This document shows positions 1 to 41,313 of a stretch of DNA of 41,313 nucleotides, piece after piece. The first letter of the stretch is position 1, and each line of letters starts with the position of its first letter. The translations under genes and the position numbers were made by a program. The DNA lies in the NCBI GenBank assembly GCA_031278715.1, contig JAITJW010000190.1, positions 1-41,313 of the forward strand. Direction: 5' to 3'. This stretch comes from Treponema sp. Lineage in GTDB: Bacteria; Spirochaetota; Spirochaetia; Treponematales; Breznakiellaceae. Below the pieces are notes generated by a model. It made no database searches. It was not told the DNA's origin and was given only the letters and a program-made list of their open reading frames with translations.

Positions 1-497
1 GACCGGGCGTCGACCACGGCGGCTACCACGTAGATCTTGCCGTCCGGGGCGGTAAGGGTTTTCTGCACATCGGGACGCTTTTCAAACAGCGCGGTGATAT
101 TCGGGCCGTACTGGGCGATAAGATCGTTCAGGGGAATGATAAGGCCGTTCACCGCGTACTGGAGGGGATTACCCGCAGGGAGGCGGGCGATGTCGGGCAG
201 GTTAACGCCTGCGGCCATGCGCACGCTCATAACGCTGTTGAAATCTGCGGCGGGGCTTAGTTCAAATTCAATTTCCACACCGGTACGTTTTTCCAGTTCC
301 GCCCACACCGGCAGCTTGTTCTTGTAGCTGTAGTTGGGGTCGGTGTTTTCGGTGGTGGCGAAGACCAGTTTCTTTAAGGTCCCGGCGGCATTGTCCGCGG
401 CGCTTCCCGTCCCGGCGTCTTTGGGCTTGCAGCCCGCGAAAAGGACCGCGGCCAGCAGAATGATCAGCAGCGGCCTAAACTTTGCAAATTCTTTCAT
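1..497 (-). CDS. Extracellular solute-binding lipoprotein, N-terminal part
   Basis: Partial gene running off the left edge; about 165 residues are visible. It starts at the ATG whose complement is 495-497, with an AAGGAG ribosome site seven bases upstream. Residues 1-22 form a lipoprotein signal ending in a lipobox (FAGC), so the mature protein should be lipid-anchored in the periplasm. The following segment (KKLVFATTENTDPNYSYKNK, then WAELEKRTGVEIEFE) is typical of carbohydrate ABC importer binding proteins of the LplA/YtcQ type. It lies downstream of a sulfatase and an oxidoreductase on the same strand, which suggests that its ligand feeds the same pathway. The substrate cannot be read from the sequence. 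It could be a paralog of the binding proteins at 18002 and 37613. Confidence 0.85.
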   Translation of the reverse strand, partial: MKEFAKFRPLLIILLAAVLFAGCKPKDAGTGSAADNAAGTLKKLVFATTENTDPNYSYKNKLPVWAELEKRTGVEIEFELSPAADFNSVMSVRMAAGVNLPDIARLPAGNPLQYAVNGLIIPLNDLIAQYGPNITALFEKRPDVQKTLTAPDGKIYVVAAVVDAR

Positions 498-551
498 GAT
501 TACTCCTTGTGTTGAAAGATCTATGTACGGCGTTTTTCATGTATCAAATTT

Positions 552-565
552 TGAAAACGCTTTGG
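552..565. promoter_or_regulatory. CRE-like / LacI-family operator candidate
   Basis: The 14 bases TGAAAACGCTTTGG match the CRE consensus TGWAANCGNTNWCA at 12 of 14 positions, including the central CG. The site is 55 bases upstream of the solute-binding lipoprotein and just past the sulfatase stop. Its left half is also the right arm of an imperfect hairpin (530-539 with 552-560). A catabolite-type or sugar-responsive operator is an inference; no LacI-family gene is in the window. Confidence 0.3.
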
Positions 566-568
566 TGC

Positions 569-1939
569 CTAAATTTTTCTGCCCTCCAATAACTGAGGGG
601 CAAGCCATTCACTTGCGAAGGGATCGCCGTGGGCTTTCAAATCCCCGTAAAGCAGGGCGCGGAATTCTTGTATTTTTTCCCCGTAAGAGGGCTTGTAAAT
701 CAGATTACGGCACTCTCCGGGATCGTCTTCCGTATCGTAGAATTCATCGGTATCCGTAAGGTTCCACACGTACTTGTACCGGCCGTCGCTGATCATCCGG
801 GTATTGAAAAAGCCAAACTGCTGACCGTTGGACGAGGAAGTTATATGGGAGCGTTTTTTTTCACCCCCAAGGGGAAGGCTTATACCGTGAGCCGCCGGCA
901 GCGGCGGTAGTCCCATAAGGTCGCAGATCGTTACCGGCAGATCCAGGCAGTTGGAAACCAGGGCCTCCGATACATGGGGCTTGAACGAGGAACCGCTTAA
1001 CACCAGGGGTACCCGGACTATGTCGTCGTACATGCTGTTGTGTTTGTCAAACATCCGGTGATTGCCGCACATATCCCCGTGATCCGAGGTAAGTACCACA
1101 AGGGTATCCTCAAGCTGTCCTGTTTCCTCAAGGGCCCTGATAATAAGACCCACCGCATCGTCAAGCTGGGATACGACCCCGCAGTAGCGGGCAACCTGGG
1201 CAGCCATTTCTTCCCAGGGAACGTTTTCCAGATGCCAGTTCAGGGTCTGCTGTTTGTGGGTATAGGGTTTTCCGTCTTTTGTGTCGTCATAGCCGGGCCA
1301 TTTCCGCATAGCCTCAGGATCGTACATTTTTGAAAAAGGCGCGCTCGGCCGGCAGGGCAAATGGGGTACCCCGAAATCCACCCACAAAAAGAATCCTTCC
1401 CGCGGCTTTTCCCTTACGTAGTCCGCGGCCTTACGGGCAAAAAAATGGGTGTCCGCGTCTTCCAGGGCGACCGGGCTTTCGCAGCCCATCCAGCCGCCCG
1501 TAAAATCCAGCGCGGGATAACGCCCCTTAAAAAAACGTGAGTATTCGGCTTTTCCGCAGTAGGAAGAAAAACCGAAGTCTTCGGGCCCGGTTCCCCGGGC
1601 AATGTCCCATTTGCCGGCAAAATAACCCTTCCGGCCGCTTTCGGCCAGGGCCCGGGTAAACGCGGCCTGGGGCTTAAAATCCGGGGTGTGAAAAAAGCCG
1701 TGGTTCCAGAAGGCCCCAAAGGAATCGGGATGCCTTCCACAGAGCAGGGACTGCCGCGCCGGGGCGCAGACAGGCAGGGCTGTGTAAGCCCTGGTGTACG
1801 TAAGGCCCCGGGAGGCAAGCCGGTCAATAAAGGGCGTTTTTGCCAGTCCGGGACCGCCGTAACTTTCGGCATAACCCGGGGCGTCGTGGCGGAGCTGATC
1901 CGCCAGCAGGAAAAGCAGGTTTCTGTATTGACCGGCCAT
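569..1939 (-). CDS. Sulfatase, Cys-type (formylglycine-dependent)
   Basis: Alkaline-phosphatase-superfamily sulfatase of about 456 residues. The N-terminus carries the metal-binding LLFLLADQLR segment. The maturation motif C-A-P-A-R-Q-S-L-L-C-G follows about 58 residues in, so the Cys would be converted to formylglycine. SDHGD and DKHN near the middle supply further metal and sulfate contacts. No signal peptide is seen, so a cytoplasmic enzyme acting on imported sulfated saccharide is likely. The first ATG (complement 1937-1939) leaves a five-base gap to the upstream oxidoreductase; a GTG at 1951 overlapping that stop is the alternative, and neither has a good ribosome site. Maturation in anaerobes needs a radical SAM enzyme (anSME), which is not in the window. 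Substrate unknown. Confidence 0.9.
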   Translation of the reverse strand: MAGQYRNLLFLLADQLRHDAPGYAESYGGPGLAKTPFIDRLASRGLTYTRAYTALPVCAPARQSLLCGRHPDSFGAFWNHGFFHTPDFKPQAAFTRALAESGRKGYFAGKWDIARGTGPEDFGFSSYCGKAEYSRFFKGRYPALDFTGGWMGCESPVALEDADTHFFARKAADYVREKPREGFFLWVDFGVPHLPCRPSAPFSKMYDPEAMRKWPGYDDTKDGKPYTHKQQTLNWHLENVPWEEMAAQVARYCGVVSQLDDAVGLIIRALEETGQLEDTLVVLTSDHGDMCGNHRMFDKHNSMYDDIVRVPLVLSGSSFKPHVSEALVSNCLDLPVTICDLMGLPPLPAAHGISLPLGGEKKRSHITSSSNGQQFGFFNTRMISDGRYKYVWNLTDTDEFYDTEDDPGECRNLIYKPSYGEKIQEFRALLYGDLKAHGDPFASEWLAPQLLEGRKI

Positions 1940-1944
1940 GTTTT

Positions 1945-3048
1945 TTACCACACGTAGCTGACGTCCCCGTGGAGAGGCGGAAGCGCTTCGGGAATTACCA
2001 GGGCGCCGCCCTCCTCGTAGGAACGCATCGCCGCAAAGGTGTACGTCAGGGTTGCCAGGGCGTCCCGGCCGGAGGCGCGGATATGTTCCAGGGGCACCTT
2101 GTTGCTGAGATCCTCAAGCCAGGCGTGGATCCTGGCCGGGAAGGTGGCGCCGAAATCCTTGATTCCGGTGTCAAAAACTTCGGGCGTCGGACTGGCCATA
2201 CCGGGATTTTCAACCCTGTCGATGTCCCAGTAATGCAGTTTTTCTACGCAGTTTTCAATGCAGAAGGTTCCCCTGGTACCGGCGTGTTCATAGCTCCACC
2301 AGCCCCCCAGCCCGAACATGGCGTCTCCCCGCTGGGAGAGGAGGTAACCGATGCCGCCGTTGGCAAAACGCACGTGTATGCCGTTGATCGAGAGCATGGG
2401 ATCGCCTGCCGTGCGGCGCACGCCGGGTCTGTCCATGAATGCCTGGACCTGCATAATGTCCCCGCAGAAGTGGCGCATCACAGAAAAAGGATGGGCGCAG
2501 AAGGCCTTGACGTGGGAATAGGGTGTCTGCCAACGGGGAGTACCGGGGCCGCCGTACTTTTTCTCGCTGCCGTTGAAGCCGACTTTGTGGATACAGTAAA
2601 CCAGTTCCCCGATCTTCTTGTCCTTGATAAGCTCGTCGGCCCGTTCAGCCGTCTTGGTGAAGTAATGGTTAAGATTACAGCCCAGGTAGAGCTTCTTTTG
2701 GGAAGCAAAACGCACCAGTTCCTGGGCGTCCCTGAGATCCGCGCAGATGGGTTTTTCCACCAGGACGTTTTTTCCCGCATCCAGCGCTTCCATGGCCGGC
2801 TCAAAGTGCATTGACCCGTTGTCATAACCTGAGGTAGTAACGCTCACGGCCTCAATCTCAGGATGGGCGCTGAACAATTCCCTGATGGAGCTGTATGAGG
2901 GGACACCCGCGGACTCTCCCAGTTTTTTTGCCTTTTCCGGCACAATGTCGCATACCGCGACAAGCTGGGCCAGACCGTCGTTTTTGTAGCAGGTGGCATG
3001 GTTGGTTCCTATGCCGCCGCAGCCGATTACCGCAACTTTCAAACTCAT
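1945..3048 (-). CDS. Gfo/Idh/MocA family oxidoreductase (A)
   Basis: NAD(P)-dependent sugar dehydrogenase of 367 residues. The Rossmann motif VIGCGGIG is at residues 7-14 and the catalytic-lysine motif EKP at 98-100; a His-containing segment (AHPFSVMRHF) lies where the family has its active-site His. The ATG at 3048 was preferred to a TTG at 3072 because AAGGAG lies ten bases upstream of it. It directly precedes the Cys-type sulfatase and follows the AraC gene across a 162-base gap full of hairpins, so it may have its own promoter. Family members oxidise or epimerise sugars, inositols or glycosides; the substrate here is unknown. It differs clearly from the second copy at 4092-5102. Confidence 0.9.
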   Translation of the reverse strand: MSLKVAVIGCGGIGTNHATCYKNDGLAQLVAVCDIVPEKAKKLGESAGVPSYSSIRELFSAHPEIEAVSVTTSGYDNGSMHFEPAMEALDAGKNVLVEKPICADLRDAQELVRFASQKKLYLGCNLNHYFTKTAERADELIKDKKIGELVYCIHKVGFNGSEKKYGGPGTPRWQTPYSHVKAFCAHPFSVMRHFCGDIMQVQAFMDRPGVRRTAGDPMLSINGIHVRFANGGIGYLLSQRGDAMFGLGGWWSYEHAGTRGTFCIENCVEKLHYWDIDRVENPGMASPTPEVFDTGIKDFGATFPARIHAWLEDLSNKVPLEHIRASGRDALATLTYTFAAMRSYEEGGALVIPEALPPLHGDVSYVW

Positions 3049-3086
3049 CGTTCTTTTCTCCTTACAAAACAATCATCAAAAATTGA

Positions 3087-3125
3087 GATTGATCCACAAA
3101 CCGAAGTTTTGGAACAGCTTCAATC
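3087..3125. repeat. Dispersed palindrome, AACTTCAGTTTT family (degenerate copy)
   Basis: Imperfect inverted repeat bounded by GATTGA (3087-3092) and TCAATC (3120-3125). Its centre, AAACCGAAGTTTTGGAACAG, resembles the core of the hairpins at 22826-22859, 35025-35071 and 37581-37606. It is followed by a smaller stem (TCGGGT at 3124-3129 with ACCCGA at 3140-3145). Confidence 0.5.
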
Positions 3126-3159
3126 GGGTCTTTTTCAAAACCCGAAATAAAACCCACAA

Positions 3160-3184
3160 GGCCTTATGGCTACGCCATAAGGCC
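3160..3184. repeat. Perfect 11-bp palindrome, CCTTATGGC family
   Basis: GGCCTTATGGC at 3160-3170 pairs perfectly with 3174-3184 around a 3-base loop. The same core recurs at 37519-37543, and both copies are followed within about 30-35 bases by CTGCTAG. The stem sits 27 bases past the AraC stop codon. Without a T-run it is not a classical terminator, but it could end or protect the upstream mRNA. Confidence 0.7.
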
Positions 3185-3210
3185 GGTGCAACAGCCAGTG
3201 CAACAGGCTG

Positions 3211-4092
3211 CTAGTGTACCGGCACCGGACTTGACACCGCATTGGCCCTTACCTGCCGCCTGAATTCGCTGGGAGTCATTTTGAAGAGGCCTTTGAATTC
3301 CCTTGAAAAATAATTGATGCTCCTGAATCCCGATGCCGTATACACCTCCGATATGGGCAGCTGTTTCCGCAGCAGTTCCAGGGCCTTGGCAAAACGGCGG
3401 CGGCGCAGATATTCGGTGGGGGTGATCCCGATAATCTGCCTGAACTGCCGTGTCAGGTGATCGGGGCCTATGCCCAGGTTCACCGCCAGATCCCGCACAG
3501 ACACGGGGGCCGTATAGTGCTCCTCAATGGCCTCCACCGTTTTAAGGACGTAGCCAAGGTAGGGATTTTTGCCCTTTTCCCGGCTGAACCGGGTATTTAC
3601 CACCCGGGAGAGCATAACAATGATGCCCACCAGAAGGGTTTTGCTCCTCAGTTCCCAGCCGACTTCCCTCTGTTCGCCTTCCTTCCTGAGAATTTCAATA
3701 ATATGCTGCATCTCCTCCCGATCCTGAAGACTCAGGTGGCTTAGAAGGGGGGTTTGCAGGTCCCCGTCAAAAAGTTCGGCCATACCGGGAAGGGCCCTGA
3801 TTTCCCCCAGGACACATGCGAAAACCTCCGGCATAAACAGGATGTTCACGATAGTTATATCCTTTTTACACCAGTAGGAATGTTCCATTTCCGGACACAT
3901 GGCCAGAAGGTCCCCGGCCATAAGAAGTTCAACGCTGCCGCCGGAAAAATGAAGACAGAAACCTTCTTCCACGTAGACGAATTCAAAAAATTCGTGGCTG
4001 TGCCGGTTCAACGTAGTACCCTGGACCATTTCCCGTACCAGCAGGGGGCAGGCGGAATCGGGGCCCAGGGAAGCCCAGCTTATGCGGCTCAC
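3211..4092 (-). CDS. AraC-family transcriptional regulator
   Basis: Regulator of 293 residues. The N-terminal half looks like a cupin sensor (NRHSHEFFEFVYVEEG at about 30-45). The C-terminal hundred residues carry two helix-turn-helix motifs typical of AraC/XylS (SVRDLAVNLGIGPDHLTRQF, then ISEVYTASGFRSINYFSREF and KMTPSEFRR). The GTG start at 4092 shares one base with the TAG stop of the upstream oxidoreductase and has GGAGG just before it, so translation is probably coupled. Being in the operon it most likely controls, it is expected to sense a sugar or glycan intermediate and activate the sulfatase/oxidoreductase genes. The effector and operator are not identifiable here. Confidence 0.92.
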   Translation of the reverse strand: MSRISWASLGPDSACPLLVREMVQGTTLNRHSHEFFEFVYVEEGFCLHFSGGSVELLMAGDLLAMCPEMEHSYWCKKDITIVNILFMPEVFACVLGEIRALPGMAELFDGDLQTPLLSHLSLQDREEMQHIIEILRKEGEQREVGWELRSKTLLVGIIVMLSRVVNTRFSREKGKNPYLGYVLKTVEAIEEHYTAPVSVRDLAVNLGIGPDHLTRQFRQIIGITPTEYLRRRRFAKALELLRKQLPISEVYTASGFRSINYFSREFKGLFKMTPSEFRRQVRANAVSSPVPVH

Positions 4093-5102
4093 TATTCCTC
4101 CGTTTCGTCTACCCGGACAACTTTTCCGCCTTCCTTCAGGGAGGCAATAGCGGCATGTATCACCCGCTGGGCCGCGAGCCCCTCTTCACCGGAACCGTCA
4201 ACCTCATGGGGCTTGTCTCCCCGGTCTACCTGTTCCACAAAGACGCCAATGCGGTCCCGGAAAGTATCGTCGAAACTTTCAAAACCCCCGAAGATCGGAT
4301 TGGTATATTGCCGCTTTTCAGGGTTTCCTGAGGGGTAAAGCGTGGCCTCCCGCCACATGTCCTCAAAAACAAGCCTGCCCTTCCTGCCCGCCACCTCGCA
4401 GCGTTCCATCGGGTGTCCCCGGGCTATATCGTAGCTGGAGGTCAGGTGCCCTACGGCCCCGCATTTGAATCGCATGTTGATGGAAGCGGTGGAGTAAATG
4501 TTACGCCCTGAAGCGATCATGGCAAAGCAGGAAACTTCCTCAACGTCGCCCATGAAGTAGCGCATAATATCCACACTGTGGGGGTTAAGGGCCTTCAGGT
4601 GGTAATAGGGCGTTTCCAGGGGTTCCGGTCTTCCTATCCAGAGGGCCATGTTGCAGAACAGGAGTTCCCCGATGAGACCCTCATCCTGCCACCGTTTGGC
4701 CGTTCTTGCCGCCGGGGTAAAGCGGTGGTTGAGATCGATGGCGTAACAGACCCCCATTTCTTTGGCGGTTTTGACCATTTCCGCGCCGTGAACCAGGTTA
4801 TTTGAAATGGGTTTTTCACCCAGCACATGACAACCTGCTTTCAGGGCCTGTATGGTAGGCTCATAGTGGTCGGAAGAATACTCAAAGCCCCCTGTGGCCA
4901 CCGACACAAGATCGGGTTTTTCCTTCGCAAGCATCCCGGCGGCATCGGTGTACCATGTTACACCGTGGCGTTTCCCGCTTTCCTCCGCGATGGACGAAAC
5001 CCTGTCGCATACCGCCACAAGTTTACAGTCTTTCCGTTCCCGGTAGACTTTTGCGTGAAGGTTACCGATATGACCCATGCCGATGACGCACACCCGGAGC
5101 AT
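4092..5102 (-). CDS. Gfo/Idh/MocA family oxidoreductase (B)
   Basis: NAD(P)-dependent oxidoreductase of 336 residues. The Rossmann glycine motif VIGMGHIG spans residues 6-13, EKP is at 96-98, and a His-containing active-site segment (LNPHSVDIMRYFMG) follows. The ATG comes directly after the TAA of the upstream sulfatase-fold gene, with AAGGAA about twelve bases upstream, so the two are almost certainly one transcript. Its 3' end overlaps the AraC start. Two non-identical members of this family in one catabolic run suggest two successive oxidation/reduction steps on a sugar, as in oxidoreductive glycan-breakdown schemes. Substrate and cofactor preference cannot be assigned from sequence alone. 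Confidence 0.9.
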   Translation of the reverse strand: MLRVCVIGMGHIGNLHAKVYRERKDCKLVAVCDRVSSIAEESGKRHGVTWYTDAAGMLAKEKPDLVSVATGGFEYSSDHYEPTIQALKAGCHVLGEKPISNNLVHGAEMVKTAKEMGVCYAIDLNHRFTPAARTAKRWQDEGLIGELLFCNMALWIGRPEPLETPYYHLKALNPHSVDIMRYFMGDVEEVSCFAMIASGRNIYSTASINMRFKCGAVGHLTSSYDIARGHPMERCEVAGRKGRLVFEDMWREATLYPSGNPEKRQYTNPIFGGFESFDDTFRDRIGVFVEQVDRGDKPHEVDGSGEEGLAAQRVIHAAIASLKEGGKVVRVDETEE

Positions 5103-6503
5103 TTATTTAGTTTCCTTTTTTAGCGCTGCCTGGAGCTTTTGAGCCGCCTTGGTATCGCCGATGTGCATAGCATTGTACGCTTCGTCTGAACTTTTAAAAG
5201 ACTCCCGGTCCTCAAAGCCGTGCCAGTGAATCTCGTTAACGATTGGAGCTGTCCGGCCTGTTTCCTGTTCCCGTTTTTTGATCCAGCTGTCCATGCGGTC
5301 CGAAAGGGCTTTGACAATTCCCGGTTCTTTTTTGGCGATATTGTCCAGTTCCAGGGGATCTTTGATAAGATCGTAGAGTTCCACTTCACTCTTGTAATGG
5401 AAATCCGGTTCCAGGGCGCGGATGATCTTGTATTGGGGGGTACGCCAGCCGTGTTTCCGTTCCCAGGTACATTCGGTGATGTAGAACTCAGGCTCCTGTT
5501 TCAGGCTGCCGCCGGTCATGCGGGCCAGGAGGCTTCTGCCTTCCATGCGGATGCCCTTCCGGTCAATGCCCATAATGTCAAGAACAGTGGGAAGCACATC
5601 TTTCAGGGTAACAATATCATCGAAGCGGGATCCCGCCGGTATTTTGGCAGGGTAACGGAACACCAGGGGCACGCTCAGGGTACACTCATAAAGACCGTGA
5701 TGGTCGAACCAACATTCGTGTTCATCCAGGGTTTCACCGTGATCGGAGGTAAAAACCACCACGGTATTATCTTCGATACCCAGGGTCTTCAATTCTTCCG
5801 TTATTATTGCGATACACGCGTCCATATAGGCTACTTCACCGTCATACTGGGCCTTGATGTACTCCACATCGGTACATCCCGGCGGAAACCAGGAGTAGAA
5901 GTAGTCGCGAAAGGGCTTAAAGGCGTAGCACTTTTCCAGGGACTTGTTTTTCGTGTCAAATTCATCGCCGGCGTAAAAAATGCGCTCAAAGGGCCGGGGC
6001 GGAAGGTAGGGCGAGTGGGGATCCATGTGTCTGAGGAAGAGAAGGAAGGGTTCATCCCCGGACGCAAGGCGTCTGAGTTCGGGAATGGCGACTTCGTTGA
6101 GGTTTTCGGCCTTGGGGGAACGGCCCGTCTCCCAGGATCCCCAGCCGCTGAAATCAATGTACTTGTCAAAACCCCGGCTGGCGGGGTTTCCGGTAAAGCC
6201 CACGCAACTGGTGGTGTAACCGTTTTCCTTGAGAATTTCCGGCAGGGTCTTTACCCCCGGAGCGTAGCTGCCCTTATGGCGGAGGGCGACGATGCCCGTA
6301 CCGAAAACATCATGTCCCGACAGCATGTTGGCATACCCTGATGTGGTGGGAATTGACGCGCTGAAGCAGGAATTCCACACGGCCCCCGACTGGGCGTACT
6401 TGTCCAGATGGGGAGTGGTAAGCCGGTGATAACCGTGAAGGCTCATCCGGTCCCGTCTAAGGCTGTCGATACCGACAAAAAGCAGGTTAGGTTTCTTTTT
6501 CAT
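5103..6503 (-). CDS. Sulfatase-fold hydrolase without a CxPxR motif
   Basis: Alkaline-phosphatase-superfamily protein of 466 residues. Metal-binding segments are clear: FVGIDSLRRDRMS near residues 9-21 and FTSDHGETLDEH with WFDHHG in the middle. Where sulfatases carry C/S-x-P-x-R it has SASIPTTSGYANMLSG (48-63): no Cys and no Arg, leaving Ser or Thr as possible nucleophile. It may therefore act as a phosphodiesterase, phosphotransferase or atypical sulfatase. No signal peptide is seen. The start has AAGGAG eight bases upstream and follows the isomerase gene by 39 bases; the next gene starts directly after its stop. Fold assignment is firm; sulfatase activity is doubtful. Confidence 0.85.
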   Translation of the reverse strand: MKKKPNLLFVGIDSLRRDRMSLHGYHRLTTPHLDKYAQSGAVWNSCFSASIPTTSGYANMLSGHDVFGTGIVALRHKGSYAPGVKTLPEILKENGYTTSCVGFTGNPASRGFDKYIDFSGWGSWETGRSPKAENLNEVAIPELRRLASGDEPFLLFLRHMDPHSPYLPPRPFERIFYAGDEFDTKNKSLEKCYAFKPFRDYFYSWFPPGCTDVEYIKAQYDGEVAYMDACIAIITEELKTLGIEDNTVVVFTSDHGETLDEHECWFDHHGLYECTLSVPLVFRYPAKIPAGSRFDDIVTLKDVLPTVLDIMGIDRKGIRMEGRSLLARMTGGSLKQEPEFYITECTWERKHGWRTPQYKIIRALEPDFHYKSEVELYDLIKDPLELDNIAKKEPGIVKALSDRMDSWIKKREQETGRTAPIVNEIHWHGFEDRESFKSSDEAYNAMHIGDTKAAQKLQAALKKETK

Positions 6504-6542
6504 TCCGATTCTCCTTGATTAGGGCTGCTAGATTATGGCGTC

Positions 6543-7337
6543 CTAACGGACACCCAGTGTTTTAAGACAGGCGTTCATAAAACCCAGACTTTCGGCGGCA
6601 ATGGTTATTGCCTGTTCCAGCGATTGAGAGGGACCTATCACTTCCAGGCATACCGGCCCGTCGTATTTCGCCTCCGCAAGGACGTTAAAGTAGCCAAAGA
6701 GATCGATATCGCCCCGGCCGCAGGTCTGGAGGACAGGTTCCCCAGGGGAAGGTCCCAAGCCCTTGCAGTCCCGTATGTGGACGTGTTTTACCCGGCCGAC
6801 CACGGCTTTAAGACTTTCCTTGGGGGTTTCCCCCGCCCTGTGTATGTGGCTGGGATCCATATCAACACCGAAAGATTCAAGGGGAATGGCCTTCATCGCT
6901 TCCAGGGTGGTGGGAGTACTGAAAATAGACGCCCCTACATGGGCTTTCGTACAGAGGGTAACCCCGTACCTGGCGGCCAGTTCGGCCCTGGCCTTAAGAA
7001 CGGCAATGGATTCCCTGAGGGAGGCGTCATCGTTGGACTTGCCGCCGGGACCAACGTTGACTATGGGTATCCCCAGTCCCTTCGCGGCGGCGAAGGCCTT
7101 ATCAAGGCGCGCCTCGTCCAGAGTTGCCGCTTCCATTGAAAGCAAGGCCAGCCTGTACTGCCGGGAGAGGGCGAGGATCTCTTCTTTTTGAACCTGCCAG
7201 TCGTCCAGCACCAGATGTTCGCACATCCCCTGGATGGCGGACAGTTCCACCCCGTCGTAGCCTGCCCGGGAAACGGCTGCGAAGGTTTCCCTCAGGGTAA
7301 AATCTTTGAATAACACCGTATTCACACCGAGTTTCAT
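6543..7337 (-). CDS. Sugar isomerase/epimerase-like TIM-barrel protein (left copy)
   Basis: Xylose-isomerase-like TIM barrel of 264 residues (AP endonuclease 2 / IolE / tagatose-epimerase superfamily). Visible strands and ligands include GYDGVELSA (27-35), FGVDMDPSHIHRAG (156-169), KHVHIRDCKG (184-193) and CLEVIG (230-235). The usual first metal-binding Glu after 'YGVTL' is replaced: the segment is LCTKAHVG, with Lys at 131. The enzyme may bind metal differently or act as a lyase or other variant. ATG at 7337 was chosen over a TTG six codons upstream because AGGGG lies at the right distance. It is the first gene of the left minus-strand run, facing tgt across a 196-base gap. Confidence 0.82.
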   Translation of the reverse strand: MKLGVNTVLFKDFTLRETFAAVSRAGYDGVELSAIQGMCEHLVLDDWQVQKEEILALSRQYRLALLSMEAATLDEARLDKAFAAAKGLGIPIVNVGPGGKSNDDASLRESIAVLKARAELAARYGVTLCTKAHVGASIFSTPTTLEAMKAIPLESFGVDMDPSHIHRAGETPKESLKAVVGRVKHVHIRDCKGLGPSPGEPVLQTCGRGDIDLFGYFNVLAEAKYDGPVCLEVIGPSQSLEQAITIAAESLGFMNACLKTLGVR

Positions 7338-10075
<2,738 letters not shown>

Positions 10076-10154
10076 AACCCGACACGATTAAACTTGTGGA
10101 TTCGGGCGCCGTGTGTTGCGCCACGTAAAAAACGGACCATAACCGGATACAAAT

Positions 10155-11240
10155 ATGAGTACTAATAATTTTTTGAACATGAATTCGGTAAAATTTTTTA
10201 TTGTGATAAGTTTTATCGTAATTATCATAGCGGCAGGGTGTATCATCTTAATAAGCTATATGAAACATTATAAAAATCCATCAGAACAAAAACTGATTGA
10301 AGCAGGCATACTAGAAAAGACCGTCAAAGTCGGTAATGTAGATCTAAACTATGCGGAAGGACAAAACAATGGACCGGCATTGCTTTTACTGCACGCACAG
10401 ACGCTGGATTGGTTTACTTACAGTAACGTGTTGCCGGCATTATCAAAAGAATTTCATGTATTTGCAGTGGACTATCCCGGACATGGAAAGACCATATATC
10501 CGGATAATTACCCTATGACAGCCGGCCAAATCGGAAACGATCTGGCAAATTTCATTGAGACGGTGATTGGGGAGCCTGCTTATGTAACCGGAAATTCATC
10601 GGGGGGACTTTTAACTGTTTGGTTGGCTGCCAACAGACCTGATCTGGTAAAGGCGGTTGTTTTGGAAGATCCGCCTCTGTTCTCGTCTGAATACCCTGAA
10701 ATAAAACAGACAATTGCAGACAAGCTTTTTACTGCCAGTTATAAAGCAGTTCAGGATAAACAGTATGGCGGTAATTTTCTGGATTACTGGATAGAAAATG
10801 GCACGGACTTTTTTAGAACGTATACCGGGCCATTCTCCCAGCCCTTGATTAAATTTGTTGTAGGCAATTATAAAAAAGCCAACCCCGGGAAACCGGTTGC
10901 GATAGCGTTTTTACCGATTGTTGTACAGGAAATGCTGAGGGGCTTGAATTATTACGATCCACGATTTGGCGCTTCATTTCATGAAGGAACATGGAATGAA
11001 GGTTTTGATCATGCTGATGCGCTTATGAAAATTCGTTGCCCGGCATTATTGATTCATGCTCATTTTGAGATCATGGAAGATGGTATGTTGAATGGCGCGA
11101 TGAATCAGGAACAGGCGAATCGGGCTGTTTCGTTAATCCCCAATTGTCACTATATAAAGGTTGACGCCGGCCACGTTACCAATCTGGAAGAGCCCGTCCG
11201 GTTTGTACAGATTCTTGAAGGGCATTTTTTGAGCAAGTGA
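10155..11240 (+). CDS. Membrane-anchored alpha/beta hydrolase, AT-rich
   Basis: Alpha/beta-hydrolase-fold protein of 361 residues. One transmembrane anchor at about 13-35 should leave the catalytic domain outside the cytoplasmic membrane. The core shows LLLLHAQTLDW (oxyanion region, 76-86), VDYPGHGKT (105-113), the nucleophile elbow GNSSGG with Ser-148, and the catalytic His in DAGH (His-340). Where the acid is expected the segment reads HAHFEIMEDG, so Glu-305 or Asp-309 may replace the usual Asp. The gene is visibly richer in A and T than both neighbours and has a weak ribosome site, which together point to acquisition by transfer. It is flanked by non-coding DNA on both sides, so it is probably a single-gene unit. 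Substrate unknown. Confidence 0.85.
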   Translation: MSTNNFLNMNSVKFFIVISFIVIIIAAGCIILISYMKHYKNPSEQKLIEAGILEKTVKVGNVDLNYAEGQNNGPALLLLHAQTLDWFTYSNVLPALSKEFHVFAVDYPGHGKTIYPDNYPMTAGQIGNDLANFIETVIGEPAYVTGNSSGGLLTVWLAANRPDLVKAVVLEDPPLFSSEYPEIKQTIADKLFTASYKAVQDKQYGGNFLDYWIENGTDFFRTYTGPFSQPLIKFVVGNYKKANPGKPVAIAFLPIVVQEMLRGLNYYDPRFGASFHEGTWNEGFDHADALMKIRCPALLIHAHFEIMEDGMLNGAMNQEQANRAVSLIPNCHYIKVDAGHVTNLEEPVRFVQILEGHFLSK

Positions 11241-11480
11241 ATTCGCGGCAGAGGGGAATTGTATGCCTCCCGATGTCTCCCGATGGTTTTGCCGTTGTCG
11301 TATTGGTATTGATAACAACAGTGGACAGCGGGATAGAACTGTCCCATTGCAGGTCAGGTTTAGGACCCGGTGGGGGGTGTTCCCGTAGCAGGGTGGAAAA
11401 GTATCAAATCTCATAATAAAATAAAAGCAACTAAAACCGACCAGGTTTTGGGAAAAATTCAGTGCCCGGGGGAGAAGCCC
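11241..11480. other. Non-coding stretch after the AT-rich hydrolase
   Basis: I see no convincing gene here. A plus-strand reading frame continuous with the next gene begins at 11370, but its first 37 residues are low-quality and lack a ribosome site. An AT-rich patch around 11400-11440 may hold the promoter of the next gene; no clear -35/-10 pair was found. Confidence 0.4.
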
Positions 11481-13325
11481 ATGTCCGAAATGAAAAACGA
11501 TTTTTTTTATGTGGAAACCGAAGGAGATGTCCTCAAAAATCTTAAGTTCCCAGCCGACCCCTATGGCATGAATTGGCTTGAAGGGCTTGTCCCCTGGGGT
11601 ACGGTTAAGGTTCCCGCAAATATTTCGGTGTCGGTGGCCCGGACATTCACCCCTGCCGGGACCTTGCGGGAAACCTATACCTTTACCAACATTTCTGCGT
11701 ATCCGTTTTTTACCTGTTTGGAGGATATCGGCATTTACACGCCCTTTAACGACAGTTACCACGAAGCCGCCCTGTGTATGAAAAGCCGCTGTCATGCCCA
11801 TATCTGGTGCGGCGGGACCTCAAGTTATGTAATGTGCCTCCGTATGGGCGGCGAAGCGCCGCACCTGGGCCTGATCCTTACCCGCGGGAAGCTTGGGGCC
11901 TACAGTGTTGAACGGGACATTTCACAGGCAAGCAACGACCGGGGCGACTTTATCCTCCATCCTTCGTCCCTGCGACTGGAAGCCGGTGAAAGCGCCGTTG
12001 TAGAGTGGGAACTTTTTTGGCACCAGGGGAAGGAGGATTTCTACCGCCGGCTCAAGGAATACCCCGCGTATATCGAAGTAACGGCCGATCATTTTGTGTG
12101 TTTTGAGGGGGAAAAAAGCGGCCTTGAGGTACGGCGCCGGGAAGGCCAGCCGGAGACGGAGCTTGACCCGGTGGAAACCGGCTATCCCGGTGAACTAAAG
12201 TACCTTATCAGGGGGAACGGCGTGGATGCGTGGTGTCGCCTCCTTACCCGGCCGTCCCCTGTTGACCTGGCCGCCGCCCGCTGCGCCTTTATCGCTAAAA
12301 ACCAGCAGTACCACAGGATCGGGAGTCCTTTGGACGGAGCTTACCTCATATACGATAACGAAGAGAACCACCCCTATTATACCCATACCGGCGATCACAA
12401 CGGGAGCCGTGAGCGTATCAGCATGGGGATTCTTATGACCCGGTTTCTGCGTTCCCGTCCTGACGCGGCATTGGAAACCAGCCTTAAACAGTACGTCGCG
12501 TTTGTTTTGCGGGAACTTTTCGATTCCGAGACCGGAACTGTTTTTGACGATATTAACCACGCCCTTGACCGGGTACGGCTGTACAACTTCCCCTGGTTCG
12601 CCCAATTCTTCCTGGAACTTTACGGCCTGTGGAAAGATCCGGCCTATCTGCGCTACATGTTCAGGACTCTGAATGCCTTTTACGAAAGGGGCGGCAGCGG
12701 GTTTTACGCCATCGGTATACCTATGATCGAGGCCCTGATCCGGCTTAACGGAGAAGGTTTCCGGGCCGAGGCGGAAACTTTGAGGGAACACTTCCTGAAA
12801 CACGCCGATACGGTTCTTCAAAACGGTACCGACTACCCGGCTCACGAGGTCAGGTACGAGCAGAGCATTGTAGCCCCGGCGGCGGCTATCCTTTTCCAGG
12901 CCGGCCGTTTTTCAAAAGATGAAAAATACCTTGCAGGCGCGCAACGGCAGCTTGAAATTCTCTCGCTTTTCAACGGACGGCAGCCGGACAGCTGTCTCTA
13001 CGAGGTTCCCATACGCCATTGGGACGGGTTCTGGTTTGGGAAACGCCAGCTCTACGGCGATACCTTTCCCCATTACTGGAGCGTCCTTACCGGTATGGCC
13101 TACGCCGAGTGCTGGCGGGCCTTTGGCGACGAGGAAATGCGCATGGTAGCGGAACACTCGATCCGGGCTGTCCTTGGCCTTATCCGCCCGGATGGTTCCG
13201 CGTCCTGCGCCCGCCTGTACCCCCTTTCGGTCAACGGCGTCCCGGCGAACTTCCTTGACCCCTGGGCAAATGACCAGGATTGGGGCCTCTACTACGCCCT
13301 TAAATTCTTTGACGGGGATTTTTAG
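11481..13325 (+). CDS. Putative (alpha/alpha)6-barrel glycosidase or lyase
   Basis: Protein of 614 residues starting at an ATG with GGAG seven bases upstream. The N-terminal 260 or so residues look like a beta-sandwich (TFTPAGTLRETYTFTNISAYPFFTCLEDIGIYTPF). The rest is helical with Trp/Tyr/Asp/Glu-rich loops typical of six-hairpin glycosidases and related lyases: TGDHNGSRERISMGILM, YNFPWFAQFFLELYGLW, HEVRYEQSIVAPAAAI, HYWSVLTGMAYAECWRAFG and WANDQDWGLYYALKF. No signal peptide, so it probably acts on imported oligosaccharides. I cannot place it in a numbered GH or PL family with confidence. It stands between the AT-rich hydrolase and a NitT/TauT-type importer. Confidence 0.65.
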   Translation: MSEMKNDFFYVETEGDVLKNLKFPADPYGMNWLEGLVPWGTVKVPANISVSVARTFTPAGTLRETYTFTNISAYPFFTCLEDIGIYTPFNDSYHEAALCMKSRCHAHIWCGGTSSYVMCLRMGGEAPHLGLILTRGKLGAYSVERDISQASNDRGDFILHPSSLRLEAGESAVVEWELFWHQGKEDFYRRLKEYPAYIEVTADHFVCFEGEKSGLEVRRREGQPETELDPVETGYPGELKYLIRGNGVDAWCRLLTRPSPVDLAAARCAFIAKNQQYHRIGSPLDGAYLIYDNEENHPYYTHTGDHNGSRERISMGILMTRFLRSRPDAALETSLKQYVAFVLRELFDSETGTVFDDINHALDRVRLYNFPWFAQFFLELYGLWKDPAYLRYMFRTLNAFYERGGSGFYAIGIPMIEALIRLNGEGFRAEAETLREHFLKHADTVLQNGTDYPAHEVRYEQSIVAPAAAILFQAGRFSKDEKYLAGAQRQLEILSLFNGRQPDSCLYEVPIRHWDGFWFGKRQLYGDTFPHYWSVLTGMAYAECWRAFGDEEMRMVAEHSIRAVLGLIRPDGSASCARLYPLSVNGVPANFLDPWANDQDWGLYYALKFFDGDF

Positions 13326-13359
13326 AAGAATCCGGTACTACTCCTTGAGGGTGTTATTG

Positions 13360-13368
13360 TGTTATAAC
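13360..13368 (+). promoter_or_regulatory. Extended -10 promoter candidate for the ABC operon
   Basis: TGTTATAAC reads as an extended -10 element (TGn followed by TATAAC), 53 bases upstream of the binding-protein ATG. No matching -35 box is present at the usual distance, which extended -10 promoters tolerate. Confidence 0.35.
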
Positions 13369-13420
13369 TTTGTTGCCGGATAGTGAAACCGGCTTAATCA
13401 TCGTGATAAAGGTGGTAGGT

Positions 13421-14419
13421 ATGAGAAAATTTTTCCGTATTGTTATTTGTTTGGTCGTTGCCGGCCTTTCTGCCCTGACCCCCCTGGCCGCGCGGGCCGC
13501 CAATGAGTCCGATAAGTTAGGCGAACCCTCCCGCCAGGAAGAGCTGGTGATCTACGGCCTGCGGGGGCCTTCGGGAGTCGGGATGATCCGGCTGTTTGAA
13601 GAACCCCCTGTCCTGCCTGGCGTAAAGGTTACGCTGGAAGCCCTGGCCCAGGCAAACCTGATGGCCGCGAAATTCCTGGCCGGGGAGGCAAAGATCGGCA
13701 TGCTGCCCCCCGATACGGCTGCTAAAATCGCCTCCGGCGGGAACAGGATACAGGTTGCCGCGGTTACCGGCCTGGGGATGCTGAGTCTTCTAAGCGCCGA
13801 TGTTGCGGTTGGGCGGATCGAGGACCTCAAGGGCCGTACCGTGGAGGTGGCGGGCCAGGGGGCCACCCCGGATTACGTGTTCCGCAAGATACTTCTGTCC
13901 AAAGGGCTTAGGCCCGATACCGACGTAATGTTCGGCTATTCGCTGGCCTACCCGGAGATAGCCCAGGCCCTTATAGCCGGCCGTCTGTCCCTGGCCATGC
14001 TGCCGGAACCCTTTGCCACGATGGCCCGTTCGGGGAATCAGAACCTGCATACGGTAAGCAACATCCAGGAGGAGTGGGTTGCCGCCGGAGGATCGGGGAA
14101 TTTTCCCATGACGGTACTCGTGGTGGACGGCGATTGGGCCGCGTCCCACCGCCAGGCCCTGTCCACGGTACTGGAACAGCTCAAAAACTCGATAGAGTGG
14201 GTAGTGTCCAACCCGGCGGGGGCCGGGGCCCTTGTGGAAAAGCACGACCTGGGACTCAGTGCCCCGGTGGTGGCCGCCGCAATACCGCGGAGTAACTACG
14301 TGTTCCAGAGCGCCTCCGATGCCCGGTCCGCCCTTGAAAGCCTCTACCGGACCTTCCTGGAATTTGCCCCCCAGTCTATCGGCGGCGCCCTTCCCGCGGA
14401 CAGTTTCTACTGGAAATGA
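13421..14419 (+). CDS. NitT/TauT-type ABC importer, substrate-binding protein
   Basis: Periplasmic binding protein of 332 residues. A classical Sec signal peptide ends at LAARA (about residue 26) with no lipobox. The mature part follows the NMT1/SsuA/ThiY pattern: KVTLEALAQANLMAAKFLAGEAKIGML, then GRIEDLKGRTVEVAGQGATPDYVFRKIL, then LIAGRLSLAMLPEPFATMA. ATG at 13421 has AGGTGG five bases upstream. The TGA stop overlaps the permease ATG (ATGA), so translation is coupled. Relatives bind sulfonates, taurine, nitrate, pyrimidine or other small anions and heterocycles. A sulfonate ligand would fit the nearby sulfatases, but nothing in the sequence proves it. Confidence 0.88.
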   Translation: MRKFFRIVICLVVAGLSALTPLAARAANESDKLGEPSRQEELVIYGLRGPSGVGMIRLFEEPPVLPGVKVTLEALAQANLMAAKFLAGEAKIGMLPPDTAAKIASGGNRIQVAAVTGLGMLSLLSADVAVGRIEDLKGRTVEVAGQGATPDYVFRKILLSKGLRPDTDVMFGYSLAYPEIAQALIAGRLSLAMLPEPFATMARSGNQNLHTVSNIQEEWVAAGGSGNFPMTVLVVDGDWAASHRQALSTVLEQLKNSIEWVVSNPAGAGALVEKHDLGLSAPVVAAAIPRSNYVFQSASDARSALESLYRTFLEFAPQSIGGALPADSFYWK

Positions 14420-15270
14420 ATGTTCCCCCTCCCGGAAAGCCCGGAGCCGCCCGCGGCGGCCTGTGGACCGCCCTGGGGGTTCTGATCCTGCTTCTGATCT
14501 GGGAACTGGCGGCCAGGGCCGGGGGAAGCGACATGATACTTCCCGGCCCTCTGCCGGTATTCCGCCGTTTTTTCCTGCTGATCCGGGGGGCTTCGTTCCG
14601 GAGGGCCCTTTTACACTCGTTCTTCCGGGTGTTCCTGGGGCTTCTAATCGCCGTCCCGCTGGGACTGGCCCTTGGTGTTGTAACGGGACTGGATGCCAGG
14701 GCCCGTGCTTTTTTCAAACCCCTGTTTCAGATCATCTCCGCCACTCCGGTCATGGCCGTGATCCTCATCGCGTTTCTCTGGTTCGGCCAGGAACGGACCC
14801 CGGTGTTTACCGCTTTCCTTATGGTTTTCCCGGTCATGGCCGCCACGACCTCCGAGGGTATCCGGGTGGTGGATCCCAAACTTGTGGAACTGGTTAATCT
14901 TTACGCCATTTCCCGGCCCCGGCGCCTCCAGGCCCTCTACCTGCCCGCCATCGTCCCCTTTATAGTGGGGGGCCTGCGCAGCGCCCTTTCCCTTTGCTGG
15001 AAAGTAGTAGTCGCCGCGGAGGTGCTGGTCCAGCCCCTGCGGGCCCTGGGTACGGGGATGCAGCGGGCCAAGGCCCAGCTGGAAACCGCAGAACTCTTTG
15101 CCTGGACCGCGGCTACGGTACTGGCCGCCGCGGCCGCTCAGAGCCTTTTGACCGCAGCCCTCTTTCTTTTCAGCCTCCGCCCCCGTTCCGCCGGGGCCCC
15201 TGGTTTCCCCTTCCCCCGCCTTCACAAGAATCCGCATACTGCCGCGTACCCGCGTGGACCGGAGCCCTGA
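14416..15270 (+). CDS. NitT/TauT-type ABC importer, permease
   Basis: Inner-membrane permease of 284 residues with about six hydrophobic segments. It has the SsuC/TauC layout: GLWTALGVLILLLIWELAAR first, LLHSFFRVFLGLLIAVPLGL in the middle, and the cytoplasmic EAA loop around ELVNLYAISRPRRLQALYLPAIVPFIVGG, which docks on the ATPase. The ATG overlaps the stop of the binding-protein gene by four bases. After the last membrane span, the C-terminal tail of about 35 residues is Pro-rich and unusual. It should work with the binding protein and ATPase on either side as one importer. Confidence 0.9.
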   Translation: MNVPPPGKPGAARGGLWTALGVLILLLIWELAARAGGSDMILPGPLPVFRRFFLLIRGASFRRALLHSFFRVFLGLLIAVPLGLALGVVTGLDARARAFFKPLFQIISATPVMAVILIAFLWFGQERTPVFTAFLMVFPVMAATTSEGIRVVDPKLVELVNLYAISRPRRLQALYLPAIVPFIVGGLRSALSLCWKVVVAAEVLVQPLRALGTGMQRAKAQLETAELFAWTAATVLAAAAAQSLLTAALFLFSLRPRSAGAPGFPFPRLHKNPHTAAYPRGPEP

Positions 15271-16077
15271 TTGCCGGGCATATCGATCCGCCGTCTGGAC
15301 TTCAGCTACGGGGATAACCGGATCTTCGGCGGCTTTAACCTGGAACTGGGAGAGGAGAACCCCGTAGTAATTCTGGGGCCATCCGGCTGTGGGAAGACAA
15401 CCCTGCTGTTTTTGATCGCTGGCTTAAGGAAACCCTCCGGGGGGAGCATCGCGATCCGGGACAGTTGTCCGAATACGGGCCGGACCTCCGCCGCCCCCCC
15501 AGCGGCGCTGGTTTTTCAGGAACCCCGGCTTCTCCCCTGGATGACGGCGCTTGAAAACACGGCCCTGCCCCTGCTGCGGCCTTTCGGGAAAAGGGGAGGA
15601 CGGGAACGGGCCCGTTATTTTCTGGAGCTGGCGGGCATGGGGGACAAGGCCGGGAGCTTGCCTGCCGAACTTTCCGGCGGGCAGATGCAAAGGGTTAACC
15701 TGGCCCGTGCCTTCGCCTTCCCCAGCCCGGTGATTTTGCTTGACGAACCCTTTCAATCCCTGGATATACCGCTCAAGATAGCTATAATGGACCTGGTGAT
15801 GACCATGCTGGACCGGGAACAGGGCCGCCTGGTCGTCGCCGTAACCCATGACCCCCGTGAAGCGGTGTACCTGGGGCGCCGGATCATCGTCCTGGGCAGG
15901 CCCGTGGAGGGGAAAGGCCCCGCTGTAGAGGCGGACAAGAACTCCGGCATGGTCCCCCTGGCCCCGGTGATCCCCGTATTCGACGAGATTTTGGACCTTG
16001 AACCGGCCGGCCGCTCCTATGGTTCCTCCACGGCCCTGGAACAGCGGCTCCTGGCGGCGCTGCGCGCTGTGGTATGA
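15271..16077 (+). CDS. NitT/TauT-type ABC importer, ATP-binding protein
   Basis: ATPase of 268 residues that powers the importer. It has Walker A GPSGCGKTT, Q-loop FQEPRLLPW, signature LSGGQMQR, Walker B VILLDEP and switch His in THDPREA. The start is a TTG directly after the permease TGA, with CGGAG upstream; no better start codon is nearby. The tail after about residue 220 is longer than the bare nucleotide-binding domain. It is the last gene of the plus-strand run and converges on the carbohydrate permease at 16121. Confidence 0.92.
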   Translation: MPGISIRRLDFSYGDNRIFGGFNLELGEENPVVILGPSGCGKTTLLFLIAGLRKPSGGSIAIRDSCPNTGRTSAAPPAALVFQEPRLLPWMTALENTALPLLRPFGKRGGRERARYFLELAGMGDKAGSLPAELSGGQMQRVNLARAFAFPSPVILLDEPFQSLDIPLKIAIMDLVMTMLDREQGRLVVAVTHDPREAVYLGRRIIVLGRPVEGKGPAVEADKNSGMVPLAPVIPVFDEILDLEPAGRSYGSSTALEQRLLAALRAVV

Positions 16078-16091
16078 GCGGAAAGCGCCGT

Positions 16092-16121
16092 AAGCCCGCA
16101 GATCCAAAGGCGGCCGGGCTT
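16092..16121. terminator. Hairpin between convergent genes
   Basis: AAGCCCG at 16092-16098 pairs perfectly with CGGGCTT at 16115-16121 around a 16-base loop. It lies between the ATPase stop and the end of the minus-strand permease, where a shared terminator is expected. No T-run follows on either strand, so termination is only inferred. Confidence 0.35.
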
Positions 16122-17005
16122 CATCCCTTGAGTGAGCCTATGGTAAGACCGCTTACAAAAAACCGCTGCAAGACAGGATAAAGGATAATCAGCGGCAAAC
16201 TGGAAACCAGGATAACGGCTGCTTTCAGGGCAATGCCTATACTCAGCCGGTCTGTGCTTTCCATATCCGTTGCAACGCCGCCTATCATGGAGCGCAGATA
16301 CAGCATAACCGGATATTGTTCCTGTTTCAGATACAGCATTGCGGAAAACCAGTCATTCCAAAACCCCACGACGCAGAATAACCCAATAGTCGCCAGTACG
16401 GCGCCTGACAGGGGTACTACGATACGGAACAGTATCCCGTAGTACCCCAGACCGTCTATTAACGCGGCGTCTTCCAGTTCCGAAGGAAGACCCTTAAAAA
16501 AACTGATAAGGATGATCAAATTGTAGGCACTGATGGCGCCAGGTATCAATATCGCTAAAGGGGTGTTTGACATACCCAGACTCGTTATAAGAAGATAGTT
16601 GGGGATAAGGCCGCCAGCGAAAAACATGGTAAAAACAACCATCTTCATAACCAGGGCATGGCCCCGCAGAAAAAATTTGGAAAGGGGATAGGCAAAGATC
16701 ACGCTGGAAAAAAGCGAGATGAAGGTTCCTGCGGAAGTATAAAAGAGGGTATTCCCATAGGAACGAAAAAAACTTGGATGATGAAAAATCTTGTCGTAGG
16801 CTTCGATAGAAAAATCTACCGGCCAGATGCCCACCTGTCCGTTATAAATAGCCCTTGTGGAGGAAAAGGAAAGGGCAAACATATTCAAAAACGGGATAAG
16901 GCACACCGCCAGTGAAAACAACATTATTCCATAAATCACAAAATCAAACGCGGTAAACCGGTGAAGTCTGGTTTTACGCCGCCGCTTAGGGTACAAGGTA
17001 TTCAT
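16121..17005 (-). CDS. Carbohydrate ABC importer permease, LplC/YtcP type
   Basis: Inner-membrane permease of 294 residues with about six hydrophobic spans. Family markers include the LIPFLNMFALSFSS start, FFAGGLIPNYLLITSLGM in the middle, and the EAA loop EDAALIDGLGYYGILFRIVVPL that contacts the ATPase. The C-terminal RFFVSGLTIGSLKG matches the common KRYFVKGVMIGAVKG ending of the group. It is the third gene of a minus-strand set (binding protein, LplB-like permease, this). No ATPase gene is in the set; such importers usually share one MsmK-like ATPase encoded elsewhere. Its job depends on the binding protein upstream, which appears truncated. Confidence 0.92.
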   Translation of the reverse strand: MNTLYPKRRRKTRLHRFTAFDFVIYGIMLFSLAVCLIPFLNMFALSFSSTRAIYNGQVGIWPVDFSIEAYDKIFHHPSFFRSYGNTLFYTSAGTFISLFSSVIFAYPLSKFFLRGHALVMKMVVFTMFFAGGLIPNYLLITSLGMSNTPLAILIPGAISAYNLIILISFFKGLPSELEDAALIDGLGYYGILFRIVVPLSGAVLATIGLFCVVGFWNDWFSAMLYLKQEQYPVMLYLRSMIGGVATDMESTDRLSIGIALKAAVILVSSLPLIILYPVLQRFFVSGLTIGSLKG

Positions 17006-17019
17006 TTTTGTACTACCCC

Positions 17020-17979
17020 TTAAAACAACGATTCGCTGGTCAGTTTACGGCTGAGCCTGTTTGAACCCTGCACCAGAATAACCCCCACGACACCGAGGAA
17101 CAAGCCCATGGCCGTACCGTATGAATAATTCGGCGAGGAGCCGGAGATGCCCGCACTGCCGACTATCCCAACCCGGTATACCATGGTAGACAGCACGTCG
17201 CTGACATAGGAATTTGCCGGGGTATAGAGTAGCAGGACCTTCTCGAACGACACTGAAAGTATGCTCCCCATCCGGAGGATAAGGAGCATCATGACCGTAG
17301 GCAGTATAGACGGGATGGTAACATACCATATCTTCTTGATACGCCCCGCCCCGTCTATTTCCGCGGCTTCAAACAATTCGTGGTTAATATTCGTAATGGC
17401 GGCCAAGTATATGATAGCGCTCCAGCCGGTAGACTGCCAGGTATCGGACAGGACATAGATGGGGCGGAACCATTCGGCGAGATTCATGAAATAAATGGGG
17501 GCTATGCCGAAATTTCCGAGAAATTTGTTCAGAAGCCCCCCTGAAGGGGAGAGCAGTTGTTCCATCATGGTAACGACCACCACTACGGAAATAAAATACG
17601 GCATGTAGGAAACGGTCTGAACTACTTTCTTGAACCATTTAATCCGCGCTTCGCTAAGGATTATCGCGAAGATAATGGGCAGCGGGAAATTAACAACAAT
17701 ACCAAACAGGGATAGTTGAATTGTATTCCGGAGGGCACGTAAAAACATCGGGTCTTTCAAAAAACGTTCGAAATACATAAAACCAACCCATTCGGTTCCC
17801 CAAGGCCCCAGGCCGGGACGGTAACGCCGGAAGGCGAGAATATTCCCGAACATGGGCAGGTACTTAAAAACAATGAAATAAATAATGGGTACCAGCATCA
17901 TGGAATAAAGGGCCCAATATTTACGAAAATATGCCGTATTTTTTACTGCCCCGGGTAGCGCTGTTTGTTTCTTTCCCAT
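17020..17979 (-). CDS. Carbohydrate ABC importer permease, LplB type
   Basis: Inner-membrane permease of 319 residues. Characteristic segments are YWALYSMMLVPIIYFIVFKYLPMFG at the first span, SYMPYFISVVVVVTMMEQLL, and the EAA loop NHELFEAAEIDGAGRIKKIWYVTIPSILPT. The ATG has GGGAGG nine bases upstream and follows the binding-protein stop by 22 bases. Partner permease lies 14 bases downstream. The pair belongs to the polygalacturonan/oligosaccharide (LplB-LplC) class of importers. Both permeases look intact. Confidence 0.93.
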   Translation of the reverse strand: MGKKQTALPGAVKNTAYFRKYWALYSMMLVPIIYFIVFKYLPMFGNILAFRRYRPGLGPWGTEWVGFMYFERFLKDPMFLRALRNTIQLSLFGIVVNFPLPIIFAIILSEARIKWFKKVVQTVSYMPYFISVVVVVTMMEQLLSPSGGLLNKFLGNFGIAPIYFMNLAEWFRPIYVLSDTWQSTGWSAIIYLAAITNINHELFEAAEIDGAGRIKKIWYVTIPSILPTVMMLLILRMGSILSVSFEKVLLLYTPANSYVSDVLSTMVYRVGIVGSAGISGSSPNYSYGTAMGLFLGVVGVILVQGSNRLSRKLTSESLF

Positions 17980-18001
17980 CTTGATCCTCCCCTGTCCGCG
18001 C

Positions 18002-19471
18002 CTACAAGTAGCTGTTATAGAGCCTCAGGTATTCGTTAATACCCAGCCGTTCCATTTCCGCTACGTAGGTGCCCCAGTCGGTTTCAAGACTCCTGGTTCC
18101 GGTTAAGAACGCATCATTCCACACATTCCAGCAGTCAAAAAGGGCCGAATTCAGGGTTGATACCTGTTCTACAGCGTCTTCGTCAAACATCGGTACCGGC
18201 GGTACATAGGGGATAGCACCCATAGCCGCTACTTTCCGGTTCGTTTCCGCGAATTCCGGGGGGTATTTACGCATTTCCCAGGCATGTACCCATATACGCT
18301 GATAAAGGTTTAAGCCGAGGCTGTACTGATTCTGCAATGTTTTATAAACACCATCGGGAGAATTTAAAATACTGTCGACAAATTTCACCTCGCCGTTCTC
18401 CATCGTATAGGTAACACCTTCAACCCCGATGTGCCAGAGCAGGACAGCTTCTTCGCTGAAAAATATATCGTCCACGGCCCGTACTACCCGTTCAAAATCC
18501 GGGCGTTTTGCCGTTTTTGCCGGGAATATGATACCGCCGGAGGTTCTGCTTTTAACGTTGCCGTGCGCTCCGGCTGGCCCCCGCAGAGTGGGGTAGAAGC
18601 CGAGTTTGAATCCCGGAATATCGCTGGCATCATTTATAATACCGGTCTGATCATAATAGGCGTAGGTAGCGATAGATGATCCGGTAGCCAGTTTTTGTTC
18701 CCACAGGGAGCTTGAAAATTCCGGATCGATAAGACCCTCCGCGTAAGCCTGCCGCCAGTACCGCATATAGTCCCGGTATTCCTGGCAGACAGCCCCTGCA
18801 AAATACTCCTCCTTGTCGTAATCCCAGCTTAAGGTCCGGCTGCCGCCGTTATTGCCGTTTGAGTTGAAGCCCCAGGAAGGCATGGTCATGCGGTAAAAAT
18901 TAGTGGATCCACCCATAAAAATCAGGGGATAGGACCTGGGGTTTTCGGCCTTATAGCGCCTCAACACCGTCAGGAGTTCATCAAAGGTTTCCGGGACCTT
19001 AGCATTGTATTTTTTAAGGATGTCTTCCCGGATTATGAATCCGGCATCGTAAAACTGCTCGTCGTGGAGGCCGGGTAAATTATATATCTTACCATCCGCC
19101 ATTTTCGTTCTGTTCACATCATCCCGGACATTGAGTTTATCAACCCAGTAATTAAAATTCGGGGTCCATTCTGCGTAATCGCTGATGGGAACGATGGCGC
19201 CGTTTATCGCCAGGGCCGCCTTTTCACCCCGTATCTCCTGCCCTAATATTATATCCGGTACATCAATCCCCGTATTCAAGGCCAGGGAAACCCTGGTATC
19301 AAAACCGTCAGGTATGCCTATCCACGTGATGTTTACGTACGGGAACATCTCCGGCAGTGTTTTGAACGTAAGGATGTCAGGATTGGGTTCCCCTGGAACC
19401 ATGATACTCACTGCCACCGGACCATCGGCTCCGCCGCGCCGCCGAAATTGGAAACGGATCAATGTTGACAA
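18002..19471 (-). CDS. Carbohydrate-binding protein, signal peptide missing (5'-truncated)
   Basis: Large LplA/YtcQ-type solute-binding protein; 489 residues remain open. The body is complete (VAVSIMVPGEPNPDILTFKT, KTKMADGKIYNLPGL-like region, DAGFIIREDILKKYN, SGGIIFPAKTAK). The N-terminus is wrong: a TTG at 19471 gives STLIRFQFRRRGGADG, with no hydrophobic signal, and an in-frame TAG lies at 19487-19489. Sister proteins reach the Arg-rich 'RR' stretch directly after the signal peptide, so the break is right at the signal/mature border. The TTG lies inside the TTGACA box of the divergent glycosidase promoter. Either a rearrangement removed the 5' end and promoter, or the assembly is misjoined. 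Without export it cannot serve the importer. Confidence 0.85.
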   Translation of the reverse strand: MSTLIRFQFRRRGGADGPVAVSIMVPGEPNPDILTFKTLPEMFPYVNITWIGIPDGFDTRVSLALNTGIDVPDIILGQEIRGEKAALAINGAIVPISDYAEWTPNFNYWVDKLNVRDDVNRTKMADGKIYNLPGLHDEQFYDAGFIIREDILKKYNAKVPETFDELLTVLRRYKAENPRSYPLIFMGGSTNFYRMTMPSWGFNSNGNNGGSRTLSWDYDKEEYFAGAVCQEYRDYMRYWRQAYAEGLIDPEFSSSLWEQKLATGSSIATYAYYDQTGIINDASDIPGFKLGFYPTLRGPAGAHGNVKSRTSGGIIFPAKTAKRPDFERVVRAVDDIFFSEEAVLLWHIGVEGVTYTMENGEVKFVDSILNSPDGVYKTLQNQYSLGLNLYQRIWVHAWEMRKYPPEFAETNRKVAAMGAIPYVPPVPMFDEDAVEQVSTLNSALFDCWNVWNDAFLTGTRSLETDWGTYVAEMERLGINEYLRLYNSYL

Positions 19472-19493
19472 TTTTTCCCCGGCATACTACAAA
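19465..19493 (+). promoter_or_regulatory. Promoter for the GH106-like gene
   Basis: A perfect TTGACA (19465-19470) is followed after 17 bases by TACAAA (19488-19493, four of six matches). Transcription would begin near 19500, just ahead of the AAGGAG at 19500-19505 and the ATG at 19514. The element overlaps the 5' end of the divergent, truncated binding-protein gene. Confidence 0.55.
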
Positions 19494-19513
19494 CATGAGA
19501 AGGAGATACCATC

Positions 19514-22102
19514 ATGGATGCAGGCCCGTACCTGGTACCGCTTTTTTGGCAGTGTGGAGAGTCAGAGGAACGCATACGGAACGAGATTACCCAGATGTGT
19601 AATAAGGGTATTGGCGGCTTTGTTGTTGAAAGCCGGCCCCATCCGGATTTTTTGGGTGAAGCCTGGTGGCGTAACAGCGATACTATCCTTGACCAGGCCC
19701 GGAAACTGGGTATGGGGGTCTGGTTTTTTGATGACAGAATCTACCCCAGCGGTTACGCCAACGGCGCGGCGGAAAAGCTGCACCCTGAACTGCGTAAATG
19801 TTACCTGGACGAGCGCCATATCGACGCCTGGGGGCCTTTGGCGGACAGTTCCTTCAAAATATCTCCCTGGCTGCAGGAGGGGGAACGGCTTTTCCATGTG
19901 GTCGGGGCACGGATACGTGACGGCATTGATACGATAGACGACGGTTCCCTGGTGGTCCTGGACGAATATGTCCGGCAGGGTGTGTTGTACTGGGACCTTC
20001 CCGGTGAAGGAAAATGGCGTGTCTTTATCCTGGTTATAACCGGGAAGGGCGGCGAGGAGTGGACCGCCAACTATATCAATCCCGTTGATTCGCAGGCGGT
20101 TGACCTCTTTATCCGGCATTGTTACGAACCGTATTACCAGCGCTATAAAGACGACTTTGGGAAGACATTCCGGGGTTTCTTTACGGATGAACCGCGCTTC
20201 GGCAATCTCCCAAGCTACGACGCCAGAATGGGGAATCCGGTTCACGATGAAAAATACCATTCCGCTCAACATTCCAAAATGCCCCTTCCCTGGTCGGCTG
20301 AACTGGAACGGGCCCTGTTCACTCCTCTGGACGGGGCGGGGGTAAAACTGCTGCCCCTGTTGTTTTACGCTTCCACCGGCAGATCCGTGGAGCTGCAGTA
20401 CCGGTATATGGACACCGCTTCCCGGTTGTTCGGCGAACTGTTTATCGGCAGGATTGGGGCATGGTGCCGGGAGCGCGGGGTTGAGCTTATCGGCCATACG
20501 GTGGAGGACAACAGCGCCCATGCCCGCCTTGGGTACGGAGCCGGACATTATTACCGGAGTATATGGGGTATGAGTACCTCCGGTTTGGATATTGTGTATC
20601 AGGTATGGCCGGGTATCACCGATGGCCGGATGTCCAGCCCCTTTGGCTACCTGGACCTTAACTTCTTCTATTGGGGTCTTGCAAAAATGGCCGCTTCCGC
20701 GGCGCAGCTTGACCTGAAAAAACGGGGCAGGACGATCTGTGAAATCTTCGGCGCCTACGGATGGCAGGAGGGCCTTAAACTGATGAAGTGGCTTACCGAC
20801 CATGTAACTGTCCGGGGGGTCAATGTCCTGGTTCCCCACGCGTTCTCCCCCAAGGATTTTCCCGACGGCGACTGTCCGCCGCATTTCTATGCCCAAGGTA
20901 TGAACCCGCAGTGGAAGTATTTCCATTACTGGAGCGCCTATGCCAACCGGGTCTGCGCGCTGCTTTCGGATGGTGTTAATATCACGAAGATCTGTGTACT
21001 CTACCATGCGGAACTGGAATGGCTTGGGAACTACATGCCCTTTAACCTGGTTGTCCAGGCCCTGCAGACCCGTCTGATTGACTGCCGGGTAATAGCCGCC
21101 GATCATCTGGCGGATGCCCGGACGGAACACGACTGTTTTATCATAAACGGACAGGATTACGGGGTTCTTGTTGTTCCCTGGTCCGAGCGTATCCCCGCGG
21201 ATTTGCTGGTAAGGCTGCAAAATCTGGCAATAAACGGTGTGGAAGTTATTTTTATCACCGCCTTTCCCCTTGAGGATGAGCGCCGCAATCCGCTTGATAA
21301 CAGTGCCGGACATTTTAAGGTACTTAGCCTCGTTGAGGCGGCGGATTATCTGGGCGCGTCGGAATTTGCCGATATTACGGCGTCCCATGCCGGTCCTGAT
21401 CTGCGGTACTATCACTATAAAAAAGATACGGGGGAGCTTTATTTCTTTGTTAACGAAAGTATCCGGGATACGGTAGTAACGGACATAAGTGTCAGGAGCC
21501 GCAAGATCCCCTGCTGGTATGACGCCTATGACGATGCGTACTATACTGCCGAATACCGGCGTCAGGGCGATGAAGTTACGGTTAAACTTGAACTGCCCCC
21601 CTACGGTTCAATAGTTATGCTGCTGCCGGACGAGCTCCCCCAGGCGGCAGGTCCGAATAACCGCGTTTCCTGTCTTCACCGTTTGGATATTGGCGAATCG
21701 CATGAACTTTCTTTTAAGGCCTACAACGAACAGGCTTTTTCCCCGCCTCGGCCCAAAACCGCTCTTGTCAATATCGCGGCCTTTGATAATAAACCGGGTT
21801 TTTCAGGAACCATGCGCTATTCGTTCTCCGTCGTTCTGGAGGAGCCGGTGAACGCCTTTATGCTTGATCTGGGAAGGGTCTATGAAACCGCCGAAGTGTT
21901 CATCAACGGAGTTGGTACAGGTGTCCGCATCTGTCCCCCTTACCGGTTTACCGGAAGCGGTTTACTGTGCCGGGGGGCTAATACCATTACGGTTGAGGTA
22001 GTGAACACCCTGGCCAAGGCGCTGGGCGATAATGTATTCGACCGCGGCATGGCGCAGGAACCGGCCGGACTGCTGGGTCCGGTGTCCCTCTATTATGATT
22101 AG
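19514..22102 (+). CDS. Putative glycoside hydrolase, GH106-like (alpha-L-rhamnosidase type)
   Basis: Large protein of 862 residues. The first half resembles the GH106 (alpha-L-rhamnosidase) TIM barrel: YLVPLFWQCGESEERIRNEI at 6-25, GIGGFVVESRPHPDFLGEAWW, LDQARKLGMGVWFFDDRIYPSG (59-80), and FRGFFTDEP with a candidate catalytic Glu at 226. The C-terminal 150 residues look like a jelly-roll sugar-binding domain (YETAEVFINGVGTGVRICPPYRF, GANTITVEVVNTLAKALGDN). No signal peptide, so it should act inside the cell on imported oligosaccharides. AAGGAG precedes the ATG. It ends head-to-head with the next minus gene, their stop codons sharing two bases. The family link is from motif memory and is moderate. 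Confidence 0.7.
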   Translation: MDAGPYLVPLFWQCGESEERIRNEITQMCNKGIGGFVVESRPHPDFLGEAWWRNSDTILDQARKLGMGVWFFDDRIYPSGYANGAAEKLHPELRKCYLDERHIDAWGPLADSSFKISPWLQEGERLFHVVGARIRDGIDTIDDGSLVVLDEYVRQGVLYWDLPGEGKWRVFILVITGKGGEEWTANYINPVDSQAVDLFIRHCYEPYYQRYKDDFGKTFRGFFTDEPRFGNLPSYDARMGNPVHDEKYHSAQHSKMPLPWSAELERALFTPLDGAGVKLLPLLFYASTGRSVELQYRYMDTASRLFGELFIGRIGAWCRERGVELIGHTVEDNSAHARLGYGAGHYYRSIWGMSTSGLDIVYQVWPGITDGRMSSPFGYLDLNFFYWGLAKMAASAAQLDLKKRGRTICEIFGAYGWQEGLKLMKWLTDHVTVRGVNVLVPHAFSPKDFPDGDCPPHFYAQGMNPQWKYFHYWSAYANRVCALLSDGVNITKICVLYHAELEWLGNYMPFNLVVQALQTRLIDCRVIAADHLADARTEHDCFIINGQDYGVLVVPWSERIPADLLVRLQNLAINGVEVIFITAFPLEDERRNPLDNSAGHFKVLSLVEAADYLGASEFADITASHAGPDLRYYHYKKDTGELYFFVNESIRDTVVTDISVRSRKIPCWYDAYDDAYYTAEYRRQGDEVTVKLELPPYGSIVMLLPDELPQAAGPNNRVSCLHRLDIGESHELSFKAYNEQAFSPPRPKTALVNIAAFDNKPGFSGTMRYSFSVVLEEPVNAFMLDLGRVYETAEVFINGVGTGVRICPPYRFTGSGLLCRGANTITVEVVNTLAKALGDNVFDRGMAQEPAGLLGPVSLYYD

Positions 22103-22812
22103 CGCTTGACCGGCCGCAGGACGCCCTGTACGGTCAGGATCGGTTCTTCAAATTTTACCTCAAGGGTCCCGTCCCAATTGAACATGGCCATCATGTCGCC
22201 GTAGTCGTTCTGAATGGGGCCGGTCCTGGCATCGTTGCCCGCGGCAACGGACTGTCCGGAGGGGACGCCGGGATCCCACACCTTCTTCCAGTCTATGGAG
22301 GCGGCCGTCATATCACGGGAAAAGTCCCGTGATATGACCTGGGGGTCATTCCCCTGGATATAGCCGATGCTGCGCATCACGTAGTTTCCCCTGGGAAAGC
22401 CGATGTTACCGTTTCTGTCGGTTTGAATACGGTAGGCCACGCCCCGGTGGGCATATTCTATGGTGATAACCGGCCCTTCTTTGTATACGTGAAGGTTATC
22501 ATCGGTGCGTATCGTGTCCGGCGCCAGGGGGAAGAGCAGCAAGCCCCGGAAACCGGTGGAGATAGTCGCCCTTCCCATAATATCTGTCTGAATTGGGGCG
22601 AAAAGGGACGTTGACTTCTGTCTGGATGCCCCGGACACCGCGTCAAAGGCATCTTTGTCTGCTGCTATGTACCGTATGGCTGAGGTGTAGGACAGGTAGT
22701 TTCCCCGTCCTGAACCGGAGGTATCGTAGCGGTAATCAATACTCAGATCCTGGGCGGAAAGAATTCCGCCGAAAAGCGCCGTCAAAAACGCGAACAAAAC
22801 CAATTTACGCAT
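22099..22812 (-). CDS. Exported protein of unknown function
   Basis: I do not recognise the family. The product is 237 residues with a clear Sec signal peptide (RKLVLFAFLTALFGGILSA, cleavage before QD). The mature part is beta-rich and hydrophilic without Cys, so a periplasmic or outer-membrane location is likely. ATG at 22812 was preferred to one four codons upstream because GGAG is six bases before it. It follows the chemoreceptor gene across a strong hairpin, and its TAA overlaps the TAG of the glycosidase on the other strand. Repeats or catalytic motifs were not seen. Confidence 0.75.
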   Translation of the reverse strand: MRKLVLFAFLTALFGGILSAQDLSIDYRYDTSGSGRGNYLSYTSAIRYIAADKDAFDAVSGASRQKSTSLFAPIQTDIMGRATISTGFRGLLLFPLAPDTIRTDDNLHVYKEGPVITIEYAHRGVAYRIQTDRNGNIGFPRGNYVMRSIGYIQGNDPQVISRDFSRDMTAASIDWKKVWDPGVPSGQSVAAGNDARTGPIQNDYGDMMAMFNWDGTLEVKFEEPILTVQGVLRPVKR

Positions 22813-22825
22813 AAGTAACTCCACT

Positions 22826-22859
22826 GGGCGTCCTAAAAACTGAAGTTTTTGGGATGCCC
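22826..22859. repeat. Dispersed palindrome, AACTTCAGTTTT family
   Basis: Near-perfect hairpin: GGGCGTCCT at the left pairs with GGGATGCCC at the right through two G-T pairs, and the core AAAAACTGAAGTTTTT folds on itself. It lies directly after the chemoreceptor stop codon and before the exported-protein gene. It could act as a terminator or mRNA boundary, and it shares its core with the hairpin at 35025-35071. Confidence 0.7.
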
Positions 22860-24998
22860 TTAGACTTTATAAGAACCGATGGTCCCTTCCATGATTTGAA
22901 TGTTCCGGTGGGTGTCTTTGGCGAGATCCAGCACGGTTTCGGCGGCCTTGTTTACCTCCTGGATGCTGTCTCCCATACCGACGATCCCCTGCTGGATGTC
23001 CTTGACAATACCGGTAAGTTCATCCATCTCCTTCTTGACATCCTCCATGTGGCCGGTCATATCGGTCGAGGTAGCCTGGACGCGGGACGATGCGGCGTTG
23101 ATCAGTTCCAGGGCCCTGTGTATATCCCCCGAAGCGCCAAGTTGCGCCTCCATAGCCGTATCAATACGCTGGATGAATGAATCGGTGGCACTGATCTGCT
23201 CCGATAGCAGACGGAATGCCTCCTGGGATCCGCTGGAGATGTGTACCGTATCTTTAACCGATTCTGCGATACCGGTAAGTTCCTGCTTTATGGCCTGGGA
23301 CTGGCTCTGTGCGTTTTCAGCCAGGCCCCGGATCTCCTCGGCCACTACTGCAAAGCCCAGTCCCGCCTTTCCCGCATGGGCAGCCTCAATCGCGGCGTTC
23401 ATGGCAAGCAGGTTTGTTCTGCCGGCTATCTGGGCAATAATCCGGTTTGCGCCCACCAGGGATTGAGACTGGGACAGGATAGCCCTGATCTGCTTGTCCA
23501 CTGCCTCAAGCTGCCCCTTCCCCGAATCTGCTACCGTAACCAGGGAATGGAACTGGTCTTTCATCTCCTGTACCGCGGTTTGTACCGCGTTGATCGTTTT
23601 CGCCATTTCTTCCACCGATGTGGAAGATGCGGTAACGGCATGGTTCTGCTCCACTATCAGGGTATTCAGTCCATCAAGGGCCCCGGCGGCGTTCCGCAGA
23701 ACCTCGTTGGTCCGTTCCAGGGACCGGCTTTGTCCTTCGGTCTGTCCCTTGATGGATATGGCGGCATCCATGATCCGGGTATTCGCCCTGACCGATTCCT
23801 CGGACTGGTTCCCCAGGTTTTTGCCGATTTCCTGCAGGGAATTCTGGGCATCCTTGAGCTGGCTCATAAGGCCCCGCAACGAAGTGATAAAACCGTTGAT
23901 ACTTCTGGTAATAATGCCGATCTCGTCCTTTCGTTTTACCGGTATCTGATAGGTAAAATCCGCCTCTTTGGAACTGAGGTTTTCAGACACCGACGCGGTA
24001 ATGGAAGCGGTGGATTTAAGGGGGGTAATGACGATAAGGCGGAGAAGCAGGAAAAACACAACCAGCAGGATCGCGATACCTCCGAACATCAGGGGGACTA
24101 CCACCCGGTTGATAAGGGCTACCGTTTCTTCCACTTCGGTCATGGGAAGGCTCATGGAAACGATCCCCACACGGGAACCGGAAAAATCTTTCAGGGGAAA
24201 ATGAATCCCGTAGTATTCGATTCCCCCTACGGTATAATTTCCCCGGTAGGTTTCCCCAAGGCCCAGGACCGTATCGATCATCATATCGTGATCCGAAGAG
24301 AGGCTGCCGGTAAAGGTGGTGATCCATTCCCTTCTGCCGGCCGAAACAGAGGACATCCCACTGGAGCTGTTCCTGTGCAGAGGCCCCTGGTAGATGTCTA
24401 TTTCGCACTGGGTCAGTTTCTGAAGCTCATCCGCGAATTTCTGGGACTGGATACGGTACTCGATGAAGCCGTAGCCTTCAAGGTTTCCGTTTTCAATGAC
24501 CGGGATCGCGGAGATAAGCTCCAGGGAATTGTCGAGGGAGTACATGCGGGTAATACAATTACTGTCATCAACACTGTCGTCAATATAAGAGACAATAGTT
24601 CTTACATAACGTGCGCCTTCGGAACCGCCGCTGTTGATAAGGAGGTAGCCGTCCCGGTCTGCCAGGGCGATGCCGTCAAGGTCCAGGGCGCCCGCCAGCG
24701 CGTCAAATTGGGCCTGAAACAACGAAGGATCCGCGCCGCCCTGAAGTTTTGTGATTATTTCCTCGTCGCCGGCAAATACGGCAAACCACCGGGCTTTCTT
24801 TTCCAGCAGTTCCGTCTGTTCGTCGATAAGCTGGTATACAAGATTATCCTTGCGGTTAATGCCGTCCTTAAAGGCATTGGCAGACGTGGAGGAAGTGAGA
24901 ATATTGATTGTAACCATCAGAGTACTACCAAAAAAGACAAAACAGATAAAAATTGGCACAAGCAGTTTGATACCGATGGAATATATTTTTGCGTTCAT
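22860..24998 (-). CDS. Methyl-accepting chemotaxis protein
   Basis: Transmembrane chemoreceptor of 712 residues. TM1 lies at about 9-32, followed by a periplasmic sensor of some 265 residues resembling a Cache domain (DLDGIALADRDGYLLINSGG, IPVIENGNLEGYGFIEY, GNYTVGGIEYYGIHFPLKD). TM2 spans about 299-324, then a HAMP domain, then the signalling domain with the conserved hairpin tip (GRTNLLAMNAAIEAAHAGKAGLGFAVVAEEIRGLAENA). It would relay ligand sensing to CheA/CheW and the flagellar motor. The start at 24998 opens directly on the TM1 segment; a poor GGTGG ribosome site precedes it. Ligand unknown; its place among glycan genes hints at a saccharide. Confidence 0.95.
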   Translation of the reverse strand: MNAKIYSIGIKLLVPIFICFVFFGSTLMVTINILTSSTSANAFKDGINRKDNLVYQLIDEQTELLEKKARWFAVFAGDEEIITKLQGGADPSLFQAQFDALAGALDLDGIALADRDGYLLINSGGSEGARYVRTIVSYIDDSVDDSNCITRMYSLDNSLELISAIPVIENGNLEGYGFIEYRIQSQKFADELQKLTQCEIDIYQGPLHRNSSSGMSSVSAGRREWITTFTGSLSSDHDMMIDTVLGLGETYRGNYTVGGIEYYGIHFPLKDFSGSRVGIVSMSLPMTEVEETVALINRVVVPLMFGGIAILLVVFFLLLRLIVITPLKSTASITASVSENLSSKEADFTYQIPVKRKDEIGIITRSINGFITSLRGLMSQLKDAQNSLQEIGKNLGNQSEESVRANTRIMDAAISIKGQTEGQSRSLERTNEVLRNAAGALDGLNTLIVEQNHAVTASSTSVEEMAKTINAVQTAVQEMKDQFHSLVTVADSGKGQLEAVDKQIRAILSQSQSLVGANRIIAQIAGRTNLLAMNAAIEAAHAGKAGLGFAVVAEEIRGLAENAQSQSQAIKQELTGIAESVKDTVHISSGSQEAFRLLSEQISATDSFIQRIDTAMEAQLGASGDIHRALELINAASSRVQATSTDMTGHMEDVKKEMDELTGIVKDIQQGIVGMGDSIQEVNKAAETVLDLAKDTHRNIQIMEGTIGSYKV

Positions 24999-25092
24999 CC
25001 CACCCCCAGTACAATAATTTATCACAGGATAGTCAGGATCAACAAGTGGGCGCATTTTTTACCCAGGGCTGTCCCCGCGGATCGCTCCCGGC

Positions 25093-25122
25093 TTGACGTA
25101 TTCCGGGGAGGAAAGATACAGT
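25093..25122 (+). promoter_or_regulatory. Promoter candidate for the bactofilin operon
   Basis: TTGACG (25093-25098) with TACAGT (25117-25122) at 18-base spacing gives five and four matches to consensus. It lies 63 bases upstream of the bactofilin ATG in the gap divergent from the chemoreceptor gene. Confidence 0.4.
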
Positions 25123-25184
25123 TAATACGGGTTTACCCATTTCGACGGCTTTTGGGCCGTATAGTTTCCTAATGGCGGGGTTTG

Positions 25185-25550
25185 ATGGCCGATTTGCGTA
25201 ACGAGACACTGGAAGATGAAGATTTTGACACGATTCTTTCGGCAGGCATCGACTTTTCCGGGGTTTTGAATTTTGAGAAATCGTTTCTTATCCGGGGAAA
25301 ACTTTCCGGGAAAATCGACGCGCGGGGCCTCCTGATGGTTGATGAAGGAGCGGTGGTAGAGGCCAATATCAACGCTTCCCGGGTGGTGATCCGGGGCCAT
25401 GTCAAGGGGAACGTAACGGCCACGGAAAAGGTGGAACTTGCGGTAACGGGGAAACTGGTGGGGAACGTAACGGCCCCGGAGATTCTGATGGAGACGGGGT
25501 GTATGTTCAACGGGCTGTGTACGATGACTGGAAAAGATACCGTACTATGA
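25185..25550 (+). CDS. Bactofilin (polymer-forming cytoskeletal protein)
   Basis: Small protein of 121 residues made of a right-handed beta-helix domain. The repeating pattern is clear from about residue 20 to 115: FSGVLNFEKSFLIRGKLSGKIDARGLLMVDEGAVVEANINASRV-type turns with regular G-x-V/I-x-G spacing. Bactofilins self-assemble into filaments that organise envelope growth and cell shape, and spirochaetes commonly carry them. ATG at 25185 has GGGG five bases upstream. The stop overlaps the next gene (ATGA). The two genes after it encode a TPR protein and a tRNA-modifying enzyme. Confidence 0.93.
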   Translation: MADLRNETLEDEDFDTILSAGIDFSGVLNFEKSFLIRGKLSGKIDARGLLMVDEGAVVEANINASRVVIRGHVKGNVTATEKVELAVTGKLVGNVTAPEILMETGCMFNGLCTMTGKDTVL

Positions 25551-26221
25551 AAATTGTCCTGAGTCGCCGTGTTTTTTTTGTCTCAGATCCGTTTGTGGCG
25601 TTCCGCCGTATCGTGCTCCTGTTTTTCCTGGTCCCCTCTGCCTTTCTTGCAGCCCAAAACCGGCCCGATGCCCTGCTTGAGTACCGGAACGGTAACTATG
25701 AACAGGCTGTGGCTATTTGCAAGGGTGAGATTGCCCAAACTCCCAACAACATGGACTCCTATGTCGTAATCTGTTGGAGCCTTTTGCGCATGAACCGCTA
25801 TCAGGAGGCCCTGAGCTATGCACAGGCGGGGCGGAATATCAGCCGCTACGATCCCCGCATTATCGAGATTTTAGGGGAGATTAGTTATTACGAGGGCCGT
25901 AACAGTGAGGCCCTGCAGTATTTTCAGGAGTACGTTAACCTGGCCCCGGAGGGTCAGCGAATCGATATGGTGTACTATTTTTTGGGGGAAATATACATCC
26001 GCCTGGGCCGTTACCGGCACGCGGATATCGCCCTTTCCACTGCGGTACACTGGACACCGGGAAACGCCGCATGGTGGACCCGGCTGGCCTACGCGCGGGA
26101 GAGCGCCGGGGATTTGGCGGAGGCAATCGGCGCCTATGAACGGGCCCTAGCCCTGAACCCCCAGCTTCCCGACGCCCGCCGGGGTCTGGAGCGTGCCCAG
26201 CAGGCCCTCCGTCCCCGCTGA
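25547..26221 (+). CDS. TPR-repeat protein with signal anchor
   Basis: Protein of 224 residues. A hydrophobic segment (IVLLFFLVPSAFLAAQ, about 22-37) acts as signal peptide or anchor, so the repeats should face the periplasm. Five tetratricopeptide repeats follow (EYRNGNYEQAVAICKGEIAQ; VICWSLLRMNRYQEALSYAQ; GEISYYEGRNSEALQYFQEY; GEIYIRLGRYRHADIALSTA; AYARESAGDLAEAIGAYERA). TPR domains bind peptides or proteins; no enzyme motif is seen. The ATG overlaps the bactofilin stop by four bases, so the two are co-translated and may work together in envelope structure. mtaB follows after eight bases. Confidence 0.88.
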   Translation: MKIVLSRRVFFVSDPFVAFRRIVLLFFLVPSAFLAAQNRPDALLEYRNGNYEQAVAICKGEIAQTPNNMDSYVVICWSLLRMNRYQEALSYAQAGRNISRYDPRIIEILGEISYYEGRNSEALQYFQEYVNLAPEGQRIDMVYYFLGEIYIRLGRYRHADIALSTAVHWTPGNAAWWTRLAYARESAGDLAEAIGAYERALALNPQLPDARRGLERAQQALRPR

Positions 26222-26229
26222 CGCCTTCC

Positions 26230-27726
26230 GTGCTTTACTTCTCTATTCACACCCTGGGCTGCAAGCTGAACCAGCTGGAGGGGGAGGCCGTGGCCGAGGC
26301 CTTTCACCGGGAAGGTTTTCCCGTGATCCCCTGGGAGGCGGATCCCCCGTCCGGTTCTTCGCGTCGTCTTATGCTGCTTAACACCTGTACGGTTACCTCA
26401 ATGGCGGAACAGAAGGCCCGCCGTCTTATCCGCGCCGCCCTGCGGAAAGGGGCCCTGGTCCTGGTAACCGGTTGTTATGCCCAGCTTAACGCCGGGGAAC
26501 TGGCGGCCCTGGAGGAGGGGACCCTTGGCGATACCTCGCCGGGCGATACTTCGCCGGGCGATACCTCGCCGGGTGAGGGAACACCGGGCCGGCTTTTCAT
26601 CTTCGGCGGGGACAAGAAGAGCGCCCTGCTGGACCTGCCCCGCCGCCTTGCCGGAGAAGGGGGAGAGATCTCCGGCCGTATTCAGGACTGGCTTATCGGA
26701 TTTTCCGGCGGGCCCGTTCCGGTACCGCCGGGCGCCGTCCTTGACGGGCGTTTCCGTTTTGCCCCCCTTGAGTTTTCCACCCATACACGGGGATTTTTGA
26801 AGATCCAGGACGGGTGTAATCGCCATTGCACCTATTGCCGGGTACGGCTTGCACGGGGGGAAAGTGTCAGCCTTCCCCCGGAGGAAGCCCTTGGGCGGCT
26901 TCGGGCCCTGGAAAAAGCCGGTTACGCGGAGGCGGTACTTACGGGGGTGAATATCTCTTGTTACGCGTTCCGGGACACGGACCTGGCCGGACTCCTGGAC
27001 CTGCTGCTTGGGGGGACGGAACGGATCAGGCTGCGGCTTTCCTCCCTGGAACCTGATAATATCGACGATTCCCTTCTCCGTTCCCTTAGCCCTGGACGGC
27101 TGCGGCCCCACTTCCACCTTTCGGTCCAGTCCGGCAGCAGACGGATTCTGGAGCGAATGGGCCGGTCCTACGGTCCTGAAAAAGCTGAGTGGGCGGTATC
27201 CCAACTGCGGCAGCTTAGGGGGGACCCTTTTTTGGCCTGCGATATTATCGTAGGCTTTCCCGGAGAAGGGGAGGACGATTTCAAAGAGACGCTGGAACTC
27301 TGTGAACGGGCGGACTTCGCCTGGATTCACGTGTTTCCCTATTCTCCGCGGCCGGGAACCCCCGCATGGAAGTTCAAGGGATCTCTTCCCCAGCGGGAGC
27401 TAAGCGCCCGTGCGGCCAGGCTTGTGCAGCTGGCCCGCCGGGGCCGCAGGAACTACATACGCCGCTGGATAGGCAGGGAAGTGGAACTGATCCCGGAAAC
27501 CAGGGATTCTGATCGGGTATCGCCGGACGGAACCGGGGGCTTTTGCGCCGCAACCAGTGAAAACTACCTGAAACTCCTCGTCCCCCGCCGCTGGCCACGC
27601 GGGGACCCTGACGCCGTCCTGCGCTGCCATGTTCGGGAAATCCCCCTCCCGCCGCTTCGCCCGGAAAACGCCTTTGGGCCCCTTTCCCCCGACGGCTTTG
27701 ACGCCCTGGGGGAGCCCTGTTTTTAG
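26230..27726 (+). CDS. mtaB: tRNA (N6-threonylcarbamoyladenosine-37) methylthiotransferase
   Basis: Radical SAM methylthiotransferase of 498 residues; it converts t6A37 to ms2t6A37 in ANN-reading tRNAs. The MtaB hallmark TLGCKLNQLE starts it (Cys-11), with NTCTVT (Cys-53) and TGCYAQ (Cys-82) completing the auxiliary cluster. The radical SAM site is CNRHCTYC (196, 200, 203). The TRAM-like C-terminus is Pro-rich. MiaB and RimO would have different N-terminal signatures, so MtaB is preferred. The start is a GTG without clear ribosome site, eight bases after the TPR gene. Between the two cluster domains lies an unusual insert, GDTSPGDTSPGDTSPG, encoded by a perfect-period tandem repeat. Confidence 0.9.
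   Translation: MLYFSIHTLGCKLNQLEGEAVAEAFHREGFPVIPWEADPPSGSSRRLMLLNTCTVTSMAEQKARRLIRAALRKGALVLVTGCYAQLNAGELAALEEGTLGDTSPGDTSPGDTSPGEGTPGRLFIFGGDKKSALLDLPRRLAGEGGEISGRIQDWLIGFSGGPVPVPPGAVLDGRFRFAPLEFSTHTRGFLKIQDGCNRHCTYCRVRLARGESVSLPPEEALGRLRALEKAGYAEAVLTGVNISCYAFRDTDLAGLLDLLLGGTERIRLRLSSLEPDNIDDSLLRSLSPGRLRPHFHLSVQSGSRRILERMGRSYGPEKAEWAVSQLRQLRGDPFLACDIIVGFPGEGEDDFKETLELCERADFAWIHVFPYSPRPGTPAWKFKGSLPQRELSARAARLVQLARRGRRNYIRRWIGREVELIPETRDSDRVSPDGTGGFCAATSENYLKLLVPRRWPRGDPDAVLRCHVREIPLPPLRPENAFGPLSPDGFDALGEPCF
26527..26571 (+). repeat. Three 15-bp tandem repeats inside mtaB
   Basis: Three copies of GGCGATACCTCGCCG, the middle one with a single C-to-T change, followed by a decayed fourth copy (26572-26586). 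The period is a multiple of three, so changes in copy number keep the frame and only lengthen the GDTSP linker between the N-terminal and radical SAM domains. Confidence 0.9.
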
Positions 27727-27740
27727 GGTTTATTCGCAGT

Positions 27741-27770
27741 GGGGTCTAATACCCCGCCCCAAGGGCGGGG
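27741..27770. terminator. Overlapping hairpins between convergent mtaB and uvrB
   Basis: CCCCGCCC (27752-27759) pairs with GGGCGGGG (27763-27770) around three bases, a strong stem placed 26 bases past mtaB and 28 before the end of uvrB. A second stem, GGGGT (27741-27745) with ACCCC (27751-27755), uses some of the same bases, so only one can form at a time. No T-run follows on either strand. Confidence 0.5.
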
Positions 27771-27797
27771 AGGTTCATTGCGCAAGACTGCTTTTAC

Positions 27798-29807
27798 TCA
27801 AAGCCTGCCGATACCCTTGATCTTCTCTATCTCGTCCCGGATTGCCGCGGCTTTTTCAAATTCCAGTTTTTTAGCGTGTTCCAGCATTTCGGCTTCCAGG
27901 GCCCTTACAAGTTTGTGCCGCTCGGCGGGGATCAGCACATTGTAGGATCTTTTGAGGACTTCAATGGAAGCCGCGGCGGCGTCTTGATCTTCCTGACTGT
28001 GCCGCTCCAGGATACTGGCAATGGCCTTCTTTACGGTGGTGGGGGTAATGCCGTGTTCCTTGTTGTAGGCCATCTGTATTTCCCGCCGCCGGTTGGTTTC
28101 TTTAATGGCCGCATCCATCGCGTCGCTGGTCCGGTCGGCGTACATGATCACCTTACCGGCGGCGTTCCGGGCCGCCCGGCCAATGATCTGTACCAGGCTG
28201 GTAAGGGAACGCAGAAATCCTATTTTGTCCGCATCCAGAATAGCGATAAACGAAACTTCCGGCAGATCGATTCCCTCCCGGAGCAGGTTGATCCCCACCA
28301 GAATGTCAAAATCCCCGGCCCGCAGACTGGTCAGTATTTCGACCCGCTCTATTGTTTCAACTTCGCTGTGGATATAGCGGACTTTAAGGCCCAGGCCGGA
28401 AAGGTAGTCCGAAAGGTCCTCCGCCATTTTTTTGGTCAGCGTAAGGATCAGTGAACGCTCGCCCCGTTTGATCCGCTGCCGTACCTCGCCGTAGATATCT
28501 TCCATTTGGCCGTCCGCGGAACGTACTTCAATCTCAGGATCCAGAAGCCCCGTAGGCCGGATAAGCTGTTGAACCACCCGGGCGGACTGGCCGGTTTCCA
28601 CCGTACCGGGGGTCGCGGAGACAAAAATGGTCTGGTTCAGGCGTTCCACGAATTCGTCGTAGCGCAGGGGCCGGTTATCCAGGGCACAGGGCAGGCGGAA
28701 GCCGTAGTCCACAAGGCTCTGCTTGCGGCTCCGGTCCCCGGCGTACATGGCCCCAAGCTGGGGCAGGGTAACGTGGCTTTCGTCGATGAACGTAAGGTGC
28801 CCGCCCCGCCTGTCTTTTCCCTTGGGCAGGTAGTCGATCAGGGTGTCCGGGGGTTCGCCGGGGTTCCGGCCCGCCAGGGGGGCGGAGTAGTTTTCAATGC
28901 CGGGACAGTAGCCCATCTCGGTGAGCATTTCAATATCGTACTCTACCCTGGTTTTCAGACGTTCCGCCTCCAGGTTCTTCCCGCCGGCTTTCAAAAACTC
29001 GTACCGTTCCGCCAGTTCTTGTTTGATGCTGCCCAGGGCCTTGTGGATCATCTCCACGGGCATGACGAACTGTTTGGCCGGGTAGATCATGGCCCGATCC
29101 AGATCGTCCAGGAATTGCCCGGAAACCGGATCGTAACGGCGGATCCGCTCCACTTTGTCCCAGTCCAAATCCACACGGTAGGCTTCTTCGAGGTAGGCGG
29201 GGTAGATTTCCAGCGTGTCCCCCCGACGGCGGAAGCGTCCCCGTTCCAGTACCGCGTCGTTCCGCTCGTACTGAAGCTCAATGAAACGCCGCATCAGGGC
29301 CTCTACGTCGATACGGTCCCCGCGGGCAAAGGTGGCGGTCATCTTTCTGTAGACCTCCGGCGTTGCCAGACCGTAGATACAGGACACGGTGGCAACGATA
29401 ATCACGTCCTGCCGTTCCATAAGACTCCTGGTAGCCGACAGCCTCATCCGCTCGATCTCGTCGTTTATTGAGGAGTCTTTTTCGATGTAAAGGTCCCGGC
29501 TGGCCACATAGGCCTCCGGCTGGTAGTAATCGTAGTAGGAAACAAAGTACTCCACCGCGTTGCCGGGGAAAAACCCCTTGAATTCCCGGTAGAGCTGGGC
29601 CGCCAGGGTCTTGTTGTGGCTCACGATCAGGGTGGGCATCTGCACCGCCTCGATGATCTTCGCCATCGTAAAGGTCTTGCCTGAACCGGTAACCCCCTGC
29701 AGGGTCTGGTACTTGTCCCCGGCTTTAATCCCCGCCGCAAGGGCGGCAATGGCCTCCCCCTGGTCGCCGGCAGGCTGGAAAGGACTTACGACTTCAAACG
29801 GGTGCAT
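27798..29807 (-). CDS. uvrB: Excinuclease ABC subunit B
   Basis: Complete UvrB of 669 residues, the DNA-damage-verifying helicase of nucleotide excision repair. Walker A is LQGVTGSGKTFTMAK (about 36-50). The damage-probing beta-hairpin region is YFVSYYDYYQPEAYV. Later helicase motifs are FIDESHVTLPQLGAMYAGD, RGERSLILTLTKKMAEDL and QIIGRAARNAAGK. The last 40 residues form the UVR domain that contacts UvrA/UvrC (LVRALEAEMLEHAKKLEFEKAAAIRDEI). Start ATG matches the standard N-terminus (HPFEVVSPFQPAGDQ); no Shine-Dalgarno is evident. A possible -10, TATAAA, is the complement of 29900-29905. uvrA and uvrC are not in the window. Confidence 0.98.
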   Translation of the reverse strand: MHPFEVVSPFQPAGDQGEAIAALAAGIKAGDKYQTLQGVTGSGKTFTMAKIIEAVQMPTLIVSHNKTLAAQLYREFKGFFPGNAVEYFVSYYDYYQPEAYVASRDLYIEKDSSINDEIERMRLSATRSLMERQDVIIVATVSCIYGLATPEVYRKMTATFARGDRIDVEALMRRFIELQYERNDAVLERGRFRRRGDTLEIYPAYLEEAYRVDLDWDKVERIRRYDPVSGQFLDDLDRAMIYPAKQFVMPVEMIHKALGSIKQELAERYEFLKAGGKNLEAERLKTRVEYDIEMLTEMGYCPGIENYSAPLAGRNPGEPPDTLIDYLPKGKDRRGGHLTFIDESHVTLPQLGAMYAGDRSRKQSLVDYGFRLPCALDNRPLRYDEFVERLNQTIFVSATPGTVETGQSARVVQQLIRPTGLLDPEIEVRSADGQMEDIYGEVRQRIKRGERSLILTLTKKMAEDLSDYLSGLGLKVRYIHSEVETIERVEILTSLRAGDFDILVGINLLREGIDLPEVSFIAILDADKIGFLRSLTSLVQIIGRAARNAAGKVIMYADRTSDAMDAAIKETNRRREIQMAYNKEHGITPTTVKKAIASILERHSQEDQDAAAASIEVLKRSYNVLIPAERHKLVRALEAEMLEHAKKLEFEKAAAIRDEIEKIKGIGRL

Positions 29808-29878
29808 TCGGCAAGTATGGGAGTTTCTTCCACTTCAGTCAAAGGGGCCGAATTCAACGGCGTATGGAGGATTGCGAT

Positions 29879-29938
29879 CAGGGCGGTTTTTGGGTATTGT
29901 TTATAGATGAGGGTATTCAGATGATAAAAAACGCCCTG
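29879..29938. repeat. Long-loop inverted repeat between uvrB and the glycyl radical enzyme
   Basis: CAGGGCG at 29879-29885 pairs with CGCCCTG at 29932-29938, extended by T and A runs with one bulge, around a loop of about 34 bases. It lies in the 268-base divergent gap and includes the uvrB -10 candidate. The rest of the gap is AT-rich (29941-30003) and probably holds the plus-strand promoter; TATTAT at 29986-29991 is a possible -10. Confidence 0.4.
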
Positions 29939-30075
29939 CAATCGGGAAAATTTGTTGAAATTTAGGAAATTGGTATGAAAAAAAATATTATAGTGAAGCT
30001 TCAATGGTAGTCAGCCCGGTAGCAGCCGGAAAATAAATCCCACCTCCCTTCAAGTTAGGGGACAGGAGTAGTAGC

Positions 30076-32091
30076 ATGAATGAAATGGGAACCGGTGTAA
30101 GTTTGGCGGAACAGTTTTTTGCTTTGGGGGAGCCCTACGCGGGGGGATTTTATGAGGAAACTGAGCGGGGCCGGTTTTTTCGATTTTCCCGGGCCCAAAG
30201 GCGGTTCTGGGAACAGACCCCCCTGGGTACTTACAGAGGAGGCGCCCTGTACCCCTGCGGGATCAAGTACCCCCAGGGCCCGGCGGTGTACCCCGACTAT
30301 TCCTATACGTTTGCCGTGGACTGGAACCGTCTGGAACAAAAGTGGAGCGGGGCGGTTCCCCTGCTTCGCCGGGAAACGGAACTCTTCCTGGGGGTAGGCG
30401 CTCCCCACAATGTCGGGGGCGATATGTACACCCACTCCATGCCCCGCTATGACCGGGTTCTCCGGGAGGGTCTGGACGCCTACGAAGCACGGATCCGTGC
30501 CCTGGCCGAGGGTGATTTCCGGGACGGGCTTCTGGACATTGTGGAAGGGATCAGGGTCTATCACCGCCGCTGCCTTGAAACCATTCGGGCCGCAATAAAC
30601 GAAGAAAACAGGGCCAATGCAGAAAAACTCCTGGCCGCCCTGTCCCGTGTCCCCTTTGCCCCTGCACAGAACATGTACGAGGCCCTGGTCTCCTGGAATT
30701 TTATTTATTATGTGGACGGCTGCGATAACCCCGGGCGGCTTGATGCAGACCTTATCCCCTGGCACCGGGGGGAAGATTGTACGCCCCTTTTTGAGGAATT
30801 CTTTGTCAATGTCGATGAAAATTCAGGCTGGAGCGCCGCTGTCGGGCCGGATTGTAATGCCCTTACCCTGCAATGCCTCCGGGCGATACAGGGCCACCGC
30901 CGTCCCAGTCTGGAACTGCGGGTGAACGACACTACCCCCGCGGAAATCTGGCAGGCCGCGGCGGAATCCCTTGCCGGCGGCTGCGGGGAGCCCGCCCTGT
31001 ACAACGAGACCCTGTACCAGCGTACCCTTGCGGAACGTTTCCCCCATATTCCCCTTCGGGATCTCCTGCGCTTCAACGGCGGTGGCTGTACCGAAACCAT
31101 GCTGGCGGGGATCAGCAACGTAGGTTCCCTCGATGCAGGTGTTAACCTCCCCCTGATTTTTGAACCCTATATGCGGAAGAACCTGGAGAGCGCCGGGAGT
31201 TTTGAAGTGTTCTACCGGGGTCTTCTGGACGAGATCGCCTGCGCCGTAATTCCGGTACTGGAACGGATCGGCGAATGTCAGGAGCGGCGGGCCGCGGTTC
31301 GCCCGCAGCCGGTACGGACCCTTCTTGTTGACGATTGTATTGAAAAAGGGAAAGACTTTAACGCCGGAGGCGCCCGCTGGTATTGGAGTGTGGTCAATTT
31401 CGCGGGGCTTATCAACGTCATCGATTCCCTTTTGGCGATCCGCCACCTGGTGTACCGGAAGACAGGCCCGGTCATGGCCCCCGCCGCTTTCCTTGCCGGC
31501 CTTGCGGAACAGGAGACCGGTTTCCTGCGCGTGCTTAAAACCTGTCCCTGTTTCGGCGTGGACAATGAGGAGGCCGACACCCTGGCCGCGGATTTTGCAG
31601 GCCGGGTTTTTGATCTGCTGGAGGAACGGACCCCCTATCTGGGAGGACAGTTCCTGCCCTCCTCAATTCAGTTTGTTACGTATACCTGGGCGGGTTCTAC
31701 AGTAGGACCGACCCCGGACGGCCGGGAGCAGGGGGCGCCTCTGGCGGATTCCCTGGGGGCTATTCACGGAAAGGACACGGCAGGCCCCACCGCCCTGCTG
31801 AACAGCGTAGCAAAACTACCCCTGTACAAGGCGCTGGGTACGCCTGTCCTCAACCTGCGGCTTAAAAAAGACAATCTTGCCGCCTGTCTGCGTCCCCTCG
31901 TTACAGGCTACTTTGCACGGGGTGGAATGCACGTACAGATAAGCTGCTTTTCCCGTGAAGATATGCTGGATGCGCTGGAACACCCGGAACGGCACGAGAA
32001 CCTTATCGTCCGCATCGGCGGTTACTCCGAATACTTCAACCGCCTTGACAGGGTCCATAAAGAAACCGTGTTACAGCGTACGGAATTTTAG
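30076..32091 (+). CDS. Glycyl radical enzyme (PFL-like superfamily), substrate unknown
   Basis: Protein of 671 residues with both defining sites of glycyl radical enzymes. The thiyl Cys is in FNGGGCTET (Cys-338, followed by Glu-340). The C-terminal radical loop is VRIGGYSEYFNRLDRVHKETVLQRTEF, with the radical Gly at 649. The conserved TPDGREQGAPLADSLGAIHGKDTAGPTA segment (546-572) and GGMHVQIS (616-623) complete the fold. At 671 residues it is shorter than pyruvate formate-lyase or diol dehydratases (roughly 750-850), and the radical motif R-I-G-G-Y departs from the common R-V-A/S-G-Y. Every member needs a radical SAM activase; none lies beside it. AGGAG precedes the ATG. It appears to be a single-gene unit, divergent from uvrB. 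The reaction cannot be assigned. Confidence 0.88.
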   Translation: MNEMGTGVSLAEQFFALGEPYAGGFYEETERGRFFRFSRAQRRFWEQTPLGTYRGGALYPCGIKYPQGPAVYPDYSYTFAVDWNRLEQKWSGAVPLLRRETELFLGVGAPHNVGGDMYTHSMPRYDRVLREGLDAYEARIRALAEGDFRDGLLDIVEGIRVYHRRCLETIRAAINEENRANAEKLLAALSRVPFAPAQNMYEALVSWNFIYYVDGCDNPGRLDADLIPWHRGEDCTPLFEEFFVNVDENSGWSAAVGPDCNALTLQCLRAIQGHRRPSLELRVNDTTPAEIWQAAAESLAGGCGEPALYNETLYQRTLAERFPHIPLRDLLRFNGGGCTETMLAGISNVGSLDAGVNLPLIFEPYMRKNLESAGSFEVFYRGLLDEIACAVIPVLERIGECQERRAAVRPQPVRTLLVDDCIEKGKDFNAGGARWYWSVVNFAGLINVIDSLLAIRHLVYRKTGPVMAPAAFLAGLAEQETGFLRVLKTCPCFGVDNEEADTLAADFAGRVFDLLEERTPYLGGQFLPSSIQFVTYTWAGSTVGPTPDGREQGAPLADSLGAIHGKDTAGPTALLNSVAKLPLYKALGTPVLNLRLKKDNLAACLRPLVTGYFARGGMHVQISCFSREDMLDALEHPERHENLIVRIGGYSEYFNRLDRVHKETVLQRTEF

Positions 32092-32110
32092 CAGCTTGTA
32101 CTTGCAGGTT

Positions 32111-32314
32111 TTATGATTTTCCACGGCTTGGACTGTTATGGCGCCGTGCCGCCGGGTTTGACTGGGGACAGCCGGATGCCCGGGAGCAGCCGCAGGAACA
32201 GGCGGATTCCCCCCGCCGGGCTTTGCGGATAAGACGGAACAGTACAAAGCCCAGAAGACCGAATACCAGCGTTCCTGCGATGATGGTGGATAGATTGTCC
32301 TGTATAAAATCCAT
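32111..32314 (-). CDS. FeoB-associated Cys-rich membrane protein
   Basis: Small protein of 67 residues: one membrane span (IIAGTLVFGLLGFVLFRLI, about 11-29), then a basic stretch and a Cys cluster (ACSCGCSRASGC). This layout matches the short FeoB-associated proteins found after feoB in many bacteria, thought to support ferrous iron uptake in the way FeoC does elsewhere. GGAGG stands five bases before the ATG, and it follows feoB by 33 bases. The cysteines could bind iron or sense redox state. It is the last gene of the feo run. Confidence 0.85.
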   Translation of the reverse strand: MDFIQDNLSTIIAGTLVFGLLGFVLFRLIRKARRGESACSCGCSRASGCPQSNPAARRHNSPSRGKS

Positions 32315-32347
32315 AAAAACCTCCGGAAAACCGGCGCGCCGTTGCGG

Positions 32348-34438
32348 TTAAGTTCCCCCCGCGCCGCGGTTTTGCCCCCCGGGTCTGCGGACCAAAAGGG
32401 CGATGTAGAGGGCCAGGACCGCTAGTCCTGCCGCGGTACCAGCGTTAAAGGCGCCGCCCGCCATGAAGCTGCCCAGCTGGTACACGATGAGGGACAGGGT
32501 GTAGCCGAAGAGAAGCTGATAGCTGACGGCGAAAAACGTCCATCTGCCGTTGTTCATTTCCCGCCGTATCGCCCCGATGGCGGCGAAACAGGGAGGGCAG
32601 TAGAGGTTGAAGACCAGGAAGGCGTAGGCGGACAGGGCGCTGAAGTTCGCTGCGAATGTTTCCCACATTTCCCGTCCTTCTTCCCCTACTTCCCCGAAGC
32701 CGTACAGTACCCCCATCGTCCCCACGACGTTTTCCTTTGCCACCATGCCGGTAATGGTAGCCACCGCTGCGTCCCAGGTGCCGAAGCCCAGGGGGGCAAA
32801 GACAGGGGCAATGGCGGAACCGATGAGCGCCAGGAGCCCCTGGTTAAGATCCTGCACCATGCCAAAGCCCCCGCCGGTAAAGCCGAAGCCGGACAGAAAC
32901 CAGATAAGCACTGCTGAAATGAGGATGACCGATCCAGCTTTTTTGATGAAAGACCATGCCCGTTCCCACATGCTGCGCAGTACGTTAACCGGCCCCGGAA
33001 CGTGGTAGGCGGGAAGTTCCATGACAAAGGGAGAAACATCGCCCCGGAAAGGCGGGCTTTTCTTGAGGATGATCCCCGACACAATTACCGACAGGATGCC
33101 AAGAAAATAGGCGCTGGGGGCTACCCACCAGGCCCCGCCCAGTACTGCGCCGGAGATAAGGGCAATGACGGGGAGTTTTGCCCCGCAGGGCATAAAGGTG
33201 GTAACCATAACCGTAAGCCGGCGGTCGTATTCGTTTTCTATGGTCCTGGAGGCCATGACTCCCGGAATACCGCAACCCGTACCGATAAGCATGGGGATAA
33301 AGCTTTTCCCCGAAAGGCCGAAACGGCGAAACACCCGGTCCAGAATGAAGGCGATACGGGCCATGTAACCGCAGGCTTCCAGGACCGCCAGGAACAGGAA
33401 CAGTACCAGCATCTGGGGAACAAAGCCCAGAACTGCGCCCATACCCCCTATAATTCCGTCCAGGATAAGGCTGTTAAGCCATTGTGCGGTCCCCAGGGCT
33501 TCCAGCGCGTTTTCCACCAGTACCGGAACACCGGGAATCCAGATGCCGAAATTCTCAGGATCCGGCTTCTCCGCGGTTTGTCCGGCCTCAAAAGCCGCCG
33601 TTGCCCCGGCGAAGGCCCCGCCCCCCGTAAGGTGCCAGCCCTCGCCGAAAAGCCCGTCGTTGGTCCAGTCGGTAACCCAGGTTCCCACCGTGGTAACCGA
33701 GACAAAGTAGACGATAAAAATGATCGCCGCGAAAATAGGCAGGGCCAGGAAACGGTTGGTAAGCACCCGGTCGATCCGGTCGCTTACCGACAGATCCCCC
33801 CGGATCCTGTTCCGTTTGTGGCAGCCGGCCACTACACCGCTAATAAACTCGTAGCGGGCTTCGGTATCCAGGGCTTCAAGATCCTCCCCGTCGTGGAGAT
33901 CAGCCGGGCCTGCGGAGGGAAGCGTAACTACCGGCTTGGGGGGCTTTGCCTCTTCCGCCAGACTCAGGGCCCGCTCAACGGCTTCGGCTACCCCCGTACC
34001 TTTGAGGGCGGAAATGGCGGCCACCGGACAGGCCAGGCTTTTTTCAAGTTTCACAAGGTCAATTGAATCCCCCGATTTGCTGACCGCGTCGATCATATTG
34101 ACCAGCACCAGTACGGGGATTCCCATTTCCAAAAGCTGGGTGGTAAGGAACAGGTTCCGTTCCAGGTTGGTGCCATCGACGATGTTAAGGATTAGCCCCG
34201 GTTTTTGTTCCGTAAGGTAGTTCCGCGCGATGACTTCTTCGAGGGAATAGGGGGAGAGGGAGTATATCCCCGGCAGATCGGTAACAGTTACGTCCCGGTG
34301 ATTCTTAAGCCGGCCTTCTTTTTTCTCGACAGTTACTCCCGGCCAGTTCCCCACAAACTGGTTGGAGCCGGTTAACATGTTAAAAAGGGTGGTTTTCCCG
34401 CTGTTGGGATTCCCCGCCAGCGCTATCGTAATACCCAT
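32348..34438 (-). CDS. feoB: Ferrous iron transport protein B
   Basis: Fe(II) transporter of 696 residues. The N-terminal G-protein domain shows G1 GNPNSGKTT (9-17), G3 DLPG, and G4 NMID; it regulates the channel. A linker follows and then a polytopic membrane domain with the two Gate motifs (GCGIPGVMASRTIENEYDRRLTVMVTTFMPCGAKLPV, and the second around FNLYCPPCFAAIG). Size is usual for the family. Start is the ATG that gives MGITIALAGNP; AAGG lies just upstream. It is preceded by two feoA genes and followed by the Cys-rich protein, all minus strand, so a complete feo operon. Iron repression is expected from the dyads upstream of the first feoA. Confidence 0.98.
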   Translation of the reverse strand: MGITIALAGNPNSGKTTLFNMLTGSNQFVGNWPGVTVEKKEGRLKNHRDVTVTDLPGIYSLSPYSLEEVIARNYLTEQKPGLILNIVDGTNLERNLFLTTQLLEMGIPVLVLVNMIDAVSKSGDSIDLVKLEKSLACPVAAISALKGTGVAEAVERALSLAEEAKPPKPVVTLPSAGPADLHDGEDLEALDTEARYEFISGVVAGCHKRNRIRGDLSVSDRIDRVLTNRFLALPIFAAIIFIVYFVSVTTVGTWVTDWTNDGLFGEGWHLTGGGAFAGATAAFEAGQTAEKPDPENFGIWIPGVPVLVENALEALGTAQWLNSLILDGIIGGMGAVLGFVPQMLVLFLFLAVLEACGYMARIAFILDRVFRRFGLSGKSFIPMLIGTGCGIPGVMASRTIENEYDRRLTVMVTTFMPCGAKLPVIALISGAVLGGAWWVAPSAYFLGILSVIVSGIILKKSPPFRGDVSPFVMELPAYHVPGPVNVLRSMWERAWSFIKKAGSVILISAVLIWFLSGFGFTGGGFGMVQDLNQGLLALIGSAIAPVFAPLGFGTWDAAVATITGMVAKENVVGTMGVLYGFGEVGEEGREMWETFAANFSALSAYAFLVFNLYCPPCFAAIGAIRREMNNGRWTFFAVSYQLLFGYTLSLIVYQLGSFMAGGAFNAGTAAGLAVLALYIALLVRRPGGQNRGAGGT

Positions 34439-34466
34439 GCCTTGCTATACTACCAAACCTGTCGGG

Positions 34467-34691
34467 CTATTCGCTAACTTCGATAATGTCAATATCGGCC
34501 TTCCGCAGGGAAAGCTCATAACCCCGGACCATGACCTCCACCGGATCCCCCAGGGGCGCCACCTTACGGACCAGAATTTCCGTGTTCCGGGTGATCCCCA
34601 TAGTCATAATCCGCTGCTTTACCGGGCCTTCGCCGTGCAGCCTGGTTACCCTGACCGTTTTGCCCGGCGTAATATCGTTCAAGGTCAACAT
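34467..34691 (-). CDS. feoA: FeoA-family protein (second in operon)
   Basis: SH3-like FeoA domain protein of 74 residues (LNDITPGKTVRVTRLHGEGPVKQRIMTMGITRNTEI, then VMVRGYELSLRKADIDIIEV). FeoA binds FeoB in the cytoplasm and is needed for full Fe(II) uptake. It starts nine bases after the stop of the first feoA with AAAGG as ribosome site, and ends 28 bases before feoB. It carries the 'RGYELSLR' element typical of the classical FeoA, so it is the likelier canonical partner of FeoB. Confidence 0.93.
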   Translation of the reverse strand: MLTLNDITPGKTVRVTRLHGEGPVKQRIMTMGITRNTEILVRKVAPLGDPVEVMVRGYELSLRKADIDIIEVSE

Positions 34692-34700
34692 ACCCGGCCT

Positions 34701-34910
34701 TTATACCAGAATAGTATTGGCCATCTCCCGGCTGATGGCAAAACGGGAATCTTTAACCAGGACGATAAGGTTCCCCGCAAACTGGGACACTACCTTGACC
34801 TCGCTTCCCACGGTGAAGCCCATAGCCAAAAGCCGGTTTTTCAGATCTTCGGGTCCGCCCAGCTTTCTTACGGTACGGCCTTCCCCAGGTTTTACCAAGG
34901 TTAAGGGCAT
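34701..34910 (-). CDS. feoA: FeoA-family protein (first in operon)
   Basis: FeoA domain protein of 69 residues (MPLTLVKPGEGRTVRKLGGPEDLKNRLLAMGFTVGSEVKVV, then LIVLVKDSRFAISREMANTILV). Start at 34910 was chosen because GGAGG lies eight bases upstream; an ATG five codons earlier would overlap that site. It is diverged from the second copy, sharing the LLAMGF/RIMTMGI turn. Tandem feoA genes are known in anaerobes; the two may form a heteromeric complex on FeoB. The TTGACA/TATTTT promoter and perfect dyad are directly upstream. Confidence 0.92.
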   Translation of the reverse strand: MPLTLVKPGEGRTVRKLGGPEDLKNRLLAMGFTVGSEVKVVSQFAGNLIVLVKDSRFAISREMANTILV

Positions 34911-34936
34911 TGAATCAACCTCCATCCCGGTTTCTA

Positions 34937-34954
34937 TGTAAGCAACAGCTTACA
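34937..34954. promoter_or_regulatory. Perfect dyad TGTAAGC-AACA-GCTTACA upstream of feoA
   Basis: Seven-base arms match perfectly around AACA. The dyad lies between the predicted transcription start (near 34963) and the first feoA ATG (34910), in the right place for a repressor operator. An iron-responsive Fur- or DtxR-family repressor is the natural candidate, although the arms match neither textbook consensus. It could also be a short 5' UTR hairpin. Confidence 0.55.
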
Positions 34955-34969
34955 ATAAATCTTACTTAA

Positions 34970-34998
34970 AAAATAGTAACTACTAACTTCACTGTCAA
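34970..34998 (-). promoter_or_regulatory. feo operon promoter
   Basis: On the minus strand TTGACA (complement of 34993-34998) is followed after exactly 17 bases by TATTTT (complement of 34970-34975). It fits sigma-70-type promoters well and lies 60 bases upstream of the first feoA. A small dyad, TAGTA-GT-TACTA, lies within the spacer. Confidence 0.65.
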
Positions 34999-35024
34999 GT
35001 GGCCACAGTACACAACCCATGTTT

Positions 35025-35071
35025 ATATAGAGGCTTTCCCAAAACTTCAGTTTTTGGGAAAGCCTCTATAT
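35025..35071. repeat. Dispersed palindrome, AACTTCAGTTTT family
   Basis: Twenty-base arms (35025-35044 and 35052-35071) pair perfectly; the inner part AAAACTTCAGTTTT is itself a near-palindrome. The reverse complement of the core equals that of the hairpin at 22826-22859. It separates the feo promoter from the second dyad. Confidence 0.8.
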
Positions 35072-35119
35072 GCAGGCCTCTTTACAAACTCACAAAAAGC
35101 TGCTATGTTAGTTTTGTAT

Positions 35120-35147
35120 AATATAGTTAGTAAAAGCTAACTATATT
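35120..35147. promoter_or_regulatory. Eleven-base dyad overlapping a TATAAT box
   Basis: ATATAGTTAG (35121-35130) pairs perfectly with CTAACTATAT (35137-35146) around TAAAAG; one more A-T pair extends it. The inner GTTAG...CTAAC resembles DtxR/MntR-type operators. It overlaps the plus-strand TATAAT at 35117-35122, so a repressor here would block transcription towards 35255. Regulator identity is inferred only. Confidence 0.45.
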
Positions 35148-35218
35148 GACTGCAGGTCTCCGCGAAGGGGCGGTACGTTTTAGCCTTTTTTGCGGGGTTC
35201 CTCAGAGGGTTGTGGGCC

Positions 35219-35255
35219 GGCCTGCCGGTAATGTCATTACCGGCAGGCCCTTTTT
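35219..35255 (+). terminator. Intrinsic terminator, plus strand
   Basis: A perfect 14-bp stem (35219-35232 with 35236-35249) with loop GTC is followed by C and five T on the plus strand. It is the best intrinsic terminator in the window, yet no plus-strand gene precedes it, and the tRNA on the other strand would meet the stem without a following T-run. Confidence 0.75.
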
Positions 35256-35269
35256 GAAAATTACGGGCC

Positions 35270-35346
35270 TGGTCGGGCAACGCGGATTCGAACCGCGGAC
35301 CCCAAGTCCCCCAGACTTGTACGCTAACCAACTGCGCTATTGCCCG
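35270..35346 (-). tRNA. tRNA-Pro(GGG)
   Basis: The 77-base minus-strand cloverleaf is complete. Acceptor CGGGCAA pairs with TTGCCCG; D-stem GCGC/GCGT surrounds AGTTGGTTA; anticodon stem CAAGT/ACTTG encloses the loop CTGGGGG with anticodon GGG; T-arm is CGCGG TTCGAAT CCGCG. Discriminator A and an encoded CCA end it. It reads CCC and CCT codons. The first base downstream of the isomerase gene is about 60 bases away, so it might be co-transcribed or have its own promoter. Confidence 0.97.
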
Positions 35347-35407
35347 GCCGGACCCGTAATTCAGTTTTGAAAAGTCCTTGAACCTTAGCACAGGCGGACA
35401 AGTCCTG

Positions 35408-36289
35408 TCAACACGCCGCATTGTCTTTCGGTCGTAGCCCGGGTTCCGGCCCAATTATCCTCTCCAGGGCCTCGGAGACGGTTTTGTAGTAGGCCGGGTA
35501 GGTAATCCCCGGAACCGCAGACTCGCCGATTGAGGTTTCGGCGGTAAGGTAGCCGTCAAAACCGGCTTTCCTCAGGGCGGGTAGTACCTTGCACCAGTCC
35601 GCGTCACCCGTGCCCAGATCGACCCAGTTTCCCCCCTGGAATAGCCCGCCTGAACGCTTGAAATCTTTCACGTGTACCCTGCGTATACGCTGCCCAAGGA
35701 CCTCGATCCAGTATTCGGGCCAGGAGAAGGCCAGGACATTGCCCACATCGAAGTACGCGCCGATGAGGGGATTATCAAGTTCGTCGATAAAACGCGCCAT
35801 GTCGAAGGGGGACGTGAAAAAGCCGTTCCACACCTGTTCAAGGCACACCTGGACGCCGGAAGCGGCAATTTCATCGCCCAGTTCCCGGTAGCACTCAAGG
35901 CTGTTGTCGCGGGCTTCCCGCAGTGACAGGTCGCCGCTTACCCCGCCGGGAACCGAGAGAATGGCCCCGGCGTTCAGGACTTTGGCACACTCGATTTGCC
36001 GCCGGATCACCTTGTGCGCCCTCCGGCGGTTTTCCCGGTCGGCAAGGCCGGTAGTGCCGCCCAGCGAAGTCGATATGCTGACCACCGGCAGGGAGTACGT
36101 TCGAGAAAGTTCTGTCAGGGCCTCAAGATCGGTTCCTGTTTCAAGTGTGATGGAATGGGCCGAAGATCCGTCTTTGTCAACATTCAGCTCTATGCCCTGG
36201 AAACCGGCCTCTTTGACCGCCTTGAACATAGCCTCAAAATCATCGGCGGCGTCTATGGTCCACGCGTTGATGGATTTTTTCATCATCAT
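35408..36289 (-). CDS. Sugar isomerase/epimerase, TIM barrel (right copy)
   Basis: Xylose-isomerase-like TIM-barrel protein of 293 residues. Unlike the left copy it keeps the full metal site: Glu-151 (VCLEQVW), Asp-181 (GAYFDVGN), His-206 (RRVHVKDF) and Glu-251 (LTAETS). Relatives epimerise or isomerise keto sugars or hydroxypyruvate, or act as lyases on 3-keto glycosides. Three ATG codons stand in a row at the start; GAGG fits the second or third best. It follows the oxidoreductase by seven bases, so the two should work in sequence. It is the last protein gene of the right module. Confidence 0.88.
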   Translation of the reverse strand: MMMKKSINAWTIDAADDFEAMFKAVKEAGFQGIELNVDKDGSSAHSITLETGTDLEALTELSRTYSLPVVSISTSLGGTTGLADRENRRRAHKVIRRQIECAKVLNAGAILSVPGGVSGDLSLREARDNSLECYRELGDEIAASGVQVCLEQVWNGFFTSPFDMARFIDELDNPLIGAYFDVGNVLAFSWPEYWIEVLGQRIRRVHVKDFKRSGGLFQGGNWVDLGTGDADWCKVLPALRKAGFDGYLTAETSIGESAVPGITYPAYYKTVSEALERIIGPEPGLRPKDNAAC

Positions 36290-36296
36290 AACCTCG

Positions 36297-37355
36297 TTAG
36301 TAAACCACTTTTTCCGGACAGCCGCTTTTCATGGAACGGTTACAGGCAAGGGTAAAGAGTACAGATTTGCAGGCATCCTCGTAGGGGGAGCGGATCTTCG
36401 AGGCGTCTCCCGACAGCGCGGCGTCCACAAAAGTGCGGTCGCAGAGGAGGCCGAAATCCACATCGGACCTGGTAATTTCCGTGTATTCCCCTGAATCTTT
36501 GTCCTGTACGCCGTCGCCCTTGATGACGCTGGCGCTTTTGCCTGCGGCGGCTTTGTTGCCTTCGGTGTACACGGTAACGCTGTCGCAGAGTACGTAGTCC
36601 ATACGGGAATCCCGGGCGCCGAAGCTCATCTTCGATTCCCACGCTACCCCGTTTTTCGCGTAGCAGCCGGTCATCATGGTGGCAGTAACGCTGTTTTTGA
36701 AGGTGATAAGGGTAGTGGAAAGATCGTCGGTAAAGTAGCCGGGACATTCCTTTTGGCCGATCCAGCCCCGCCCCGCGACAGAGTACACCGTGTCGGGCTC
36801 CACACCGAGCAGGTAGCGCAGCATATCCATCTGGTGTATGGTCTGCTCCACAAGCTGGCCGCCCGAAGTGAATTTGTTTCTCCACCAGGGAACTTCGGGA
36901 ATACCGCCGACCCTGGATGCCTGGACGGTCAGGACGGTGTTGCCGGCGATGTAGGTTTTGGCGGCATCGTTGATGTTGTCGTAGCGGCACTGGAACCCCG
37001 AAGCGGCTATGAGGCCGCGCTCTTTTACCCGGGCGGCCATTTCCCGCGTAAGGTCCGCGTCAAGGGCGACAGGTTTTTCCACAAAGAAGGGGATGCCCCG
37101 CTTGATGGTTTCGAATTCGATGTTTCCGTGGCAGGTTGGCGGTACACAGATGAACACCATGTCGGGCTTTACCTCGTCGTACATGTCAAGGTAATCGGCA
37201 AAGGCCCTGCCCTGTCCGGCTTTTTTCGCAAAGCCTTCGGCCCGTTCAACTGTAACGTCGCAAAACCCGGCAAGGCTCAGATCTTTGAACTGTAGGAAAT
37301 GATCAAGATGATACGCCCCGATACCCCCACAGCCGATTAAGGCCAATTTCTTCAT
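36297..37355 (-). CDS. Gfo/Idh/MocA family oxidoreductase (C)
   Basis: NAD(P)-dependent oxidoreductase of 352 residues. The Rossmann motif LIGCGGIGAYH is at 6-16 and EKP at 93-95. The active-site segment GGQLVEQTIHQMDMLRYLLG carries the conserved His. GGAGG precedes the ATG. It lies between the solute-binding protein gene (across a 257-base repeat-rich gap) and the isomerase, so its substrate is probably the sugar brought in by the importer upstream. It is distinct from both left-hand copies. Confidence 0.92.
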   Translation of the reverse strand: MKKLALIGCGGIGAYHLDHFLQFKDLSLAGFCDVTVERAEGFAKKAGQGRAFADYLDMYDEVKPDMVFICVPPTCHGNIEFETIKRGIPFFVEKPVALDADLTREMAARVKERGLIAASGFQCRYDNINDAAKTYIAGNTVLTVQASRVGGIPEVPWWRNKFTSGGQLVEQTIHQMDMLRYLLGVEPDTVYSVAGRGWIGQKECPGYFTDDLSTTLITFKNSVTATMMTGCYAKNGVAWESKMSFGARDSRMDYVLCDSVTVYTEGNKAAAGKSASVIKGDGVQDKDSGEYTEITRSDVDFGLLCDRTFVDAALSGDASKIRSPYEDACKSVLFTLACNRSMKSGCPEKVVY

Positions 37356-37488
37356 AATTATCCTCCGGTAGCGTACATGCTATTACTGTGGATGGTATCA
37401 CATCCGGCCTACCGGTGTAAGCGCCGGGTGTCGGCGCGGTTTTGTGTTTGTCGGTGGGCTGCTGGCGATGCCGCCTGGCAGTTTGCAG

Positions 37489-37522
37489 GGTCAAAAATCG
37501 CCTGAAAAGGCAATTTTTGACC
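37489..37522. repeat. Imperfect 14-bp hairpin after the binding-protein gene
   Basis: GGTCAAAAAT plus GCCT pairs with AGGC plus ATTTTTGACC across one C-A mismatch and a 4-base loop. It shares its right end with the next palindrome, so the two stems compete. Confidence 0.6.
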
Positions 37523-37543
37523 TTATGGCATAGCCATAAGGTC
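37519..37543. repeat. Perfect 11-bp palindrome, CCTTATGGC family
   Basis: GACCTTATGGC pairs perfectly with GCCATAAGGTC around ATA. It shares the core CCTTATGGC/GCCATAAGG with 3160-3184, and CTGCTAG follows at 37573-37579 just as it follows the left copy. Confidence 0.7.
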
Positions 37544-37580
37544 TTGAGATTTTAAGCGCGAAGCGCAACAAACTGCTAGC

Positions 37581-37606
37581 AAAACATCAGTTTTTAAAAC
37601 AGCCCC
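37581..37606. repeat. Dispersed palindrome, AACTTCAGTTTT family (degenerate copy)
   Basis: AAAACATCAGTTTTTAAAAC followed by AGCCCC resembles the reverse of the 3087-3125 copy, which shares the GCTGTnnnAAAACT order on the opposite strand. It sits directly after the stop of the solute-binding protein gene. Confidence 0.45.
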
Positions 37607-37612
37607 AACCGA

Positions 37613-39283
37613 TTATTCAAAATTTGCGACACCCATCTGCCCGGCGGCTTGGGTCAGGGCCTTCCGGCCTCCGGCGTTAAGCCATTCCTGGACAAAGCGG
37701 TCCCAGTCGTTAAGGCTGCGGGTACCAAAGACGAACTTGGGAAATTCAACCCGCTCGAATTCCGTCAGGTCCGCTGCCACCACCGGATCGAGCTGGACAA
37801 GGAAGTTATTGGGCCACTTTTTATGTCCCATCATTTCGGAAGCGTATGTGGCATGGGTGGTGTTAAAATGATCGTTTCCCATCTCATAACCCAAACGGTA
37901 GGGCGGTCCCCCAAGACCGATGTTCTGCCAACTGGCGTTGAGGAGCCCGGTGGTATCCAACTCGCCCGTCCAGGTGGGATGGATGCTATGATCGACATAA
38001 AAGAAACTACTGCCGTCGGGATTTTCCTGTACGAAGAACACGTCCTTGCCGAAGACCTTGTTACCACCGCTCTGGATAGTCTCGTAGTAGTCTTCTCCCC
38101 GGTAGAGGCTGTTATCAAGAATATGGGCAACCCGCTTCAGCTTGACCGGATCGTTTGCCAGGGCGCTGGGGAACACGAAGGTGTAGGACGGTCCGGACGC
38201 GGGCTGGGCGTTGCCGCTGCCCAGAGGTGCCAGGGGCGCCCACAGATCCCAGCTGGTATCTGCAGGTTTTTCATTCAGGCCCATAGCGGTCATCTGCTCC
38301 TGTAGTAGTTCCCACAAGGGGTAGTTGACGAAGCCGATACGGTTGTTCAGGGAATACGCCTTAAAAGCCTCCCACTCAACGGTGTACCAGTCCGGCGCCA
38401 GAAGACCCTCATCGTTCAGGGTTTTGAGGAAGGTCAGGTATTCCTTTTGGGTACCATCCAGTACCATGTGATTGATCTTCCCGTTTTTGACGTTGTACTG
38501 GGCGTCCCCAAAGTAGGCCTGAAGGCCGCCGAGCATCCCGAAGCTCCTTCCGTTGCCAGCGCCGCCGGCAAACCAGGTATCTTTCCTCCCGTTCCCATCG
38601 GGGTCATCGTTGCTAACCCGCCGGGCATAGGTTAAAAGCTCGTCCAGGGTTTTCGGCGCCTGCATGTTCAGCTTGGCAAGCCAGTCCTTGCGGATAAAGT
38701 TGCCCCAATCTCCCTGGATGGGATAGCGAGGAGCGCCGGGGTACACGTCCTTGTACCGGATATAATTCGCGTAATCCCCGGTAAAATACTGGGCAAAATT
38801 CGGCATGTACCGCATTACGAGGGTTGCGTCCATGACAAGGCCCGAATCGTAGAGCTGCTGAATGAGCGAATTATTACCTCCGATGATAATCGCGTCAGGA
38901 TAATCCCCCGCGGCAAAACGGGTAGAAATCGTAGTTTCCCAATCATTACTGGAAATGGTACTCATGGTAATTTTGGCGTTGTACTTTTTCCCCACATATT
39001 CCGCTATCGGATCCGGGTTTGAATTCGGGAATCCGTAGTGGGTAGTCAGGAATTCAATGGTAACCGCTTTGGACAGGTCGTCGTAGCGATACAGAGCCGG
39101 ATCGATTTTTTTCGGGTTGGCGGGAAGCTGGGCCACCGGCGTAATAGAGGCCAGTGGCGCGTCATTGTATGACCCGGCCCCCGGTGCGGCACCGGAAGAT
39201 GAACCCTGCTGGCGCCTGGCGCCCGCGAAAACCACCCCCATCATGGCAAGTGCCATGAATCCTGTTACAAGAAATCGTTTCAT
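37613..39283 (-). CDS. Carbohydrate ABC importer, solute-binding protein
   Basis: Large LplA/YtcQ-type binding protein of 556 residues. The signal peptide (KRFLVTGFMALAMMGVVFAG) is followed by ARRQQGSSSG, the Arg-rich mature start that the protein at 18002 shows without its signal. Further segments: VTIEFLTTHYGFPNSNPDPIAEYVGKKYN, GDYPDAIIIGGNNSLIQQLYDSGLVMD, NFIRKDWLAKLNMQAPKTLDELLTYARR and DDPDGNGRKDTW (a calcium-like loop). ATG at 39283 has GGAGG seven bases upstream; an in-frame ATG six codons earlier lacks one. It follows its two permeases, so it should capture an oligosaccharide for them. Confidence 0.95.
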   Translation of the reverse strand: MKRFLVTGFMALAMMGVVFAGARRQQGSSSGAAPGAGSYNDAPLASITPVAQLPANPKKIDPALYRYDDLSKAVTIEFLTTHYGFPNSNPDPIAEYVGKKYNAKITMSTISSNDWETTISTRFAAGDYPDAIIIGGNNSLIQQLYDSGLVMDATLVMRYMPNFAQYFTGDYANYIRYKDVYPGAPRYPIQGDWGNFIRKDWLAKLNMQAPKTLDELLTYARRVSNDDPDGNGRKDTWFAGGAGNGRSFGMLGGLQAYFGDAQYNVKNGKINHMVLDGTQKEYLTFLKTLNDEGLLAPDWYTVEWEAFKAYSLNNRIGFVNYPLWELLQEQMTAMGLNEKPADTSWDLWAPLAPLGSGNAQPASGPSYTFVFPSALANDPVKLKRVAHILDNSLYRGEDYYETIQSGGNKVFGKDVFFVQENPDGSSFFYVDHSIHPTWTGELDTTGLLNASWQNIGLGGPPYRLGYEMGNDHFNTTHATYASEMMGHKKWPNNFLVQLDPVVAADLTEFERVEFPKFVFGTRSLNDWDRFVQEWLNAGGRKALTQAAGQMGVANFE

Positions 39284-39313
39284 ACTAACCTCCAGAGACA
39301 TAAAAATATAAGG

Positions 39314-39334
39314 AACCGTGAATTTTTCACGGTT
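39314..39334. promoter_or_regulatory. Intercistronic hairpin before the binding-protein gene
   Basis: AACCGTGAA (39314-39322) pairs perfectly with TTCACGGTT (39326-39334) around TTT, in the gap between permease and binding protein. On the minus strand a T-rich stretch follows, so it could partly terminate, or it could protect the binding-protein mRNA and raise its level. Confidence 0.5.
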
Positions 39335-39361
39335 TGCCTTCGTAATATGGACGCCCTTCGC

Positions 39362-40255
39362 CTATCCTTTAACCGCGCCGGTAAAGACGCCGTAGATAAA
39401 GTACTTTTGCAGAAAGGGGTACACACAGAGAATGGGAACGATGGCCACCACCACGGAGGCCATCTTGAGGGTCTCCGGGGCCATCCGGCTCAGAATGGTC
39501 TGCCCGGTAACCACCTGCTGGCTTGAAGCGGTCAAAAGGTTCCGGATGACCAATGAAATGGGAAAAAGGCTGCTGTCCCGGATAAATACCATGGCGTCGA
39601 ACCATGAATTCCACTGTCCCACCGCGGTAAACAGGGCGATGGCTGCCAGAGACGGGATGGTAAGGGGGGCGATAATACGGACCAGTTTGAGGATGTCCCC
39701 GGCCCCGTCAATATCGGCGGACTCGGAAATTTCAGCGGGGATCCCCTCGATAAAGGTTTTGATGACTAGAATGCCGTAGGTGTAGCCCAGACAGGGTAGT
39801 ACCATGACAATGAATTTGTTGAGGATTTTAAGCTGGGAAAAAAGGAGGTAGGTCGGAATTAGCCCGCCGCCTATCATCATCGTGATGATGATAAAGAGCA
39901 GCATATATTTACGGCCCGGCAGTTTTGGTTCCGCCAGGGAATATGAGGCGATAAGGACAAATATGACGGTAAGAAAAGTGGTAAGGATTGTACGGGCCGT
40001 GGAAATCCAGAGGGAATTGAAAAATCCATGTTGCCGCAAAATAAACTGGTACGCCGACAGTGTGGGTTTTTCGGGGATAAGCACAAAGTAGAACTTCTGT
40101 ATCATTTCACCTTCGGAGGTAAAACTCATGCCCAATACGAACAGGAGGGGAAAGAGGCAAAGCAGACAGAGAATACCTACCAGCACACAGATAACAATCT
40201 GATAAAATAATTCCGCCCTGTCCGTAATTTTTCGCAAACCTCTCTTCATCATCAA
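39362..40255 (-). CDS. Carbohydrate ABC importer permease, LplC/YtcP type
   Basis: Inner-membrane permease of 297 residues with about six hydrophobic spans. Markers are FPLLFVLGMSFTSEGEM near the start, MMIGGGLIPTYLLFSQLKILN in the middle, the EAA loop EISESADIDGAGDILKLVRIIAPL, and the closing KYFIYGVFTGAVKG. It starts six bases after the LplB-type gene, and three Met codons stand near the start. It pairs with that gene and serves the binding protein at 37613. As in the other carbohydrate importer, no dedicated ATPase is present. Confidence 0.94.
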   Translation of the reverse strand: MMMKRGLRKITDRAELFYQIVICVLVGILCLLCLFPLLFVLGMSFTSEGEMIQKFYFVLIPEKPTLSAYQFILRQHGFFNSLWISTARTILTTFLTVIFVLIASYSLAEPKLPGRKYMLLFIIITMMIGGGLIPTYLLFSQLKILNKFIVMVLPCLGYTYGILVIKTFIEGIPAEISESADIDGAGDILKLVRIIAPLTIPSLAAIALFTAVGQWNSWFDAMVFIRDSSLFPISLVIRNLLTASSQQVVTGQTILSRMAPETLKMASVVVAIVPILCVYPFLQKYFIYGVFTGAVKG

Positions 40256-40261
40256 CGCCCC

Positions 40262-41200
40262 CTACCACATGCCTCTGCCGCTGAATTTGCGGGAAATGGA
40301 GTTTCCCAGACTGATCAGGACCACCCCCACCGCGCCGTTCAGTATTCCCACCGCTGCCCCAAGCCCGTATTTGAATTTCCCCAGCCCCTCCCGGTATACC
40401 CAGGTGGGGATCACGTCCGCCACATCGTAAACCTGGGTGTTGTAGAACATCAGGATCTGCTCAAAATCCGTCGTCATAATACTGCCGATGGACATGGTAA
40501 GCACAAAGCCGATGATGGGCAGAATACAGGGGAGCGTAACGTACCACACCCGCTTAAAGGGTCCGCATCCGTCCAGTTTGGCCGCCTCAAATAACTCGGT
40601 ATTCACCGAACTAAGGGCCGCCATATAGAGGATGGAACTCCAGCCGATGCTTTTCCAGATCGATGAAAAAATGATGAGAAAGAGGAACCAGAACGGATCG
40701 AGGAAGAAATTGATCCTCCCGCCGGTGGCCAGTTCAACCAGTTGGTTAACCACCCCGGCGCCGGTGGAGAAGAAGGCGAAGAATATCCCGTACACGATAA
40801 CCCACGAAAAGAAGTGGGGGATATATACGATAGTTTGACTAACCCGTTTGTAGACCCGGTTTTTGATGTCGTACAGGCAAATCGCCAGGATGATGGGCGG
40901 AATAAAACCGAAAAGAAGTTTTAAGAGGGAGATAACCAGCGTATTCCGTACCGACCGGAGAATCGCCGGGCTGGTAAAGACGGTTTTGTAATTCTCCAAG
41001 CCCGCCCATTGAGCGGTAAACAGGTTATTGCCTATTCTGAAATCCTGAAATGAAATGACAAGCCCCATAGCCAGGGGTATATAACTGAAAAGAAGGTAAT
41101 ACGCGGCAATGGGTATAAACATAACATAGAGGAAGCGGTGTTTGTAGGCCATCCGTTTCCACAACGGTTTAGCCATAGCAGAGGTACGCCGTTCAGACAT
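40262..41200 (-). CDS. Carbohydrate ABC importer permease, LplB type
   Basis: Inner-membrane permease of about 312 residues. Markers are FLYVMFIPIAAYYLLFSYIPLAMGLVISFQDF, QTIVYIPHFFSWVIVYGIFFAFF and the EAA loop NTELFEAAKLDGCGPFKRVWYVTLPCILPI. The start is uncertain: ATG at 41200 (MSERR) has GGA eight bases upstream and gives a normal length; 41209 and 41254 are in-frame alternatives. It is the first gene of the right module seen in the window, close to the contig end, so genes or promoter elements upstream could be missing. Confidence 0.92.
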   Translation of the reverse strand: MSERRTSAMAKPLWKRMAYKHRFLYVMFIPIAAYYLLFSYIPLAMGLVISFQDFRIGNNLFTAQWAGLENYKTVFTSPAILRSVRNTLVISLLKLLFGFIPPIILAICLYDIKNRVYKRVSQTIVYIPHFFSWVIVYGIFFAFFSTGAGVVNQLVELATGGRINFFLDPFWFLFLIIFSSIWKSIGWSSILYMAALSSVNTELFEAAKLDGCGPFKRVWYVTLPCILPIIGFVLTMSIGSIMTTDFEQILMFYNTQVYDVADVIPTWVYREGLGKFKYGLGAAVGILNGAVGVVLISLGNSISRKFSGRGMW

Positions 41201-41298
41201 GACTGTCATCCATTCCGGCAATAAAATTTCCGGGTAGAGAGTCCGGACTTGCATGCGGCGCGGCTTTTGCGTATATTACTGGATTTCTAATATTTACC

Positions 41299-41313
41299 GG
41301 GGGGGGGGGGGGG
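41299..41313 (+). other. Run of 15 G at the window end
   Basis: The window ends in 15 consecutive G after TTTACC. No coding sense is visible. Such ends usually mark a contig edge or a sequencing artefact; a true homopolymer tract upstream of the permease operon is less likely. Confidence 0.6.

Follow-up and report, generated by a model that had tools for sequence, protein, structure and literature searches.

Our analysis of contig JAITJW010000190.1 from Treponema sp. (Breznakiellaceae; GCA_031278715.1) indicates that it encodes a compact glycyl radical enzyme (GRE) of 671 amino acids, which is probably a functional member of a small eliminase-type subfamily and conventionally activated by a radical SAM activase encoded elsewhere. 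The window examined here is this entire 41-kb contig (C36 of its own genome), and the GRE gene occupies positions 30076–32091 of the forward strand, stop codon included, with an ATG start that lies 7 nt downstream of a Shine-Dalgarno-like AGGAG (30064–30068, forward strand). Pfam searches of the open reading frame detected both the PFL-like barrel with the catalytic Cys loop (PF02901; 136.5 bits against a cut-off of 24.3) and the C-terminal glycyl-radical domain at residues 559–655 (PF01228; 70.9 bits against a cut-off of 22.2). The gene is intact and under purifying selection: comparison with L013, an 87% identical ortholog from the same genus, gave a dN of 0.073 and a dS of 0.506 (dN/dS about 0.15), indicating that the gene is not decaying and that its protein is maintained.

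Catalytic residues and compact architecture

The active-site segments reported in the initial annotation of this 671-residue GRE, namely Cys338/Glu340, TPDGR and Gly649, were all confirmed by the sequence and by Pfam. Cys338-Thr339-Glu340 (31087–31095, forward strand), which comprises the predicted thiyl-radical cysteine (TGT, 31087–31089) and the predicted catalytic glutamate (GAA, 31093–31095), is invariant in all 15 members of the compact clade described below, and the TPDGR segment (residues 546–550; 31711–31725, forward strand) is evident in both the sequence and the clade alignment. The glycyl-radical loop VRIGGYSEYF (residues 645–654; 32008–32037, forward strand) lies within PF01228 and contains the predicted radical Gly649 (GGT, 32020–32022), and the G648-G649 pair is invariant in 15 of 15 sequences. 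The RIGGY motif had been singled out as a peculiarity of this protein, a view that we abandon because R-[IVM]-G-G-Y occurs in every one of the 15 clade members and R-I-G-G-Y is also found in non-compact GREs.

Profile-profile alignment of the compact clade to 20 canonical GREs extended over 647 columns with a probability of 100 and placed His120, Cys338, Glu340 and Gly649 on the canonical GRE positions. His120 (30433–30435, forward strand) falls on the GHxxxDY histidine of GRE eliminases, is nearly invariant in the clade and presumably corresponds to His164 of glycerol dehydratase. Both eliminase-type features are thus present, Cys-x-Glu as Cys338-Glu340 and the GHxxxDY-type histidine as His120. 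Threonine, and never cysteine, follows the catalytic cysteine in all 15 compact GREs, so that PFL-type chemistry is excluded by the two-cysteine criterion.

The same alignment located the missing parts of the compact proteins. Their match begins at canonical column 33, the first 32 profile columns being absent, and further deletions affect the N-terminal portion and the loop that precedes PGRxD, as well as the stretches following this loop and the Cys loop. The D214-G-C-D217-N218 loop (30715–30729, forward strand), in which D214 and D217 are invariant in the clade, lacks six columns relative to canonical GREs, in which the extended form of this loop carries His281/Ser282 (glycerol dehydratase numbering). 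An AlphaFold2 model of the window GRE, computed from five input sequences, had a mean pLDDT of 53.9 and was too poor for a reading of the ten-stranded beta/alpha barrel fold.

Phylogenetic placement of the compact GREs

Relatives were sought in the contigs of the genome itself and in 200 genomes of the same family, 391 Clostridia-type genomes and 393 genomes of the same phylum. This search recovered 14 further compact GREs (38–87% identical), hosted by a few Treponema-family and Clostridia-type genomes; a scan of viral contigs for more relatives found none. The resulting clade of 15 consists of 12 full-length proteins of 659–673 aa, one fragment and two basal members (L119 and L120) of 726–729 aa. 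In a 49-row tree, a single branch with an SH-aLRT support of 100% set all 15 compact GREs apart from PflB, PflD, YbiW, HypD and CutC. At a threshold of E 1e-100, compact GREs were present in 9 of 391 genomes from the class of G201 and in 1 of 393 phylum genomes besides that of the window.

No NCBIfam GRE model reached its cut-off on the window GRE. The nearest was TIGR01774 (PFL2/glycerol dehydratase; PFL2-3) with 180.4 bits against a cut-off of 678.2, in comparison to 154.7 against 1100 for the HypD model (NF043068), 102.2 against 1050 for the CutC model (TIGR04394) and 70 against 994 for the PFL model (TIGR01255), whose Cys-Cys pair is also absent. The best matches among solved structures, glycerol dehydratase 1r8w (1e-43) and HypD 6vxc (1e-39), which cover mainly residues 260–670, would fit a divergent member of a characterized family, be it glycerol/diol dehydratase, HypD, CutC or PFL. 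We consider this very improbable in view of the model scores, the separate and fully supported clade, the threonine that follows Cys338 in place of the second cysteine of PFL, and the surroundings of the window GRE, near which no microcompartment or proline genes were seen.

The window GRE resembles B12-independent glycerol dehydratase (1R8W/1R9D/4MTJ), the closest solved sequence, and PflD/YbiW-type GREs (TIGR01774) in its GRE domains, CxE motif, GHxxxDY histidine, TPDGR segment and C-terminal Gly loop, but it is about 115 residues shorter than these and lacks the His281/Ser282 loop. Eliminase-type residues are likewise common to the window GRE and HypD (6VXC), whereas the former has no proC neighbour and belongs to a separate clade. 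The nearest outside kin of the compact clade are uncharacterized GREs of 724–762 aa from Clostridia-type genomes (L096, L102 and L103; 88% SH-aLRT), and the short D..DSPGRxD loop is common to the compact GREs and two of these (L096 and L102). Searches of the open-access literature yielded no description of the compact subfamily. The best reading of these data is that the compact GREs constitute a new and rarely encountered subfamily among the eliminase-type GREs. The new subclass suggested by the initial annotation is thereby supported, its rank being that of a rare subfamily, and clustering inside a known GRE family, which had been set against that suggestion, was not seen in the 49-row tree.

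The sister group of the compact clade also differs at the catalytic loop itself, as all three of its members (L096:1495–3687, L102:1495–3780 and L103:1174–3345) have Cys-Asn-Gln where the compact GREs, and nearly all eliminase-type GREs, have Cys-x-Glu.

Gene neighbourhood and activase linkage

The neighbours of the GRE gene are unrelated to it and match those named earlier, with uvrB on one side (27798–29807, reverse strand; TIGR00631, 1005 bits) and feoB on the other (32348–34438, reverse strand; Pfam), the latter accompanied by two FeoA-like small open reading frames recognized by eye (34467–34691 and 34701–34925, reverse strand). No GRE activase or activase remnant is present on the 41-kb contig, a result that applies to the contig and neither to the genome nor to the family. 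DNA homology between the window and L013 is confined to positions 30076–32092, from the ATG to just past the stop codon, indicating that the compact GRE has changed neighbourhood without its activase partner. Such confined homology, together with a contig devoid of activases, can be interpreted as the mark of a silent or stranded gene that moved without its partner and promoter and whose enzyme is never activated in this Treponema. This interpretation is quite unlikely, however, considering the low dN relative to dS, the full set of intact catalytic residues, the good ribosome-binding site and the retention of an unlinked copy in several other lineages. Insertion by a mobile element was considered and rejected, as only short imperfect repeats surround the gene and none is found at both gene ends.

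Several other features of these neighbourhoods were recorded. Two distant compact GREs are adjoined by feoB (window 30076–34438; L117:5664–11032), which may be due to chance, and the L117 GRE-activase pair lies between feoB and a DtxR-type regulator region identified by eye. The window further encodes two sulfatases (569–1951 and 5103–6503, both reverse strand) amid Gfo/Idh/MocA-like oxidoreductases and sugar isomerase-like genes, and a tRNA-Pro (GGG) at 35270–35346 (reverse strand).

Activase linkage was observed in many of the relatives. An activase of the TIGR02494 family (324 bits) is adjacent to and divergent from the GRE of L013, an activase adjoins the compact GRE in the same direction in L012, L116, L117, L118 and L120, and in L119 the activase is one gene away. 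GRE activases of the TIGR02494 type (PFLE/PFLC) are the partner type beside compact GREs in relatives, the scan with this model having covered the activases of L012 and L013 (304–324 bits, cut-off 174). The earlier statement that this GRE has no activase partner is therefore correct for the 41-kb contig and incorrect for the clade, seven members of which encode an activase directly beside the GRE or at a distance of one gene. Four relatives (L112, L113, L114 and L115) have no adjacent activase and carry a divergent regulator-like gene instead; a different GRE-activase pair is located ~3 kb from L115, and a stand-alone activase occurs in two of these four genomes. In L011, L010 and L058, the neighbourhood is interrupted by a contig end. 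Other genes near the compact GREs of relatives, some of them named by eye, encode AraC-/IclR-type regulators, Gfo/Idh/MocA-like oxidoreductases, TIM-barrel sugar isomerase-like proteins, URO-D proteins and polysaccharide-related functions, and this assortment is a loose pointer to carbohydrate-derived compounds.

A candidate activase encoded in trans

The genome of the window GRE (assembly 84% complete) contains four GREs and three activases. The GREs on contigs C27 and C112 have adjacent activases, while that on C114 runs into a contig end and is 87% identical to a GRE of G104 that has an adjacent activase. Contig C111 carries an activase fragment (TIGR02494; 163 bits, positions 112–286) that is cut on its upstream side by the contig end. 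The C111 activase was rejected as the partner of the C114 GRE, since the adjacent activase of the G104 ortholog is only 34% like C111. With C27 and C112 paired and C111 not the partner of C114, two genes are left unpaired, namely the window GRE and the activase on C111. The C111 activase was also rejected as the ortholog of the L013 activase (49% identity, compared to 87% between the GREs) and, unlike the activases of linked relatives, it is unlinked and truncated.

In a first activase tree, C111 fell into a clade (100/99) with the activases of L013, L116, L117 and L118 only. When activases of five other genomes were added, the C111 group was joined by stand-alone activases from G406 and G284, two genomes in which the compact GRE is likewise unlinked, and by one activase whose linked GRE is a different one. 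A wider search grouped C111 with stand-alone activases of G309, G240, G495 and G577 (starred at 95), genomes in which no compact GRE was found at 1e-100 among the top candidates scored per genome and in which the stretches read contained no GRE. Placement of C111 in a clade made solely of compact-linked activases was thus softened by wider sampling. The C111 activase is accordingly of the stand-alone type, close to the compact-linked ones in the trees, and it represents a good candidate partner of the window GRE. At 84% completeness, the assembly may lack the true partner, and another GRE could lie in the missing stretch upstream of the C111 activase. A loose subclade is formed by the stand-alone activases at L203:9361–10290, L204:2768–3706, L205:1055–1960, L206:8889–9794, L171:9037–9933 and L172:297–1199, with no GRE on the stretches read around them.

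Alternatively, the window GRE may share its activase with another GRE of the cell, be it the GRE on C27, that on C112 or that on C114, whose own activase would be unassembled. In E. coli, PflA is known to activate two GREs, PflB and TdcE. Besides the window GRE, the genome encodes three GREs and at least two complete activases, and G200, G122 and G543 possess a compact GRE with no activase of the C111 or compact-linked type seen, all of which is consistent with sharing. Four of the seven compact-linked activases (L013 and L116–L118) nevertheless form their own subclade, outside of which the C27 and C112 activases are placed, and sharing appears unlikely. The most probable activation route is through an unlinked activase, which requires no new principle, E. 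coli TdcE being a known case of an unlinked GRE that is served by one activase. We infer that such an unlinked activase switches the window GRE on, the truncated C111 gene being the best candidate. Activation in trans, as proposed in the initial annotation, is plausible, and the one unpaired activase detected in this genome (C111) groups with stand-alone activases and near the compact-linked ones.

Proposed mechanism and wider context

The window GRE most likely operates in the manner of other GREs. Under conventional activation, the radical SAM activase would remove a hydrogen from Gly649, the radical would pass from Gly649 to Cys338, and the resulting Cys338 thiyl radical would abstract hydrogen from a substrate that is small and polar, while Glu340 and His120 would assist the departure of a leaving group (water or amine). 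An elimination reaction is suggested by the CxE and His pair, which is common to eliminases. Residues and gene context together point to elimination chemistry and to a substrate that may be derived from a sugar or polyol.

A further reading is that the compact GREs catalyse a new class of reaction and have lost genetic linkage to their activase on repeated occasions, the unlinked enzymes being served in trans by stand-alone activases of a dedicated line. We hold this to be unlikely; if true, it would place the enzyme and its switch under separate control. That GRE and activase are recurrently found apart is in any event a warning that gene neighbourhood alone does not make a GRE an orphan. As the compact clade is small and well delimited, with linked activases in several relatives, it can be tested as a co-expressed pair with no guessing of the activase. 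Many abundant gut GREs are without an assigned function (PMC11574389), and newly assigned GREs have opened up pathways, such as that of isethionate sulfite-lyase (PMC6386719).

Unusual Cys loops were also observed in GREs outside the compact clade. In L139:1924–4293 (Peptoclostridium acidaminophilum) and L030:487–2820, which are placed beside CutC in the tree, Gly-Cys-Val-Val replaces Cys-x-Glu and the glutamate is lost in both. The genome of the window GRE itself encodes on contig C112 a very divergent GRE of 729 aa (L055:1350–3539) with Gly-Cys-Asn-Trp-Cys at the Cys loop and its own adjacent activase.
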